Shown here: positions 1 to 64,000 of the stretch, piece after piece | How the letters are laid out: each line of letters opens with the position of its first letter | Position numbering within the stretch: position 1 is the first letter of the stretch | Source: Opitutia bacterium ISCC 52 | Lineage (GTDB): Bacteria > Verrucomicrobiota > Verrucomicrobiia > Opitutales > UBA2995 | DNA length: 64,000 bases | Direction: 5' to 3' | Assembly (NCBI GenBank): GCA_014529675.2 | Contig: CP076040.1 | Location: 4,491,501 to 4,555,500, forward strand | Notes under the pieces: generated by a model | What the model was told of the DNA's origin: nothing | Database searches by the model: none | Seen by the model: the letters and a program-made list of their open reading frames with translations, nothing else | Made by a program: the position numbers and the translations under genes

Positions 1-1515
1 GCACTCGGTCCTACTAATGCGACCTCCGTTATGCTGATGAGTACCATCGGTGGCATGGTCCTGGTGTCGGAGAAGCTCGCTGCGATGCCTACTCTACTCT
101 TGTTGGTAGCGCTGTTTTTGATCCTGGGGGCTATTCTCGGAGTTGCGAATCTGATCCAATACATTTCGCGAAGCGTGGTGACAGGCTATATCTCCGCTGC
201 GGCCATCCTGATCATTGCCAATCAATTGGACAGTGTCATGGGATTTGAGATTCAGGGGGCCAGCACGTTTATCGCCGTACTGGAACGAACGTTCTCCTCT
301 CTCGATCAAGTGCACTGGCCTTCGCTTGGCCTGGGAGTCATGACCTTGGTGGTCTATTTTGGACTGATCAAAAAACTGCCGATGTTACCCAATGTGGCGC
401 TGACTCTGGTCGTAATGTCTGTGGTTGGAATTTTCTTCAACCGCAATGGTTACGAGCTAGTGATGTTGGATGAAGTACCATTGGGTATGTTGCCAGCAAG
501 TTTGCCGATCCCGGATTTTGGACTGATCAATCAATTGGCTCCGGGAGCTCTGGCCATTGCATTCCTGGCGATTCTTGAAGGCTCGTCTATTGGAAAATCT
601 CTGGCCGCTCGAACAGGTGCACGCATCAACAGCAATCAGGAAATGCTTGGTATGGGGGCAGCCAACTTGGCGAGTGCTTTCGTATCGGGAATGCCAGCGT
701 CGGGATCTCTCACGAGGTCTGTGCTTAATTTCACCAGCGGAAGCCGGACTGCGATGTCGCATCTCTTTGCCGGGTTGTTGTGTTTGACCGGAGTGCTTAC
801 ACTTGGCCCCTTTATTGGATACATTCCTCGGGCCGCATTGGCGGTAGTTGTTATCGGAGTGGGTATCTCGCTCATCAATCGGCATCAGATCCGTATTGTT
901 TCCAAATCAACAACCACGGACGCTATAGTATTCTACCTCACCCTCATTGCTGGGCTGCTTTTCAAATTGGACTTCGCGATCTACCTAGGGACAGGGACTT
1001 CGATTGTGCTGTTTCTTAGGAAGGCGAGCACCCCTGAGTTAATCGAATACACCTTCAATGAGCAAGGTGACCTGACCGAGCTGAAGAAAAAGCAGGACCG
1101 GACAGATGAACATATATCGATTGTTCACGTGGAAGGCGAATTATTCTTTGGTGCGGCAGAACTGTTTCGTGACCAAATTCGCATCGTGAGTGAAGAGCCA
1201 AACTTGAAGGTGATCATTCTGAAGATGCGAAATGCACACCATTTGGACGCCACCACCATGATGGCTTTGGAGGAGTTAATTCTATATATCCGTGAACGGG
1301 GTCGGCGATTGATCGTAAGCGGAGCAAGAAGGGACGTCTATAAAGTCTTTAAAGGCTCAGGCATCCTGGCCGCAGTTGGGCGTCGAAATTTCTTCATGGA
1401 TACGCCCTCAAACCCGAACCTCTCAACCGCTAAAGCGCTCAAGCGTGCACAGGAGATTCTTGGCAAGAAGTCTGCAAAAGTAAGAATTTACGTGGATCCT
1501 AAAAACGAACCATAA
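1..1515 (+). CDS. SulP/SLC26-family anion transporter with C-terminal STAS domain (5' end outside window)
   Basis: Inner-membrane transporter of the SulP family, which moves sulfate, bicarbonate or related anions; the substrate cannot be read from sequence. The frame is open from base 1, and the SulP motif GPTNATSVM lies before the first in-window ATG (31), so the gene starts to the left of the window. Hydrophobic membrane segments fill the first two thirds. A hydrophilic STAS domain follows (roughly the last 140 residues, from HISIVHVEGELFFGAAE), with the STAS-type turn LDATTMMALEEL. The gene ends convergently with the MazG-like gene, with a dispersed repeat between them. The family call is firm; the substrate is unknown. 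Confidence 0.93.
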   Translation, partial: ALGPTNATSVMLMSTIGGMVLVSEKLAAMPTLLLLVALFLILGAILGVANLIQYISRSVVTGYISAAAILIIANQLDSVMGFEIQGASTFIAVLERTFSSLDQVHWPSLGLGVMTLVVYFGLIKKLPMLPNVALTLVVMSVVGIFFNRNGYELVMLDEVPLGMLPASLPIPDFGLINQLAPGALAIAFLAILEGSSIGKSLAARTGARINSNQEMLGMGAANLASAFVSGMPASGSLTRSVLNFTSGSRTAMSHLFAGLLCLTGVLTLGPFIGYIPRAALAVVVIGVGISLINRHQIRIVSKSTTTDAIVFYLTLIAGLLFKLDFAIYLGTGTSIVLFLRKASTPELIEYTFNEQGDLTELKKKQDRTDEHISIVHVEGELFFGAAELFRDQIRIVSEEPNLKVIILKMRNAHHLDATTMMALEELILYIRERGRRLIVSGARRDVYKVFKGSGILAAVGRRNFFMDTPSNPNLSTAKALKRAQEILGKKSAKVRIYVDPKNEP

Positions 1516-1552
1516 ATGTAATTTCACCTCAGACTAAATCAGGAATTTCACA

Positions 1553-1678
1553 GAGTTTAGATGTCGAGCTTGACGAGGACAGAATGATGAAGCGCATGTG
1601 GGTGCGTGACTGAATGATAGACGACGGAACACTCGGCCTGTCAGTCGGAGGATGGATGCAATCATCAATCCAAGAGTA
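1553..1678. repeat. Dispersed intergenic repeat, copy 1
   Basis: This stretch aligns with 30318-30443 over its whole length. Shared blocks include GATGTCGA..TTGAC, a central hairpin (here 1592-1607, GCGCA/TGCGT arms), GGAACA.TCGGC.TGTCAG, GAGGATG and ATCCAAGAG. A more diverged copy is at 32771-32848. It sits between the convergent SulP and MazG-like genes. Short minus-strand ORFs across it do not look like real genes. Function unknown. Confidence 0.7.
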
Positions 1679-1750
1679 TAATACACATGAAAAAGCTGAA
1701 CTTCTGACCATACTACTCGCCCCAAGCATCCATCCGCGGAAATTTCTCAT

Positions 1751-2188
1751 CTAGAGCTCAGTATACTTGTCTGCCCTACCCTTGGCTTTCTCAACCGGGT
1801 ATTTTTCAGCATTGGCCTTCATTTTTGCCTGAATGATGGTAGCAACATCCAACTTGGTGATGTTCGCAAATTCGAGGGCGTAGATGATGATATCAGCAAG
1901 CTCTTCCGCTATTGCCTGGTGTTTTTTCGGATTATCAAGCGCATCAAAGGATTGTTGGCCATCATGCCAAAGAAAATGCTCCATCAATTCCGCAGCTTCA
2001 GCAGCAATAGCCATCGAGAGATTCTTCGGCGTGTGGAATTGCTCCCAATCGCGCTCAGAGGCAAAGGACTGAATTGCATCCTTTACTTTTTGTAGGGTTA
2101 TTTCCTGATCTTGTCGGTCACTCATGGTTAATTCTGGAGGAGATAAAAATAATTGTGGACATCCAGTGAAACTATGTTCACTAATCAT
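1751..2188 (-). CDS. MazG-like nucleotide pyrophosphohydrolase
   Basis: Small all-alpha NTP pyrophosphohydrolase of the MazG/RS21-C6 type, expected to hydrolyse (d)NTPs such as dCTP to the monophosphate in the cytoplasm. Visible signatures are ERDWEQFHTPKNL, the metal-binding EAAELMEHF helix and a second acidic helix EELADIIIYALEFA (EExxD type). The ATG at 2188 has a good ribosome site (TGAGGA, about six bases away) and gives 145 residues. An internal ATG at 2125 gives 124 residues starting MSDRQDQ, which fits the family length better but has no Shine-Dalgarno sequence. The start is therefore uncertain by 63 bases. Confidence 0.88.
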   Translation of the reverse strand: MISEHSFTGCPQLFLSPPELTMSDRQDQEITLQKVKDAIQSFASERDWEQFHTPKNLSMAIAAEAAELMEHFLWHDGQQSFDALDNPKKHQAIAEELADIIIYALEFANITKLDVATIIQAKMKANAEKYPVEKAKGRADKYTEL

Positions 2189-2270
2189 AAAATTCCTCAG
2201 AAATCAAAGAATCTCCATGGAATGACGGTGGAAATTCCTTTTAAGACAACCCTTTTTCTCGTCAAACATT

Positions 2271-3338
2271 ATGGCAAAAGCAGCAAAACCAAAAACTAAT
2301 TTCGGCGACGACCGGAAAAAGAACCTCGATCTGGCTATCTCAGCCATCAACAAGCAATTCGGCGAAAACGCCATCATGCGCCTAGGTGAGTCACCCAGGC
2401 TGAATGTTGCAAGTATTTCAACGGGCTCCGTGGCAATTGACCTTGCACTCGGTATTGGCGGTCTTCCCCGCGGACGCATTTGCGAAATTTACGGTCCGGA
2501 GTCATCTGGTAAAACCACCATGTGTCTCAGTCTCATAGCTGAAGCACAGAAAAACGGCGGAACCGCTGCATTCATTGACGTTGAACACGCTCTTGATCCC
2601 AAATATGCCCGTGTACTTGGCGTAGATTTGAGTGAATTGATGATTTCCCAACCAGAAAGTGGTGAAGATGCCCTGAATATTACGGAAACTCTGATTCGGT
2701 CAGGTGCTGTGGACGTGGTAGTCCTCGACTCTGTCGCTGCCTTGGTTTCACGCACAGAATTAGACGGACAAATGGGTGATGCCACGGTTGGCCTGCAAGC
2801 ACGTATGATGAGTCAGGCCATGCGCCGCCTCACCGGTGCAATCAACAAAAGTAAATGCATCTGCCTCTTTACCAACCAGATCCGTGAAAAAATCGGTGTC
2901 ATGTTTGGTAGCCCAGAAACCACACCCGGTGGTCGTGCGCTAAAGTTTTTTGCTTCAATACGCATGGATATTCGTCGGATTGGGCAAATCAAAGATCCTT
3001 CAGGGACGGTCATGGGAAATAGAACCCGACTCAAAGTTGTTAAAAACAAAGTCGCCGCCCCATTCACAGAATGTGAGTTCGACATCATGTATAACGAAGG
3101 AATCTCCAAAACAGGGTCTTTAATCGATCTTGGAGTGGAGCATGGTATCCTTGAAAAGAAGGGTGCATGGATTTCCTATAAGGGAGACCTTATTGGCCAA
3201 GGCCGTGAAGCCGCCAAGCAGCACCTCATGGAAAACGTTGATCAGCAGGTTGAAATAAAGGCTGCGATAATGGAGAAAGTTAATCCAAGTGTAGGAAAAG
3301 TGATTGCGTCCGCGGAAGAGGATGGGGATGAAGGATAG
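2271..3338 (+). CDS. recA: Recombinase RecA
   Basis: DNA-dependent ATPase that forms filaments on single-stranded DNA for homologous recombination and triggers LexA-type autocleavage. Walker [10 protein letters not shown] lies near residue 75. The MAW-like region is present, as are the [25 protein letters not shown] segment (loop L2) and the RecA C-terminal domain with an acidic tail (EEDGDE). 355 residues is the normal length. No clear LexA box was recognised in the roughly 80 bases upstream, and no Shine-Dalgarno sequence precedes the ATG. mnmE follows after 14 bases, so the two may share a transcript. Confidence 0.98.
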
Positions 3339-3352
3339 TTTTCCTTCATTCA

Positions 3353-4708
3353 ATGGAGCCACAGGACACTTTTACAGCCTTATCAACACCACACGGTGAA
3401 TCCGCTTTAGGGGTAATTCGCTGCAGCGGTTCCTTATGTACGGATCTGATTCATTCCATATTTGGTAAAGAGTCCCCCACCCCTAGACATGCCTACTACG
3501 CAAATTACACTGATTTAGAGGGAAACTTTCTCGATCAGGTTGTTTATTCCTATTTTGAAAAGGATGCTTCATACACGGGTGATCCCATGCTTGAAATATC
3601 ATGCCACGGTAATCCATTTATCCTGCAACATGTCCTAAAAGATCTAGTTACACGAGGATGCAGACATGCGCTTCCGGGAGAATTTACCCAAACCGCATTT
3701 ATGAATGGCAAACTGGACCTCAGCCAAGCTGAGGCAGTCATTGACCTTATAAAGGCTAGAACGGAGTTGTCCTTTAAAGCCGCATCCAATCAGCTACAAG
3801 GAAGCTTAAGCAGACGAATAAACAATTTAGTCGAAGATCTCCTTCAAATTGTAGCCGAAATCGAAGCTTATATTGATTTTCCCGAAGAAGACCTACCGGC
3901 CGAAGGAGAAAATGCACCTAAGCAAAAAATTGAAAGTTTGATCGATCAAATTACATCTCTATCTGAAACAGCCCAAACCGGGATTTATTTAAGAGAGGGT
4001 GTTAAGGCAATTATCATTGGAGAACCCAATGCAGGTAAGAGCAGCTTGATGAATTGTTTATTGAATGAATCAAGAGCCATTGTTAGTGATCGGCCAGGAA
4101 CAACTCGTGATTATATTGAAGCTTCGTTTTTCGTAAAACCCTATCGTATTAACATTATTGATACGGCAGGTATCCATGAGACAGAAGACAGCATCGAACA
4201 AGAAGGCATTCATAAAACCCTGGAGCAGATAGCTTTAAGCGACATCATTCTACTAACTATCGATTCATCGGCTCCCCCACCCTCTTTCGACTTGGATGTA
4301 TTCAACCTTTTGATACCTGGAAAAACAATAGTCATTAAGAACAAATCCGATTTGCCAGAACACACCTGTCAGGACGATCAATTTGAATCCTTCAGAAACG
4401 TGAGTGTATCAGCCACTGAACAAACTGGTACCGAAAATCTCCGTAATGCTATTGCAGATCTGTTAGGTGAGCCAAAAATATCAAACCAGGGAGATGTAGT
4501 TGCGGTGAGCGCTCGTCACAACGCAGCACTTGAAATAGCAAAAAGCGAATTAAAAACTGCCTCCAATTTACTCCAGCTAGAGGAACCAGCTGAACTGGTG
4601 GCCAATCATCTGCGGGAAGCGATGACAAATCTTGAAGCTATTGTTGGCCGGATCGACAATGAACGCATGTTGGATAAACTTTTTGCCAGCTTTTGTATTG
4701 GTAAGTAG
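3353..4708 (+). CDS. mnmE: tRNA modification GTPase MnmE
   Basis: GTPase which, with MnmG, installs the carboxymethylaminomethyl (or aminomethyl) group at C5 of wobble uridine 34 in certain tRNAs. The N-terminal formyl-THF-binding domain has CHGNPFILQ and LPGEFT. The helical region flanks a G domain with P-loop GEPNAGKSS (about residue 224), DRPGTTRD (G2), DTAGIHE (G3) and NKSD (G4). The C-terminal FCIGK carries the catalytic cysteine. 451 residues is typical. mnmG begins on the next base after the stop, which suggests translational coupling of the two partner subunits. Confidence 0.97.
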   Translation: MEPQDTFTALSTPHGESALGVIRCSGSLCTDLIHSIFGKESPTPRHAYYANYTDLEGNFLDQVVYSYFEKDASYTGDPMLEISCHGNPFILQHVLKDLVTRGCRHALPGEFTQTAFMNGKLDLSQAEAVIDLIKARTELSFKAASNQLQGSLSRRINNLVEDLLQIVAEIEAYIDFPEEDLPAEGENAPKQKIESLIDQITSLSETAQTGIYLREGVKAIIIGEPNAGKSSLMNCLLNESRAIVSDRPGTTRDYIEASFFVKPYRINIIDTAGIHETEDSIEQEGIHKTLEQIALSDIILLTIDSSAPPPSFDLDVFNLLIPGKTIVIKNKSDLPEHTCQDDQFESFRNVSVSATEQTGTENLRNAIADLLGEPKISNQGDVVAVSARHNAALEIAKSELKTASNLLQLEEPAELVANHLREAMTNLEAIVGRIDNERMLDKLFASFCIGK

Positions 4709-6574
4709 ATGGTCATCAGCAATAAGAAACCTTTTGATGTCATAGTGTGCGGTGCTGGCCATGCAGGCGTTGAAGCTGGCCTGGCTGCGGCAAGAATGGG
4801 TGCCTCTACCCTACTCCTTAGTGGTAATATCGATACCATTGGTGCCATGAGTTGTAACCCAGCTATTGGTGGCCAGGCTAAAGGACACATTGTCAGGGAA
4901 ATCGATGCCTTGGGTGGTGAGATGGGCGTGAATGCAGACACAACTGGAATTCAATTTCGATTACTCAACGCATCTAAAGGCGTTTCTGTTCAAGCGCCAA
5001 GAGTCCAATCAGATAAGAAAGCTTACCAATTCAGGTTAAAGCACACCCTAGAACACCAGCAAAACCTAACTTTATTTCAGGCCACCGTTACCGGTCTCAT
5101 ATTTAAAGGTGATCGCGTGGTTGGTTGTAATACCAATCTAGGAATAGAGTTTTTCGCTCACAGTGTGGTGGTCACAACCGGAACTTTCCTTCGTGGACTC
5201 ATGCATGTTGGCAAAAAAACCAACAAAGGCGGCCGTATGGGCGACTTTAGCGCGGAATCGCTTTCAGATAGCTTTATTCAAGCAGGTATTGAGCTAGAGC
5301 GCTTAAAAACGGGAACTCCGCCTAGAATACTTGGCAGATCCATTGATTTTTCAGTATTGGACGAACAACCTGGTGATCCCGTACCCACTTTGTTTGGATT
5401 TTATGATACTCGTGACGAAACTGATATGTTCCACGTGGAACATCCAGGTGAAACAAAACTCGGATGGGCACCCGGCAAAGATCAAATATCGTGCTGGATC
5501 ACCTATACATCGGAGAAAACACATGACCTAATACGCGATAACTTGCATCAATCAGCCATGTATTCAGGCGCAATTGAGGGCACGGGCCCAAGGTATTGCC
5601 CAAGCATTGAGGACAAAATTGTTAGATTTTGTGATCGGGATCGCCATAGACTGTTTCTTGAGCCTGAAGGCAGAAACACCAACGAATTCTATATAAATGG
5701 CCTTTCTACCAGTTTGCCGTTTACGATTCAGGAGGAAATGCTTGAAACCATTCCGGGATTAGAAAACGCCCAACTACTAAGGCCTGCATATGCCGTAGAA
5801 TATGATTTTGCTCCTCCAACTCAACTTTATCCGTCATTAGAATCTAAACAGGTAGAAAATTTGTTTTTCGCTGGGCAAATTAACGGAACCTCCGGATATG
5901 AAGAGGCTGCTGGCCAAGGATTATTGGCTGGGGTAAATGCAGTAAAAAAGAGTAGGGGAGAAGAGGCTCTTATACTCGAACGCCATGAATCCTATATAGG
6001 AGTATTGATAGATGACCTGGTCACCAAGGGCACTTCCGAGCCCTATCGGATGTTTACAAGTCGTGCAGAACACAGGCTCCTGTTAAACCACGGCAGCGCT
6101 GAGATTCGATTGTCAAAGAAAGCAAAAGACTCAAATCTTATACCTGCAACACGTTGGGCCAAAATCAATTATAAAATCTCATCAATTGATGATTGGTCAC
6201 ATAAACTCGAAGCTCAAAAGACCAAGGGTGGTACTTTTGCAGAAGCAATACGCAGAAACGAGGCCGAGATTGAATTTCCAAAAGAGTTTTTAAGTGAGAC
6301 ACCGGAGATTCAATCTGAAGTACTCTACAGGCTCCGGTACAAGGGCTATCTCGAAAGAGAACTTCGATTGGTTGAACGCATGGCTTCGGTAGATAAAATC
6401 AAACTGCCAACCCCATATGATTATGTTAAGGTCCGAGGGCTGAGGAACGAAAGCGCGACAAAGCTAAATTCGATTCAACCGGTTACAATGGGCCAGGCAA
6501 AACGGATCAGTGGAGTAAATCCGTCAGACATTAGCATCCTTATGGTTTTACTGGAAGCGGGCAAACTGAAGTAA
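4709..6574 (+). CDS. mnmG: tRNA uridine-5-carboxymethylaminomethyl modification enzyme MnmG
   Basis: FAD-dependent partner of MnmE in wobble-uridine modification. The N-terminal FAD site is [17 protein letters not shown], followed by the GidA-family signature [24 protein letters not shown] second signature, GLLAGVNA in the [13 protein letters not shown] context, and the [13 protein letters not shown] motif are also present. 621 residues is full length for the family. It directly abuts mnmE. It is followed after about 70 bases by an unrelated two-component system. Confidence 0.97.
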
Positions 6575-6643
6575 TCACCAAATGTTATTGCCTCGCGCGC
6601 TTTCCTGATTTTTAGCCTATGGGTAAAAATAGGGAGTTAAGTC

Positions 6644-7342
6644 ATGAACTACAGTAATAGTAGAATTTTAGTGGTTGACGATGAGGAGGATGTGACCGAG
6701 TTGATAAGTTATCACCTTGGTGCTGAAGGGCTTACAGTCCAAACTATCAACGACCCCACATTAATAATTGGGATTGGAAGAGACTTTCGCCCTGATCTGT
6801 TTATCCTCGATATAATGATGCCAGGCATAGACGGGATTCAGATCTGCCGTATGATTCGAGCAGATAGTAAGCTAAAGGACGTACCAGTTGTGTTCTTGAC
6901 TGCAAAATCCGAGGATGAAGATAAAATTGTCGGCTGGGAGACAGGAGCGGATGATTACATATGCAAACCCTTTAACATTAAGGAGTTAGTTCTACGAGTA
7001 AAAGCCATCCTCAAACGGACCCAAAGGAAAGATCCTGCTCCTTCCACCAAAACTTTCAATATTCGTGGAGTATCCCTGGATGAAGAGCAATTCCTACTGA
7101 CCGTTGACGGTAAGCCAGTAGAACTCACAGCTACGGAATTTAAGCTACTCAAAATTTTAATTGATAGGAAGGGTAAGGTTCAAACCCGAGAGAATCTCCT
7201 TACGAGTGTTTGGAATTACGAAAGTGACACCGAAACCCGAACAGTGGATACCCATATTCGAAGATTGCGGGAAAAGCTTGGTAACCAAGCAGATATAATA
7301 GAAACAATTCGTGGGATAGGCTACAAGGTCGCTGAAGTTTAA
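6644..7342 (+). CDS. OmpR/PhoB-family response regulator
   Basis: Two-domain transcriptional regulator. The receiver domain has the acidic pair D12/D13, phospho-acceptor D56 (FILDIMMPG), the conserved Thr in FLTAKS and the Lys in CKPF. The C-terminal winged helix has LTATEFKLLKIL and TVDTHIRRLREKLG, typical of PhoB-like factors. The histidine kinase gene starts three bases after the stop, so the pair is almost certainly cognate. The arrangement and kinase type resemble PhoB/PhoR, but no phosphate-uptake genes lie nearby, so the signal is not established. An SD-like AGGGAG precedes the ATG. Confidence 0.93.
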   Translation: MNYSNSRILVVDDEEDVTELISYHLGAEGLTVQTINDPTLIIGIGRDFRPDLFILDIMMPGIDGIQICRMIRADSKLKDVPVVFLTAKSEDEDKIVGWETGADDYICKPFNIKELVLRVKAILKRTQRKDPAPSTKTFNIRGVSLDEEQFLLTVDGKPVELTATEFKLLKILIDRKGKVQTRENLLTSVWNYESDTETRTVDTHIRRLREKLGNQADIIETIRGIGYKVAEV

Positions 7343-7345
7343 ACA

Positions 7346-8626
7346 ATGGATGTGTTTGTCATCCTAGCCTTGTCTGCAGCGCTCATCTATTTTCTTAGAC
7401 AATACCTGCTCTACAGAAATTACGTAAAGCACCTTGAGGCCTCTCTGAAGGCCCGTCAAAGTTACTTGCATGAAGGCGAAAACGAGACTCGCAAATCCAA
7501 ATACATGCGGCGCCTCACAAAGAGACTGAACAAGCTGATCTTAGAGAATTCAAATCTCAATAGGGCCAGAACCAGTCACAGTGAACAACTTGAAGCTACT
7601 CTTGAAAACATGGGAGAGGGAGTAGTCATTCTTGACGGTAGTAATCGCATCCTAATGGCTAACAAGGCCTTAAGAACCTCCTTTAATAGCTGGATTGGTT
7701 CTCAAGAAATTACAGGTCAGCGACTCGAGGTATTGTTCTCCAACTCAGGTCTTCTAACAATCATTGACCAAATAAAGGCAAACGGGTCAATCGAACCTGC
7801 CGAAATTGAATTTATTCAATCCAACGAAAAACGCTGGGTGCGAGTATCAGGGGCCAAGGCCAAAGCTGATAGGCCGGACGCTGAAGACCTAATCTTGCTG
7901 GTTTTCTACGAGATCACACAAGGCAAAGAGCAAGACACTATCCGACGAGAATTTGTAGCCAACGTTTCTCACGAGCTTCGAACACCTGTAACGATCATAA
8001 AGGGATATGCTGATACCCTTAATAAGGATAGCGAAACGATGCCCGCAGAGCTTAGGATGAGGTTCTTGGGCAAACTTCAGAAAAATGCCGATCGCATGAA
8101 CGATCTATTGGAAGATTTACTATCGCTAGCCAAGATTGAATCGGCAGAAGCTGGTGCTGTAAAAGAGCCAGTAGGTCTTAATGCTCTGATCAACCATGTT
8201 TTATCCATATACAGCGACCGATTCCAGAACCACGGGATGCAAGTGGCGCTCGAACTGCCTGAAGAAGAGATTGAAGTGCAAGCTGATCCTAGCAAATTGG
8301 AACAAGTGCTGGAAAATCTTCTAAACAATGCGACCAAATACACGCCCCATGGCACCGCCCTGAAAATCGGAACTCAACTTGATAACAACACAGCACTCAT
8401 TTGGGTCGAAGACGATGGGAATGGCGTACCAGAAGAAGACCTGCCCAGAATATTTGAACGATTCTACCGAGTTGAAAAGGGAAGATCCCGGAACCAAGGC
8501 GGAACAGGCCTTGGGCTTAGTATTGTAAAACGAATCGCCGCTCTTTACCGTGGAACGGTTGAGGCTGAAAACGTGAAGGGTGGGGGACTGCGAATTCAGA
8601 TCAGCCTGCCGATCAATGATGAATGA
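7346..8626 (+). CDS. PhoR-like sensor histidine kinase
   Basis: Membrane-anchored sensor kinase partner of the preceding regulator. One N-terminal membrane segment (about residues 1-25) is followed by a basic coiled region. A PAS-like domain follows (from about residue 85, ENMGEGVVILDGSNRILMAN). The HisKA domain carries the phospho-accepting His in FVANVSHELRTP, and the HATPase domain has N (LLNNATKY), G1 (VEDDGNGVP), F (IFERFYR) and G2 (GGTGLGLSIVK) boxes. All catalytic boxes are present. With a single membrane segment and no large periplasmic domain, it probably senses through the PAS domain or a membrane partner, as PhoR does. It overlaps trmB by four bases (ATGA). Confidence 0.93.
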   Translation: MDVFVILALSAALIYFLRQYLLYRNYVKHLEASLKARQSYLHEGENETRKSKYMRRLTKRLNKLILENSNLNRARTSHSEQLEATLENMGEGVVILDGSNRILMANKALRTSFNSWIGSQEITGQRLEVLFSNSGLLTIIDQIKANGSIEPAEIEFIQSNEKRWVRVSGAKAKADRPDAEDLILLVFYEITQGKEQDTIRREFVANVSHELRTPVTIIKGYADTLNKDSETMPAELRMRFLGKLQKNADRMNDLLEDLLSLAKIESAEAGAVKEPVGLNALINHVLSIYSDRFQNHGMQVALELPEEEIEVQADPSKLEQVLENLLNNATKYTPHGTALKIGTQLDNNTALIWVEDDGNGVPEEDLPRIFERFYRVEKGRSRNQGGTGLGLSIVKRIAALYRGTVEAENVKGGGLRIQISLPINDE

Positions 8627-9264
8627 CAAAACTATTTATACACTCCACCGATCCTGAGCTGGCCAAGCGAATGAAACCAGAGGTCTACCAAAAGATTCTG
8701 GAGAAGCGTGAAGCCCTGAAGAAGACCTTAGACGAGAAGCTGGCAAACACAGATACAATTACTCTGGAGATCGGGTGCGGGCACGGACATTTCCTGAGCG
8801 CTTACGGAGAAGCTTTTCACAATGAAACTTGTATCGGGATCGATGTAAACAAGGGCAGAATCTACAAAGCTCTAAGAAAGGCTGATCGCGCGATGCTGGA
8901 AAATGTAGCGTTTTATGACTGCGACAGCATGGAATTTCTAGCGCTTTTGCCAGAACATGTGCGAATCGCTAAAACCTGGATCTTGTACCCGGATCCTTGG
9001 CCAAAAAAAAGGCACTTCAAGAATCGCATCGTCCAAACAGACTTCCTGAACCAACTCGCCGACAAAGCCGCGAAAGCCTGCCAACTATTTCTACGATCTG
9101 ACTACCAGCCCTATCTTGAGTGGACTCAAGAGTTGATCGGGGAATCCAAACGTTGGCAGCTGGAGGAAAATTTTAATTGGCCCGAAGTAGCCGTAACCGT
9201 TTTTCAGGAGCTCACAAAAAACAAGCACTACTCGCTTGCAGCTGTATTAAACCCAGCGAAATAA
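8623..9264 (+). CDS. trmB: tRNA (guanine-N7-)-methyltransferase TrmB
   Basis: S-adenosylmethionine-dependent enzyme that forms m7G46 in the variable loop of tRNA. The SAM-binding motif is LEIGCGHGHFL (residues 46-56), and the hallmark PDPWPKKRH of the TrmB family is present. At 213 residues it is complete. It starts inside the end of the histidine kinase gene (ATGA overlap), so it is translationally coupled to the two-component system, although the roles appear unrelated. Its 3' end overlaps a small minus-strand ORF by 18 bases. Confidence 0.95.
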   Translation: MTKLFIHSTDPELAKRMKPEVYQKILEKREALKKTLDEKLANTDTITLEIGCGHGHFLSAYGEAFHNETCIGIDVNKGRIYKALRKADRAMLENVAFYDCDSMEFLALLPEHVRIAKTWILYPDPWPKKRHFKNRIVQTDFLNQLADKAAKACQLFLRSDYQPYLEWTQELIGESKRWQLEENFNWPEVAVTVFQELTKNKHYSLAAVLNPAK

Positions 9265-9468
9265 GGTCATCAGGGCAAACTGCCCCAGGATCGCGATCGC
9301 GATGAGCAACCCCACCGAGAAGGAAAAAGTGCTGAAGCGAAGTCCTCTGGAACCTGGCTCCGCTTTAAACAAAGTACCTCTTTTGGACTCTGCCTTTTGG
9401 ACAGAGGCAGTCGATTTCAGCTTCTTGCTCTTGTAAATCGAGCCGGTCAGATCACGTGGTTGGGGCAT
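9247..9468 (-). CDS. Small single-pass membrane protein of unknown function
   Basis: 73 residues: a basic, serine/lysine-rich N-terminal half followed by one clear hydrophobic segment near the C terminus (FSFSVGLLIAIAILGQFALM). This tail-anchored layout recalls small translocase or ATP-synthase accessory proteins, but no family motif is recognised. It lies opposite the atp operon and overlaps the 3' end of trmB by 18 bases. It could be real or chance; the well-formed membrane helix and the lack of any other gene between trmB and atpB favour real. Confidence 0.5.
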   Translation of the reverse strand: MPQPRDLTGSIYKSKKLKSTASVQKAESKRGTLFKAEPGSRGLRFSTFSFSVGLLIAIAILGQFALMTLFRWV

Positions 9469-9580
9469 GCATGGGTTAAGAAATACTAATATTTACAATA
9501 GGATTAATCGTCAGAATGCTTCGATGCAGTCAAGATTCTCTGATTTTTAAATGCAGATTCTCATTTTTTGGAAATGGGGG

Positions 9581-9609
9581 TTGACGCCGATTCAGAGATT
9601 CTTCAATTC
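9581..9609 (+). promoter_or_regulatory. Candidate sigma-70 promoter of the atp operon
   Basis: A TTGACG box (9581-9586) is followed 17 bases later by a weak -10-like hexamer CAATTC (9604-9609), about 25 bases ahead of the atpB start. The -35 match is good and the -10 poor, so this is a suggestion only. Confidence 0.35.
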
Positions 9610-9633
9610 AGGTGACTTTTTAAGCTGTCTGAT

Positions 9634-10515
9634 ATGACACTTATGAGACTTTATCCGCACCTTACCACCCAAAGACTCCTTCAAACTGGAGCCATCCTAG
9701 GAGCCTTTTCACTGGCCACGACCAACGTTCAGGCCGCAGTGAGCCCAAAGGCAACTGAGATCACCAGTTTGTTTGGACTCCCGATCACCAACGCGATGAT
9801 TACCAGCTGGGTTTTATCCGTGCTGTTTATTCTCGTTATCCGAGCTATGGTGAAAAAGCCTCAACTGATTCCCACGAAAGGACAGTATGTGGTAGAGACC
9901 TTAGTGGAAGGAGTACAAGGGCTCATTGAACCCATCGTCGGCAAACACCTCGTAAAACCTACCTTTCCACTGCTCGTGGGTTTTTTCACATTTATTCTGC
10001 TGCACAACTGGAGTGGGTTACTTCCGGGAGTCGGTACGATCGGCACGGTAGCAGACGACGGCCACTTCAACTATTTCATTCGACCCGCGAACGCGGATCT
10101 CAATATGACCCTGGCACTCGCCCTGGTTCACTTTGCCGCCTGGATCTATTTTGTCATGCGCTATGCCGGCCCGAAGGTGCTAATCTTCGACTTGTTCGGC
10201 AACAAGGCTGAACGCAAGGAGACACCCACCATCTTATTCTACTTTCTGACACTCGTGTTCCTGATGGTCGGAGTGATCGAAGTCATCTCCATTGTATTCA
10301 GAAACGTGTCTCTTCCCTTCCGTTTGTTCGGAAATGTATTTGGGGGAGAAAACTTGCTGCACAGCATGACCGGACTGGTTGGCTGGGTCGTTCCCGTACC
10401 TTTCTATTTCCTGGAGCTCCTGATCGGTTTTGTCCAGGCACTCGTTTTCACACTACTCGTGTCCGTCTATATTGGATTGATCTGCAACCATGATTCGGAG
10501 GAACACGCTCATTAA
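9634..10515 (+). CDS. atpB: F1Fo ATP synthase subunit a
   Basis: Membrane subunit that forms the proton half-channels against the c ring. The family core is present, including LPFRLFGNVFGGE with the essential arginine, and the last helices FYFLELLIGFVQALVFTLL. An unusual N-terminal extension of about 35 residues looks like a cleavable signal peptide (hydrophobic stretch ending VQA). The start could also be the ATG at 9643. It is the first gene of a canonical atpBEFHAGDC operon. Confidence 0.96.
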   Translation: MTLMRLYPHLTTQRLLQTGAILGAFSLATTNVQAAVSPKATEITSLFGLPITNAMITSWVLSVLFILVIRAMVKKPQLIPTKGQYVVETLVEGVQGLIEPIVGKHLVKPTFPLLVGFFTFILLHNWSGLLPGVGTIGTVADDGHFNYFIRPANADLNMTLALALVHFAAWIYFVMRYAGPKVLIFDLFGNKAERKETPTILFYFLTLVFLMVGVIEVISIVFRNVSLPFRLFGNVFGGENLLHSMTGLVGWVVPVPFYFLELLIGFVQALVFTLLVSVYIGLICNHDSEEHAH

Positions 10516-10604
10516 ATTCTAAACCCTTTCTTGGTCTTACCAGCCAGTCGCAAGACGCCGATGTTGGGAGCCACGAACACAGTTAAAAACAAATCCAAAG
10601 AAAT

Positions 10605-10808
10605 ATGATCGAAGTAATCGCTGAAATAACAGGAAGTATTCAAGGAGCCCTGGGATGCCTAGGTGCAGCAATCGGGGTAGGCCTCGTAGGTGCAAAAGCA
10701 GCTGAGAGCGTTGGGCGCAATCCTGGCGCATCCGGTAAAATTCTGGTTCAGGCCATTATCGGTATGGCTCTCGCAGAAGCGGTAGCCTTCTACGCTATCT
10801 TCCTATAA
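10605..10808 (+). CDS. atpE: F1Fo ATP synthase subunit c
   Basis: Proteolipid forming the rotor ring. It has two hydrophobic helices: the first with the glycine-rich packing motif GAAIGVGLVG, the polar loop RNPGA, and the second carrying ion-binding E58 in MALAEAVAFYAIF. The residues after the glutamate do not match the EST-type sodium motif, so proton coupling is more likely. 67 residues is short but complete. A strong hairpin lies just after the stop, before atpF. Confidence 0.96.
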   Translation: MIEVIAEITGSIQGALGCLGAAIGVGLVGAKAAESVGRNPGASGKILVQAIIGMALAEAVAFYAIFL

Positions 10809-10820
10809 TAAACTCTTTAG

Positions 10821-10846
10821 AGGTGTGGCTCCTCTGAGCCACACCT
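10821..10846 (+). promoter_or_regulatory. Intra-operon stem-loop between atpE and atpF
   Basis: A perfect 11-bp inverted repeat (AGGTGTGGCTC / GAGCCACACCT) with a four-base loop CTCT fills the atpE-atpF gap. No run of T follows, so it is not a classical terminator. It could slow transcription or protect the 3' end of the atpBE message, favouring the many copies of subunit c that are needed. Confidence 0.7.
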
Positions 10847-10856
10847 TATCCTGAAA

Positions 10857-11426
10857 ATGTTGGACAACCTTTTATATATAGCTGCAACAGAGGCCTCCAC
10901 CGGAGGCGAATCGGGCATCGTCGTACTGTTCGACAAATTCGGGCTCGACGCCAGGTTCCTCATCGCCCAGATCATCAACTTCGTCATCGTTGCAGCGATC
11001 CTTTATAAATTTGCCTTCAAGCCTGTCTTGGCGACCATCGAGGAGCGTCAGAAGACCATCGCAGACGGGCTAGAATTTTCCGAAGAAGCCAAAGCGAAAC
11101 TGGCAGACTCCGAGCAGCAACACGCAGCAACACTACAAAAAGCTCAGCAAGAAGCCCAGGCGATCCTCGCTGAAGCTCGCAACAATGCAAAGGCGCTAAC
11201 CGACAAGCAGGCTGAAGAAACATCAGCTCGTACTGAGGAGATGATCAACAAGGCCAAGCAGGCCATCGACCTCGAGCGCAAGAAAATGCTCACCGAGGTT
11301 CGCGAAGAAGTCACCCGCCTGGTAGTGGATACAACTTCAAAAATCCTCAGTAAGGAACTTTCAGAGGATGAAAAATCGCGTTTCAGCAAATCAGCAACTG
11401 AAGAGCTCACAAGCGTAGGTTCATAA
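10857..11426 (+). CDS. atpF: F1Fo ATP synthase subunit b
   Basis: Peripheral-stalk subunit. One N-terminal membrane helix (about residues 34-54, FLIAQIINFVIVAAILYKF) is followed by a long, charged, alanine-rich coiled coil to the C terminus, as in all b subunits. The 189-residue length is within range. There is a single b gene and no b' paralogue. The stop is followed one base later by the GTG start of atpH. Confidence 0.95.
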   Translation: MLDNLLYIAATEASTGGESGIVVLFDKFGLDARFLIAQIINFVIVAAILYKFAFKPVLATIEERQKTIADGLEFSEEAKAKLADSEQQHAATLQKAQQEAQAILAEARNNAKALTDKQAEETSARTEEMINKAKQAIDLERKKMLTEVREEVTRLVVDTTSKILSKELSEDEKSRFSKSATEELTSVGS

Positions 11427-11427
11427 A

Positions 11428-11823
11428 GTGGATAAAGACGCATCACTCAAACAGTTTGCCAAGAAGCTTGCAGAGTTGTCTCAAGACAACGGTCTCGTTT
11501 CATCTGAGAAGGTGGCCGCAGTACTCGAAGCGCTGCGAAACAAACCACCACGCAAACCAAAAACAGTTCTCAAGCACTACCTCTTTTATATAAAGCAGGC
11601 CGCAAACCGTAGTAATGCGGTTATTGAGTATGCAGGACAAATCAACGAGGCAGGCATTGCATCCATCCAACAGCACCTTTCCCAGAATTATAATCGCACC
11701 ATCACTACTAGCACAGTAGAAAACGCAGACCTCATCGCAGGTTTCCGAATTTCCATCGGAGACGATATCTTCGATGCCTCTGTGGCTGGTCGCCTCGACA
11801 ACCTCGCACAATCAGTACGATAA
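11428..11823 (+). CDS. atpH: F1Fo ATP synthase subunit delta, short form
   Basis: Peripheral-stalk subunit linking b to the top of F1. It starts at GTG one base after atpF. The C-terminal half carries the family signature DLIAGFRISIGDDIFDASVAGRLDNL. At 131 residues it is much shorter than the usual roughly 180, and the missing part is most of the N-terminal helical bundle that normally contacts the alpha subunits. The gene lies in its normal place and the frame is clean, so it is probably a compact functional form and not a broken gene. No extra upstream start in frame can extend it, because atpF occupies that sequence. Confidence 0.9.
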   Translation: MDKDASLKQFAKKLAELSQDNGLVSSEKVAAVLEALRNKPPRKPKTVLKHYLFYIKQAANRSNAVIEYAGQINEAGIASIQQHLSQNYNRTITTSTVENADLIAGFRISIGDDIFDASVAGRLDNLAQSVR

Positions 11824-11838
11824 CATTTTAGAAGACCC

Positions 11839-13383
11839 ATGAGCTCGATAATAGAACAAATCGAACAGGAGATCGCCAAACTCGAAACGGCGACCATTAA
11901 AAAGAACACCGGAAATATCGTCATGGTAGGGGACGGTGTTGCAAAAGTAGATGGCCTTTCCGAGGTCATGTACAACGAGATGATTGAGTTTCCCGGTGGC
12001 CTGACCGGAATCGCGCTTAACCTCGAAGAAGAGGAAGTCGGTTGCGTGGTTCTCGGAGACACCAGTCACTTGAAAGAGGGAGACGAGGTAAACACTACCG
12101 GACGACTACTCTCGGTGCCAGTCGGTAAAGGATTACTCGGACGTGTCGTTGACGCACTGGGTGAGCCCGTGGACGGCAAAGGCCCCATCGAAGCGACTGA
12201 ATTTAATCCTCTCGAAAAAATTGCTCCCGGTATTCTACCACGTCAATCGGTAGACCAACCGCTTCAAACAGGAATCATGCCTATCGATGCGATGATTCCT
12301 ATCGGCCGTGGTCAACGTGAGCTTATCATTGGTGACCGCCAAACGGGTAAGACAACGATCGCTATTGATACCATTATCAATCAGTCGAAGATCAACAACC
12401 AGCACAAGAATGAGGACGGCACCTTCCCAGAAGACTTCCGCCCCGTTTATAGCATCTATGTTGCGGTTGGTCAGAAGAATTCAAATATCGCGCGGACCAT
12501 CGGTGTCTTGGAAAAAGCAGGCGCGATGGAGTATACCATCCTGGTAACAGCACCTGCAGCCGATAATCCCGCCAACCAATACCTGGCTCCTTACGGTGGA
12601 ACCGCTATGGGCGAGTGGTTCATGCAAAACGGCATGGATGCGTTGATCATATATGATGATCTTTCCAAACAAGCCGTTGCATACCGCCAAATCTCCTTGG
12701 TTCTAAAACGTCCTTCTGGTCGTGAAGCATATCCCGGTGATGTTTTCTACCTTCACTCACGTTTGCTCGAGCGTTCTGCTCGTTTGAACAAAGAGAACGG
12801 AGGAGGATCACTTACAGCATTGCCCATTATTGAGACCCAGGCCGGTGACGTATCTGCCTACATTCCGACCAACGTGATTTCTATCACCGACGGACAGATC
12901 TTCCTGGAAACCGATTTATTCAACCAAGGTATCCGTCCTGCGATTTCGGTAGGACTATCCGTTTCCCGAGTAGGATCAGCAGCCCAGATTAAAGCGATTA
13001 AGCAAGTAGCGGGCTCCGTGAAACTTGAGCTAGCACAGTTCCGCGAACTCCAGGCCTTCGCCCAGTTTGGATCTGATCTCGACGCCAAGACCAAAGCACA
13101 GCTCGATCGCGGTTCTCGCATTGTGGAACTCTTCAAGCAACCTGCCTTCTCTCCGAAAACAGCAGAAGTCCAAGTAGCTCTCATGTGGGCCGTGCAAAAC
13201 GGTTACGTAGACACAATCGAAGTAGCTAACGTTCAAACAGCTATGGATGATCTGGAAGAAAACCTTACATCAGCAAAGGCAGATCTGCTCGCAAGCATCC
13301 GCCGTGAAAAGAAACTCTCAGACGAATTGACCGCTGAACTGAAATCAGCAATCGAGTCCTGGCAAGCTGGATACGCTAGCTAA
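11839..13383 (+). CDS. atpA: F1Fo ATP synthase subunit alpha
   Basis: Non-catalytic nucleotide-binding subunit of F1. Walker A is GDRQTGKTT (near residue 170), and the signature [17 protein letters not shown] is present. At 514 residues it is full length and ends with a normal C-terminal helical domain. It contains an insertion [17 protein letters not shown] after the P-loop helix, a region that varies among phyla. It lies between atpH and atpG in canonical order. Confidence 0.98.
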
Positions 13384-13391
13384 GCTTCCAA

Positions 13392-14255
13392 ATGGCTAAT
13401 TTACGCGACATCAGACGCCGAATAAAATCGGTCAAAAACACCTCCCAGATTACTCGGGCGATGCAGCTGGTGGCGGCTTCAAAAATGAAGCGCGCTCAAG
13501 ACGCTGCCTTAGCAGGTCGTCCCTACGCACAGCTTCTTGCCAGAATCATGGGGCCAGTCGCAAATGGCGTATTGGGATTCACGCATCCATTTCTTGAAGA
13601 ACGTGAAGTGAAAAGTCGCGGGATAATACTCGTCAGCACAGACAAAGGCCTCTGTGGTGGTCTGAACGCCAATCTCTTCCGCGAAATCCCAGAAAAGTCT
13701 GAGTCGATTAAGTATATCACCGTAGGACGTAAAGCTGCACAATTTATTAGCCGATCCGGACGTGAGTTGATCGCCGACTTCTCCGTATCTGACAATACCA
13801 CCTTCCCAGAAGTTAAATCGGTCATTGAATTTGCGATATCATCCTTCATGGATGACACCATTGATACACTGGAAGTACTATACTCCGGTTTCGTCAATAC
13901 GCTCAAACAAGACCCACGTCTGGTACCACTATTACCACTCACAAGCATCGAGGACGCATTAAAGTCCTTGGGAATAGAAGAAGAGACCCAGGACGATCGG
14001 GAACTGAATTTCGAACCCGGCGTAGAAAAGATTCTTACCGCCTTACTACCTCTGTTTGTACGCCGGGAGTTCTTCAACATGGTTCGGGGAGCGAAAGCCT
14101 CTGAACATAGTGCCCGTATGGTGGCGATGAAATCTGCCACCGATAACGCCAACAATTTGGTGGATAGCTTAACACTTGATTACAACAAGGCACGTCAAGC
14201 AGCTATCACCCAGGAAATTCTAGAAATCGCAGCCGCAACCGCATCCAACGGATAA
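13392..14255 (+). CDS. atpG: F1Fo ATP synthase subunit gamma
   Basis: Central rotor shaft. The N-terminal helix is LRDIRRRIKSVKNTSQITRAMQLVAASKM and the C-terminal helix has ARMVAMKSATDNA and YNKARQAAITQEILEI, the two conserved coiled-coil strands of gamma. STDKGLCGGLN is present in the Rossmann-like domain. 287 residues is normal. A long minus-strand ORF antisense to it (13523-14155) has no family features. Confidence 0.97.
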   Translation: MANLRDIRRRIKSVKNTSQITRAMQLVAASKMKRAQDAALAGRPYAQLLARIMGPVANGVLGFTHPFLEEREVKSRGIILVSTDKGLCGGLNANLFREIPEKSESIKYITVGRKAAQFISRSGRELIADFSVSDNTTFPEVKSVIEFAISSFMDDTIDTLEVLYSGFVNTLKQDPRLVPLLPLTSIEDALKSLGIEEETQDDRELNFEPGVEKILTALLPLFVRREFFNMVRGAKASEHSARMVAMKSATDNANNLVDSLTLDYNKARQAAITQEILEIAAATASNG

Positions 14256-14264
14256 AACATTTAA

Positions 14265-15701
<1,437 letters not shown>

Positions 15702-15703
15702 TC

Positions 15704-16117
15704 ATGTCCATCAAACTCGAGATCGTAACACCCGTAGAAAAAGTCTACAGTGAGACTGTAGACTCTGTGGTGTTGCCCACATCCTCAGGTGAAGTAGGTA
15801 TTCTTCCGGGTCACATCCCGCTGATTACTGAAATCCTGGCAGGTGAATTGGCAGTCACCAAAGAAGGTGCTTTAGACTTGCTCGCTGTGGATAATGGTTT
15901 TGCCGAAGTCATCGGAGACACGGTCTCTGTTCTAACGGAAGCAGCAGTAGATATCGAGGACATCGACCTTGCATCTGTCGAAGAAGCAAAACGCCGCGCA
16001 GAAGAGGCTCTTAAAGAAGCTGAGGGACAGGATTTGGATCCAGACGAGATCCTTGCTCTGGAAGCGAAGGTGCGTTTCGCACTGGTTCAGCAGCTAGCTA
16101 AAAACAAAGGCAAGTAG
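15704..16117 (+). CDS. atpC: F1Fo ATP synthase subunit epsilon
   Basis: Rotor-stalk subunit that couples gamma to the c ring and can inhibit ATP hydrolysis. The N-terminal beta-sandwich (IVTPVEKVYSETVDSVVLPTSSGEVGILPGHIPLI) is typical. The C-terminal helical hairpin is present and acidic. It is the last gene of the operon, and an inverted repeat lies 28 bases after the stop. Confidence 0.95.
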   Translation: MSIKLEIVTPVEKVYSETVDSVVLPTSSGEVGILPGHIPLITEILAGELAVTKEGALDLLAVDNGFAEVIGDTVSVLTEAAVDIEDIDLASVEEAKRRAEEALKEAEGQDLDPDEILALEAKVRFALVQQLAKNKGK

Positions 16118-16144
16118 AACTAACTACCCTTTGTTATCTTGTGA

Positions 16145-16165
16145 GAAAAGGATCATATCCTTTTC
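16145..16165. terminator. Inverted repeat between convergent atpC and folE2, possible bidirectional terminator
   Basis: A perfect 9-bp stem GAAAAGGAT / ATCCTTTTC with a three-base loop lies between two convergent genes. The T-rich arm is inside the stem and there is no long T run after it, so termination activity is plausible but not certain. Confidence 0.45.
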
Positions 16166-16178
16166 CAAAGAATTATTT

Positions 16179-17135
16179 CTAGCAGATAAGATTCCGAAAG
16201 TCTTCGAAATCGCCGCGGAACCCATTGGGAATTCCCTTGGTTATTACGGCGACTGCATCGTGTGAATGCAGGGATTCAAGGTGTGCAATCGATACCTGAA
16301 AATCGACAATCTCTTCCACCGTATCGAGTCCTTCATAGACGAGTCGTGCGGCATCTTCTACAAATTTTATGTAGGCACCGTTGAGCTCTGCAAAAGCCTG
16401 CTCATCTTCTCGACGCACCATAACTTGCGTCTCGGTCTTCAGGGCATTTGCACAATGCGAAACCAAATCTTCGATAGGGAGATCCACACCCTCAGCAAGC
16501 TCAGCCAATATGCGAGCCTTGCTTCTTTGGGAATGAGGAATTCCGTAAGTGCCTCGCTCTTCACGAGCATGCTCTGAAAGCATATCTGAACAGGGACAAG
16601 CGGAGGAATAAACGAAGTCTACTTGTAGGTTTCGATGAAAGTGACCGTCAGCACTCATCACTCCTTCCATCATTACCTGGTAATACTGAAATCCAGCCAG
16701 CTCACTTCGTAAACTGGTTTGAGAGATGGGGTAGTTGAAAAACAGTTTTAACCGAGCATCCTGGCTGCTCAGACGATCCAGATAGGTACGAAGGATCTTC
16801 TCAATTTCATTCCAACTGAACACGTCGTCTTTGAACTCATAAAAGACTCGGAGAATACGGGACATATTAATACCCTTATTGTCCTTAGCCAAAGAAACGG
16901 TGCCCGTGACACTCGTTTCCAAATTTATCACTCCGCCATCCTTGGTTCTAAAATTCAGCGGCAATTTAAAGTTGGATATACCAACCTGGTTGATCGCCAC
17001 CTTTGCACCCGAGATATAATCAGAGTGGGCATTCTGTATATCCGGCAAAGATTCCCGGTACTCCTCACTCGACTGAAACGTTTCGTCATAGTCACGACTT
17101 GGTTTCGAGTGGGAATCTGGAAAAGGATTACTCAT
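16179..17135 (-). CDS. folE2: GTP cyclohydrolase FolE2 (type IB)
   Basis: Converts GTP to 7,8-dihydroneopterin triphosphate, the first step of folate (and possibly queuosine) synthesis, using the zinc-independent type IB enzyme. Family signatures are NKGINMSR, the active-site cysteine segment SACPCS, and GIPHSQRS. At 318 residues it is complete, with a polar N-terminal leader of about 40 residues. It stands alone between the atp operon and a glycosyltransferase. No canonical FolE was seen in the window. Confidence 0.93.
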
Positions 17136-17393
17136 AAATGTCTTAGGCTTTACTGGGCTTGGTCGAAAATTAGCCGGAAACCTTGCGAGTTAAAACCAGT
17201 TAGGTCAATGGATTTACTTCAATCCCAATATCATCAAATCGTTGCCACAAGATCTTCGTTTCAATCATCCAAGTCTTAATAATCGAGGACGAAACTCTAG
17301 GTTCATTAGATGAGTATATATAAAGTAAGAAAATTTTATTAATTGAAGAGGGACCGCATTCTCTATTCGACAAACGAGAGCACAATGCAATAA

Positions 17394-18410
17394 ATGATGG
17401 GTAATCAAAGGGTGCCCAAGCCTCTAAAACTCCATTTTATTAACGTCGACCCAAATATTGAGGATGAAAAGGATTACTATATCCAATCGGTTGGCTCTCA
17501 ATCAGAGTACCTAGTTGCTTGCGACGATCCAGAAGAAGCAGACTGGATTTTGATTACAGACTTTTCGGAGCCCTATCAATTTGGCCTAGTTCATAAACTA
17601 AAAGTGGTATCTGAATATCCCGAAAAGTCTATCATCGTCACCGAATGTGACCAACCCATCGAGATTTTGCCTGGCCTCTATTCAAGTGGGCTTAGTTCAT
17701 GCAGAATCGGCCGTTTTATTGATGGTTGGCATTATCCTTGGTTAAATCGACGATTTCCCAATCAACAGATTCAAATCTCCAATGATGAAGCCATTTCCCA
17801 GAAAGACTTTCTTGCCACGTTTCTGGGATACCCATCTCACATCATCCGTCTTCGCCTTGTAAAATTGTTCGGGAGTTATCCCAATATGGATATTACAGTT
17901 ACAAAGGACTATCATCACTTTGAAGAGAACGACGATCTGGATTCCGAAACCGCCCAAAAGCGATATGTGAACATGATTCGAAAGAGTCACTTTAGCATCT
18001 GCCCCAGGGGACGTGGTCCTTCATCTATGCGATTGTTTGATTCGATGCGTTTTGGAGTAGCTCCAGTCATCATTTCCGATGAGTGGGTCAAACCTTCTTT
18101 CGTGGACTGGGACTCTTGCTCCTTACGCATTAAAGAGAAGCGTCTATCTGAACTTCACCATATATTGGAGGAGCATAAAGAAGACAGTTTGGAAATGGGC
18201 CGAAACGCTCGAACCATTTACGAAAACTATTTCGCCGATGAGTGTCTTCCAAAGACTTTAAGAAGTGCGTTGGACCAAATGACCTTGTCACTGACCACGC
18301 CGCCGAATGTGTCTCCACTTATCATACTCATTACCAGGCTAAATAGGCTGGTATCCTTTAAAACGGCCTTCTACAAAGCGGTTCTCTACAATCGGATCAA
18401 CAGGATCTAA
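17394..18410 (+). CDS. Exostosin-type (GT47-like) glycosyltransferase
   Basis: Probable cytoplasmic sugar transferase for a surface glycan. The exostosin-domain signature is clear: KSHFSICPRGRGPSSMRLFDS followed by RFGVAPVIISDEW (residues about 200-235). No signal peptide or confident membrane helix is seen. The donor and acceptor are unknown. The second ATG (17397) is an equally good start. It is transcribed away from folE2, and 258 bases of A/T-rich DNA between them probably hold both promoters. Confidence 0.8.
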   Translation: MMGNQRVPKPLKLHFINVDPNIEDEKDYYIQSVGSQSEYLVACDDPEEADWILITDFSEPYQFGLVHKLKVVSEYPEKSIIVTECDQPIEILPGLYSSGLSSCRIGRFIDGWHYPWLNRRFPNQQIQISNDEAISQKDFLATFLGYPSHIIRLRLVKLFGSYPNMDITVTKDYHHFEENDDLDSETAQKRYVNMIRKSHFSICPRGRGPSSMRLFDSMRFGVAPVIISDEWVKPSFVDWDSCSLRIKEKRLSELHHILEEHKEDSLEMGRNARTIYENYFADECLPKTLRSALDQMTLSLTTPPNVSPLIILITRLNRLVSFKTAFYKAVLYNRINRI

Positions 18411-18439
18411 AACCGATTGTATTCTTTCATCTCATAGAA

Positions 18440-18516
18440 TGGTGGGCCCTCTCGGACTTGAACCGAGGACCAAACGATTATGAGTCGTTTGCTCTAACCA
18501 ACTGAGCTAAAGGCCC
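18440..18516 (-). tRNA. tRNA with anticodon CAT (Met elongator or Ile2)
   Basis: The minus strand folds as a complete cloverleaf: a seven-pair acceptor stem GGGCCTT/AGGGCCC (one G-T pair), D arm AGCTCAGTTGGTTAGAGC, anticodon stem AACGA/TCGTT with loop CTCATAA, T arm CTCGG-TTCAAGT-CCGAG, discriminator A and an encoded CCA. CAT reads ATG, unless the C is changed to lysidine by TilS, which would make it tRNA-Ile. The C4-G69 and C5-G68 pairs are those favoured by E. coli TilS for Ile2, so the identity is left open. It is not an initiator: it lacks the GGG/CCC anticodon-stem pairs. Confidence 0.95.
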
Positions 18517-18686
18517 AAAAAAGAGCGAGCATTGGAACGAATGCAGTATCGCTAGTCAATCCTACGCTGTCTAATATTTGGGTATAAGAAAACTCTGGTG
18601 GTACTCAGTGAAATTTATCAATATTGGGGTTGTTCGAGGATCACTCCTTAAAGCCTGATGAATGGTGGAAGGAAGCGATACAGCGT

Positions 18687-20501
18687 ATGGAGACTTTGAA
18701 TAAAGAGGCTATAGAGCTGCTCATTGTAGGGCTGGTTTTATTGGGCGTTTTTATCGCCTTTATGAAGGATTGGGCGACTCCCGATATTATAGCGATGTCC
18801 GGTTTATTCGCTGTAGTTGTGACGGGCATATTGGGTCCAACTGACATGCTGAAGGTATTCAGTAATCCGGCTCCTCTGACCATAGGAGCGATGTTTGTTC
18901 TGAGTAGCGCTCTGGAGAAAACCGGAGTAATCGATCAGCTAGGCCAGGTGTTTATCAAGTTAGCCGGTCAGAACGAGATTCGAGCCCTTATTGTTTTAAT
19001 GATCATGGCAGCGGGTCTGTCAGCATTCGTAAACAACACCCCCGTGGTGGTTATTTTCCTGCCCCTCATTATCGGACTCGCTAGAACCACGGACCTCAAA
19101 GCCTCTCGTCTCCTCATTCCATTGTCATTCGCAGGTATACTTGGAGGAACCTGCACGTTGATTGGCTCTTCTACGAATTTGCTAATAGACGGTATGACTC
19201 AGCAATTTGGAATGGCCCCATTCGGCTTGTTCGAATTCAGCAAACTAGGCATTCTTTATGCCTTCGCGGGTTTGTTATACTTGCTCCTGGTGGGAAGACA
19301 CCTGCTTCCAAAACGCGAAACATTGGCGTCCATTCTGGATTTGAGCGAATCCCGGGAGTACTTATTGGCAGCGGTAATTGGCGAAGATTCAGTCCTCATT
19401 GGCAAAATGGTCCCTGATACCTCACTGGCCAAGATGAAGGAAGTCCGCATCATTGAGATTCAACGAAAAGGGGAACGTCTCATGGAAGGTCTGGACAAAT
19501 TAGATCTAGCGAAAGGGGATCGGCTGCTTCTAAAAGTTCATTCTTCCCACGTGCAAAATTTGAAAGAGCTCAAAGGGATTGAATTTCCAGCGAATGATGA
19601 GGCCGACCTTGGATTGGTGAACCTCGAACTCCGCGAAGCTCGGATACTAGAAGGGATTATTGGACCTCACTCCTCCATGATTGGAAAATCAATCTCTCAA
19701 ATGAATTTCCGCCAAAAGTACGGCGCCATCATACTTGCCGTTCATCGCCAAGGAGAAAACCTGCAGGCCAATTTTCAAAAGCTCAAACTCGCGTTTGGTG
19801 ACACCCTTTTAGTTGAAGGGCCAGCGGAGGGAATTAATCGCCTGTAGGAAGAAAAGGATTTCGTCAGTTTGACCGAATCGAAACAGAGGAAGTTTCGCCA
19901 GAGACGTGCCCCCATTGCCATTGCTGTTCTTGTGTTGGTTGTAGTAATGGCAGCATTCAAAGTAATGCCAATTGCAGCACTGGCATTACTTGCCGCCGTC
20001 TTAGTAATAATGTGCGGATGCCTATCACCTGAAGATGCTTACCAAGCAATCGATTGGAAAATTCTGTTTCTTATATTTGGGATGTTAGCTATTGGGTTTG
20101 CCGTTGAGGAGACGGGCGGCGCGAAGCTGATTGCTGAAGGTGTCCTCAATGTAGTAGGGGACTTACATCCAATGGTCATAATATCCATAATTTATCTAAT
20201 GACGGTAATTATCACAGAGTTAATATCCAACAACGCCACCGCCGTCCTGCTAACTCCATTGGTTGTGCAGATGGCAAATCAAATGGACTTGGATGCCAAG
20301 CCTTTGGTTGTTGCCGTCATGTTTGGAGCAAGTGCCTGTTTTGCTACGCCAATCGGTTATCAAACGAACACTTACGTCTACGGCGCTGGAGGCTACAAAT
20401 TCAGTGACTTCCCGAAGGTGGGCCTATTGCTGAACGTGATTCTTTGGATGGTTGCCACCTTGGCTATCCCATGGTTGTTTCCTTTTGGAAGCCCAAGCTA
20501 A
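18687..20501 (+). pseudogene. SLC13/DASS-type anion transporter with RCK_C (TrkA-C) domains, interrupted by an in-frame TAG
   Basis: One continuous reading frame encodes an SLC13-like sodium/anion symporter: an N-terminal membrane half with SAFVNNTPVVVIFLP and GGTCTLIGSSTNLL, two cytosolic TrkA-C-like domains (about residues 215-380), then the second membrane half with ELISNNATAVLLTP and FATPIGYQTNTYVYG. A single TAG at 19845-19847 splits it in the linker after the second TrkA-C domain; both sides stay in the same frame and every expected segment is present. One base change (for example CAG to TAG) would explain it. The ATG at 18687 is chosen as start; a TTG at 18624 is in frame. This is a recent nonsense mutation, a sequencing error or a readthrough case. 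Confidence 0.85.
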
Positions 20502-20512
20502 ATAGGGAGTGC

Positions 20513-22123
20513 TTAGTCCTTCATGTGACTACCTGTCTCAAAGTCACTGGCAAACTGATCACTCAGACTTTTCCATACTGAAGACAATTCATGTAGCTTC
20601 CCTTGCTGCTTAGTAGCCAAATCATGTAACTCAGCCCGATCATTGGCCATGTTATAGAGCTCCCACCGTTCCTCATTGTCTCGTCGTGTTACCGCCTTCC
20701 AATTCCCCTGACGAACGGCCCGGTTTCCGGAATGAGCCCAAAATATAAATCGATCAGACCATTCAGCCTGCTCTTGAAAAATAGGCACCAAACTTCGTCC
20801 AGGTAGGAAAGGTCCCTTTACTGGAGTAGGAGCCTGAGCTCCTGCGAGGTCCAAAATAGTGGGATAAAGATCGATGAAATGCGCTGGTGTGTGGCGGAGC
20901 TCTCCACGTGCCTGGATGCCCTTAGGCCAACTGACAACCATGGGTGATGAAATGCCACCTTCATGATTCCAGTGTTTGTGGAAGGAAAAAGGGGTGTTCG
21001 CAGCTGTTGACCAACCAGGACCAAGTCCAAGATAGGAACCTGCCGATCCCAATGGAGCAGCTGGATCGTGCCTGTCACCGCGGTTCATCATTTCTCCACT
21101 GGCGCCATTGTCGGATAAAAAGATAAATACCGTGTTGTCCGATTCTCCCATGTGTTTCACCTGGGCCATCACTCGTCCAATCTCCTGATCCATGCGATCA
21201 ATCATGGCGGCATGGATCGCCATCTTGGTCGCCTGGAAACGTTGTTGCTCATCGGTCAAATCCTCCCAGGGAAGGGCGTAGGCGACTTCACCCGGATGGA
21301 TTTGAGAAACCAGGTCCTCTTCAGAAAGGTTCCAAGGTGGAAAAATGTCCTCCCTTCGCTCAGCCAATCCGGAATCAACCAAACCCATAGAGGTCAACCG
21401 AGACCACCGCTCCTTCCTGACCACATCCCAGCCTGTTAAATAAGCATCCTTATATTTCTCGATATCCTCCAGAAGCGCGTGAAGCGGAAAGTGGGGCGCG
21501 AAGAATGCCAGGTAGAGAAAAAAGGGCTGATCAGCGGTGTCAGCAGCATGGTCTTTCAGAAATTCAATCGCGTAATCAGCTTTGGCCACGGTGGAGTAGA
21601 AGCCCGTATCACGTTCAATTGCTGGCTGCTGCTCGTCGTCCACCCAGACCCTTTTTGGACTAAAAAACCGATCCTGGTCTCCCAGATAATAGGATCGGTC
21701 AAAACCGCTCACGGCTGGATCTGCCGGCATGCCCTTGAGATGCCACTTGCCAGAATGATAGTTGCGATAACCCGCTTCCTTTAAGCGTAACGGAAGCAAC
21801 CGGCTCCAACTCGGCCATTCCTTACCTCTCCTCGGATCCATACCCACTTGTTGGGCATAATAGCCTGTCATCAAAACCGCACGGGATGGCCAGCAACGCC
21901 CGGTGGAATACATTTGCGAAAATCGTAACCCATTCTCCGCCAAGCTATCCAGCGTTGGCGTTTGAATCTCTCCTCCATAACAGCCTGCATCCGAAAAACC
22001 CATATCGTCCGCAAGCACCAGAACTATATTCGGCCGTGTTTCACCATTTAGGTTAAAGGAGAGGAGAGTAAGAATTACCGATAGGGGAAGCAGGCACCTT
22101 TTGAGCATAGCTATAAAAAACAA
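20513..22123 (-). CDS. Secreted S1-family sulfatase
   Basis: Exported arylsulfatase-type enzyme that removes sulfate esters, probably from polysaccharide. A signal peptide covers the first 27 or so residues; the internal ATG at 22108 (MLKRCLLPL) is the likelier start. The metal site DDMGFSD and the formylglycine motif CWPSR (Cys 77 from the first ATG) are present, followed by HSGKWHLKG and FLSDNGAS. At 536 residues it is complete. It is divergent from the NHL-repeat gene. No maturase (FGE or anSME) is in the window, so Cys conversion must rely on a gene elsewhere. Confidence 0.92.
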   Translation of the reverse strand: MFFIAMLKRCLLPLSVILTLLSFNLNGETRPNIVLVLADDMGFSDAGCYGGEIQTPTLDSLAENGLRFSQMYSTGRCWPSRAVLMTGYYAQQVGMDPRRGKEWPSWSRLLPLRLKEAGYRNYHSGKWHLKGMPADPAVSGFDRSYYLGDQDRFFSPKRVWVDDEQQPAIERDTGFYSTVAKADYAIEFLKDHAADTADQPFFLYLAFFAPHFPLHALLEDIEKYKDAYLTGWDVVRKERWSRLTSMGLVDSGLAERREDIFPPWNLSEEDLVSQIHPGEVAYALPWEDLTDEQQRFQATKMAIHAAMIDRMDQEIGRVMAQVKHMGESDNTVFIFLSDNGASGEMMNRGDRHDPAAPLGSAGSYLGLGPGWSTAANTPFSFHKHWNHEGGISSPMVVSWPKGIQARGELRHTPAHFIDLYPTILDLAGAQAPTPVKGPFLPGRSLVPIFQEQAEWSDRFIFWAHSGNRAVRQGNWKAVTRRDNEERWELYNMANDRAELHDLATKQQGKLHELSSVWKSLSDQFASDFETGSHMKD

Positions 22124-22214
22124 GAGGAATGCAATTTCATCAAGAGGGATGATTGTCTGTTGAAATATTCCGTGAGTTCTTTTTCATGCCCCCTAAACCT
22201 AATCACCTTTTCTC

Positions 22215-23207
22215 ATGAATAAATGCCTCTTCGTCTCAAAACTATTTCTGTCAATCGGTCTCCTCGGTGTCACCACGTTGTCGTTTGCCAAAGGACACAA
22301 AGTCGTCACCGGCAATGGCCAGCATCGTTTCGAAATCAACACGCACTGGCAGTCTTTTTCTGACGGAAATGAAATGGGCTCTACCCATGGAGGAGTTGCA
22401 GTCGACAAAAACGGAAACGTCTATGTCACGACGGACAAGGAGCGAGGCATTGCCGTATTTTCATCCGGAGGCAAATTCCTGAGAAGCCTGGGTGAAGAAT
22501 ACTCCGGTTCCCACTCGTTGGAAATCCACGAGGAATATGGCGTGGAATACCTCTATGCCGCGCACAAGGCGATGGAACGTATCATCAAGCTAGACCTCCA
22601 AGGAAAACTGGTGATGGAAATCGGAAGCACGGACAAACAACCCATCCCCGAAACCTTAAAAGGCTTAACGGGAGTGACTGTAGGTCCTGACGGCCGCATT
22701 TATGCGGTAGTAGGCTACGGATCCAATCTCATCCACATTTTCAGCCCCAAGGGTAAACTTCTTAAAACCTTTGGCAGCAAAGGCGAAGGCCTTGAAGACA
22801 CCAAGACCTCCCATGGTGTGACGGTTGATTATCGCTACGAAACGCCACGCCTTTTAGTTGCTGATCGTGAAAACCGTCGCCTCAAACACTACGATCTCGA
22901 TGGAAATCTCATTGGAATTCACGCTCAGTTCCTGCGCCGTCCATGTTCAATCGACATTTATGGCGATTACGTTGCCGTTGCTGAGCTCCAAGGCCGCGTG
23001 ACTATTGTAAACAAAGAAGGCGTGCCCGTTGCCTTTTTAGGCGATAATCCCGACGAAGCACAATGGGCGGCATTTAGAACACCGCTACCAGACATTGCAG
23101 AAGGTATCTTTACCGCACCACACGGTCTCACCTACGACAAGGACGGCAATCTCTACGTTCAGGACTGGAACCAGACCGGCCGCGTCTCGTTTTTAAAGCG
23201 CCTATGA
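22215..23207 (+). CDS. Secreted NHL-repeat / six-bladed beta-propeller protein
   Basis: 330 residues. A signal peptide (about 25 residues, ending SFA) is followed by a chain of NHL-like propeller blades with repeated units such as GVAVDKNGNVYVTTD, GVTVGPDGRIYAVVG, SHGVTVDYRYETPRLLVADRENRR and GLTYDKDGNLYVQDWN. NHL propellers bind ligands or act as lyase-like scaffolds; no catalytic set is evident. Its place between two sulfatase genes suggests a role in handling sulfated glycan. Its 3' end overlaps the next sulfatase's 3' end by six bases. Confidence 0.8.
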   Translation: MNKCLFVSKLFLSIGLLGVTTLSFAKGHKVVTGNGQHRFEINTHWQSFSDGNEMGSTHGGVAVDKNGNVYVTTDKERGIAVFSSGGKFLRSLGEEYSGSHSLEIHEEYGVEYLYAAHKAMERIIKLDLQGKLVMEIGSTDKQPIPETLKGLTGVTVGPDGRIYAVVGYGSNLIHIFSPKGKLLKTFGSKGEGLEDTKTSHGVTVDYRYETPRLLVADRENRRLKHYDLDGNLIGIHAQFLRRPCSIDIYGDYVAVAELQGRVTIVNKEGVPVAFLGDNPDEAQWAAFRTPLPDIAEGIFTAPHGLTYDKDGNLYVQDWNQTGRVSFLKRL

Positions 23208-24965
23208 GTCGACTGGCCGCAAGGTCAGCAGCCTGAACTCCAGCGCCTGCTCCCCAGGTATCTCCGGGGCGGTCAGACTGATCACACCGTCGCCCTTCGG
23301 CAGGTCAATTTTTCCGATCACAACCGGTTTAAAATCTTTTTCGTAAGACTCTTGGCGAACGACTTTATCTTCAGCGGCCCCGATAATCGGTGGATCCCAG
23401 CCTTCGGTGATTTTTGCCTTTAAGACCGAGTCACCCATGCGAAGCTCGATGGTCGATCCCACATCTTTTTCCGGGCAGGTGTAGTAAAGCTCCACTTCGT
23501 AGGTGCCAGCCGTCAATACCTCCACATCCCACGTAATCGAGTCTCCTTCATCCGTCCAGTTAAGGAAATAGGAGCTATTCGGATACCGGTTGGAGCGAAT
23601 AATAGTGCCGTGCTCTATGCCATCACGCGCCGGCAGCTGCGTCATCGGAGCATCCGGATGACAAATCACAAACGGCCGTTCTTCTTCGCCAATTTGCGAA
23701 ACCACATCGTCCTTCCACTCGGCAGCGGCCTCACGCAGTCGCTTTGTAATATTAGAATACTGCTCTGTTACAGGTGTCCGTTGCTCCGGATCCGCAACGA
23801 TATCATATAACTCTCCGAGATTATCTAAACGAAATCGTTGGGTGCGCACGGAGATCTTGTCGCGCCAGTGGGTAAAGATCATGCGGTCAGGTGCGGGCGC
23901 GTAATCGCCAAGCAAAGCAGAGGAAATGTCCAAGCCGTCCAGCGGCTTAGCCGGTGTATAGTCGATGCCCGCCATGCTGGCGAGAGTGGGCAACAGATCA
24001 GTGACAGAGCTGATCGATTTAACCTGCTTACCTGCCTCAATCTTCGCAGGCCATTTAAAGAACAGGGGAGAGCGCACTCCGCCTTCATCCGTGGAACCTT
24101 TGCGGCCTTTCATGCCGCCGTTCCAGCGAACGCCATTCGGGCCGTTGTCACAGAAATAAATGAAAATGGTGTTATCAGTCGCATCCAGCTCTTCGAGCTT
24201 ATCTACCAGACGACCTACATTCCAATCGATATTCTCACACATAGCGAGCGCCGCACGGATGTGCTGAGGATCCTCCTTATTTGGTTCCCGGTTTTTCATC
24301 GGGTAATCGTAGCCATCGAACTTCTCCCAGAACTTTTCCGGTACCTGCATCGGTGAATGCGGGGTGTTGTAAGCCAGGTAAGTAAAAAATGGCTTCTCGG
24401 CCTTCACCTGCTCCTCCATGTAATCCATGGCGCGGGTCGTCAGGTCATCGATGACGAATCCATCACCACGGACAATCTCCCCGTTGTGCTCCAGTGGAAA
24501 ATCAAAGTAGTGACCCCAGTGCCCAGAACAAAATCCGTAGAACTCCTCAAATCCGCGACTATTGGGGTGGTAAGGATGCTGCATGCCATTGTGCCATTTT
24601 CCGAACATGCCCGTCGCGTAACCACCAGCCTTAAAAACTTCAGCGATTGTCTCTTCATCCAGATCCATCCGTTCCCCACCAGAACTGGTGGAGAAGACAC
24701 CACTGCGAGGGCTGTAGCGCCCAGTCAAAAACTCCGCTCGGGTTGGCGAACACACCGGACACACATAAAATCGATCAAAGGACGCACCGGCCTCGGAAAG
24801 ACGGTCAATATTGGGCGTACTGAGGTTGGTATTCCCATGCACACTGAGGTCACCCCAACCTTGGTCGTCGGTCATAATGATGACGATGTTGGGAGGCGAA
24901 TCGGCAGCAAAAGCGGCAAAAGGAATCAGTGAAAGAAGACTTAGAGTAAGAACTTTTCTGAGCAT
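23202..24965 (-). CDS. Secreted S1-family sulfatase with C-terminal beta-sandwich domain
   Basis: Exported sulfatase. The ATG at 24965 gives a clear signal peptide (MLRKVLTLSLLSLIPFAAFAA); the frame extends 15 codons further to 25010, but that start would bury the signal. The metal site DDQGWGD and formylglycine motif CSPTR (Cys 72) are present, then GKWHNGM and FCDNGPNG. After the catalytic part (to about residue 450) there is a domain with YFLNWTDEGDSITWDVEV and GTYEVELYYTC, typical of carbohydrate-binding-like beta-sandwiches that hold the enzyme on its polymer. 587 residues. Confidence 0.92.
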   Translation of the reverse strand: MLRKVLTLSLLSLIPFAAFAADSPPNIVIIMTDDQGWGDLSVHGNTNLSTPNIDRLSEAGASFDRFYVCPVCSPTRAEFLTGRYSPRSGVFSTSSGGERMDLDEETIAEVFKAGGYATGMFGKWHNGMQHPYHPNSRGFEEFYGFCSGHWGHYFDFPLEHNGEIVRGDGFVIDDLTTRAMDYMEEQVKAEKPFFTYLAYNTPHSPMQVPEKFWEKFDGYDYPMKNREPNKEDPQHIRAALAMCENIDWNVGRLVDKLEELDATDNTIFIYFCDNGPNGVRWNGGMKGRKGSTDEGGVRSPLFFKWPAKIEAGKQVKSISSVTDLLPTLASMAGIDYTPAKPLDGLDISSALLGDYAPAPDRMIFTHWRDKISVRTQRFRLDNLGELYDIVADPEQRTPVTEQYSNITKRLREAAAEWKDDVVSQIGEEERPFVICHPDAPMTQLPARDGIEHGTIIRSNRYPNSSYFLNWTDEGDSITWDVEVLTAGTYEVELYYTCPEKDVGSTIELRMGDSVLKAKITEGWDPPIIGAAEDKVVRQESYEKDFKPVVIGKIDLPKGDGVISLTAPEIPGEQALEFRLLTLRPVDS

Positions 24966-25023
24966 AGGAATGGAAGGATAGAAAGGAGTGAAAGGGTGGC
25001 AAGAGGACATTCGCTCTGTCTCA

Positions 25024-25092
25024 GTAGGAGGTAGCTTGCTGCCGAATCGAACTTATTTGGTGTCTGAGACCGGCAGCAAGCTACCTCCTGCT
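25024..25092. repeat. REPIN-like inverted repeat pair A
   Basis: Two inverted copies of a 22-base unit: GTAGGAGGTAGCTTGCTGCCGA at 25024-25045 is described by its parts, GTAG head plus the palindrome GGTAGC-TT-GCTGCC; the partner at 25071-25092 is its near-perfect reverse complement. The GTAG head in front of an imperfect palindrome is the hallmark of REP sequences mobilised by RAYT (TnpA-REP) proteins. The same unit occurs at 28227-28293. No RAYT gene is in the window. Confidence 0.75.
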
Positions 25093-25396
25093 ATGGGATA
25101 AATTGTCAAGGACGAGATGACTGTATTGTTTGTTACATTCAATGGTTTGTGTTTAATGGGTTGGTATTTAATTGTTTGCGTCTTCTCAGCGGTCCTGGTC
25201 ATGAGTTGATGACCGGTAAAACCTGCTATCCGTGTCCTGTTTAGGGATCACACTATGACTTATACTAGCGTCATCTTTTGCTGAAGAAGTGAAGCTGCCC
25301 CATCTACAAAAAGCGTCTCTTGATTGGGACAAGGAGGTTAGCGGGCACACTGCGCAAATAATCTTCTGTTAGTTCTAAAGCTTCACATAGGTGTTC
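25093..25396. other. Non-coding region downstream of the IS110-family transposase
   Basis: About 300 bases without a gene. It holds a stem-loop with arms GGTCAT/ATGACC near 25198-25215. It also holds one arm of an imperfect direct repeat (25301-25327, CATCTACAAA...CTCTTGAT) that recurs at 26543-26568, and TTGATTGG (25320-25327), whose inverse CCAATCAA is at 26512-26519. In IS1111-group members of the IS110 family the bridge RNA lies on this side of the transposase, so this region may encode it. The exact end of the element is unresolved. Confidence 0.45.
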
Positions 25397-26568
25397 TTAG
25401 GATTGGAGGAGTTTCATGCTTAGTCCGATATCCTCGGGTTTTACCCGACCGGTTCTGACTCGCCACCAGTCCACGGCAAACTGCCGGGCGATGGCCACGA
25501 CGATTTTCTTTTTACTGGACCGGGTCAGTTTGGCGTTAAGTAGTTGCTCTCGCCACTTTTGCACCCCTCGGTAGTCACCGTTCCAACGGATCAGCAGCCA
25601 GGTGCATTCGATAAGCATGTGGCGTAGCCGCGGGTTGCCGTGTTTGGTAATGGATCCTTGCATACGTCGGTTGGCACTGGTGCTTTCACTCGGGCACAGT
25701 CCCGTGTAGCCACCGACTTGCTTGCGCGTATCAAAGCGTCTCCAGTCGCCCACTTCGCGTTCGGTTTGCTGGAACAGTACCGTTCCCATGCCTTGGGGAA
25801 GAGCGGTTGTTTCCATTTCCTGGAGTTGCTGTGCCACCTGCTGGATCTGTTCGTTGATCACCAGGATAATGGCACGTATGGGCTGGAGGAGTTTTACCAG
25901 ATGAGTGCTCAGAGTGTGTGTTAACCCCTCCCACTTCTTCGGTGCCCACCAGATCCCTTTTAGTGAGACTCCGTAGTAAAGAGCATGGCTGCGTCCACGG
26001 TTGGTGTTGCGACTGCGCTCCTTGATCAGGCATTGGCGCTGACGCGTTATACTGCGTAGTTGTTCTTCCTGTTCGCTAGGAACTCTTACCACGCTGAAGC
26101 TGCGGTCATTGCCACGCAGATAACCGTCCAGCGCTAAGGCCATCTGAGTGGCATCGCGGCCATCGGTCTTTACTCCTTTGTGGTGTTCATCCCAATTGAT
26201 CGGGCAGATCACATGATTGATCACTCCGAGCGCTTCGAGTTTGCGGTGCAGCACATAGCCAAACGCTCCAGCTTCGTAGCAACTGTAGAGACTCTGGCAA
26301 CGTGCTTTCAAAGCTTCTAACCAAATGAGAAACTGATCAGGTTTAAAACTGCGCGAGCGTTCAGGCACAGAACTGTCGATCTTCTGAACGACCACATACT
26401 TGTCTTTGTGCACGTCGATACCGAGCTTGATTACTTCGCCAAGGAAGCTAGCGTTATTGTCAGATGATGTGGGAGTTGTTGTTATAGTTTTCATACACTT
26501 ATCAGGATCGCCAATCAACGGCCCCTGACAACGCTCCCATGTCATCTACAAATAAATCCCTCTTGATA
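25301..26568 (-). mobile_element. IS110-family insertion sequence, approximate limits
   Basis: The limits are set by an imperfect direct repeat of about 25 bases flanking the transposase gene (25301-25327 and 26543-26568), with subterminal inverted TTGATTGG/CCAATCAA just inside. The resulting length, about 1.27 kb, suits the family. Members of this family lack classical terminal inverted repeats, so the ends could extend further, especially toward 25093. Confidence 0.5.
25397..26494 (-). CDS. IS110-family transposase (DEDD recombinase)
   Basis: Site-specific DEDD transposase guided by a bridge RNA. The N-terminal RuvC-like DEDD domain has D27 (GIDVHKDKYVV), E in SCYEAGAFGY and the paired D in VKTDGRDATQ. 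The C-terminal Transposase_20 domain has VGGYTGLCPSE and GSITKHGNPRLRHMLIE with the serine expected for catalysis. It appears intact (366 residues from the ATG at 26494; the frame extends 17 codons further). It is inserted between two sulfatase genes and lies antiparallel to the third sulfatase. Confidence 0.93.
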   Translation of the reverse strand: MKTITTTPTSSDNNASFLGEVIKLGIDVHKDKYVVVQKIDSSVPERSRSFKPDQFLIWLEALKARCQSLYSCYEAGAFGYVLHRKLEALGVINHVICPINWDEHHKGVKTDGRDATQMALALDGYLRGNDRSFSVVRVPSEQEEQLRSITRQRQCLIKERSRNTNRGRSHALYYGVSLKGIWWAPKKWEGLTHTLSTHLVKLLQPIRAIILVINEQIQQVAQQLQEMETTALPQGMGTVLFQQTEREVGDWRRFDTRKQVGGYTGLCPSESTSANRRMQGSITKHGNPRLRHMLIECTWLLIRWNGDYRGVQKWREQLLNAKLTRSSKKKIVVAIARQFAVDWWRVRTGRVKPEDIGLSMKLLQS

Positions 26569-26608
26569 GTCCGTTCATTTACGAATTCACTCATCCCCCT
26601 ATTACTCT

Positions 26609-28168
26609 ATGAAACTACTAAGCTTCTTCTTTCTATTCATTTCCCTCGGGGCATTCTCATTCGGCCAAAATAAGGATCAACCGAACGTTCTCTTCATTCT
26701 CGCCGACGATTTGGGCAAACGAGACCTCAGCGTTGAGGGTAGCACCTTTTACGAGAGTCCCAATATTGATCGCATTGCCAACGAAGGTGTGCGGTTCACC
26801 AACGGCTACGCCACCTGCCAAGTGTGCAGCCCGTCACGCGCCAGCATCATGACCGGTAAATACCCGGCACGCATCGACATCACCGAATGGATTGGTGCCG
26901 CCATGGGTGAGGAGTGGAAACGGAACACCCCCATGCTCCCAGCCATCTATAACCACAACCTGGACCACAATGACACAACATTGGCAGAGGCATTTAAAGC
27001 TGCCGGTTACACCACCTTCTTTGCTGGCAAATGGCACTTAGGCAAAGAGGGATCCCATCCAGATGATCATGGATTCGATATAAATATCGGTGGTCATCAT
27101 CGGGGCTCACCTCCCGGTGGATTCTTTTCGCCCTACACAAACCCACGCATGGAAAGCGGTCCCGTCGGTGAATATCTGCCCTTTCGATTAGCAGATGAAA
27201 CCGAACAGTTCATCCGCGAACACAAGGACGAACCCTTTCTGGCCTATCTCTCCTTTTACATGGTGCATGGACCTCTTCAAACCACTAAGGAGCTCTGGGA
27301 AAAATATCGTGTGAAAGCCTTAACCCAACCGAAACCTACGGAGCGCTTCCTGATCGATCGCACTTCACCGGTTCGCCAGGTCCAGGATCATCCCATATAC
27401 GGCGGCATGGTCGAAGCGATGGACTCAGCCGTCGGGCAGGTGCTCGACACACTCGACGAACTGGGATTGGCCGAGAATACGATCGTCGTATTTACCTCCG
27501 ATAACGGTGGCGTTTCTGCTGGCGACGGAAAGGCAACTTCCAACCTGCCTTATAGAGGCGGCAAGGGCCGCCAGTGGGAAGGTGGCATTCGTGAGCCCTA
27601 TTTCATCAAGTGGCCCGGAAGCCCGGTCAATGGTTTGACCATCGACACACCGGTTACCGGTACCGACTTTTTCCCTACACTACTGGATTTGGCGGGTATC
27701 CCACTCATGCCGGAACAGCACATGGATGGAGTAAGCCTTATGCCGCTTTTAAATGGAGAAGGAATCGAAGAACGTCCATTGTTTTGGCACTACCCCCACT
27801 ACAGCAATCAGCGAGGAGATCCTTCCACCATCATTCGGGAAGGATTCTGGAAGTTGATTTTCTACCACGAAGATCGCCGCATCGAACTCTACCACCTGGA
27901 GAATGATCCAGGTGAACATGTTGATTTGGCAGGCAACTACCCCGACTTGGAAAAAGAACTTCTGGACAAGCTACTCGCCTGGACCGAGGAAGTAGATGCG
28001 AAGTTTCCTGCTCCCAATCCCAATTTCAGCAGTCAACTTTTTGAAGCTGAACGGCGACAAACGCGCCTGGTAGACAAACCTACTCTCGAGAAACAACACG
28101 CAGAAGTACTCGAACCGGATTGGTCACCTCCAAACGGATGGTGGGAAGAGACAGGCGTTGCCCGGTAA
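26609..28168 (+). CDS. Secreted S1-family sulfatase
   Basis: Exported sulfatase with a 19-residue signal peptide (FFFLFISLGAFSFG). The metal site is DDLGKRD and the formylglycine motif CSPSR carries Cys 73; AGKWHLGKEG and FTSDNGGVS follow. 519 residues. Its organisation, with the LPYRGGKGRQWEGGIREP segment, is typical of polysaccharide-active S1 enzymes; the sulfate position attacked cannot be read. A REPIN-like repeat lies about 60 bases after the stop. Confidence 0.93.
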   Translation: MKLLSFFFLFISLGAFSFGQNKDQPNVLFILADDLGKRDLSVEGSTFYESPNIDRIANEGVRFTNGYATCQVCSPSRASIMTGKYPARIDITEWIGAAMGEEWKRNTPMLPAIYNHNLDHNDTTLAEAFKAAGYTTFFAGKWHLGKEGSHPDDHGFDINIGGHHRGSPPGGFFSPYTNPRMESGPVGEYLPFRLADETEQFIREHKDEPFLAYLSFYMVHGPLQTTKELWEKYRVKALTQPKPTERFLIDRTSPVRQVQDHPIYGGMVEAMDSAVGQVLDTLDELGLAENTIVVFTSDNGGVSAGDGKATSNLPYRGGKGRQWEGGIREPYFIKWPGSPVNGLTIDTPVTGTDFFPTLLDLAGIPLMPEQHMDGVSLMPLLNGEGIEERPLFWHYPHYSNQRGDPSTIIREGFWKLIFYHEDRRIELYHLENDPGEHVDLAGNYPDLEKELLDKLLAWTEEVDAKFPAPNPNFSSQLFEAERRQTRLVDKPTLEKQHAEVLEPDWSPPNGWWEETGVAR

Positions 28169-28226
28169 TCGCGGCTATGTGATCTCCAAAAGATCTTGAG
28201 TAACAACTCCTTTAACTCTGACCCAT

Positions 28227-28293
28227 TCGGCAGCAAGCTACCTCCTACAGAGGGCGAAACGAAACTCAACTGTAGGAGGTAGCTTGCTGCCGA
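28227..28293. repeat. REPIN-like inverted repeat pair B
   Basis: The same REP unit as at 25024-25092, in opposite arrangement: the reverse complement at 28227-28248 and the direct unit at 28272-28293, so the GTAG heads face each other across a spacer of about 23 bases. The two copies match perfectly over at least 22 bases. It lies in the gap between the convergent sulfatase and SDR genes and could also act as a bidirectional terminator-like hairpin. Confidence 0.78.
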
Positions 28294-28325
28294 TATACGT
28301 CCTATCAAAACAACCGGCTTAGATC

Positions 28326-29096
28326 TTACAACCGCGGCATGGTCAACGCCCCATCGACCATGATCACTTGACCGGTCGAGTAGGGGAAGTCACCTCGTGA
28401 AAGAGCGGCTACCGCTTTACCAATGTCTTCCGGGTAACCCCAGCGTTTGGTAACGCAGAGACCATCCTCTATCAACTTGTCGTACTTGTCGGTTACGCCA
28501 GCGGTCATGTCGGTTTTGATGACACCCGGGCGAACTTCGTAAACTGGAATGTCATACTCACCCAAGCGAGCGGCAAAACCCTGAGTCATCATACTTAGAC
28601 CTGCTTTAGCGATGCAGTAATCCAAACGGTTAGTGGAAACCACCGTAGATGAAATCGAGGTGATGTTGACGATGGCACCTTGGAAAGAGTCGTCAGCTTC
28701 CTTGGCTTTCACCATGTCGTTGGCTACCGCCTGACTCAGGAAGAAAGGTCCTCGAAGATTCGTTCCCAGAACCAAGTCAAAGTTCTCCTCTTTGGCCTCG
28801 AATAAGTCCAGGCGGCCCGGCGAACCAATACCTGCATTGTTAACGAGAAGGTTTACAGATCCTCCCGCCAGCTTGCGTCCCACATCCACGATGTGTGCCC
28901 GGCCTTCAGCTGAACCTACATCTCCACGGGCATAGGCAACTTCCACGCCCTTGGCCTTCAAGGCATCCATGGCTTCCGATACACCCTCTTCAGGGCGCAT
29001 GCCGTTTATGACCACATTCCAACCTTCGTCAGCCAATTTGGACGCTATGCCAAACCCGATTCCTCTTGAACCTCCTGTTACAATCGCAGTTTTCAT
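28326..29096 (-). CDS. Short-chain dehydrogenase/reductase
   Basis: Cytoplasmic NAD(P)-dependent SDR of the FabG/KduD type. The cofactor motif is TGGSRGIGFG (residues 7-16), with NNAG and the catalytic set Ser (NITSISS) and YCIAK. At 256 residues it is complete. It is the last gene of the minus-strand set after GH88, an isomerase and a Gfo/Idh/MocA dehydrogenase, so a reductive or oxidative step on a uronate-derived keto sugar is likely. That is inferred from context; FabG-like names given to such proteins need not reflect fatty-acid synthesis. Confidence 0.9.
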   Translation of the reverse strand: MKTAIVTGGSRGIGFGIASKLADEGWNVVINGMRPEEGVSEAMDALKAKGVEVAYARGDVGSAEGRAHIVDVGRKLAGGSVNLLVNNAGIGSPGRLDLFEAKEENFDLVLGTNLRGPFFLSQAVANDMVKAKEADDSFQGAIVNITSISSTVVSTNRLDYCIAKAGLSMMTQGFAARLGEYDIPVYEVRPGVIKTDMTAGVTDKYDKLIEDGLCVTKRWGYPEDIGKAVAALSRGDFPYSTGQVIMVDGALTMPRL

Positions 29097-29108
29097 TTTT
29101 TTATGAAA

Positions 29109-30266
29109 TTAAACTAAGTCCTCTACATCCAACCACTTGCGATCTTCCCAGCTCTGTAAACCGAGCTCAGCTAATTGCACACCCTTTGCTCCCTCAAGCA
29201 GAGTCCAGCGGAAAGGCTCATCTAGCACAATGTGTCTAAGGTATAGTTCCCACTGCACCTTGAATGCATTGTCGTAGATTTCCTGATCGGGCACCTTGGA
29301 CCAATCATCATAGAAGTCGATAGGTTGATCGATATCAGGATTCCAAATAGGTTTCGGTGTGTTGCTGTAGTGTTGGATGTAGCAGTCACGCAAGGTAACC
29401 AGAGCGGAACCCTTGGTGCCATCCACATGAAGTGTTAGAAGGTCATCCCTGCGCACCCGGGTAACCCAGGAAGAATTAAAGTTAACCATGATCTCACCAT
29501 CAGGACCATCGATTTCAAACATGGAGTAGGCTGCATCGTCTGCGGTGGCCTTATATCTTTCCCCATACTCATCAACCCGTTCTGGAATGTGGATAGCTCC
29601 GCGACTCATGACCGATTTTACAGGACCAAAAAGATTGTCCAAAACGTAACGCCAGTGGCAGAGCATATCGATCATCATACCTCCACCATCTTCCTTCCGG
29701 TAATTCCAGGAAGGTCGTTGAGCTGGAATAGTGTCACCTTCGTAAACCCAGTAGCCAAAATCTCCAGTCACGGCAAAGATGCGACCCAAAAAACCATTCT
29801 CCACGGCGCGTTGGAATTTAACCAGCCCAGGCAACCAAAGTTTGTCCTGAACGACACCACTCTTCACTCCTTTTTCGACACAGAAGTTGTGAAGCTCAAC
29901 GGCGGTCTTGGTATCTACCGCGGTTGGTTTTTCACAATACACATGTTTGCCAGCAGTTGCTGCAGCTTTAACCGCATCGGCACGCCGCAAGGTTGTTTGC
30001 GCGTCAAAGTAAACCGGGTAAGCCGGATCACTCATCACACTATCCAAGTCTGTAGTCCATTTCTCAATACCGGACAGCTCAGCCAGCTCCTTCAGTTTGA
30101 TTTCGTTACGACCGACCAAAATAGGGTCAGGCATAATTCTTTCGGTAGGGCTTACTTCAACTCCCCCTTGCTTAATGATTTCACAAATTGAACGTAGCAA
30201 GTGTTGATTCTTACCCATGCGTCCTGTGACGCCGTTCATGATAATGCCTACTGTGTGTGTCTTCAT
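29109..30266 (-). CDS. Gfo/Idh/MocA-family sugar dehydrogenase
   Basis: NAD(P)-dependent oxidoreductase acting on sugars or sugar acids. The N-terminal Rossmann domain begins VGIIMNGVTGRMG, and the conserved EKPTA motif (YCEKPTAVDTKTAVELH) carries the catalytic lysine. The C-terminal alpha/beta domain follows with WNYRKEDGGGMMIDMLCHW. 385 residues. Twelve bases separate its stop from the SDR start, so these two are co-transcribed. A dispersed repeat lies between its start and the upstream isomerase gene. Confidence 0.9.
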   Translation of the reverse strand: MKTHTVGIIMNGVTGRMGKNQHLLRSICEIIKQGGVEVSPTERIMPDPILVGRNEIKLKELAELSGIEKWTTDLDSVMSDPAYPVYFDAQTTLRRADAVKAAATAGKHVYCEKPTAVDTKTAVELHNFCVEKGVKSGVVQDKLWLPGLVKFQRAVENGFLGRIFAVTGDFGYWVYEGDTIPAQRPSWNYRKEDGGGMMIDMLCHWRYVLDNLFGPVKSVMSRGAIHIPERVDEYGERYKATADDAAYSMFEIDGPDGEIMVNFNSSWVTRVRRDDLLTLHVDGTKGSALVTLRDCYIQHYSNTPKPIWNPDIDQPIDFYDDWSKVPDQEIYDNAFKVQWELYLRHIVLDEPFRWTLLEGAKGVQLAELGLQSWEDRKWLDVEDLV

Positions 30267-30317
30267 AACTTTGATTCCTTTATTAAATGGTTAATGATTT
30301 ATTCTGAAATTAGAACG

Positions 30318-30443
30318 GAGTTGAGATGTCGATATTGACAACTGAAAGGGGAGGGCGCGCACTGCTGTGCGTAACCGACACGTGAAGGAGGAACATTCGG
30401 CATGTCAGCCCGAGGATGTGTGTGAATACGACTATCCAAGAGA
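30318..30443. repeat. Dispersed intergenic repeat, copy 2
   Basis: Aligns with 1553-1678 end to end. Its central hairpin is perfect: GCGCAC (30357-30362), loop TGCT, GTGCGT (30367-30372). It lies between the isomerase gene and the Gfo/Idh/MocA gene, inside what is otherwise one minus-strand transcription unit, so it would be transcribed as the reverse complement. Confidence 0.7.
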
Positions 30444-30506
30444 CTCAAATGAAATCTATCTTCTTCTATTTTCATCAAAATCCTAAATTCATTCATGCAC
30501 ATCCGG

Positions 30507-31331
30507 TTATGATTTCAGATATGCTTCTTTGATTAGTTCGAGGTATTGGTCCTGGTCCATGGCCCAGTATTTATTTGAAAATATTTCTACTTCTTCGTAT
30601 CCGGAAAATCCTGACGCATTGACCCAGGAACGGATCAGAGGAATATCGATGACGCCTTCGCCCATCAAACCGCGGTCATTCAACATATCCTCCGGCTGGT
30701 CCTTCCAGTCGCAGATGTGGAAGGCAAAGAGCCGTTCCTTTTCACCGGCAATTCTCGTCTGCTCTTCCAGCTGATCGTCCCACCATACATGAAACACATC
30801 GAGCGCGATTCCAAGGAAAGGGTGATCCAGCGCATCGCAGATTTCATTGGATTGAGCCATGGTGTTTACCGCACTACGGCTGTCCGCATACATCGGGTGG
30901 AGTGGCTCAATGCCAAGTTTCACACCCGCTGCTTCTGCGTATGGCAATACAGCAGCAATGCCATCGGTGATTTGTTGGCGGGAATCAAACAGCGATTGCC
31001 CAGGCGTCGCACCAACCACCAACACGATGAGTGGCGCTCCCAATTCGGCGGCTTCGTCGATGATCTGTTTATTCTCATCTATGGCCTTCTGGCGATCCGA
31101 GAGGTCCAGCGCTGGAAAGAATCCACCACGCACATAGGAAACTATATCCAGACCCTCGTCGCGGACCATTTGTCCTGCTGCAGCCAGCCCATCGGCATGT
31201 GCCCGAGCTGAATCTAACCAGATGGAGATTCCTTTTACCCCGGCAGCGGAGTACTTCTTAGCCGCAGTTTCCAAGCTCCAAGGCTTGGTCGTGATTGTGT
31301 GAACACAAAGATTGTCGAGGCTTACAGACAT
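30507..31331 (-). CDS. Sugar phosphate isomerase/epimerase-like TIM-barrel protein
   Basis: Xylose-isomerase-like TIM barrel (AP_endonuc_2 fold). Metal-ligand positions can be seen in GIEPLHPMY (Glu), ALDVFHVWWD (Asp and His), AFHICDWK (His) and YEEVEIFS (Glu). 274 residues, complete. It overlaps the GH88 gene by ten bases and is translated from the same message. With GH88 it probably acts on the released unsaturated uronate or a derivative; the exact reaction is not shown by the sequence. Confidence 0.88.
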   Translation of the reverse strand: MSVSLDNLCVHTITTKPWSLETAAKKYSAAGVKGISIWLDSARAHADGLAAAGQMVRDEGLDIVSYVRGGFFPALDLSDRQKAIDENKQIIDEAAELGAPLIVLVVGATPGQSLFDSRQQITDGIAAVLPYAEAAGVKLGIEPLHPMYADSRSAVNTMAQSNEICDALDHPFLGIALDVFHVWWDDQLEEQTRIAGEKERLFAFHICDWKDQPEDMLNDRGLMGEGVIDIPLIRSWVNASGFSGYEEVEIFSNKYWAMDQDQYLELIKEAYLKS

Positions 31332-32695
31332 CCGAAGAAAGTGTAATAGGTTTCGTCGTTGATGATCCGTTGCAGGTAGAGAGCTGCTTCACGAATGTGG
31401 TAATCGCCCCATTGGCTGGATTCGTTGCAGGCAACCTTCTGACCTTCCGGCACATTGTCCCACCCGTTTGGCTGGTGATAAATAGAGTGGAGGAGGAGAC
31501 CTTGGTGGTTTTCATCTTCACTGAGATAAGGGGCCGACAACATTGACTTCATTGAAGTCAGGCCAGCTTGCCAGTAACGTTTTCCGTCTTCGCTCTCGAG
31601 ACCCAGATAACGACCTAGACGCAACAAACCTTGGGCACCAATGGCAGCAGCTGTGCTATCGATCGGCTCCCAGTCATTGTAGGGGTTGGAGACTTCATTT
31701 CTCCAGTCTCCGAGACGGTGCAAGTTAGGTGCTCCGCCATCCCAGTAGGTGATGCCATCGGTAGCCGTGTTATCGATAAACCAATCGCAGGTCGCCTTGG
31801 CTCCTTTGAGACAGGTCGCTTTAAAGGCTTCTTTGCCTCCGAAATCGACAAACGCTGCATCGTCGAGTGTATCGATAAACTCCAGCTCTTCTGCAAAGCC
31901 CACCATCGCCCAGCTCAATCCACGCGTCCAGGTGGTGAATCCACTGAATCCCTGTTGGGCATTCGGGCAACGGAAACGACCGTCATTGGTATTGAAGACT
32001 GCTTCGTGAGCGGTGCGACCCCATTCGTCATAACTGTCACGACCTTCACCATAGAAAACATTATAGTTGGCGGTTGCGGAAATGTGCTGAACCGCACGCT
32101 CCAACAAACTGTTGGGAGCATCGTTCTCACCCATGAGGGTATGACCCAAGGCATGAGCGACCATGAGAATCCGACAACTGCGGATCGTATCCACAAATAA
32201 ACTGTGCGGTCCGTTAAAGGAGTAAATATATCCACCTCCTTCATGGGTAGTAGACCAACGAGCTGCTTGAACAGCACCACTCACTTTCAACGCCAATTCA
32301 CAAAAATCGATGTCCCCTTTGGTTCCCTCGATCTTACCCTCACGGATCAGGCGTAACCAGTTGCCGTAGCAGCTCAGATTGTTGAAGCCATGATCATGCA
32401 CCCCGACGTGACTCACGTGACTGGCCATACGACCAACGGTGTGCTTTTTGCCAATCTCTAGAAACGACTCATCTCCGGTCGCATCGTATTGGAGGAAAGA
32501 TGATCCATAGACAAATCCCTCCGTCCATTCGGTCCAACCCATCGCGGTATATTTTCCATCGCGGGTAAAAACAGGGGCGCCGGAATCGAAGTCATAGTTG
32601 TCTTCGATAGACTTAATCTTCTGACCAGATAGATCCCAGAACCGCGACAAGTCTGAGCTGAGATCAGCGGGTGAAAGGGTAGTATTGATTTTCAT
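31322..32695 (-). CDS. GH88-family unsaturated glucuronyl hydrolase
   Basis: Hydrolyses the delta-4,5-unsaturated uronic acid left at the non-reducing end by polysaccharide lyases. The (alpha/alpha)6-barrel family signatures are present: HDHGFNN with D101 and LFVDTIRS with D169 (the pair matching the catalytic and assisting Asp of known enzymes), TRGLSWAMVGFAEE and DSTAAAIGAQGLLRLG. 457 residues. No signal peptide is seen, so it is probably cytoplasmic. It is the first enzyme gene after the XRE/cupin regulator in a catabolic set. No lyase gene is in the window. Confidence 0.9.
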   Translation of the reverse strand: MKINTTLSPADLSSDLSRFWDLSGQKIKSIEDNYDFDSGAPVFTRDGKYTAMGWTEWTEGFVYGSSFLQYDATGDESFLEIGKKHTVGRMASHVSHVGVHDHGFNNLSCYGNWLRLIREGKIEGTKGDIDFCELALKVSGAVQAARWSTTHEGGGYIYSFNGPHSLFVDTIRSCRILMVAHALGHTLMGENDAPNSLLERAVQHISATANYNVFYGEGRDSYDEWGRTAHEAVFNTNDGRFRCPNAQQGFSGFTTWTRGLSWAMVGFAEELEFIDTLDDAAFVDFGGKEAFKATCLKGAKATCDWFIDNTATDGITYWDGGAPNLHRLGDWRNEVSNPYNDWEPIDSTAAAIGAQGLLRLGRYLGLESEDGKRYWQAGLTSMKSMLSAPYLSEDENHQGLLLHSIYHQPNGWDNVPEGQKVACNESSQWGDYHIREAALYLQRIINDETYYTFFGCL

Positions 32696-32770
32696 GTTAC
32701 AATAATTCGGTGAATTTTAAATGTTGAAGCGCCCGAGACTCTAACTTGGTTATTCGTGAAGCTCAGAAGT

Positions 32771-32848
32771 GATGAGTAGCAAGGCGAAGACTGAAATCGA
32801 GAGGGAGCGCACGTCTGGGCGTGACTGATAGATTTCCAAGGATTCAAC
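32771..32848. repeat. Dispersed intergenic repeat, copy 3 (diverged)
   Basis: Shares CTGAAA..G.GAGGG.GCGCAC..CTG.GCGT.AC.GA with copy 2, with the hairpin at 32807-32822 (GCGCAC/GGGCGT, one mismatch). The outer blocks are less similar. It lies between the regulator and GH88 genes, again in a co-directional minus-strand gap. Two short minus-strand ORFs across it share low-complexity peptides with those of the other copies, as expected from DNA homology and not from coding. Confidence 0.55.
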
Positions 32849-32979
32849 ATAGCTAATCGCGCTTGTGAGCGAGAAGATTGAACGAAACTCGAACACCAAA
32901 AAAGTTTCCCAACTTCTTGGAGCTTCATCGTACTTATCTGTATAAAATCCATTTCGTTCAATCTGGCGAATGATCAAGT

Positions 32980-33537
32980 TCAGAAGCGTTTGTCTTTCAG
33001 TATGTGAACAATCATGATCTGGCTATCGGCCAGTGCCTCATAGGCGTGTTCCTGAATGGCATCAAATTGAATGGATTCCCCGGAATTGAGCACATGCGCT
33101 TCCTGAGGAAGCGTGAGACGAATGGATCCCTTGAGCACCCAGCAAATTTCGTGGTCGTCGTGGTGCACTTCCGGCTTGGAGATCTTGGCACCTTCTTTGG
33201 CACTGGCGACTATACACTTCGCTTTGCCGTACTGGATGGATTGAAATTCAAATCCTTCGGATTCGTAAGACTGGGCCTGTTTCTTGTTAGAGATAGGCGC
33301 CTCGGCCAGGGTCAAAATATCGGTCGCACGCATCCCAAACACACGGCCAATCTTATAAAGCGTGCTCACCTCAGCCTGAGTCTGATTGCGCTCTAGCTTG
33401 GAGATCACTCCCAAGGAGACACCGCTCTTCTCGGACAAGTCATTCAATGTCATACCCGAGCGCTTCCGGATCTCCCGGAGAACACTGAAATCAAACATGG
33501 GCATGCTTAAAACGTCCGAACTCATGGAACTGAGCAA
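32980..33537 (-). CDS. XRE-family transcriptional regulator with C-terminal cupin sensor
   Basis: DNA-binding regulator of 185 residues. An HTH_3 domain (about residues 19-75; MTLNDLSEKSGVSLGVISKLERN) is joined to a small cupin domain (about 110-180; HHDDHEICWVLKGSIRLTLP, then GESIQFDA) that usually binds a small ligand. It lies upstream of GH88 and the uronate genes in the same direction, so local control of that set is likely. A 13-bp perfect inverted repeat begins seven bases upstream of its start. Alternative starts lie a few codons inside. Confidence 0.9.
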   Translation of the reverse strand: MLSSMSSDVLSMPMFDFSVLREIRKRSGMTLNDLSEKSGVSLGVISKLERNQTQAEVSTLYKIGRVFGMRATDILTLAEAPISNKKQAQSYESEGFEFQSIQYGKAKCIVASAKEGAKISKPEVHHDDHEICWVLKGSIRLTLPQEAHVLNSGESIQFDAIQEHAYEALADSQIMIVHILKDKRF

Positions 33538-33884
33538 AAGGACAATATTTTCTTTTGCAACTAAAAAAAGCTTTATTTTTATTATAAAAGAAAATATTTC
33601 CCGAGAGCCACTTTAAGGGAAAATGGGTTCTATCCGGCGCAGCTACAGGGATACAGACCATGAAACATTAGACTGCAATAAGGGTACATACGAGGCCAAC
33701 TTGACAGCCATTTTGGGCGATATAGACGTCAATAAGGCAACAAGATACCTCACGAAACATCAGGTTAGTATGAGACAGAATGGGCAATCAGGTACCCGAA
33801 AAATTGACTTTTCGGAAGCGATGTGACCAGAAATAATAACATCACTCGCAAAGGCCGCTCGCCGCTATTCGCTCAAAACCCGTT
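33538..33884. other. Divergent intergenic region between regulator and ADP-ribosylglycohydrolase genes
   Basis: A gap of 347 bases that must hold the promoters of both divergent genes. The A/T-rich part next to the regulator carries a large inverted repeat, described separately. A 67-codon plus-strand ORF (33623-33826) has no family features and is not called. Nothing else was recognised. Confidence 0.5.
33544..33598. promoter_or_regulatory. Perfect 13-bp inverted repeat, candidate operator of the XRE/cupin regulator
   Basis: AATATTTTCTTTT (33544-33556) and AAAAGAAAATATT (33586-33598) are exact reverse complements around a 29-base A/T-rich spacer, immediately upstream of the regulator start. 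Position and symmetry suit a dimer-binding autoregulatory site. The sequence is A/T-only apart from one C/G pair, so some chance of coincidence remains. Confidence 0.5.
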
Positions 33885-35420
33885 ATGAAATGTACAATGA
33901 ATAAAACCAGATACAATTTGAAAGAAGTCTTTGTCTTCGGCTTGGCGGTTATCTTCACCGGATTAATTCCCAAAGCCAGTGAAGGGCAACATTCGCTGAG
34001 CATCTCGCACGACCAACTGGCAGACCAGATGAAGGGCGGGCTGGTCGGACAACTATTCGGCAACCTCAATGGGCTCGTGCATGAGATGACCTACATTGAT
34101 GAGCCAGGTTCAGTTGAAACTTATACTCCGGATCTGTCAAATGGGGCATGGACCAACGACGATACCGACATCGAATGGATTTACGTTTACGCCATGCAGG
34201 AATCTGACCGCCTGTTCCTGAGCCCCGAACATATCATGAAGCTCTGGAAAGAGCATATCGTAGACCGCTCATTCTTTGCGACCGGCTATTCCAAGCGGCT
34301 CATGGAGATCGGAATCAAGCCGCCGCTTTCAGGAAATCGGGTACTGAATCCCTTTGCCGACTTTAACATCGCAGGTCATTTTCTGTCAGAGAGTTTTGGA
34401 ATGATCGCTCCCGGGCTTCCCGAAACCGCAGGCCGTATCGGATTACATTATACAACCGTGTGTATTGATGGTGAACCTGCTCAAATGACCCAATTCTTTA
34501 CTGCCATTTACGCCCTGGCGTTTTTTGAAACGAACCTCGATCGTTTGTTAGATGCGGGACTCGCATCGATCGACCCGAGCTCAAGCTTTTATGAGGTGAT
34601 TCAGACTACAAGGCAGATGGTGGCAGAAAACCCGACCGATTGGCGGCGGATGCGTCGCCTCCTGAAGGAACGCTACTCTAAACACAATGGGGAACTTCGC
34701 GATAGAAATGGCTACGAGCTAAACGGAGCCGCTACTGTGGCCGCCCTGCTCTACGGGAAAGGGGACTTCGCCGAATCCCTACGCTTGTCGTTCAATTTCG
34801 GGTGGGATGCCGACAACTCAGCCGCATCCGTCGGGACGATCCTGGGAACTATCAAAGGCTATCAGTGGATGGAAGATCAAGGTTGGAAGGTAAAGGACAT
34901 CTACTACAACATGACCCGACTCAATATGCCCCTGAACGAGACCCTTTCTAGCTTTGCCGATCGCCTGACACATCTCGCGGTGAAAACACTGGTAGAGGAA
35001 GGCAAGGCCGTTGTGCAAAGCGGTCCCGAAGGTACTAGCTACACCTTTAAGCAACAGTCACCGGTAAACATACTTCCCGTATACCCGATGGATCACCAAC
35101 GGGATTGGATGCGGATACCGTTGGATTTTGAAATAGACCGACTCTTGACGAGTCCCGGCAGCAAGGAAGATAAAGCCCGTGCAGTCTATTTTGCCTTGGC
35201 CGCAGGGACTGCCAAGGAGTTCCGGGAAAAGTATCCGGATGCCTGGAAGCAGGCGGTGCAAGATTTCCAACAGTTTCCTCGCTTGGGCTCTATTCTACTT
35301 GCGGCCGAAGGTCGTGGCATTGCCGCCGCTACCACGCTGCGAAAAAGTGCAAACGAGATGGGCATCGAGTTTGTGGCATTACCCCGTTTACAAGGGCCTC
35401 AAAGTTGGCGGCCACAATAA
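33885..35420 (+). CDS. Exported ADP-ribosylglycohydrolase-family protein
   Basis: The ADP-ribosylglycohydrolase (DraG/ARH-like) fold normally removes ADP-ribose from proteins using two magnesium ions. The metal motifs TNDDTD (residues 90-95) and GWDADNSAAS are intact. The N terminus has a basic, hydrophobic leader (about residues 14-33) consistent with export, and about 130 extra C-terminal residues follow the core, of unknown function. Members of this family lie in sugar-utilisation loci of PVC bacteria, where they may act on glycosidic substrates rather than protein. The start is 33885, or 33897. A sulfatase gene follows on the same strand after about 43 bases. Confidence 0.85.
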   Translation: MKCTMNKTRYNLKEVFVFGLAVIFTGLIPKASEGQHSLSISHDQLADQMKGGLVGQLFGNLNGLVHEMTYIDEPGSVETYTPDLSNGAWTNDDTDIEWIYVYAMQESDRLFLSPEHIMKLWKEHIVDRSFFATGYSKRLMEIGIKPPLSGNRVLNPFADFNIAGHFLSESFGMIAPGLPETAGRIGLHYTTVCIDGEPAQMTQFFTAIYALAFFETNLDRLLDAGLASIDPSSSFYEVIQTTRQMVAENPTDWRRMRRLLKERYSKHNGELRDRNGYELNGAATVAALLYGKGDFAESLRLSFNFGWDADNSAASVGTILGTIKGYQWMEDQGWKVKDIYYNMTRLNMPLNETLSSFADRLTHLAVKTLVEEGKAVVQSGPEGTSYTFKQQSPVNILPVYPMDHQRDWMRIPLDFEIDRLLTSPGSKEDKARAVYFALAAGTAKEFREKYPDAWKQAVQDFQQFPRLGSILLAAEGRGIAAATTLRKSANEMGIEFVALPRLQGPQSWRPQ

Positions 35421-35463
35421 GCGGCCACACTTTACCCGACATCAAAAAAACTCCACTATAACA

Positions 35464-36945
35464 GTGACGAAACCTTTCATAAAATACTTTGCGGCCGGTT
35501 CCATGGCACTACTCGGAACATCCATTTTCTGCCCGCAAATCGTGGTCGCTGAAGTAGACGCCCGGCCCAACATCCTTTTCATTATTTCAGACGATATCTC
35601 TTGGGCTCATGCAAGCGCCTATGGGGATAAGGTTGTCAAAACACCCGCGTTTGATCAGGTTGCCGAAGAGGGTGTGCTTTTTACAAATGCCTTCTGCTCA
35701 GTTCCGTCCTGCAGCCCTTCGCGTGCCTCGATCCTTACTGGCCAGGACTTCTGGCGACTGGGGGAAGCGGCCAATCTGCGGGGTACGCTCCACAAGGATA
35801 GGTTCAAGGTGTATCCGTTCATCCTGGAAGAGGTAGGGTACCAGGTAGGCAGTCACTCCAAAGTGTGGTCTCCGGGGAGCATAAGAGCGGGCGGCTGGTC
35901 ACACAATCCGGCCGGACCGGCGGCGGACCATTTCCAGAATTTTCTCAAATCGTTGCCGGAGGATAAACCGTTTTGTTTCTGGCAGGGTTCGCGTGATGCT
36001 CATCGACCCTTTGCAGCGGGATCAGGTAGCCAATCGGGCATGAAGGCGGAGGACGTGGAAGTCCCTCCTTTTTTCCCGGATATACCGATAGTCCGGGAGG
36101 ATATTCTGGATTATTATTTCGAAGTGCAACGCTTCGACCGATTGGTCGAGACCCACCTAAGACTGCTTGAGGAAACTGGCCGGGCTGAGAATACGATCGT
36201 CGTGGTGACCAGTGACAACGGACTGCCGTTTCCGCGTGGAAAGGCTGATATCTATGACTACGGCACGCGAATGCCGCTTGCGATCAGCTGGCCAAAAGGC
36301 GTGCCTGGAGGCCGAGTGGTTCATGACTTTGCGAACCTCATTGATCTGGCGCCCACCTTTCTTGAGGCCGCGGGCCTGAAGCCCCCTCCTGACATGACAG
36401 GCAAGAGCCTCCTCCCTTTGCTGACGTCGGGCAAACACGGCTGGGTTGATCCCGAGCGCGATGCCACCTACTACGGCCGCGAGGCGCATTCTGTCCATGC
36501 CCGTATCAGTGACAACAGGCGGACCTATCCTTCCCGGGCGATTCGGACCAAAGACTTTCTATACATTCGCAACTTCGCTCCGGATCGATGGCCGGTGGGA
36601 AGGCAATTCAAAGATGTCGATCCGAGCCCGACAAGAACCTACATGCTCGAGCACAGAGCCGAGATGCCACAACTTTACGATCTCGCATTTGGCAAACGGC
36701 CTGGCGAGGAACTCTATGATCTCATGAAGGACCCGGCCCAAATAGTGAACGTCGCTGGCCAGGCTGAATACAGGAATCACCAGCAAGCATTGTCCGCCCG
36801 ATTGGAGCGGTATTTAAAGCGAACGAACGATCCACGGATAGAAAGCGACGGTGATGTTTTTGATCACTATCCCATCTGGCGCGCCATTCCAAATTCTGAT
36901 CCCCGATCCTACGAGCGCTTAGACCGGGGGCCGGGTGGCGGCTGA
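35464..36945 (+). CDS. Secreted S1-family sulfatase
   Basis: Exported sulfatase of 493 residues. The reading frame is open back to 35179, inside the preceding gene, but the GTG at 35464 gives a good signal peptide (basic start, hydrophobic AAGSMALLGTSIF, end near VVA), so it is chosen; the ATG at 35503 is an alternative. The metal site is DDISWAH and the formylglycine motif CSPSR has Cys 83, followed by GQDFWRLGEAANLRGTL and VTSDNGLPFPRGK. The DFWRLGEAANL block recalls heparan N-sulfatase-like S1 members. Likely co-transcribed with the preceding gene. Confidence 0.9.
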   Translation: MTKPFIKYFAAGSMALLGTSIFCPQIVVAEVDARPNILFIISDDISWAHASAYGDKVVKTPAFDQVAEEGVLFTNAFCSVPSCSPSRASILTGQDFWRLGEAANLRGTLHKDRFKVYPFILEEVGYQVGSHSKVWSPGSIRAGGWSHNPAGPAADHFQNFLKSLPEDKPFCFWQGSRDAHRPFAAGSGSQSGMKAEDVEVPPFFPDIPIVREDILDYYFEVQRFDRLVETHLRLLEETGRAENTIVVVTSDNGLPFPRGKADIYDYGTRMPLAISWPKGVPGGRVVHDFANLIDLAPTFLEAAGLKPPPDMTGKSLLPLLTSGKHGWVDPERDATYYGREAHSVHARISDNRRTYPSRAIRTKDFLYIRNFAPDRWPVGRQFKDVDPSPTRTYMLEHRAEMPQLYDLAFGKRPGEELYDLMKDPAQIVNVAGQAEYRNHQQALSARLERYLKRTNDPRIESDGDVFDHYPIWRAIPNSDPRSYERLDRGPGGG

Positions 36946-37070
36946 AGGGGAGTTGGAAGGGGCCATTCAATGATGGACACATCCGCTTCATCCTCACTCG
37001 AAACCGAGTCTAGTTCCTGTGGCTCGGTCATGGTAGGGCTTTGAATAAGTGCCTTTGATTAACTCCTGGA

Positions 37071-38150
37071 TTACAACTCTTCCACCCAGATGTTGCGGAA
37101 CTGGATTCGGTTGCTGTGATCCTGAAGCATGATCGGCCCTGGCTCTTGGGGAGGCAGATTGGATCGGTTGGCTTCGTAGTGCTGCGTGGCATGGAAGAGT
37201 TCCTGGTCGTTGTGAATTAGGACACCGTTGTGGCGTACCGTGATGCGCGGGCGTTTGACCAATTTTCCATCTTTAAAGCGGGCAGCTTTGTATTCCACAT
37301 CGTAAGTTTGCCACTGCAAGGGTGGGCGAGCGGCATTCACTTTGGGGGCCACCAGGCGATAGAGACCACCACACTCATTCCAGTATCCGCCGAGTCCATA
37401 GCTGTTCAGGATCTGAACTTCGAAGGCGATCGCGACATCACTACCCTGGAAAAAGAGCCCGCTGTTACCACGGCCCTGGCCTGTAAGCCCTGGTTCCACA
37501 GGATAACGAAACTCCATGTGGTAGCGTACGTCCTTAAAGGTATCTTTGGTGATAATGGGACCACCGACTGGGGGCATGGCACCCCTGTGGTATTTGCTTG
37601 GGTTTATTTCCATGTAGCCCTCTTCCGTGAGCGTCCAGGTAAGTGGGCGGCCATCGGTGTGGACCCAGGCGTCGAAGTTGGAACCATCAAAGAGAACCTT
37701 GGCTCCCTGGGGCGCTTTCTTGCCCAGGGTAGGGGACTTGAGCTCAACCCGTTTCAGTTTAAATTTAGCAACTTTGCCATAAACGTCGCCATAGCCAGTG
37801 AGTCCATTTTCATCTACTTTGAGGGACCAGCCATTCTGACCGTAATTAATGGATCCTTCGTAAAGAGAGGCACCTTTAGCCAGATGATAAGGATCTGCAC
37901 GGCGATCGAGGTTCTGCACGAACTTCACATCGTAAACACCTACATCCACATTGATGACCTGAGCGGAGAGGGTGGGATTGATGTCCTGGTAGGACTTTTC
38001 GGGAGCGTCGTACCATTCACCGACATAATTGCCCATAAGCTTGAGATCGGCTTCGGCGATGTCGGTCCAATCAGGATTGGCGGTGATAGTATTTAACGAG
38101 GCCAGCAAGAGCCATAGTCCAATTAGAGAAGGAATCGATTTTCTGATCAT
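37071..38150 (-). CDS. Exported DUF1080 (3-keto-disaccharide hydrolase-like) protein
   Basis: 359 residues. A signal peptide (about residues 1-24, LIGLWLLLASLNTITA) is followed by an N-terminal beta-rich part and a C-terminal DUF1080 concanavalin-like sandwich (from about residue 150, GAKVLFDGSNFDAWVH, to the end, with GRGNSGLFFQG and IMLQDHSNRIQFRNIWVEEL). Some DUF1080 proteins hydrolyse 3-keto-glycosides, a step that pairs with Gfo/Idh/MocA oxidation. It converges with the last sulfatase gene and may belong to the same carbohydrate-use region. Confidence 0.88.
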   Translation of the reverse strand: MIRKSIPSLIGLWLLLASLNTITANPDWTDIAEADLKLMGNYVGEWYDAPEKSYQDINPTLSAQVINVDVGVYDVKFVQNLDRRADPYHLAKGASLYEGSINYGQNGWSLKVDENGLTGYGDVYGKVAKFKLKRVELKSPTLGKKAPQGAKVLFDGSNFDAWVHTDGRPLTWTLTEEGYMEINPSKYHRGAMPPVGGPIITKDTFKDVRYHMEFRYPVEPGLTGQGRGNSGLFFQGSDVAIAFEVQILNSYGLGGYWNECGGLYRLVAPKVNAARPPLQWQTYDVEYKAARFKDGKLVKRPRITVRHNGVLIHNDQELFHATQHYEANRSNLPPQEPGPIMLQDHSNRIQFRNIWVEEL

Positions 38151-38250
38151 AACATGGATATTTTCGAATAGAAGCGAAGCTAGCGCTGAGCTCCATCAAA
38201 ACCAAGCCCTTTTGAGAGGTTTTTAAAAAGGATCAGGGCCTAGCGCTTTC

Positions 38251-39081
38251 CTAACCCGACAATTTGTGTGCCTCCCATGCAAGCATCACTTTCTTCCGAG
38301 GTAGCCCCCATCGATACCCTCCGAGATTTCCACCTTTGCGAATCACCCGATGACAGGGTATCAACCAGGAGATCGGATTGTCTCCCACCGCACTCGCAAC
38401 TGCCCGGGTAGCTGAAGGTCGTCCAATTGATGCGGCCAAATCCGAGTAAGTGCACAACGCACCGGGAGGGACCTGCAGCAAGGCTCGCCACACTTGGACC
38501 TGAAAGGGCGTCCCCCTAACAAACAATGATAACAGTTTTTCTTTAATGCCACTTGAATGGAAAAGCTGGTCAGCAACACCTGATGTTTTGGATTCACTAC
38601 GTTCGACGATTGCATGTGGCCAATATTCTACCACCGCTTCTTTTGCTAGTTCGTCATCAGCGTTCGGCAAAAAGAAGCATCCACACAAACCCCGCTCGCT
38701 CATAGCAAGTACGGCATACCCAAAAGGTGAAGGATGAATTCCGTAATGGATCTGTATACCCGCACCTCCTGCTTTATACTCACCGGAGGTTATCGACTCC
38801 ATTGATACAAACAAGTCATGCAACCGCCCCGGTCCAGACAAACCACTGTCCAGGGCCGCATCCAATACCGACTGGTTTTTCCCCAAGCAGGATTTCGCGT
38901 ATTCAAAAGTCAGGTACCCACGAAACTGCTTGGGCGAAATTCCAACCCACCGTTTGAACACCCGTTGAAAATGATCAGGGCTGAGGCCTACCTCCCCAGC
39001 CAACTCATCAAGCGACGGCTGGTCCTGAAAACTCTCTCCCAGGCGCTGAATTATCCTTTCTATTTGGTCATTACGATTCAC
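38251..39081 (-). CDS. Ada-like AraC-type activator fused to methylated-DNA-cysteine S-methyltransferase
   Basis: 276 residues. An N-terminal AraC-type HTH (ERIIQRLGESFQDQPSLDELAGEVGLSPDHFQRVFKRWVGISPKQF) is joined to a C-terminal O6-alkylguanine-DNA alkyltransferase with the active-site PCHRVIRKGG and AVGDNPISWLI. The Ada zinc-cysteine domain that senses methyl phosphotriesters is absent, so it repairs O6-methylguanine and may activate genes differently from E. coli Ada. Stand-alone gene. Confidence 0.93.
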   Translation of the reverse strand: MNRNDQIERIIQRLGESFQDQPSLDELAGEVGLSPDHFQRVFKRWVGISPKQFRGYLTFEYAKSCLGKNQSVLDAALDSGLSGPGRLHDLFVSMESITSGEYKAGGAGIQIHYGIHPSPFGYAVLAMSERGLCGCFFLPNADDELAKEAVVEYWPHAIVERSESKTSGVADQLFHSSGIKEKLLSLFVRGTPFQVQVWRALLQVPPGALCTYSDLAASIGRPSATRAVASAVGDNPISWLIPCHRVIRKGGNLGGYRWGLPRKKVMLAWEAHKLSG

Positions 39082-39403
39082 AATCCACAGAATAACAGAG
39101 GCTAATCCAATGATTCCACCCGATTCTTGCGATTCTCACTACTGAAACCTCAGTAAGCGGACCATGTAACGGCTCGTGATACGTTCTCGTAACTCGTTTG
39201 CAACCAACCTCGGGTATTTCCACTTAGCGTATTCTGCGAATTTTTAGATTCACAGGATTTGTAACACCTTTGTCACTAGTTTGCCGTCAAGCTGAGGTCT
39301 GCTTCTGTTAAATTATCCTCCGCTTGGACTTGGAAATTCAGCCTTATCGCCGAAATTTCCACGTCCATTTTTTTTCCTCCTAAAACAAAGTTAATCGAAG
39401 TCC
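39082..39403. other. Intergenic region upstream of the large propeller protein
   Basis: About 320 bases between divergent genes with no recognisable gene, repeat or RNA. A T-rich run (about 39369-39376) precedes the large gene's ATG. Promoters for both genes are presumably here, but no convincing -35/-10 pair was identified. Confidence 0.4.
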
Positions 39404-42400
39404 ATGTTACTAAAAACAACTGTGAAAAAGCGTATTCTAAGTCAGCTTACCTCCTTATTAATTCTGTCCGTTTGGGCAATCAAAGGCATCACATATGCCG
39501 ATGACCCCATCACACTGACCCCCGTCGGAACTTACGAAACCGGCATCTTTGATGAGGGGGCCTCTGAAATCGTCGACTATGATCCTGTTACACAGCGAAT
39601 ATTTGTTGTTAACGCTGATGCGGGCGTAATCGACGTTTTGGATGCATCCGATCCAACCAACCCGACCAAGATAGCCGCAGTCGAACAACCGGGGTCGGTC
39701 AACTCAGTTGCGGTAAAGAATGGCATTGTAGCCACGGCAGTTGAAAACGAGGACGTGACACTGCCCGGTTCGATCGTCTTCCACGACACCGACGGAAACG
39801 TACTTTCAACGGTCACAGCCGGAGTGCTGCCCGACAACATCGTATTTAGCCCGGATGGATTGAAAGTCCTGACGGCCAATGAAGGTCAACCGAATGATGA
39901 TTACACGGTAGACCCAGAAGGATCTGTAACCATCGTCGATCTCGGCGACGGTTCCATTGCTTCTGTGAGCGCTCTGAACAATGACAACGTCACTCAGGTT
40001 ACCTTCGAAGGTTTTAACGACAAATTGTATTCTTTGCTCAATAAAGGTGTTCGCATCTTCGGTCCCGGAGCCACGGTGGCCCAGGATCTGGAGCCTGAGT
40101 ATATCGCTATGTCGGCGGACAGTGCCTACGCGTTTGTATCTCTTCAGGAAAACAACGCCATCGCGGTCATAGACTGTGCGGCAGGAGAAGCAATCGACAT
40201 CCTGCCTCTTGGATACAAAGACCACAGTAGTGGCCAACCACACTTGGACCAATACACCTTCACCGTTCCGAACTTACCGGTTCTCGGAACATCCACAGCT
40301 GACGACTTCACACCGATCTTGCTCGGTGGGTTCTCCGGCCTCTGGTATGCCGCCGATGAGTCGGACGATGAGACCAAGGTCTTCTACACGGTGCCTGACC
40401 GAGGACCCAACGGAGATGCCTTCAGCGTCGACGGTGTTACCAATCGCCAGTTCCTGCTTCCTGATTATCAGGCTCAGATCGTGAGGATATACCTCGACGT
40501 CGCCACCGGCGAGCTAACCGTCGACGAACAAATTCTTCTTACTCGCGAGGATGGAGAAACCACGGTGCCGATTACCGGAATTCCAAACATTCCCGGTTTC
40601 GATGAGAAGCCGATCGACGGCAAAAGCAACGACATCGCCTATGATCCGTATGGCGGAGACATGGAAGGCATCGTGAAGCACCCGAACGGCACCTTCTACA
40701 CCGTGGACGAGTACCGACCCGCGATCTACCATTTCTTCGCAGACGGAACACTGAACGCACGCTATGTGCCGGAAGGAACTTCTTTGCTCGGAGACACAGC
40801 ACAACCGGAAGGCTACTATGGGATGGAAACCTTGCCGGCGGAGTACGCCAATCGTCGCGCCAACCGTGGTTTCGAAGCGGTCGCCCTGGACCCGGACAAG
40901 AACGTGGTCTACGCATTCATCCAAACACCGATGTACAATCCTGACAACTCCACACGGAACGCGTCGGATGTCATCCGGATCCTAGGAGTAGATGCGGACA
41001 CTGGGGTTCCCGTAGAAGAATACATCTACCTCCTGGAGCGTAATGCAGATTCAGGATTTGGCTTCGCCCGCACCGACAAAATCGGAGACGCGGTCTATGC
41101 CGGCGGTGGAAAATTCTACGTGCTGGAGCGCGACTCGTCCAATCCAAGTCAGCCAAAAATCGGCCACAAATACATCTTCGAAATCGACATCACCTACGCG
41201 ACCAACCTCCAAGGTGAAGGAGTGCCCACTCCGGTAGAAGGATTGACCTGGGAGCAACACTCTGCGGATGATCTAGCTGCCCAAGAAGTGGTGCCGGTAT
41301 GGAAGGAAAAGGTTCTCAACCTCCCTACCATTGGTTACCTGCCGTCCGACAAGCCGGAAGGAATCGCATTGCTGGAAGATGGTTCACTCGCGGTGTCCAA
41401 CGACAACGACTTCACTCAGGCTGGTTTCCCGGACCTGACCCTCGGTATCATCCAGTTTTCTGATAACAATGCCATGGATGCCAGTAACCGGGACGATGCC
41501 ATTAACATCACCAATTGGCCAACCCTCGGTATGTATATGCCGGATACAATCGTAGCCTATGACTACGACGGCATCACCTACATCGTGACCGCCAACGAAG
41601 GAGACAGCCGCGACTACGACGGTTACTCAGAAGAAGAACGCGTTGCAGATCTGACACTGGATGAAACCGTCTTCCCGAATGCGGAATGGCTGCAAGCAGA
41701 TGAAAACTTGGGACGCATCAAGACAACTTCGGCCAACGGTGACATCGATGGCGATGGTGACTTTGACCGTATCTTCACTTACGGAGCCCGCTCATTCTCC
41801 ATCTGGGATCAATATGGAAATCTGGTGTTCGACTCCGGAGATGACCTGGAGCAAATCACTGCGCTCTATGATCCTGAGAACTTCAACAGCACCAACGACG
41901 AGAATGATTCCTTTGATAATCGAAGTGATGACAAGGGACCGGAGCCTGAAGGCCTGGCCATTGGAAGTTTCGGTGGAAACACTTATCTCTTCCTTGGCCT
42001 GGAGCGCGTGGGCGGAATCGTAGTTTACGACATCACTCATCCACAACACCCAGCATTCATGTTTTTCATCAATAACCGCGACTTCGACGGTGTGGCCGAA
42101 GAGTTCACCGCCGGAGATCTCGGCCCTGAAGGCCTCAAATTCCTACCCGCTGAAGGTACCTCGACTCGCACTCCATGGCTGTTGGTCGGAAACGAAGTGA
42201 GTGGCACAACTACCATCTATGACCTTGGCACCATGTTGATTCCAGCGGCCGACGACTACGAGTTCGATGGAGCTACATCAGACGCCATCAGTTTCGCCTG
42301 GGGTGAAGAAATTCATGAAGGCGAGACGGTGATTGTGGAACGTCAGGATGAGAACGGAAACTGGACTCAGGTGGCTGAATTGACTTCGGTTGATCCCACC

Positions 42401-43948
42401 GGATCAGATGCTGGTTTGTCTCCAGATTCCAACTACACCTACCGCTTCTTCCTGAATAAAGGCGGTTTGTATTCTGCCATCGGTGAAGAGATTGAAATCT
42501 CAACACAAGATTTCACCGGTTTCTATTTCGGACTGCTTGATGCTGAGGCGGGATCATTCGGAGCCTGGTTGACGGATGATCAGACCGCTACCGTGGTCGT
42601 TCACCTCTACGGTAGTGACAGCGTATTCTCCGTTGAAGAAGTGCCTGTCGCTGACAACGGAACATTCTCGGTGGAAACAGAATCGGGGGACATCATCACT
42701 GGGACTATCGGTTACGGAAACGCAGAACCAGTAGATGCTAAAGGTGCGGTTCGGGACGGTCACCTCGGCGACGATCCTTACCTCAGCATTGCTGTTAATG
42801 GCAGCGAAGCCACCGGAACCACCTTTGCCTCACAAGGAGAAACCAACCTGGACATGAGCCAGATCGGTTACTTTGAAGGCCTCATCGGATCATCCAGCAG
42901 CACCGGACTTCACATAGGGCTCAACGCTCCGACCGGAGAAGCCTACGCACTGATCATGTATGACGGTGGAACCACGGAAAGTGGCATTGGAACGATAGAC
43001 GAAAACGGGAATATCGATATCACCACCAACCTCGGCACTGTGCTGACAGGATCCTTCAATGAAGAAACCAATTTCTTCACCGGAACCTATGCCAAGCAGG
43101 ACGGAGAGGAAGGATCATTCAACTTCCTGAATCCGGATGATACTCCAATCGAGTTTTCCGAAGATCGTCTGATCAACATCTCTACACGCCTGTTCACGGG
43201 GATCGACGCTAATCGCGCCATCGCCGGTTTCGTAATCGATGGAGACGCACCCAAGACCATTTTGATCACGGCAAAGGGCTGGGACCTGCGGAACCAGGGA
43301 TTTGAGAACTTTCTGCTCGACGGCATTTTGGATCTCTATCGCGGCGATGAGATGATCGGATCGTCTGACGACTGGGTCGACGAAGCCAACGCGGACCTGA
43401 TTGAAGCCACCGGAGTCGCCCCGGCCGGTTTCTACGATCCAGCGATGATGGTTGTTCTGGAGCCCGGCGCTTATACAGCCATCATTTCTCCGAAATTGGA
43501 CATCGATCAAGGAATCGCGGTGGTAGAAGTTTACGAGGTAAATAATGGCGTGATCGATCAGGCGAGTCAGCTGATCAACATTTCCACCCGCGGGGAAGTT
43601 GGGACCGATGCCAGCCGCATGATCGGAGGTTTCGTAGTGAACGGATCCGATGCGCAGAAGATCTACGTTCGTTCAACAGGACCGTCACTGGACATCCCCG
43701 GTGCGAACCTCTTACAAGACCCGAAGGTATCCATCAGGGATGCCGATGGGACTGAGATCGCGTCAAACGACAACTGGAGGGATGCAACCAATGTTGCCGA
43801 CATTGAAGCTACCGGTATCCCTCCCGCCAATGAGGCGGAAGCAGGTATCGTCGTCAGTCTCGATCCTGGAATTTATACAGTCATAGTCGAAGGAGCTGAC
43901 AGTGGCACCGGACTCGCCACAGTCGAAATATACAAATTCGAAGACTAA
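39404..43948 (+). CDS. Large secreted protein: choice-of-anchor I-like propeller, esterase-like phytase domain and tandem C-terminal modules
   Basis: 1514 residues, exported (signal peptide about 1-32). The N-terminal blades of an LVIVD/choice-of-anchor I type propeller (PDNIVFSPDGLKVLTANEG) are followed by an esterase-like phytase domain (about 270-620; DRGPNGDAFSVDG, GFEAVALDPDKNVVYAF). A second choice-of-anchor I stretch follows (about 630-950; YIVTANEGDSRDYDGYSEE, PEGLAIGSFGGNTYLFLGLER). After a linker region with acidic repeats come two homologous modules (1256-1389 and 1390-1514), each starting LINISTR and ending VEVYE or VEIYK. These modules are common in secreted Verrucomicrobiota proteins. 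It may be a phosphoesterase; the catalytic residues are not established. It ends at a strong terminator. Confidence 0.85.
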   Translation: MLLKTTVKKRILSQLTSLLILSVWAIKGITYADDPITLTPVGTYETGIFDEGASEIVDYDPVTQRIFVVNADAGVIDVLDASDPTNPTKIAAVEQPGSVNSVAVKNGIVATAVENEDVTLPGSIVFHDTDGNVLSTVTAGVLPDNIVFSPDGLKVLTANEGQPNDDYTVDPEGSVTIVDLGDGSIASVSALNNDNVTQVTFEGFNDKLYSLLNKGVRIFGPGATVAQDLEPEYIAMSADSAYAFVSLQENNAIAVIDCAAGEAIDILPLGYKDHSSGQPHLDQYTFTVPNLPVLGTSTADDFTPILLGGFSGLWYAADESDDETKVFYTVPDRGPNGDAFSVDGVTNRQFLLPDYQAQIVRIYLDVATGELTVDEQILLTREDGETTVPITGIPNIPGFDEKPIDGKSNDIAYDPYGGDMEGIVKHPNGTFYTVDEYRPAIYHFFADGTLNARYVPEGTSLLGDTAQPEGYYGMETLPAEYANRRANRGFEAVALDPDKNVVYAFIQTPMYNPDNSTRNASDVIRILGVDADTGVPVEEYIYLLERNADSGFGFARTDKIGDAVYAGGGKFYVLERDSSNPSQPKIGHKYIFEIDITYATNLQGEGVPTPVEGLTWEQHSADDLAAQEVVPVWKEKVLNLPTIGYLPSDKPEGIALLEDGSLAVSNDNDFTQAGFPDLTLGIIQFSDNNAMDASNRDDAINITNWPTLGMYMPDTIVAYDYDGITYIVTANEGDSRDYDGYSEEERVADLTLDETVFPNAEWLQADENLGRIKTTSANGDIDGDGDFDRIFTYGARSFSIWDQYGNLVFDSGDDLEQITALYDPENFNSTNDENDSFDNRSDDKGPEPEGLAIGSFGGNTYLFLGLERVGGIVVYDITHPQHPAFMFFINNRDFDGVAEEFTAGDLGPEGLKFLPAEGTSTRTPWLLVGNEVSGTTTIYDLGTMLIPAADDYEFDGATSDAISFAWGEEIHEGETVIVERQDENGNWTQVAELTSVDPTGSDAGLSPDSNYTYRFFLNKGGLYSAIGEEIEISTQDFTGFYFGLLDAEAGSFGAWLTDDQTATVVVHLYGSDSVFSVEEVPVADNGTFSVETESGDIITGTIGYGNAEPVDAKGAVRDGHLGDDPYLSIAVNGSEATGTTFASQGETNLDMSQIGYFEGLIGSSSSTGLHIGLNAPTGEAYALIMYDGGTTESGIGTIDENGNIDITTNLGTVLTGSFNEETNFFTGTYAKQDGEEGSFNFLNPDDTPIEFSEDRLINISTRLFTGIDANRAIAGFVIDGDAPKTILITAKGWDLRNQGFENFLLDGILDLYRGDEMIGSSDDWVDEANADLIEATGVAPAGFYDPAMMVVLEPGAYTAIISPKLDIDQGIAVVEVYEVNNGVIDQASQLINISTRGEVGTDASRMIGGFVVNGSDAQKIYVRSTGPSLDIPGANLLQDPKVSIRDADGTEIASNDNWRDATNVADIEATGIPPANEAEAGIVVSLDPGIYTVIVEGADSGTGLATVEIYKFED

Positions 43949-43994
43949 GATCGGTTTTGGAGCAATCAGGTAGCAAAATAGTGCCCATATTAAG

Positions 43995-44024
43995 GCCCCG
44001 GCTTCGGTGAGCCGGGGCTTTCTT
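43995..44024 (+). terminator. Rho-independent terminator of the large propeller gene
   Basis: A perfect 9-bp GC-rich stem GCCCCGGCT / AGCCGGGGC with loop TCGGTG is followed by TTTCTTTT, about 47 bases after the stop codon. Confidence 0.92.
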
Positions 44025-44470
44025 TTGTACGGAATTTTCACCTCTGTCTCAAAACCAATAGCCTCGGTCAGTTCTACAAAGCTGGGATGCCGTCGTCACC
44101 AACGTGGTTCCTGAACCTCGCTATTACGGATTGGCGTTGTGTGTGATCGTGGAAACCTTTGCCATAATGCGATGACGAAAGTCCGCAAAACATTAGTCCC
44201 GCAGCTGAGAATCTATCTGCTGCTTATCCAAGCGCGCACGGGGAACCGCGTTTTCAAGTTCTGCAAAGAGTAGGATGTTGAAATCCTGGCCACGGCTTTT
44301 AATTTTCATGAACCGGATGTCGTTGTGGTCATTTGTAAGTTCCACCGATTCGATAAGATCGATGACAATTCGGGTAACCTAAGGATTCCGATCAGCGATG
44401 CCTTATTAATAAAGAGGGTCCAGCGGGACATGGGCCTGTTTCAGATTCTCGAACACTAACAACGCGAGTA
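44025..44470. other. Gap after the propeller gene, with a decayed minus-strand coding trace
   Basis: No confident gene. On the minus strand a 79-codon frame runs from an ATG at 44432 to a TAA at 44193. Its second half reads like real protein (NDHNDIRFMKIKSRG, then LLFAELENAVPRARLDKQQ). The upstream continuation that looks protein-like (TRIVIDLIESVE) is in another frame, offset by one base near 44341. This suggests a remnant of an older gene with a one-base insertion. No family is recognised. Confidence 0.3.
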
Positions 44471-44471
44471 C

Positions 44472-44505
44472 AAAAAAGGCCCCGACTCGTTGAGAAGCCA
44501 GGGCC
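44472..44505 (-). terminator. Rho-independent terminator of gnd
   Basis: On the minus strand, GGCCCTGGCTT pairs with AGTCGGGGCC (two G-U pairs) around a short loop and is followed by TTTTTT. It lies about 60 bases downstream of the gnd stop. Confidence 0.88.
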
Positions 44506-44563
44506 AAATTTGAAAGGTTAGAAAACGAGGGATGTCTAGCCGAGCCGTTCTAGTCTAGTTCAC

Positions 44564-46066
44564 TTAAATTTCGTATTGAGGACGTGGATCTTTCGGCCAG
44601 TCCAGATGGTAGAACTTACCACGAGGTTGGTCTGTCCGCTCGTAGGTGTGCGCACCAAAGAAATCACGCTGCGACTGAAGTAGATTTGCAGGGAGGCGCG
44701 CCAGGCGATAGCCATCGTAATAGGAGAGTGCAGAAGCGAAGGTGGGAATAGGAATTCCATTCACACTGGCTGCAGCAACTACCTTGCGCCAATTGGACTG
44801 AGATGAATTGATCTCACCCAAGAAGTAGGGATCGAGGAGGAGGTTAGCCAGATCAGCATCTCGAGCATAGGCCTCAGTTATCTTCTGTAGGAACCGGGCA
44901 CGAATGATACAACCTCCACGCCAGATCTGAGCGATTTCACCAAAGTTGAGCGTCCAGTTGTATTCGTTTTGCGCTTCACGCATGAGCTGGAAGCCTTGGG
45001 CATAAGAACAAATCTTAGAGCAATAAAGCGCATCGTGGATGGCTTTGATAAATTCATCTTTGTCGCCATCAAATGAGGCTTCAGGTCCCGTCAAAATTGC
45101 GGAAGCAGCAACCCGTTCTTCTTTCACTGCACTCAAACAGCGGGCGAAAACAGCCTCAGCCACGGTGGGCGCAGGAACGCCCATATCGAGTGCATTAACC
45201 GAAGTCCACTTACCAGTTCCCTTTTGACCTGCAGTATCGAGCACGATGTCGACAAAGGCTTGCCCGGTGACTGGGTCGTTTTCTTGAAGGATATCGGCCG
45301 TGATCTCAATCAGGAAGGAATCGAGTAATCCTTCATTCCATTCGGCAAAGACTTTTCCGATTTCGGCAGCTTCCATTCCCAAGAGATTTTTCATGAGGAA
45401 GTAAGCCTCACAAATCATCTGCATATCACCATACTCGATGCCATTGTGAACCATTTTCACATAATGACCGGCACCGTTAGGGCCTATGTAAGCTGAGCAT
45501 GGAAATCCACCTTCAACAGGCTTACCTGGCTCGGCTCCTTCAAGTGGCTTACCTGTTTCAGGATCCACTTTCGCAGCGATTGCTTGCCAGATGGGTGCCA
45601 AATGCTCCCAGGATTCAGGGTCGCCACCAGGCATCATCGAAGGACCAAAACGGGCGCCTTCTTCTCCACCGGAAACTCCAGACCCCACAAACCGAAGTCC
45701 TTTTTCACTGAGTTCTTTTTCGCGGCGGATGGTGTCCGTCCACTTGGCGTTTCCACCGTCGATGATAATATCACCTTGGTCGAGCAGGGGAATTAATCCG
45801 GCAATGACCGCATCAGTCGGGCCACCGGCCTGGACCATGATGATTATTTTGCGAGGTCCCTTGAGAGAATTCACAAAATCCTCCAAGGCTGCTTGACCTA
45901 CAAGTCCCCCTGGAGTGTCAGGGTTTGCGGCCACAAAATCCTCCATTTTAGAGGTCGTACGATTGTAGACCGAAATTTTGAAACCGTGGTCGGCGATGTT
46001 AAGTGCCAGGTTCTGACCCATGACGGCCAGCCCGATTAAACCGATATCAGATGATTCTTCAGACAT
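44564..46066 (-). CDS. gnd: 6-phosphogluconate dehydrogenase (decarboxylating)
   Basis: Oxidative pentose phosphate pathway enzyme converting 6-phosphogluconate to ribulose 5-phosphate, CO2 and NADPH. The N-terminal Rossmann motif is [17 protein letters not shown], with [21 protein letters not shown] and the catalytic Lys in [15 protein letters not shown]. The C-terminal [13 protein letters not shown] segment is typical. 500 residues is full length for the homodimeric long form. It stands alone, with its own terminator. Confidence 0.97.
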
Positions 46067-46191
46067 TTTCTAACAGGTGTTTGAAATTGAGCGAGGAAAC
46101 AAGCAAAGCGAATTTCACAAAGCAAGAACGAAGCCTCAAAACCAAAGGAAAAACACCCAAAATTGAGACCCATAGTAGCTATTCAGCCCAA

Positions 46192-46626
46192 TCAGGTCTG
46201 ACCAGCAGCACCCTCATCATGGCAAGCAACCCAATGACTTTCACCGGATTCAAGCTGCTCTTTCTTCCAGATAGGAACGCGTTTCTTCACTTCATCGATT
46301 ACGTATCGGCAGCCTTCAAATGCCTCAGCTCTATGTCCCGAAATAACTCCGACCCACACGGCGATACCTCCAATTTCGAGATGACCGGTCCGGTGGACAC
46401 AACGACAAGCAAGTAGACCGAACCGTTCTACAGCCTCCTCTATGATCTTGTTCCCTTCAGCCTCGGCTAAAGGCTTGTAAGCCTGGTAATCGAGAGCACT
46501 AACCGACTCCCCTTCATTGTTATTTCGCACCCGACCCTCGAACTCCACGAATGCTCCACCAGCTGGGTGGATCAATTCAGCTGACAGCGTATGTACGTCG
46601 ATAGATTCGTCGGTGATATTGAACAT
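46192..46626 (-). CDS. moaE: Molybdopterin synthase catalytic (large) subunit MoaE
   Basis: Works with MoaD to insert two sulfurs into precursor Z, giving molybdopterin. Family features are GAFVEFEGRVRNNNEGESVSALDYQAY, HRTGHLEIGGIAVWVGVISGHRAEAF (with the catalytic His/Arg region) and KKRVPIWKKEQLESGE. 144 residues. It is separated by about 5 kb from moaD, moaC, moeA and moaA, although its partner subunit MoaD is encoded there. Confidence 0.95.
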   Translation of the reverse strand: MFNITDESIDVHTLSAELIHPAGGAFVEFEGRVRNNNEGESVSALDYQAYKPLAEAEGNKIIEEAVERFGLLACRCVHRTGHLEIGGIAVWVGVISGHRAEAFEGCRYVIDEVKKRVPIWKKEQLESGESHWVACHDEGAAGQT

Positions 46627-46737
46627 TGCTGCCTTTTATCTCAAAGCTAGCTCACTTTGCAGCAAGCCTAATTGGAAAGTATTGGAAAATAGGAAAATTT
46701 GTGTCTCCATGATCCGACCATCCCAGCTTCTGCTTTC

Positions 46738-48723
46738 ATGTCACGTAACTCACCCTGGCAGTTCCTTAAATCAAAACGCACTTTCTATTTTATCGCTGCA
46801 GTCGGTTTTCTATTTAAATACTGGCTAGTACTCGGTGATGAAATTGAACCTTTCTATCGTCCCCTTGATGACCTTAACTTCGTCCTGCTTGGAAAATCCT
46901 GGTATTGGTGGGCTGAATACAGCCATTGGTCATTTCACAGACCTCCTGTATGGCCACTAGTTCTTGGGATTATTAACGTATCGGAAATCCCTCTGAGAAT
47001 CTTTCAAGAGCTATTCCTGTGTTGGGCCACCTATTTCATGATCAATCGTTTCACCAAGAATGGATTAAATCCATTGGTGGGAGGGGTGTGTTTTACGATT
47101 ATAATTCTCCACCCGGGCTTTCTTCTACTCGCCAATCGAACCCTTAGAGAATGTTTCTATGTATCATTACTCTTTGTTCTGGTAGCCCAACTTATTCCTC
47201 TGGCGACCCGGAGACTGCTGGATGTTCGTTGGCGGCAATTGTTGCCGGCTGGCATCACATCAGCTCTTTTATGGCAGACCCGGGAAGAATCTGCAATCAT
47301 CGCATCGATGCTCGTAGGCTTCGTATTCATATTTTGGATCCTTAAGCAAGAATTGCCTAAATTCAAAATCCTCAGGCGACAACTAGGATGGATATTCTTA
47401 GGCCTCGCCGGTCCGATCATTATAAGCAGCCTGGCCATTCGGACGGCGAACTACGCCAGACATGGATTGTTTATCCCGCACGAATACGCGGGTATTTCCT
47501 GGCAAGTTACTCTGAAGCGGTTGATGCAAATTAAGCCGGAGAATCCAGAGCCCTGGGTCTCCGTAGAACAGGAAAGCCTGGAGAAGGCATTCACTGTGAG
47601 CCCTACTTTGGCTTCCATTCGAGAACCATTGACTAACAAATTTGGTCCGGCCTGGGCCAAAGCTACCCTAGGCATGACGAAGAACGAAAAGGAGATTGCT
47701 GGAAGCGCTTTCTATTTTGCACTGATTGAGTCGGCGGCTGAAGCGGGTCATTATGCCGACGCAGTAACTGCACATAATTTCTACCGCAATATTAACACTG
47801 AACTGGAAGCCGCATTTAAGTCAGGCAAACTCGAAAAACGTTTAGTGTTAAGCAGCTACCTTGATCCCGAGTTTTCGGATTTTCTCCCGCGCTTTCCCAA
47901 AGGCCTACTCCACATTATCGGATTTGGATTTAGACCCCTTAAGGACAACGATATTCGGATCTATTATCCTCGCTACGATGTGTTTCCAACCTTGGATGCC
48001 TATGATCAAATTACCAACAGGAGGCATGAGCTCGCTTATCGAAAAGTGCAACGCATACGCGGATGGGCTTTCCTCGAAGGCAAAGAGATCATACGCGTGG
48101 ACATGTTGGATCACGACAATGTCGTTCTCGATTCAACCAGCAATATCTATGATAGGCCCGACGTAAAAGCCGCCTACGAAGCAAAACAAGCGCCCTTGAA
48201 GTCGGGATTTGAAATATCACTGCCCAAGGCAGATTATCCTAACTGGCCGGCGAAAGTAGTATTTCACACCGCAAGTGGTGAAACAGCTACGGTTCAAGCG
48301 AGCCGCCTACTGAAACACGGTCAAGAACAGGACAATGACAGCTCAGGGACCTTACTCCGAGTAACCGTGGATGAGATCAAGACGGGTAAGGATGATTTTG
48401 CTACCCAGGATGCCATTCAAGCTTGGCTGTGGTTAACCCATGGAAAGATTCACATCGGATTAGGAAGCCTTGCTCTTCTCGTATTGATCGCCCGATACAT
48501 CGCTTGTAAACCTCATGCCAAGGCTCGTCATTATTACCGATGGATCCTGTTCATTCTCCTCGTCATTGGCGTACGCATTTTGATTACCACTTTGATGGAT
48601 ATCTCCTCATTCAGGCTTGATCTAAGATACGTGTTTCCTGCAGTCGTTTTCTTACCGGTTTTATTCGGCTTAATATTACAAGAAGGTTTGACTGGCTTCA
48701 AAGAGAAGCAGCTACGTTGGTAG
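46738..48723 (+). CDS. Polytopic membrane protein, putative GT-C-type glycosyltransferase
   Basis: The ATG at 46738 (MSRNSPWQFLK) is preferred to the upstream in-frame ATG at 46699. Membrane helices cluster in two blocks: about ten in the first 230 residues, with a loop motif NRTLRECFYVSLLF common in GT-C enzymes, and three or four at the C terminus. Between them lies a soluble domain of roughly 300 residues. The early WFHRPP- and DDLNF-like segment could hold the acidic residues of a GT-C active site. Donor and acceptor unknown. The methyltransferase and UbiA-like genes follow closely and are probably co-transcribed. Confidence 0.6.
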   Translation: MSRNSPWQFLKSKRTFYFIAAVGFLFKYWLVLGDEIEPFYRPLDDLNFVLLGKSWYWWAEYSHWSFHRPPVWPLVLGIINVSEIPLRIFQELFLCWATYFMINRFTKNGLNPLVGGVCFTIIILHPGFLLLANRTLRECFYVSLLFVLVAQLIPLATRRLLDVRWRQLLPAGITSALLWQTREESAIIASMLVGFVFIFWILKQELPKFKILRRQLGWIFLGLAGPIIISSLAIRTANYARHGLFIPHEYAGISWQVTLKRLMQIKPENPEPWVSVEQESLEKAFTVSPTLASIREPLTNKFGPAWAKATLGMTKNEKEIAGSAFYFALIESAAEAGHYADAVTAHNFYRNINTELEAAFKSGKLEKRLVLSSYLDPEFSDFLPRFPKGLLHIIGFGFRPLKDNDIRIYYPRYDVFPTLDAYDQITNRRHELAYRKVQRIRGWAFLEGKEIIRVDMLDHDNVVLDSTSNIYDRPDVKAAYEAKQAPLKSGFEISLPKADYPNWPAKVVFHTASGETATVQASRLLKHGQEQDNDSSGTLLRVTVDEIKTGKDDFATQDAIQAWLWLTHGKIHIGLGSLALLVLIARYIACKPHAKARHYYRWILFILLVIGVRILITTLMDISSFRLDLRYVFPAVVFLPVLFGLILQEGLTGFKEKQLRW

Positions 48724-48734
48724 TACCCTCGACC

Positions 48735-49625
48735 ATGGAAGATTCTCATCAATGTCGTATTTGTAAGTCGGATACTGAGTTAAAGTGGCCATCCAATTTG
48801 GAAAACACCATCAGTAGCGATTCTTTCGCCATTACCGACGCTCATTACGGGCAGACCAGCGCTATTTACCAATGCAAGGAATGTGGTTTTCGACAATGCA
48901 ATGACTTGCAGGACGTCTTGAGGTTTTATGAAGACTTGGAAGATCAAGAGTACGAGAACGGCCGCAAGGAAAGGTATCTTCAATCGATAGCTTTGCTGGA
49001 AGAATTAAAGGACCTCCAACCGCAAGGGAAGCTCCTGGATGTGGGAGCCGGATCGGGCATACTGGTGGAAGCAGCCGTGGAGGCAGGCTATGAAGCGGAA
49101 GGACTTGAACCATCAATCTGGTTGCAGGAACAAGCAATCGAACGCGGACTGCCTATTAAGAAGGGGATTCTGAGTGATGTTTCTGAGACTGAGCAATACG
49201 ATGTGATTACTCTGATTGATGTGATCGAGCATGTGGTAGACCCAATCACTTTGCTGAAAGAAATAAAGGCACGGCTGAAACCCGATGGGTACGCGATGAT
49301 TGTAACGCCTGATTGCCATTCCTTTTTTGCTAGGATGCTGAGGCGAAAATGGTGGCATTACCGGGTTGCCCACATTGGTTATTTCAATCTGTCTACGCTA
49401 AAAGCTGCCTGCGCAGAATCGGGATTGGATGTGATATCAAACAATCGCCCCGGTTGGTTCTTTACCATGGATTATCTGTGGGTCAGGGTCATGCAGTATT
49501 TTCCGCAGTGGTTACGCTGCAAACCCATGAACTGGATAAAACGAAAGACAGTAAGCATTAACCTTGGAGACTCACTCATGGTGATCGTTAAGGCGGAAGT
49601 ATCCCATCCACATGGAGAAGGCTAA
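48735..49625 (+). CDS. Class I SAM-dependent methyltransferase with N-terminal zinc-like cysteine motif
   Basis: An N-terminal Cys cluster (CRIC...YQCKECGFRQC) resembling the metal-binding head of sugar methyltransferases is followed by a Rossmann-like core with LLDVGAGSGILVEAAVEAGYEAEGLEPS, DVITLIDVIEHVVDP and a C-terminal tail. The ATG at 48735 lies 12 bases after the preceding stop; a TTG at 48717 is in frame but overlaps it. 296 residues. It is likely to methylate a surface-glycan sugar or lipid intermediate, judged from its neighbours. It overlaps the next gene by 14 bases. Confidence 0.85.
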   Translation: MEDSHQCRICKSDTELKWPSNLENTISSDSFAITDAHYGQTSAIYQCKECGFRQCNDLQDVLRFYEDLEDQEYENGRKERYLQSIALLEELKDLQPQGKLLDVGAGSGILVEAAVEAGYEAEGLEPSIWLQEQAIERGLPIKKGILSDVSETEQYDVITLIDVIEHVVDPITLLKEIKARLKPDGYAMIVTPDCHSFFARMLRRKWWHYRVAHIGYFNLSTLKAACAESGLDVISNNRPGWFFTMDYLWVRVMQYFPQWLRCKPMNWIKRKTVSINLGDSLMVIVKAEVSHPHGEG

Positions 49626-50553
49626 ACCATCTGATTATTTCCAAGTGGCACGCTTGGACCATTGGGTAAAGCAACTCTTTGTTTTGCCAGGAGCCATCCT
49701 GGCATGGGTGCTCACTCAACAAGTCGCAGAACCACTGGGTGGTCTAATAATTCCTCTACTGGTAGGTCTACTCGCAACCAGTTTAATAGCTTCCGCGAAT
49801 TACTTGCTGAACGAATGGCTAGATGCCTCCTATGATAAGCATCACCCTCTAAAATCGAACCGTCCTTTTGTTCAAAGAAAGCCTCAACTTGGGCTCTTAT
49901 TGTGTGTATACATAGGGTTAGCGGGAATGGGGCTTTTTCTGGGTAGCACGATCAATTCTTCAGTTCTTTGGGCCCAGCTGATTTTGTTAATCAGCGGATG
50001 GACGTATAACATAAAGCCAATTCGCACTAAGGACATTCCTTTTGTCGATGTGCTAACTGAGTCCTTAAACAATCCTATCCGTTTTCTGATCGGCTGGTTT
50101 ATAGTGACCGACACCATCGTACCTCCCAGCAGTATACTGATTGCCTATTGGTCGGGTGGAGCCTTTTTGATGGGCATCAAGCGGTTTGCTGAATACCAGA
50201 CCGTAAAAAGCATGGAAGGAGATGAAGCGCTCTCAGCTTATCGAAAAGTGTTCAAAACCTATACGAGCGACCGCCTGTTGGTATCTTCCTTTTTCTATGC
50301 GTTACTCTCGGCCTTCATGATGGCCGTTTTTCTGACCAAGTATCGCATCGAATACCTGTTGTTGTTTCCGATTTTATCGGCCTTGTTCGCGAGCTATTTG
50401 CGGATTGCATTAAAACCCGCGTCTCGAGCCCAGGCTCCAGAAAAACTTATCCGAGAGAAAGCACTCTGGGTGATAGTCCTGGTACTAATAGCCATGTTCA
50501 CTGTCTGTTCCTTTATTGACATCCCACAGCTTCATATCCTGATAACTCCTTAG
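49612..50553 (+). CDS. UbiA-family prenyltransferase, decaprenyl-phosphate phosphoribosyltransferase-like
   Basis: Integral membrane prenyltransferase with about eight or nine helices. The first aspartate-rich region is NEWLDASYDKHHPLKSNRP, where the HHP.K..RP form is characteristic of the group that joins phosphoribose to polyprenyl phosphate; the second region is DVLTESLNNPIRFLIGW. 313 residues. The overlap with the methyltransferase gene implies coupled translation. With the GT-C-like protein it suggests a polyprenyl-linked sugar pathway, though no other enzymes of arabinan synthesis are present. Confidence 0.8.
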   Translation: MEKAKPSDYFQVARLDHWVKQLFVLPGAILAWVLTQQVAEPLGGLIIPLLVGLLATSLIASANYLLNEWLDASYDKHHPLKSNRPFVQRKPQLGLLLCVYIGLAGMGLFLGSTINSSVLWAQLILLISGWTYNIKPIRTKDIPFVDVLTESLNNPIRFLIGWFIVTDTIVPPSSILIAYWSGGAFLMGIKRFAEYQTVKSMEGDEALSAYRKVFKTYTSDRLLVSSFFYALLSAFMMAVFLTKYRIEYLLLFPILSALFASYLRIALKPASRAQAPEKLIREKALWVIVLVLIAMFTVCSFIDIPQLHILITP

Positions 50554-50559
50554 TTTATC

Positions 50560-51708
50560 ATGACACCCAAAGGATTCAGTTGTTTAGGAAAGTTCATCGG
50601 CATCAAAGATGACAATAAGGACTTCGCATTGATCACATCAGATGTAGAAGCAAATGCTGCTGCGGTGTTTACACGAAGCACCTTCTGCGGGGCCCCAGTA
50701 ATTTTGGGGAAGGAACTTATCAAAAAGGGCCGAGCACAGGCCTTTTTTATAACCAGCGGAATATCCAATGTAGCTACGGGCCAGGAAGGCATCGACAATG
50801 CGCGTAAGGAGATGGAGGCCATGGGCCAAGAACTGGGTATCGACCCAGAATTAGTGCTACCGAACGCGACGGGAGTTATTGGGGTCCAATTGCCTATGGA
50901 TAAAATTCTTCAAGCCATTCCAGGCTGTAAGGATGAGCTGAATACGGACAATTGGGAAGCGACCGCTGAAGCCATAATGACCACCGATACCCATGCCAAA
51001 TTGGTGAAGAAACAAATCGGTGATGCTACCATTATTGGCATGGCAAAGGGCGCCGGCATGATTGAACCCAACATGGCCACTATGCTTTCGTTTTGGGTAA
51101 CGGATGCAGAGATTCCGTCCAACGAACTGCAATCGATGTTGAAGCGAGTGGTGGATAAATCTTTCAACCGACTCAGCATCGACACCGACACCAGCACAAG
51201 TGACACCGTAGCCATCATGGCCAACGGTTTGGCAGGTCCGGTTGATCTAGTAGCCTTTGAAGAAGCCCTGACGGAAGGCGCCATCGATATGGCCAAACAG
51301 ATTGTTGCCGATGGGGAAGGGGCCACAAAACTGATCGAGGTAGTGGTGTCTGAAGCGATTGACGAAAAACAGGCCAAAGTCATGGCAAAATCGGTGGTCA
51401 ACTCACCCTTAGTGAAAACGGCGGTCTATGGAGCCGATGCCAATTGGGGCCGTGTAGCTATGGCATTGGGGAAGACCTTTGATCCACGCTTGAATCCGGA
51501 GACGGTAAAGATTTCCTTTGGCGAGCACACGGTTTACGAAGAAGGGGCTCCAACAGGTATCGAAGATGAACCGGTAGAAAACTACATGAAAGCTGCTGAC
51601 GAGGTAACCATTTCGATCAAATTAGGACTCGGGTCAGCAGAGTCTGCGGTGTGGGGCTGCGACCTGACTGAGGACTACATAAAAATCAACGCGCTCTACA
51701 GGACGTAG
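50560..51708 (+). CDS. argJ: Glutamate N-acetyltransferase / amino-acid acetyltransferase ArgJ
   Basis: Transfers the acetyl group of N-acetylornithine to glutamate (arginine cycle) and undergoes self-cleavage before the nucleophile Thr in KGAGMIEPNMATMLSF. The oxyanion segment ATGVIG is present, as is the C-terminal WGCDLTEDYIKINALYRT. 382 residues. The usual NSGNANA segment reads TSGISNVATG here, an unusual variant, but the catalytic Thr and cleavage context are intact. It ends back-to-back with moaD (adjacent stop codons). Confidence 0.9.
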   Translation: MTPKGFSCLGKFIGIKDDNKDFALITSDVEANAAAVFTRSTFCGAPVILGKELIKKGRAQAFFITSGISNVATGQEGIDNARKEMEAMGQELGIDPELVLPNATGVIGVQLPMDKILQAIPGCKDELNTDNWEATAEAIMTTDTHAKLVKKQIGDATIIGMAKGAGMIEPNMATMLSFWVTDAEIPSNELQSMLKRVVDKSFNRLSIDTDTSTSDTVAIMANGLAGPVDLVAFEEALTEGAIDMAKQIVADGEGATKLIEVVVSEAIDEKQAKVMAKSVVNSPLVKTAVYGADANWGRVAMALGKTFDPRLNPETVKISFGEHTVYEEGAPTGIEDEPVENYMKAADEVTISIKLGLGSAESAVWGCDLTEDYIKINALYRT

Positions 51709-51948
51709 TCAGCCTCCTGAAACAGGAGGAATAAAAACCACTTCATCGCCTTCGTTGAGCGAGGCATTCCATTCAGAAAATTGCTCATTTACGGATACTC
51801 GGAGCGCGGTTTGCTCCAATGTGAAGCCGTGACGATCCTTCAGTTCAGCGTAAAGGTCCGCTATCGTTTTGGCGTCAGTACTCAATGTTTCTTGAGCCAA
51901 TCCACGCTGATCTTGAAGCAACGCAAAATAATGAAGCTGAATAGTCAT
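51709..51948 (-). CDS. moaD: Molybdopterin synthase sulfur carrier MoaD
   Basis: Ubiquitin-like protein that carries sulfur as a C-terminal thiocarboxylate. The sequence ends in the required VSGG. The frame is open to 52038, but the ATG at 51948 gives the normal 79-residue protein (MTIQLHYFALLQDQRG) and overlaps the moaC stop by one base (TGATG), a clear coupled start. Works with MoaE, whose gene is elsewhere in the window. Confidence 0.93.
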   Translation of the reverse strand: MTIQLHYFALLQDQRGLAQETLSTDAKTIADLYAELKDRHGFTLEQTALRVSVNEQFSEWNASLNEGDEVVFIPPVSGG

Positions 51949-52427
51949 CAGGATTCGGCTTGATAATCTCTCTTTCCACCCGATTTGGAAATCAGACGCG
52001 TACGGAGAATTTCTATTTTGTGGGACAACGCCTTGCACATGTCGTAAAGAGTGAGCGAGGCCACGCTTGCTCCCGTCAGCGCTTCCATTTCAACCCCAGT
52101 TTTATGATCGGTTGATACCGAACAGGTGACTTTAACCTGGCTGGCTTCGATGGGCTCAATATCGATTTTGCAATTGTTAAGAGGCAATGGATGACAAAGA
52201 GGAATGAGGTCACTTGTTTTCTTGGCAGCCATAACACCCGCCAAAATCGCAGTCTGAAAAACAGGGCCTTTTTTGCTTTGGATGTCACCGTTATCCAACA
52301 GGGCCATAATCGATTCATCGAGCTGGACAATCGATTCAGCCGTGGCAGTTCGATGATTCGTCGCCTTACCGGAAATATCCACCATGGCAGGCTGGTTGGA
52401 GGCATTTATATGTGAAAATTCGGACAT
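51948..52427 (-). CDS. moaC: Cyclic pyranopterin monophosphate synthase MoaC
   Basis: Acts with MoaA in converting GTP to cyclic pyranopterin monophosphate. The signature region MVDISGKATNHRTATAES, the LIPLCHPLPL motif and the catalytic-site stretch KTGVEMEALTGASVASLTLYDMCKA are present. 159 residues. It lies between moeA (five bases upstream) and moaD (one-base overlap) in a minus-strand operon. Confidence 0.96.
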   Translation of the reverse strand: MSEFSHINASNQPAMVDISGKATNHRTATAESIVQLDESIMALLDNGDIQSKKGPVFQTAILAGVMAAKKTSDLIPLCHPLPLNNCKIDIEPIEASQVKVTCSVSTDHKTGVEMEALTGASVASLTLYDMCKALSHKIEILRTRLISKSGGKRDYQAES

Positions 52428-52432
52428 GAGTT

Positions 52433-53635
52433 CTACCAGGGATAAAAAGGAGCAGTGAACCCCACTGGAAATTCCTTTTGATCGGCAGGCAATTCAATAA
52501 AGCCACTACTCAAAGCCAATCTCGATAGATCCCCGGAATTTTGAGTCGGCAATGGCTCAACCTCCAAGGCCCCTGATTCAGAATGAGTGGCCATAACCGG
52601 CAAGAAGTGGGCGAGTGGTGGAGGAAAGGTATGGGAACCTGTCAATATGGCGGTATCGGGCAGAATCTTACCAATTCCAGCCAGTATTGAAATGGAAGAA
52701 GCAACGTAACGAACAAAGCAGGTCAGCGTTGAATTGGGATTTCCTGGAAGTGCAAAGACGGTAATGTCATCTTTGGACGTTCCAAACCAGAGTGGTTTTC
52801 CGGGCCGTTGTTTGACCCATTGAAAATGTTTTTTCACCCCGGTTTCCGCGAGCACATCCTGAAGAAAGTCATACTTCCCCTTGGAGATACCTCCAGAAAA
52901 GAGAAGGACATCGGTATCCTGCAATAGCTGCTGCACCCGCTCAGCTATCACTTCGCGGTCATCAGGAAGGTGATCTAGTTCAACTTCAACGGGAGTTGGC
53001 AAATCCAGACATGCCGCCTCCAGGGCATACACATTCGATTTCCTAATTTGAAACGGACTTGGGGTTTCGTTTACCTCCACCAGCTCATCACCCGTGGAGA
53101 CGATGGTAATTTTTGGAATCGGGCTCACCTCTACTTCCGAATAACCACAAGTAGCTATCACCGCGATTTCCTTCCCGGAAAGAAGCTGACCTGGTGGCAA
53201 CAAGAGATCGCCTTCCACATTATCAGAACCTTTGCGATGAATGAACTGCCCCTGTTCAGGTTGGTAGCCATCATTTAAAATAAACGCTCCTTCGCTTTCT
53301 GAAATTTCTTCGACTGGAATTACCGTATCGCAACCCTGCGGAAGCACGGCACCTGTCATGACTTCAAAACACCCGTTTGGGTGATCAAGAGTCTTAGCAG
53401 CGATACCAGCGCGTTGAACTCCTTCAGATTGGAATTTCCGAGCTTGAACGGAAGCAAAGTCAATCGCGATTCCATCCATCATGATCCTGTCAAAAGGCGG
53501 AAAGTCACGGTCCGCCAAAACCGGTTCACGTAAAATTCTTCCGTAAGCTTCGTTAAAAGGAACTCGCTCAGCTGGCAAAGCGCGTAGTTTGCTTTCTACA
53601 ATTTTATCAGCGTCCTGGGGTGAAATAGCATCCAT
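52433..53635 (-). CDS. moeA: Molybdopterin molybdenumtransferase MoeA
   Basis: Inserts molybdate into adenylated molybdopterin. Family features are DRDFPPFDRIMMDGIA, GAVLPQGCDTVIPVE, the MoCF-binding core ITIVSTGDEL and LFSGGISKGKYDF, and LPGNPNSTLTCF. 400 residues, complete. It is the first gene of the moeA-moaC-moaD operon, divergent from moaA across a 130-base gap that probably contains both promoters. No moaB or mog gene was seen. Confidence 0.95.
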   Translation of the reverse strand: MDAISPQDADKIVESKLRALPAERVPFNEAYGRILREPVLADRDFPPFDRIMMDGIAIDFASVQARKFQSEGVQRAGIAAKTLDHPNGCFEVMTGAVLPQGCDTVIPVEEISESEGAFILNDGYQPEQGQFIHRKGSDNVEGDLLLPPGQLLSGKEIAVIATCGYSEVEVSPIPKITIVSTGDELVEVNETPSPFQIRKSNVYALEAACLDLPTPVEVELDHLPDDREVIAERVQQLLQDTDVLLFSGGISKGKYDFLQDVLAETGVKKHFQWVKQRPGKPLWFGTSKDDITVFALPGNPNSTLTCFVRYVASSISILAGIGKILPDTAILTGSHTFPPPLAHFLPVMATHSESGALEVEPLPTQNSGDLSRLALSSGFIELPADQKEFPVGFTAPFYPW

Positions 53636-53765
53636 AGTATCAGCCCTAGGCTGAGCGATTCCACAAGCCGCGCAAAGAAAAATAGGAAAAGATTCCAGGG
53701 AAGAATTGAGAAATTAATCTTTTTACCTGCCTTCCATTATCTGTCTAAGTCGACGATTCCTCTTA

Positions 53766-54782
53766 ATGAAAGATACCAGAGACAAACTTGGTCGGACCCT
53801 GAGAGATCTTCGCATTTCAGTGATGGATCAGTGCAACTTTCGTTGCAGCTACTGTATGCCGGCCGAAGTATTTGGAGCCGATTATGCCTTTTTGAAAAAA
53901 GATGAACTGCTCTCGCAGGAGGAAATTCTGCGTATGGTTGAGGCAGCATCCTCATTAGGAGTTAATAAAATTCGTATTACGGGCGGGGAACCCCTCCTGC
54001 GGAAAGAAGTCGTTTCAATCGTTAAAGGTATCGCCGACCTGAAAACAATCGAAGATATCGCACTGACCACGAATGGATGGTTGTTGCCAAAATTTGCGGC
54101 ACCTCTCCAGGAAGCCGGACTCAATCGCATCAACCTCAGCTTGGATTCTCTCAACGAAGACACCTTCCGATTGATGAACAGTCGCAAGAAGTCCGTTAAG
54201 GGGGTCTTGAAGGGTTTGGACGCGGCGTTGAAGGCTCACCTACCGGTGAAGGTAAATATGGTGGTGGAGAAGGATATCAATGAAGCCGATATTCTTCCTA
54301 TGACCACCTACTTTCGTGATCGCGGAATCACCTTGCGTTTCATCGAGTACATGGACGCTGGAAATTTCCATCAATGGAAAGAAAACAAAGTCGTTTCCGC
54401 CAAGAAAATCATAGACACAATCAACGAGGTTTATCCTCTTGAACCGGCAGATCCGAATTACGTCGGAGAGGTGGCCAAACGCTATCGCTACCTCGATGGA
54501 CAAGGAGAGATCGGCATCATCAGTTCTATCTCTCAACCCTTTTGCTCAGACTGTCATCGGGCCAGACTCTCGGCCGACGGGAAGATCTACAAATGCCTTT
54601 TCGCATCCGGCGGGATTGATTTCAAACAGCGGCTCCGAGAGGGTATTTCTCAAGAAGAACTGGTGGAAGATTTGGCTACACTCTGGCGAGCTAGAGATGA
54701 TCGTTATTCTGAATTACGTAGTCGAGCGAATCCCAATGACCCAGGAGATCCCAAAGTCGAAATGTCCTACATCGGCGGCTAG
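53766..54782 (+). CDS. moaA: GTP 3',8-cyclase MoaA
   Basis: Radical-SAM enzyme that starts molybdenum-cofactor synthesis from GTP. The SAM-cluster motif is CNFRCSYC (about residues 21-28), the SAM-binding ITGGEPLLRKEV follows, and the C-terminal cluster has CSDCHRARLSADGKIYKC. The essential GG at the C terminus (YIGG) is present. 338 residues. Its stop overlaps the end of the next, convergent gene by four bases. Confidence 0.97.
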   Translation: MKDTRDKLGRTLRDLRISVMDQCNFRCSYCMPAEVFGADYAFLKKDELLSQEEILRMVEAASSLGVNKIRITGGEPLLRKEVVSIVKGIADLKTIEDIALTTNGWLLPKFAAPLQEAGLNRINLSLDSLNEDTFRLMNSRKKSVKGVLKGLDAALKAHLPVKVNMVVEKDINEADILPMTTYFRDRGITLRFIEYMDAGNFHQWKENKVVSAKKIIDTINEVYPLEPADPNYVGEVAKRYRYLDGQGEIGIISSISQPFCSDCHRARLSADGKIYKCLFASGGIDFKQRLREGISQEELVEDLATLWRARDDRYSELRSRANPNDPGDPKVEMSYIGG

Positions 54783-55717
54783 TAGGTGAAAGCCTTGCCG
54801 AAATAGTTGAGCATCCAGATCTCTTTCCAGACACGGTAACGACCTTCCCAAGTAATTTTTCCGTACTCTTCTCGCTGATGAATAGGGAAGAGAAATCCCA
54901 TGTCGGTATTCACCCTTTCCAGCATTTTTTGTTGCTGGTTTACATCATCGACGACCTCTTCATCCCAGTCGACAAAGACCTCCTTGGTGTTTTCGATGCG
55001 CTTTTTGTGAGACTTGGATAGCCTGGAAAAATTCCACGTCAAAGGTCTTCGCTCCAAGAACCAGTTTTCAGGATAAAAGCCTCCGAAAGGCAGGAAGGTA
55101 TTGTCAGTCACGTATCGCGATCCGTCTACCGTTTGAGACAAAATGGTATAGCACATCGATACTGCCCCGTGTCGTTGAGGGATAAATAATATCTGAATTC
55201 GGGTCTTATTGCTTTCACTCTGGAAAATATGCATCCGCAGATTAATTCCCGGCATCAGCTCTGCACGCAGGGATGCAATCGATCGGTAGGACTTTTTCTT
55301 CAACCACTTCCGCATGGTTAAAAACCGTTTTTGCGCCGGCCATTCTTCCCCTTGAGGATTTTCTTTAAAATCAGGAAATAGGGGAACCGTGCTGTTGCTA
55401 AGCGCCTTAATCGCCAGCCAATGATAAATGGTTTCAACTAAGAACCAGAGCAGAAAAAACACGACAAACAAGACCCAGAACGGTTTTGCGAATAACTCGG
55501 CCGCAAAACTAAGATAAGCCGCCGCTGTCGCAAAGGTAACCCATCTAAGCCAACGGTTTACGATGGATACCAATATAGATGCGCACCGCCCGTTTACATA
55601 GGTCAGGATCAAAGTACCAGCCAACATAAAGGGCAGTACGATATCGTACCAATGTGCATCTTCCGGTATAAATTCCATGATACCTGGGACTTTTATTAAG
55701 CCAAACGGTTCACTCAA
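54779..55717 (-). CDS. Conserved membrane protein of unknown function
   Basis: An N-terminal domain with about three or four hydrophobic helices (residues 25-120) is followed by a soluble domain of about 190 residues rich in aromatic and basic residues. No family motif was recognised. The ATG at 55678 (MEFIPEDAHW) is an alternative start. It lies between moaA and dnaN, 39 bases from the dnaN stop, so it may be transcribed as the downstream gene of dnaN. Confidence 0.7.
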   Translation of the reverse strand: MSEPFGLIKVPGIMEFIPEDAHWYDIVLPFMLAGTLILTYVNGRCASILVSIVNRWLRWVTFATAAAYLSFAAELFAKPFWVLFVVFFLLWFLVETIYHWLAIKALSNSTVPLFPDFKENPQGEEWPAQKRFLTMRKWLKKKSYRSIASLRAELMPGINLRMHIFQSESNKTRIQILFIPQRHGAVSMCYTILSQTVDGSRYVTDNTFLPFGGFYPENWFLERRPLTWNFSRLSKSHKKRIENTKEVFVDWDEEVVDDVNQQQKMLERVNTDMGFLFPIHQREEYGKITWEGRYRVWKEIWMLNYFGKAFTY

Positions 55718-55756
55718 CCACGGTTAAACCGCTTGAACAATCTGAGAGCAGACAAC

Positions 55757-56884
55757 CTAGTTTAGCCTCAGAGGCATAATCACACAGAGGAAACTTTCCA
55801 AGGTGCGAAAAACTCCGGGACTTAGCTCGTCTTTAAATTCGAAGAAAATCTCGTCCTTGGTCAGACTCTTGAGCGGATCCATCAGAAATTGAGGATTAAA
55901 AGCAATCTTCACTTCAGATCCTTCAAAAGGAATACCTCCAAGAGATTCATGTGACTCACCCAATTCAGGACTGGAAGCAGAGATCTCAAGCTTGTCGTTG
56001 TGGATCTTGATAGTCACAGAATTGTTTTTGTCCGTGGTCACCAATGCTGCCCGATGAATACAGTGCAATAGATCTTCGCGGCCCACCTTGATGCGGTGAT
56101 GCGTTTCCTTAGGAATGACCTGCTGATAATTCGGGTAGTTACCCTCCACGATTTTAGAAACCAGATAGATGTGATCCTTGAGACCTTCTTTTTCCTCATC
56201 GGTGCTAATCTCAAAAGCAACCTGACGATCGTTAAACGAGATCTTAATCTCTTCAGCTTGACCTAACAGACGGAGCAGCTCGGCTACTGTTTTGGCGGGA
56301 AGAATCAGCTTACCTTCATTGGCTTCGGTGACGTCAACTTCTTCGCTGATCATTGCCAGCCGACGTCCATCAGTTGCAACCAGGGACAACTTCCCATCAG
56401 AGAAATTAAAGTAAACACCGTTCAGGATGTAACGGTTTTCATCAGTAGATTGCCCGTAGGCAACCGACTTGAGCATGGAGGCCAACGTCTCCTGTGACAG
56501 GATAAACTGACGATCATCGCTGAAAGAGGGCAGAGGAGGAAACTCTTCAGGTCCAATTCCGTTGATGCGGAATACGGATCCACCGGAAGATATTTCAGCG
56601 CGGTGACTCGAAGTGGATTCCACCTCGACATCCAGGTTTGGAAGCTCGCGGATGATAGTGGCCAGCTTGCGGACGGGCAGAGTAATTCCACCGGCCGTTT
56701 CAACCTGGGCTTCAATCCGACACTGGATACCCATATCCAGATTGGTCGTCGTTAACGAAATATAACCTTCGTTAGCTTCGATAAGGACATTGCTTAAAAT
56801 GGGCATGGTTGCCCGCGTTCCTACGACGTTGAGGACCTGCTGTAGGCCACTCGAGAAATGGTCTCGGTTGATTTTGAAATTCAT
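55757..56884 (-). CDS. dnaN: DNA polymerase III subunit beta (sliding clamp)
   Basis: Ring-shaped processivity clamp, built of three repeated domains of about 120 residues each. Typical features are [28 protein letters not shown]-like strands (domain 1/2), a hydrophobic protein-binding cleft, and the C-terminal CVIMPLRLN in place of the usual PMRL ending. 375 residues. The gene is not next to dnaA here. DnaA-box-like sites lie in the A/T-rich upstream gap. Confidence 0.96.
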
Positions 56885-56969
56885 GAAAGCGATCGAACTT
56901 TTCTTGGGTTATTAATTGGAAGCTATAATAAATAAAGAAAATTAAATCCGTATTCTTATTATTATGTCC

Positions 56970-57130
56970 TGTGAATAAATGAAACAACTATCTAAACGGT
57001 TGATATTGGATGATTTGAGTGATCCCTACTAGGGCCAATAAGACTGTTAATTAGACAAAAGTTGTTACGGTAATTCACAATCTTGGCAAGTTGTTGAATT
57101 TTATTCTGAGTATTTCCTCAACTATTCACA
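56970..57130. promoter_or_regulatory. Cluster of DnaA-box-like sites upstream of dnaN
   Basis: A perfect TTATTCACA (minus strand, 56970-56978) and two one-mismatch sites on the plus strand (TAATTCACA at 57071-57079; CTATTCACA at 57122-57130) occur in 160 bases of A/T-rich DNA upstream of dnaN. This is consistent with DnaA control of dnaN or a nearby origin, but three short sites are weak evidence in A/T-rich DNA. Confidence 0.35.
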
Positions 57131-57963
57131 TGGTTATTCTCGGAATCTGATTTCCGGTTTTTAATTCGAAATCTGAGATCTATGAAAATGCCATAGAATA
57201 TGTAACCGAGGAAAATGAGTGCGATGCCCACCTCACGGATCATGACAATCCCGGCCACCACTACGATAATCAGAACGAATGATTGGAATTTGAGTCGGGT
57301 GGTCCAATCGATGTGCTTGAAACTGGGGTAGCGGATAGAGCTTACCATAAGAAACGCGATGAGTATCATCAGGACGGGCAGAAAAATGGCCAAGCCTCTC
57401 ACATCGAATTCGTTCATCAAAAGCACCAGGGAGGAGATCATACCTGCGGCGGCTGGAGCTGGAAGTCCTATAAAATCCTTCGTCGAGGTAAACTGGCTTT
57501 CTTCCATCAAAGGGTGTGTCACCACGTTGAATCGAGATAAGCGAACACTCACACACAACAAGTAGATGAATCCGATTAACCAGCCGATCTTGCGGAAGTA
57601 GGCCTCATGCTCAGGCGAAAGAATGAGAAAATATACCATGAGTGCCGGAGCCATGCCGAAGGAAACGACGTCCGCAATGGAATCAAACTCTTTGCCGAAC
57701 AAGGACTCTCTACCTCCGAGTCGGGCAAGGCGACCATCCAATGCATCAAACAACACGGCAGCCAAAATCAACCATACGGCTTGCGAGTAAAGTTCTTCTG
57801 GAGATTTTCCTAATTCTTCCGCAGTGAATCGAGCTTGGATACATCGAATGACCGAGAGGAAACCGCAGAACAAGTTGCACGCGGTCATCGAGTTCGGCAG
57901 AAAATAGATTTTACTGGCTTGATCCGGATCCGTGTATTTTGGATCCATAGGCATCTCACTCAT
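57118..57963 (-). CDS. pssA: CDP-diacylglycerol-serine O-phosphatidyltransferase
   Basis: Membrane enzyme making phosphatidylserine, the precursor of phosphatidylethanolamine. The CDP-alcohol phosphotransferase motif DALDGRLARLGGRESLFGKEFDSIAD is complete (D-G-A-R-G-D-D), preceded by FLPNSMTACNLFCGFLSV. About eight hydrophobic helices. 281 residues. No decarboxylase (psd) is adjacent. It is followed on the other side (nine bases upstream) by the RelE-like gene. Confidence 0.93.
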   Translation of the reverse strand: MSEMPMDPKYTDPDQASKIYFLPNSMTACNLFCGFLSVIRCIQARFTAEELGKSPEELYSQAVWLILAAVLFDALDGRLARLGGRESLFGKEFDSIADVVSFGMAPALMVYFLILSPEHEAYFRKIGWLIGFIYLLCVSVRLSRFNVVTHPLMEESQFTSTKDFIGLPAPAAAGMISSLVLLMNEFDVRGLAIFLPVLMILIAFLMVSSIRYPSFKHIDWTTRLKFQSFVLIIVVVAGIVMIREVGIALIFLGYIFYGIFIDLRFRIKNRKSDSENNHVNS

Positions 57964-57971
57964 AGGGAAAA

Positions 57972-58322
57972 TTATTTCATCAAGCTCTCGAGATATTGCC
58001 AGAATGACTGGTGTTGCTCGATTGCTTGTTCTTCTTTGAACGGAAGTTTGGTGCGGAAGATGAAATCCGCCATGGAATTTTTGTCGAGAATGACATGGCT
58101 GAATAAAATATCATCCACTACTTCAAAATAGATACGGTACTCCCCAGCCCTAAGTCGGTAGAAGGTTTTTCCTTTTCGGGAAAACCGTCCCAACCGATCA
58201 TCAAGGTCGTGCAGATCGGCTGGAGTGAGTTGAGTGATGCTCTCCATAAGATCCATTTGGCTCAACGTATCCAGCTTGTTGAGCTCGGACATGCTCTGAT
58301 CGCTGAATGTGACTTGGTACAT
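57972..58322 (-). CDS. RelE/ParE-like small protein
   Basis: A small alpha/beta protein resembling the RelE/ParE toxin fold: an N-terminal strand-helix (MYQVTFSDQSMSELNKLD), a middle part with DRLGRFSRKGKTFYRLRAGEYRIYFEV and a final strand LFSHVILDKNSMADF. The frame runs to 58439, but the start at 58322 matches the fold's usual beginning. No antitoxin gene is next to it and it abuts pssA closely (eight bases), so a housekeeping role, not a toxin-antitoxin pair, is likely. Confidence 0.65.
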   Translation of the reverse strand: MYQVTFSDQSMSELNKLDTLSQMDLMESITQLTPADLHDLDDRLGRFSRKGKTFYRLRAGEYRIYFEVVDDILFSHVILDKNSMADFIFRTKLPFKEEQAIEQHQSFWQYLESLMK

Positions 58323-58411
58323 AGTGACTAACGAAGGCCCGAGCATTTCAGACCTGTTTTGGTTCGCAAGATAATTGTCCAAGCTCCGAATGGTTCGAAA
58401 AACGGTACATA

Positions 58412-58444
58412 AAGAAGCCGGCAGCACCTTTCGGGCCACCGGCT
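58412..58444 (-). terminator. GNRA-loop rho-independent terminator without an evident upstream gene
   Basis: On the minus strand, AGCCGGTGGCCC, a GAAA tetraloop and GGTGCTGCCGGCT form a 12-pair stem with one bulge, followed by TCTTTATG. It lies upstream of the RelE-like gene and downstream of 230 bases with no recognised gene, so it probably ends a short transcript. Confidence 0.65.
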
Positions 58445-59010
58445 CTTATCTCATCCTATCAACTCTGAGCTCCTCAAAAGTGTTTTCTTCACCGAAGAAG
58501 GAGTGTGACGAGTCTCGCCTTTTCAGGCTGAAGTTATAAAGGATGATATTGCAGATACCGAAGAAGAGTCTTTCGCGCTCGGAGATCCAAATCGCTTCCG
58601 ATTCGTTTCCTGCCGTTTGCTTAGACTCTTTGAAATCATGCCCAAACAAAACGTGATTTGATTGGCCCCTACAAACGCCGAAAAGAATTATGCCTCCTTT
58701 ACCAATCTTTTTACATTTACCCTTAGTTTTGGGCTATTCATACACGAATTGCTTAGCAAAACTATAGGTTTTAGGCGCTTTTGGTCTAGTTGTGATGAAT
58801 CCCGAAGCTGCTTTTGAAGGCTCTCTTACGATTGTCCTGGCTTATTACCGCTCCATTTAGGCATGGACTTTCTCTTACTCGAATTGCTTTCAGAAAATGG
58901 TGCGCTGAATACAGATAAAAAAATTGCTATAAAAGAGTGCCAAAGCCGGCTTTCTTGTTCGCCTAATTGCGACAATTACTCTTTTCATATTCCCAACGAG
59001 TTCCTAAACC
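58445..59010. other. Long gap with a possible small-RNA or small-protein gene
   Basis: No confident gene. On the minus strand a 67-codon frame (58446-58649, TTG start) ends exactly before the terminator at 58412-58444; its protein has no recognisable family. The upstream part (58660-59010) is A/T-rich with possible promoter-like TTGCTATAAAAG near 58923, which would serve the plus-strand receiver gene. Nothing else was recognised. Confidence 0.35.
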
Positions 59011-59427
59011 GTGACACCTGACACTGACGATCCCAACCCATACCACATTCTTGTGATGGACGATGAGCCATCGGTCCGTGGTTTGCTTAATAAATTTCTC
59101 CAAACCTGTGGCTATCATGTCACCGTGGCATCCGAGGGAATGGAGGCCTACGAATTGTATAAGGCAGCCATGGAAAGCGATAAGCCCGTTGATGCTGTTA
59201 TTATGGATCTGCTGGTGAATGATGGATTGGGTGGACTAGATTCGTTTCGTCTTATTCGCCAAGCTCATCCGGGAGCTATTGGTATCGTATCCAGTGCTTA
59301 TTCTGATGATAATACAATGGCCGATTATGAGACCCATGGATTCAGTGCTGTTTTGGCCAAGCCATACCAGTTGCTTGAACTGAAGCGGATACTTGAAGAT
59401 CAGTGTGGTACTGAACTACCTGCCTAG
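59011..59427 (+). CDS. Stand-alone response-regulator receiver protein
   Basis: 138 residues with GTG start at 59011. Single receiver domain: acidic pair D17/D18, phospho-acceptor D66 (VIMDLLV), Ser in VSSAYSDD in place of the usual Thr, and Lys in LAKPY. No output domain, so it works through partner binding, as CheY-like proteins do. No kinase gene is adjacent; a second receiver of this type lies at 61332-61739 on the other strand. Confidence 0.88.
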   Translation: MTPDTDDPNPYHILVMDDEPSVRGLLNKFLQTCGYHVTVASEGMEAYELYKAAMESDKPVDAVIMDLLVNDGLGGLDSFRLIRQAHPGAIGIVSSAYSDDNTMADYETHGFSAVLAKPYQLLELKRILEDQCGTELPA

Positions 59428-59571
59428 ATCGTTCTTTCCCCAAAATGCTTTTGCTCAATGCGAATGGTGAGCATTCAGGGAATAGATAGGTAATCTGGTT
59501 GTTTGTTTTGCCTGTCCGCAAATTTTGGCTATAACAGTCAGCTACTTTACAGAACAATTCGATTAATCAGT

Positions 59572-60441
59572 ATGAAGACCTTACATCCTTCTCGCGTTTG
59601 CTATGCTAAGCTTATCAGAATAGGAATTTTCTTGTTCTGGATGAACCTCGGATTTGCCGATTCTGAGTATTGGGATAGCGGATTGGCAGAAATTTCCCGT
59701 TATGAACTTAAACAAGCTCGCTATGGTTCCCTGCATAAAGGTGAGGCTATACTACTTTTTGTGACCGAACCTTTTTCACCAGTTGACCAGGTGAAGGATG
59801 ACTCTGGAAGCGAGCCAAACGGTGAGCGCGTTTTGAAACTCAATGCTTTCAAGCGATTTAATACCGGCGTGTATGACTACTCTATTATGAGTTCAGTGTT
59901 CTCGTCCGTTAAATCCAAAAAAGAGTTTCCTAGCTATAAAGTGACAACCTCTGTCCAGGATTGGTGTGGTCAGGTATTTAATCAGTGGAACCAGCGAGAA
60001 CAGCTTTGGGAAAGTGAGCTGCGTTCATACTTCCAATCCGAGGGCGATAAAGATGAGTCCTTTGATTTAGTCCCGCACGAGGACGGCATATGGAATCGTA
60101 TTCGAATCGACCCCGAGTCACTTCCTCAAGGAACTCTCAAAATGATTCCCTCCAGTGCATTCCTTCTATTAAAGCATAAGGCGATCCAGGCCTATACAGT
60201 GGAAGCTAAGTTATCTAAGGATTCCTACGAACTGCATTACCCAGATCTCAAGCGTACGCTCATTATCAGCTTTGAGAAAGAGGCTCCCTATGAGATCAAT
60301 AGTTGGCAGGAATCGTATCCGGATCGTGGCGACAAGATACTCACGACAGAAGCCAAACGCACCCACCATCTTCGTTCCTATTATTGGGAGCAAAACCAAC
60401 CCTCCTTTCTCAAGTTGAGAAAAAAACTGGGTCTAAAATAG
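59572..60441 (+). CDS. Exported protein of the Bacteroidetes-type 'Maf-labelled' family
   Basis: 289 residues from the ATG at 59572 (the frame extends to 59503). A signal-type segment (about residues 15-30, GIFLFWMNLGFA) is followed by conserved blocks: YELKQARYGSLHKGEAILLFVTEPF, KLNAFKRFNTGVYDYSIMSSVFSSV and SVQDWCGQVFNQ. This pattern is known in many Bacteroidetes proteins that were labelled septum formation inhibitor Maf in databases, but it lacks the Maf fold motifs. Function unknown; probably periplasmic or lipid-bound. Confidence 0.7.
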   Translation: MKTLHPSRVCYAKLIRIGIFLFWMNLGFADSEYWDSGLAEISRYELKQARYGSLHKGEAILLFVTEPFSPVDQVKDDSGSEPNGERVLKLNAFKRFNTGVYDYSIMSSVFSSVKSKKEFPSYKVTTSVQDWCGQVFNQWNQREQLWESELRSYFQSEGDKDESFDLVPHEDGIWNRIRIDPESLPQGTLKMIPSSAFLLLKHKAIQAYTVEAKLSKDSYELHYPDLKRTLIISFEKEAPYEINSWQESYPDRGDKILTTEAKRTHHLRSYYWEQNQPSFLKLRKKLGLK

Positions 60442-60511
60442 CAGGTGAATTTGAAACTTTTTCCAAGTCGCCTGTGTATTCCCTTAAACCTATAACCATT
60501 CAGATATAATT

Positions 60512-61286
60512 ATGGCAGACATTATTGATCACAAAATTTTTGGAGACGAAATGCAGTTGGTCGAAATTGAGCTCGATCCCGGTGAAGGATGTAGAGCCGA
60601 GGTTGGAGCTATGATGTATATGGAAAATGACATCGAAATGCAGCCCAATACCGGGGGTGGACTTTTTTAAAGGCTTCAAGCGCATGCTCACTGGAGATAG
60701 CTTTTTTATCTCCACCTTTCTCCAGAATGGACAGGGCAAGGGCCACGTTGCTTTTGGCGCTCCTTATCCCGGTAAGATTATTCCGTTACCTTTGAATGAA
60801 TTGGGTGGTGAATTTCTTTGTCAGAAAGATGCCTTCCTCTGTGCTGCCCAAGGTATTGATATTGATATCGCCTTCACGAAAAAGCTCGGAGCTGGGTTAT
60901 TCGGTGGAGAAGGATTTATTTTGCAGCGACTTACGGGGGATGGGCTGGCATTTGTGCATGCCGGTGGAACCGTGATCGAAAAACATTTAGCTCCAGGCGA
61001 ACGTTTCCATGTGGATACAGGCTGTCTGGTAGGTATGCAGCCTGGGGTGGATTTCGATATCAAGTTTATCGGCGGATTTAAAAATGCCCTGTTTGGTGGA
61101 GAAGGACTATTCTTAGCCGAATTGACTGGGCCCGGAATGGTTTATCTTCAAAGCCTTCCCTTCTCCCGACTGGCTGATCGAATAATGGCTGCAGCAAGAT
61201 CGGGTAACCGTGGCGAAAGCAAAGGAGCTGCCGGTCTTGGAGGCGACATCCTCGGAGGACTGATCAGCGGAGACAAAAAGTTTTAG
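60512..61286 (+). pseudogene. AIM24/TIGR00266-family protein with a one-base frameshift in a T run
   Basis: The start at 60512 (MADIIDHKIFGDEMQ) opens a TIGR00266/AIM24 beta-rich domain, which runs to a TAA at 60668-60670. The rest of the domain continues at once in the +1 frame (KGFKRMLTGDSFFISTF to the end at 61286). Removing one T from the six-T run at 60663-60668 restores the expected GGGLFKGFKRML sequence. The lesion could be a real frameshift, a homopolymer sequencing error, or recoding: TTT-TAA allows a +1 slip with perfect Phe-tRNA pairing. Family function is unclear. Confidence 0.85.
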
Positions 61287-61331
61287 GTTTCTTTGTAAAC
61301 CCAAATAGAAACACCCAGCAAATGGTGTAGG

Positions 61332-61739
61332 CTATGCAGTGGTCTTGCTCGTCACTGCCTCAACGATTGCGTCTTTCAATTGTTGGATAACGTAGGGTTT
61401 CTGCAGGATGCAGGAGATTCCCAGATCTTCAGCCTGCTTCTCGGTAAAGCCGCTGGCAAAGCCCGTGCTGATGATAAATGGCATGTTGGGCCTGTCTTTA
61501 AATACGTTGGATGCCAAATCGATGCCCGTCATCTCAGGCATATTGTAATCGCTTATGATTACATCAAACGCTGAAGGATCGGTTCGGATCATGTCCCAGG
61601 CTTCGCGTCCATCAGAGGCGACTGACGGGATACAGCCTAGCATAGATAATACATCGGAACCCATTTCACGGATGAAAATCTCGTCGTCGACCAGTAGTAC
61701 GCGTAGTCCTACGATATCGTTAGATGTGAAAGGGTTCAT
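61332..61739 (-). CDS. Stand-alone response-regulator receiver protein
   Basis: 135 residues, single CheY-like receiver domain with acidic pair D18/D19, phospho-acceptor D64 (VIISDYNMPEMTG), Thr 92 (ISTGFASG) and Lys 114 (LQKPY). No output domain. The preceding gap to the DUF420 gene (61740-61986) is A/T-rich, with no other gene seen. The sequence type (VLLVDDEIFIREMGSDVLSMLG) is common in receivers linked to hybrid sensor kinases. Confidence 0.92.
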   Translation of the reverse strand: MNPFTSNDIVGLRVLLVDDEIFIREMGSDVLSMLGCIPSVASDGREAWDMIRTDPSAFDVIISDYNMPEMTGIDLASNVFKDRPNMPFIISTGFASGFTEKQAEDLGISCILQKPYVIQQLKDAIVEAVTSKTTA

Positions 61740-61986
61740 GACTCTAATTCCTATTTAGTGATAATCTTGAAACGCGCTTTAGTTCGTATTTCCCGAAATG
61801 AGCGTTCTTACACTTCTCACTAAGCCACAAGTTTCTCATAAATAAAGCACAAAGGTTATACTATACTAATTTAAGTGATTCACCTATAGTATTAATAAGG
61901 TGTATGCCTTATAACAAACCCATGAGATTGGATTTGTTTCAAAAAATGTGCCCGAAATGGGTGCTATGCACCAAACGCCATTTTTT

Positions 61987-62526
61987 TTAGACGGTATTAA
62001 AGTTCTGTAGAATCACGTAGACCAAAATCCCGGTCACTGAAACATACATCCAGATTGGGAAGGTCCATTTGGCCATCCGTTTGTGCTTTTCATAGAACTT
62101 ATTGATCGCGAACCACAGGGTCAGGAGAATCAAGGGCACTACGACTACCGAAAGCAAAATATGGGAAATTAAGATGAAGAAGTAGATGGGCCGAATGAAC
62201 CCCTCAGCGAGAAACTTCGTATCCCCATGATAGTGATGGTAGATGATATAGCAGACCAGAAACAGAGCCGAAGACACGGTGGCAGAAATCATCATACCGA
62301 TGTGAATGCGTTTCAGCCCCCGCTTGATCGCAACAATCCCGACTCCCAGGCAACATGCGGAAACCGCATTTAGTCCTGCAAAGATGGTCGGTAACTTCAG
62401 AAACCAATCTCCTTCAGCCTTACCGGGGGTCTTGAAATAAATCAGCCAGAAGAGGAAAGCGAGGATGGCCGCGCTTATTCCAATGGCTGGAGCAATTGCT
62501 TTGTTGGACTGGGTTTCGTTTGCCAT
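61987..62526 (-). CDS. DUF420 membrane protein
   Basis: 179 residues with five hydrophobic helices. The DUF420 pattern is clear: FAGLNAVSACCLGVGIVAIKRGLKRIHIGMMISA, YHHYHGDTKF, then FFILISHILLSVVVVPLILLTLWFA and W...P.W...VSVTGILVYVIL. Relatives (CtaM/YozB-type) are needed for assembly or activity of heme-copper oxidases. It is probably transcribed downstream of the TrpE-TrpG fusion (five bases apart), although the functions appear unrelated. Confidence 0.85.
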   Translation of the reverse strand: MANETQSNKAIAPAIGISAAILAFLFWLIYFKTPGKAEGDWFLKLPTIFAGLNAVSACCLGVGIVAIKRGLKRIHIGMMISATVSSALFLVCYIIYHHYHGDTKFLAEGFIRPIYFFILISHILLSVVVVPLILLTLWFAINKFYEKHKRMAKWTFPIWMYVSVTGILVYVILQNFNTV

Positions 62527-62531
62527 AATTT

Positions 62532-64000
62532 CTATTTCAGAGAACTAAGCACATTATGGATGAGCTTCAACCCCAGGTGGCCCCTTAAGGTAAGAATCGA
62601 CTCCGGATGGAATTGGACCGCAGCGTAGGGCAGCTCCTTGTGTTGAATCGCCATGATGGTTCCGTCTTCTGTTTCAGCCGTAACTCCCAGGCAATCAGGA
62701 AGTGCATCCCTGTCTGCATAAATGGAGTGATAGCGACCTGCTCGGAAGGACTCTGGAAAACCATCGAACACTCCGCTCTGGCGATTGGTCACATCGGATG
62801 GCTTTCCATGCATGGGATAGTCCAGCAGTTTCAACTCACCACCAAATGCCTGCACCATACCTTGCAACCCCAGGCAGACTCCAAAGCAGGGAATACCTTT
62901 GTCTACGCAGTACTTCACCACGGTTGGTACATTGAACTCCTCTGGTGTTCCCGGTCCTGGTGAAATGAAAACAAGGTCAGGATTGAATTCGTCAATCTTC
63001 TCTAATGGGAAGCCTGCCCGGATGGTAATCACTTCGGCCTGAGCCTGACGAAAATAATTCGCCAGGGTATGCACAAAGGAATCCTGGTTATCGACAAAGA
63101 ACACCCTTGGTTGGAAGCCATCGCGATGAGGCACTTGGAATCCCAGGTCTTTGGTTCGTGTTTTGCCTGCGAGTACATCTAGAAAGGCTGATGCCTTAGT
63201 TCGGCATTCACGATCTTCTGCTTCAGGATCCGAGTCACAAAGCAGGGTCGCCCCGACGCGAAACTTTGCCAGTCCTTCTTTCAAATGAATGGTCCTGATG
63301 GTGATGCCGGTATTCATATCGCCATTGAAGCCGATGAATCCAACCGCACCTCCGTACCATTCACGCGGCGAGTTTTCCAGATCTTCAATCATCTGCATGG
63401 CCGCTGGCTTCGGAGCCCCGGTCAAAGTGCAGGCCCACATGTGAGAGAGGAGGGCATCGAACGCATCATAATCGTCCAACAGCTCCCCATCAACATGATC
63501 CACTGTATGAAACAAGCGTGAATAAGCTTCAATCAGCCGGCGCCCGACAACCTGAACAGAGCCAGGTTTGCAAACGCGGGATTTGTCGTTGCGATCTACA
63601 TCGGTGCACATCGTAAGTTCGGCTTCGTCCTTCTTGGAGGTCATCAGCTCAAGAATGCGTTCCGCATCTTCGATGGCATCATTACCTCGAGGAGCCGTGC
63701 CTGAGATCGGGCAGGTTTCTACCCGACTACCACGTACTCGAACAAACATCTCTGGAGACGCACCCACCAGTTGCTCATCGCCCAGGTTGATTAGAAACTC
63801 ATAGGGGCTCGGATTCACCTTGCGAATCTTGTCGAACAACTCTCGAGGAGTGTCCAAACAACCGGACGTAAACACCTGACTCAGTACGACCTCAAAGAAG
63901 TCACCTTTTTTGGTTCCTTCGATGATCTTATCTACCTTCTCAGCATATTCGCCTGGATGGTTATCGCTTTCGATTTCCTTAGACTGTCTTTCTGGCAGAG
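62532..64000 (-). CDS. trpEG: Anthranilate synthase TrpE-TrpG fusion (5' end outside window)
   Basis: Fused tryptophan-pathway enzyme converting chorismate plus glutamine to anthranilate. The TrpE part has GDFFEVVLSQ, CPISGTAPRG, DRNDKSRV and GAVGFIGF; the glutamine amidotransferase part begins about residue 250 with VFFVDNQDSFVHTLANYF and has the catalytic Cys in GVCLGLQGM and His in QFHPES. The frame stays open past 63875 to the window edge (about 41 more codons), so the N terminus lies to the right. Such fusions occur in several phyla. Confidence 0.93.
   Translation of the reverse strand, partial: LPERQSKEIESDNHPGEYAEKVDKIIEGTKKGDFFEVVLSQVFTSGCLDTPRELFDKIRKVNPSPYEFLINLGDEQLVGASPEMFVRVRGSRVETCPISGTAPRGNDAIEDAERILELMTSKKDEAELTMCTDVDRNDKSRVCKPGSVQVVGRRLIEAYSRLFHTVDHVDGELLDDYDAFDALLSHMWACTLTGAPKPAAMQMIEDLENSPREWYGGAVGFIGFNGDMNTGITIRTIHLKEGLAKFRVGATLLCDSDPEAEDRECRTKASAFLDVLAGKTRTKDLGFQVPHRDGFQPRVFFVDNQDSFVHTLANYFRQAQAEVITIRAGFPLEKIDEFNPDLVFISPGPGTPEEFNVPTVVKYCVDKGIPCFGVCLGLQGMVQAFGGELKLLDYPMHGKPSDVTNRQSGVFDGFPESFRAGRYHSIYADRDALPDCLGVTAETEDGTIMAIQHKELPYAAVQFHPESILTLRGHLGLKLIHNVLSSLK

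What the first reader, a model, noticed from the sequence alone, without database searches (positions are those of the whole stretch)
25024..28293. Two REPIN-like pairs built from the same GTAG-headed palindrome
The 22-base unit (GTAG head, GGTAGC-TT-GCTGCC palindrome) is found four times as two inverted pairs, in opposite head orientations, on each side of the IS110/sulfatase stretch. The architecture is that of REP/REPIN elements moved by RAYT proteins, best described in gamma-proteobacteria; here it would be in a Verrucomicrobiota-like genome with no RAYT in the window.
Basis: partly seen in the sequence, partly recalled or inferred. Interest (0 to 1): 0.55.

Follow-up and report, generated by a model that had tools for sequence, protein, structure and literature searches.

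The report
Transposase-linked DNA hairpin repeats (REPINs)
Two pairs of short hairpin repeats belong to a scattered population of small mobile repeats of a kind already known in other bacteria and in this phylum, and one pair has been split by a separate mobile element that seems to aim at such repeats with a guide RNA.

Summary
Four copies of a GTAG-headed 22-mer form one head-out (25024-25091) and one head-in (28227-28293) inverted pair. The genome (4.8 Mb, one contig; order Opitutales, by a same-genus record) holds 39 copies at up to 3 mismatches against 0 in the reversed control, and 91 units of a wider pattern against 1. Of 30 pairs, 24 have spacers of 22-25 bp; 79 of 90 units lie outside ORFs in loci that are 88% coding. 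Two RAYT genes occur, both flanked by such units; one passes NCBI's REP-transposase cut-off. Both look impaired (Cys for the catalytic Tyr; an upstream in-frame TAG). The REPIN reading is supported but not new in kind: GTAG repeats in Opitutus terrae are in print. Additions: (1) the IS110-family element sits inside the head of pair 1; its ends, downstream noncoding region and two guide-like 7-mers fit an IS1111-type element aimed at the repeat head (one copy only); (2) between the two sulfatase genes own, G288 and G290 carry head-out pairs of three different repeat types at nearly the same place; (3) several palindromes carry a similar 30-60 nt insert at their centre, unexplained.

The parts
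25024..25045 (+). REP unit, type A, left half of head-out (HH) pair 1
   Evidence: exact 22-mer
25070..25091 (-). REP unit, right half of pair 1; its head is split: repeat sequence ends at 25089 and resumes (ACA) at 26548
25090..26547 (-). IS1111-type insertion sequence (1458 bp) inside the REP head; terminal extensions 3 bp (25090-25092) and 7 bp (26541-26547)
   Evidence: junctions; the two sulfatase genes are adjacent without it in G288, G290 and G291
25397..26545 (-). IS110-family transposase gene (382 aa ORF; the NCBIfam match starts at residue 41, so the true start is probably internal)
   Evidence: NF033542 159 bits, cut-off 140; PF02371, PF01548
25093..25107 (+). subterminal inverted repeat, noncoding side (ATGGGATAAATTGTC)
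   Evidence: by eye
26527..26540 (-). subterminal inverted repeat, transposase 5' side (ATGGGAGCGTTGTC)
   Evidence: by eye
25304..25310 (-). candidate seekRNA guide to one half of the target (CTACAAA on + strand)
25332..25338 (-). candidate seekRNA guide to the REP half of the target (AGGAGGT on + strand)
   Evidence: 10 of 5000 shuffles pass the relaxed test
28227..28248 (-). REP unit, type A, left half of head-in (TT) pair 2
   Evidence: exact 22-mer
28272..28293 (+). REP unit, type A, right half of pair 2
   Evidence: exact 22-mer
23202..25010 (-). sulfatase gene left of pair 1
   Evidence: PF00884 192 bits
26609..28168 (+). sulfatase gene between the IS and pair 2
   Evidence: PF00884 202 bits
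28326..29096 (-). short-chain dehydrogenase gene whose 3' end faces pair 2
   Evidence: PF13561 147 bits

Best explanation
The four units are two REPINs: inverted pairs of GTAG-headed REP palindromes that form hairpins in single-stranded DNA and were spread by a RAYT (Y1 HUH endonuclease). Shown by sequence: unit structure, genome-wide copies, fixed pair spacing, placement outside ORFs, RAYT genes flanked by the same units, differences between species at orthologous places. Inferred: that RAYT cuts beside the hairpin after reading GTAG and copies the pair elsewhere. The local RAYTs look impaired, so the population may no longer be spreading. Later an IS1111-type element inserted into the head of pair 1's right unit, probably guided by a seekRNA from its downstream noncoding region whose two guides match the two halves of the target (inferred; about 0.7 to 0.8).
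For: 39 copies vs 0 control; wider pattern 91 vs 1 in own and 260 vs 1 in sister G288. In 455,949 bp of own loci, all chosen for REPs except the window, 101 units vs 1 reversed control, 19 HH and 11 TT pairs, 24 of 30 with spacers of 22-25 bp. 79 of 90 units outside ORFs in loci that are 88.4% coding; sites convergent 13, divergent 2, tandem 40 against neighbouring ORFs 46/41/195. RAYTs: L032 protein 82.4 bits for NF047646 (cut-off 80), L034 63.7 (below); PDB 4er8 TnpA-REP E 1.9e-4; head-in REP pairs flank L034, L123 and L124 on both sides; REPs flank many relatives' RAYTs. In G288 eight TT pairs at different loci share a near-identical 22-bp spacer, counting both orientations, as expected if the pair moves as a unit. 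Pair 2 is present at the matching place in G291; no type A pair is seen there in G288, G289, G290, G292. IS: joined flanks restore the REP head; 3-bp and 7-bp extensions, subterminal repeats, downstream NCR and guide order fit IS1111 as described in PMC11187229.
Against: L034's catalytic Tyr column holds Cys; L032 has a TAG upstream of its TTG start, so no clearly intact RAYT was seen. L034 is below NCBI's curated cut-off. I saw no RAYT flanked by types B, C, D or F in this genome among the five PF01797 hits. Next to pair 2's place G288, G289 and G292 carry repeats of other types in the same gap at other distances, so 'absent' means the type A pair only. No excision or transposition was observed. 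For the IS: one copy in the genome; seven related loci from six other genomes show no REP head beside them in the flanks held, one of them cut off by a contig end; folds of the noncoding region are no better than shuffles (z -0.06 and 0.58); Rfam has no match above a gathering score.
Confidence: 0.92

Rival explanations
1. The units are kept for a host role (terminators or mRNA-end stabilisers, binding sites) and are not mobile; pairing is a by-product of terminator hairpins between genes.
For: Mostly outside ORFs and rare between divergent genes; a head-out pair of some type is kept between the divergent sulfatases in own, G288 and G290.
Against: Copies with near-identical spacers at different loci in G288, RAYTs flanked by the same units, differences between species. 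It does not exclude a secondary host role.
Confidence: 0.05
2. The pairs are miniature remnants of a DDE insertion sequence or of the IS110 element beside them.
For: An IS110-family gene lies between the two pairs.
Against: The IS ends (ATGGGA..TTGTC) do not resemble the REP unit; in G288 and G290 a pair lies between the sulfatases without the IS; the IS is single-copy while the units number about 100.
Confidence: 0.02
3. The IS sits in the REP head by chance, not through a guide RNA.
For: Only one copy, no conserved fold, relatives not seen in REPs.
Against: About 100 units of 22 bp are about 0.05% of the genome (arithmetic); both halves of the target recur as 7-mers in the expected senses and order, which 10 of 5000 shuffles match.
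Confidence: 0.2

Closest known systems
GTAG REP families (GTAG-1 type) of Di Nocera et al. 2013 and Pseudomonas REPs of Nunvar et al. 2013
   Same: GTAG head, two unpaired bases, short stem with TT-type loop, conserved bases at the far end; HH and TT dimers; cognate RAYT. One own unit, GTAGGAGCAAGCTTGCTCGCGA, differs by one base from class PF18 (GTAGGAGCGAGCyyGCTCGCGA).
   Different: Stem letters of most types are their own; copies are tens per type; host is Opitutales.
REPINs of Pseudomonas fluorescens SBW25 (Bertels and Rainey 2011)
   Same: Inverted doublets with conserved ends, less conserved spacer, extragenic, near RAYT genes (passages).
   Different: Both head-out and head-in pairs with similar spacing; local RAYTs look impaired; no excision data.
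ISPa11 (IS1111 family) in Pseudomonas REPs; IS621 in E. coli REPs
   Same: IS110/IS1111 transposase, insertion that splits a REP; downstream noncoding region and subterminal repeats for the IS1111 type (passages).
   Different: Other insertion point in the unit (GT|AGGAG), one copy, another phylum; RNA not shown.
Opitutus terrae GTAG repeats (Di Nocera 2013)
   Same: Same phylum, several GTAG families in one genome.
   Different: O. terrae families named in the sections read are GTAG-17, -19 and -20; whether any equals the types here could not be checked because Figure 1 is not held.

Membership tests
GTAG REP | short palindrome tagged at one end by GTAG | tested here: met
GTAG REP | high copy, mostly intergenic | tested here: met
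   91 units; 79 of the 90 lying in fetched loci are outside ORFs
REPIN | over-represented inverted doublets with restricted spacing | tested here: met
   30 pairs, 24 of them with spacers of 22-25 bp; heads-based search HH 33 vs 2 and TT 23 vs 3 in reversed control
REPIN | doublet moves as a unit | tested here: inconclusive
   shared spacers at different loci in G288 and differences between species; no movement observed
RAYT | Y1/HUH domain related to TnpA-REP | tested here: met
   PF01797 above cut-off for both, NF047646 above cut-off for L032 only, 4er8 match
RAYT | gene flanked by its REPs | tested here: met
RAYT | catalytic HUH and Tyr present | tested here: inconclusive
   L032 has both but an upstream TAG; L034 has HUH and Cys in the Tyr column
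RAYT | single-strand REP cleavage | not testable with these tools
   needs protein
IS1111 | IS110-type DEDD transposase | tested here: met
   NF033542 159 bits, cut-off 140; PF01548
IS1111 | subterminal inverted repeats with 7-bp and 3-bp extensions, noncoding region downstream | tested here: met
   against PMC11187229 passages; the repeats match imperfectly (ATGGGA and TTGTC with unlike middle)
IS1111 | seekRNA with top-strand complement before bottom-strand match | tested here: inconclusive
   7-mers in that order; RNA itself not seen

The most novel reading that the evidence does not exclude
In this genus REPIN positions behave as fixed addresses whose occupant changes: the spot between the divergent sulfatases holds head-out pairs of type A, F and D in three species, and one further spot holds type C in one species and type F in another at nearly the same base. 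Repeats would then be exchanged at standing sites (by RAYT copying into existing REP hairpins, by recombination, or by strong site choice) rather than only gained and lost. A second, separate part: a small element of 30-60 nt inserts at the centre of REP and other palindromes. (Lowered from 0.20 on checking: a G292 pair first counted at the sulfatase spot proved to be the orthologue of another own pair.)
Probability: 0.17. Interest if true: 0.6.

Novelty: new member of a known kind. Interest (0 to 1): 0.38.

Why it matters
It extends the Pseudomonas-like GTAG-1 repeat design, with matching RAYTs, to Opitutales genomes that are close enough to compare sites, types and transposase decay. It also offers a cross-phylum parallel in which an IS110/IS1111 element appears aimed at REP heads, so the guide-RNA idea can be tested on a new element. 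If site re-use by different repeat types holds up, it bears on how REP populations change type, whose mechanism Nunvar et al. left open.

Tried and rejected
Composite element around IS110 and sulfatase: rejected, G288, G290 and G291 have the sulfatases side by side without the IS. Recent transfer of the RAYT from Gammaproteobacteria: not supported; the genus RAYTs form their own clade (97/96) apart from five proteobacterial ones (99/99), deeper order unresolved; L131 of the same genus falls outside that clade on a long branch; 5 of 24 ORFs recovered were left out of the 19-row tree. RNA fold of the IS noncoding region: no signal. Rfam: two weak matches, both far below gathering score; STnc400 at 33.8 of 80 bits (E 0.00077) covers pair 1 and was taken as chance or hairpin likeness. 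Site sharing between own and G288: of 8 own sites for which I read homologous flanks on both sides, a REP lies in the same gap in 5 (window 25024, L239, L183, L216, L217:4008) or in 6 if window 28227 is counted (G288 has an extra gene and a type F pair in that gap); L237 and L217:2928 are not shared. With 61 of 235 gaps in the fetched G288 loci holding a REP the chance is 0.03 or 0.005 (an earlier count of 5 of 7, 0.015, left out window 28227). L229:14473 was dropped because its second flank is the repeat's own insert; in L217:4008 the positions within the gap differ. The G288 REP listing was cut at about 100 of 260 units, so the comparison covers under half of that genome's units. G292: I first took its type F pair beside the right-hand sulfatase as a fourth occupant of the spot; one search shows that pair and its left neighbour (545 bp, 89%) are the orthologue of own 1017554 (L222), so it was withdrawn. 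Insert search by strict palindrome arms gave 3 vs 1 control in own and 3 vs 1 in G288, no signal; the insert's own sequence gave 7 vs 0 (pattern b) and 26 vs 2 (some of the 26 plainly unrelated). Pattern a had 32 control hits and is uninformative alone.
Full report
Observation. The window is G000:C1:4491501-4555500 of a 4,815,747-bp single-contig genome. The four units are present as described. In Di Nocera's terms pair 1 is head-head (GTAG outside) and pair 2 tail-tail (GTAG inside). Three units are exact; the fourth differs at two places near its ends.

Genome-wide. With up to 3 mismatches the 22-mer occurs 39 times against 0 for the reversed pattern. A wider pattern, GTAGGAGNNNNNTTN{5,6}CGA, occurs 91 times against 1, and 260 against 1 in the sister genome G288. 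Types seen include A (GGTAGC-TT-GCTGCC), B (GCAAAC-TT-GTTCGC), C (GCAAAT-TT-ATTCGC), D (GCTGCT-TT-AGCTGC), E (GGGGCC-TT-GGTCCC) and a 23-mer group F such as GGGGGTTTATCCCCC; the letters A to F are my labels. In 455,949 bp of own loci, all but the window chosen for holding REPs, a scanner found 101 units (1 in the reversed control), 19 HH and 11 TT pairs; 24 of the 30 have spacers of 22-25 bp, the others 16, 17, 27, 38, 87 and 124. Searching by heads alone gave HH 33 (control 2) and TT 23 (control 3) in own loci, and 39 (3) and 21 (3) in G288 loci. Of 90 units in these loci 79 lie outside ORFs although 88.4% of the loci is coding; of 64 sites 13 are convergent, 2 divergent, 40 tandem, 8 in ORFs and 1 unclassed, against neighbouring ORF pairs 46/41/195. 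ORFs here are mechanical, not annotated genes; pair 1 counts as tandem there because of the IS.

RAYT. PF01797 has five hits in the genome, four above cut-off. Two are RAYT-like and flanked by REPs. L034 (3665271-3665804 -, 177 aa) has an E(-)/A(+) head-in pair on each side; the A unit of one pair carries an insert. L032 (3698477-3698953 -, 158 aa) has an A-like unit at its 3' end and a GTAGGAGAGGAGCTTGCTCCCGA unit at its 5' side (read by eye). They are 52% identical. L032 reaches 82.4 bits for NCBI's REP-associated tyrosine transposase (cut-off 80), L034 63.7. The profile of both matches TnpA-REP of PDB 4er8. The HUH motif is kept in both; in the catalytic Tyr column L032 has Y, L034 has C. 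L032 has an in-frame TAG before its TTG start, where the G292 copy is open for 190 aa. So the local RAYTs may be dead or weak. Sister G288 has RAYTs with Tyr (L123, L128, L131); L131 is flanked by F units, L123 by A-like and E-like head-in pairs on both sides. G290, with no RAYT match, has only two non-palindromic hits to the CTTG pattern but carries a type D pair. In the phylum 116 of 288 genomes, own included, have a match to the RAYT at E 1e-3, and 17 of 387 have the GTAGGAG..CTTG..CGA repeat: own, 12 of the same order and 4 others with one hit each. Of nine other same-order genomes with that repeat that were in both samples, eight have a RAYT match, G283 does not; the base rate in the order is 23 of 42 (my tally from the two lists). 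The taxonomic name comes: G292's RAYT equals that of CALJGU010000254.1, an uncultured Opitutales bacterium (protein identity seen).

The IS. In G288, G290 and G291 the two sulfatase genes are neighbours without it. Its left flank ends ...GCTACCTCCT at 25089 and the right flank resumes ACAAATAAATCCC at 26548; joined they restore the head TGTAGGAGG on the minus strand. Beyond subterminal repeats (ATGGGATAAATTGTC / ATGGGAGCGTTGTC) lie 3 bp on the noncoding side and 7 bp on the transposase side, and the long noncoding region is downstream of the gene. These are the features given for IS1111 elements in PMC11187229 (passages). In the noncoding region the 7-mers AGGAGGT (25332) and CTACAAA (25304) match the two target halves, one complementary to each strand, in the order that paper gives for IS1111 seekRNAs; 10 of 5000 shuffles pass the same relaxed test. 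Donor-like matches also occur (CTGCTAT 25223; GATGAC 25208) but were not tested for chance. Against it: one copy, no fold signal, and seven related loci from six other genomes without a REP head beside them in the flanks held; the one GTAGGAG there (L277) is no palindrome, and L278 is cut by a contig end. Precedents: ISPa11, ISPpu9, ISPpu10 and IS621 in REPs (PMC1525189 passages).

Sites between species. Between the two divergent sulfatase genes own has a type A head-out pair, G288 type F, G290 type D, G291 none; from a shared GGCAAG to the GTAG are 26, 29 and 26 nt. G292 has a type F unit 32 nt from the GGCAAG of the left-hand sulfatase, where its contig C170 ends, so the spot is not seen whole. 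The right-hand sulfatase of G292 lies on another contig (C246) beside a full type F pair; that pair and the 545 bp left of it are the orthologue of own 1017554 (89%). So the G292 assembly joins two neighbourhoods at an F pair: a rearrangement by recombination between two F REPINs, or a misassembly at a repeat; I cannot tell. Near pair 2's place, G291 has a type A pair at the matching position; G288 has a type F pair about 240 bp, G289 a type B pair about 160 bp and G292 a type F-like unit about 100 bp from the dehydrogenase end; G290 shows none in its short gap. At L229:166 own has type C and G288 type F in the same orientation at nearly the same base, one flank only; L227:5918 (D against F) is similar but less exact. 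Other shared sites keep their type: L239 (B), L183 (F), L216 (F), L229:14473 (F, with a shared insert). Independent insertion at preferred spots is not excluded. Nunvar et al. describe class switching at RAYT flanks (orthoswitch) and call its mechanism speculative (abstract, three sections and passages read); in those parts I saw no statement on class change at ordinary REP sites.

What is known. Di Nocera et al. 2013 (abstract, four results sections and passages read) report GTAG repeats in Opitutus terrae and the PVC group, HH and TT dimers and REPtrons. In my search for REPIN, RAYT and Verrucomicrobi it was the only paper among the 20 listed of 111 with all three terms; RAYT with Opitut gave four papers that look unrelated by their listing. 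The library lacks most subscription papers, so absence from print is not shown. Mechanism of RAYT cutting is from PMC8266576 passages: CT cleavage beside the REP, GTAG needed in E. coli. Hence: a new member of a known kind, with a likely IS1111/REP relation as the best addition and site re-use as an open lead.

Noticed in passing
L202:3056, L216:2928, L229:128 and 14531, L232:2829, L234:1621, L196:12432, L213:2951, L239:2967, L222:4911 (own); L244:3113, L245:12758, L259:6324, L266:2923 (G288); positions of the insert's CGGTA end as printed: Several REP and other palindromes carry a similar insert of roughly 30-60 nt at their centre, with ends like GTTATTC...CTCGGTA and a middle like CGCTTCGCTTGTAGATGTGTC; 26 hits vs 2 in the reversed control, some of the 26 unrelated. 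One is shared at an orthologous site with a stem change on both sides.
   Followed up: partly
G292 contigs C246 (L120) and C170 (L121); own L222 (1017554) and window 25024: In G292 the left neighbour of own L222, its type F pair and then the window's right-hand sulfatase are joined on one contig, while the left-hand sulfatase's contig ends in a type F unit: REPIN-bounded rearrangement or misassembly.
   Followed up: partly
L188:1519, L231:5501 and, in G288, G289, G290, the gap next to the dehydrogenase gene: Another palindrome family of the form GTAGGG(C)AGAGCTTCCAGCTCTGCC seems to occur beside these repeats (by eye).
   Followed up: no
L031:900-1900 and L035:1300-2000 (own genome): Two further Y1 transposase genes or remnants lie among other inverted repeats (acaggcatcttgcctgt; cgacgctgtatccagcgtcg), perhaps separate REP/RAYT families (by eye).
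   Followed up: no
L051 (G155, same order): A RAYT flanked by GTGGGAGCGAGCTTGCTCGCGA, the same letters as Pseudomonas class PF8 without its last T.
   Followed up: partly
G288, G289, G291, G292 between sulfatase and dehydrogenase genes: An extra ORF of 444 to 507 codons lies where own and G290 have only a short gap.
   Followed up: no
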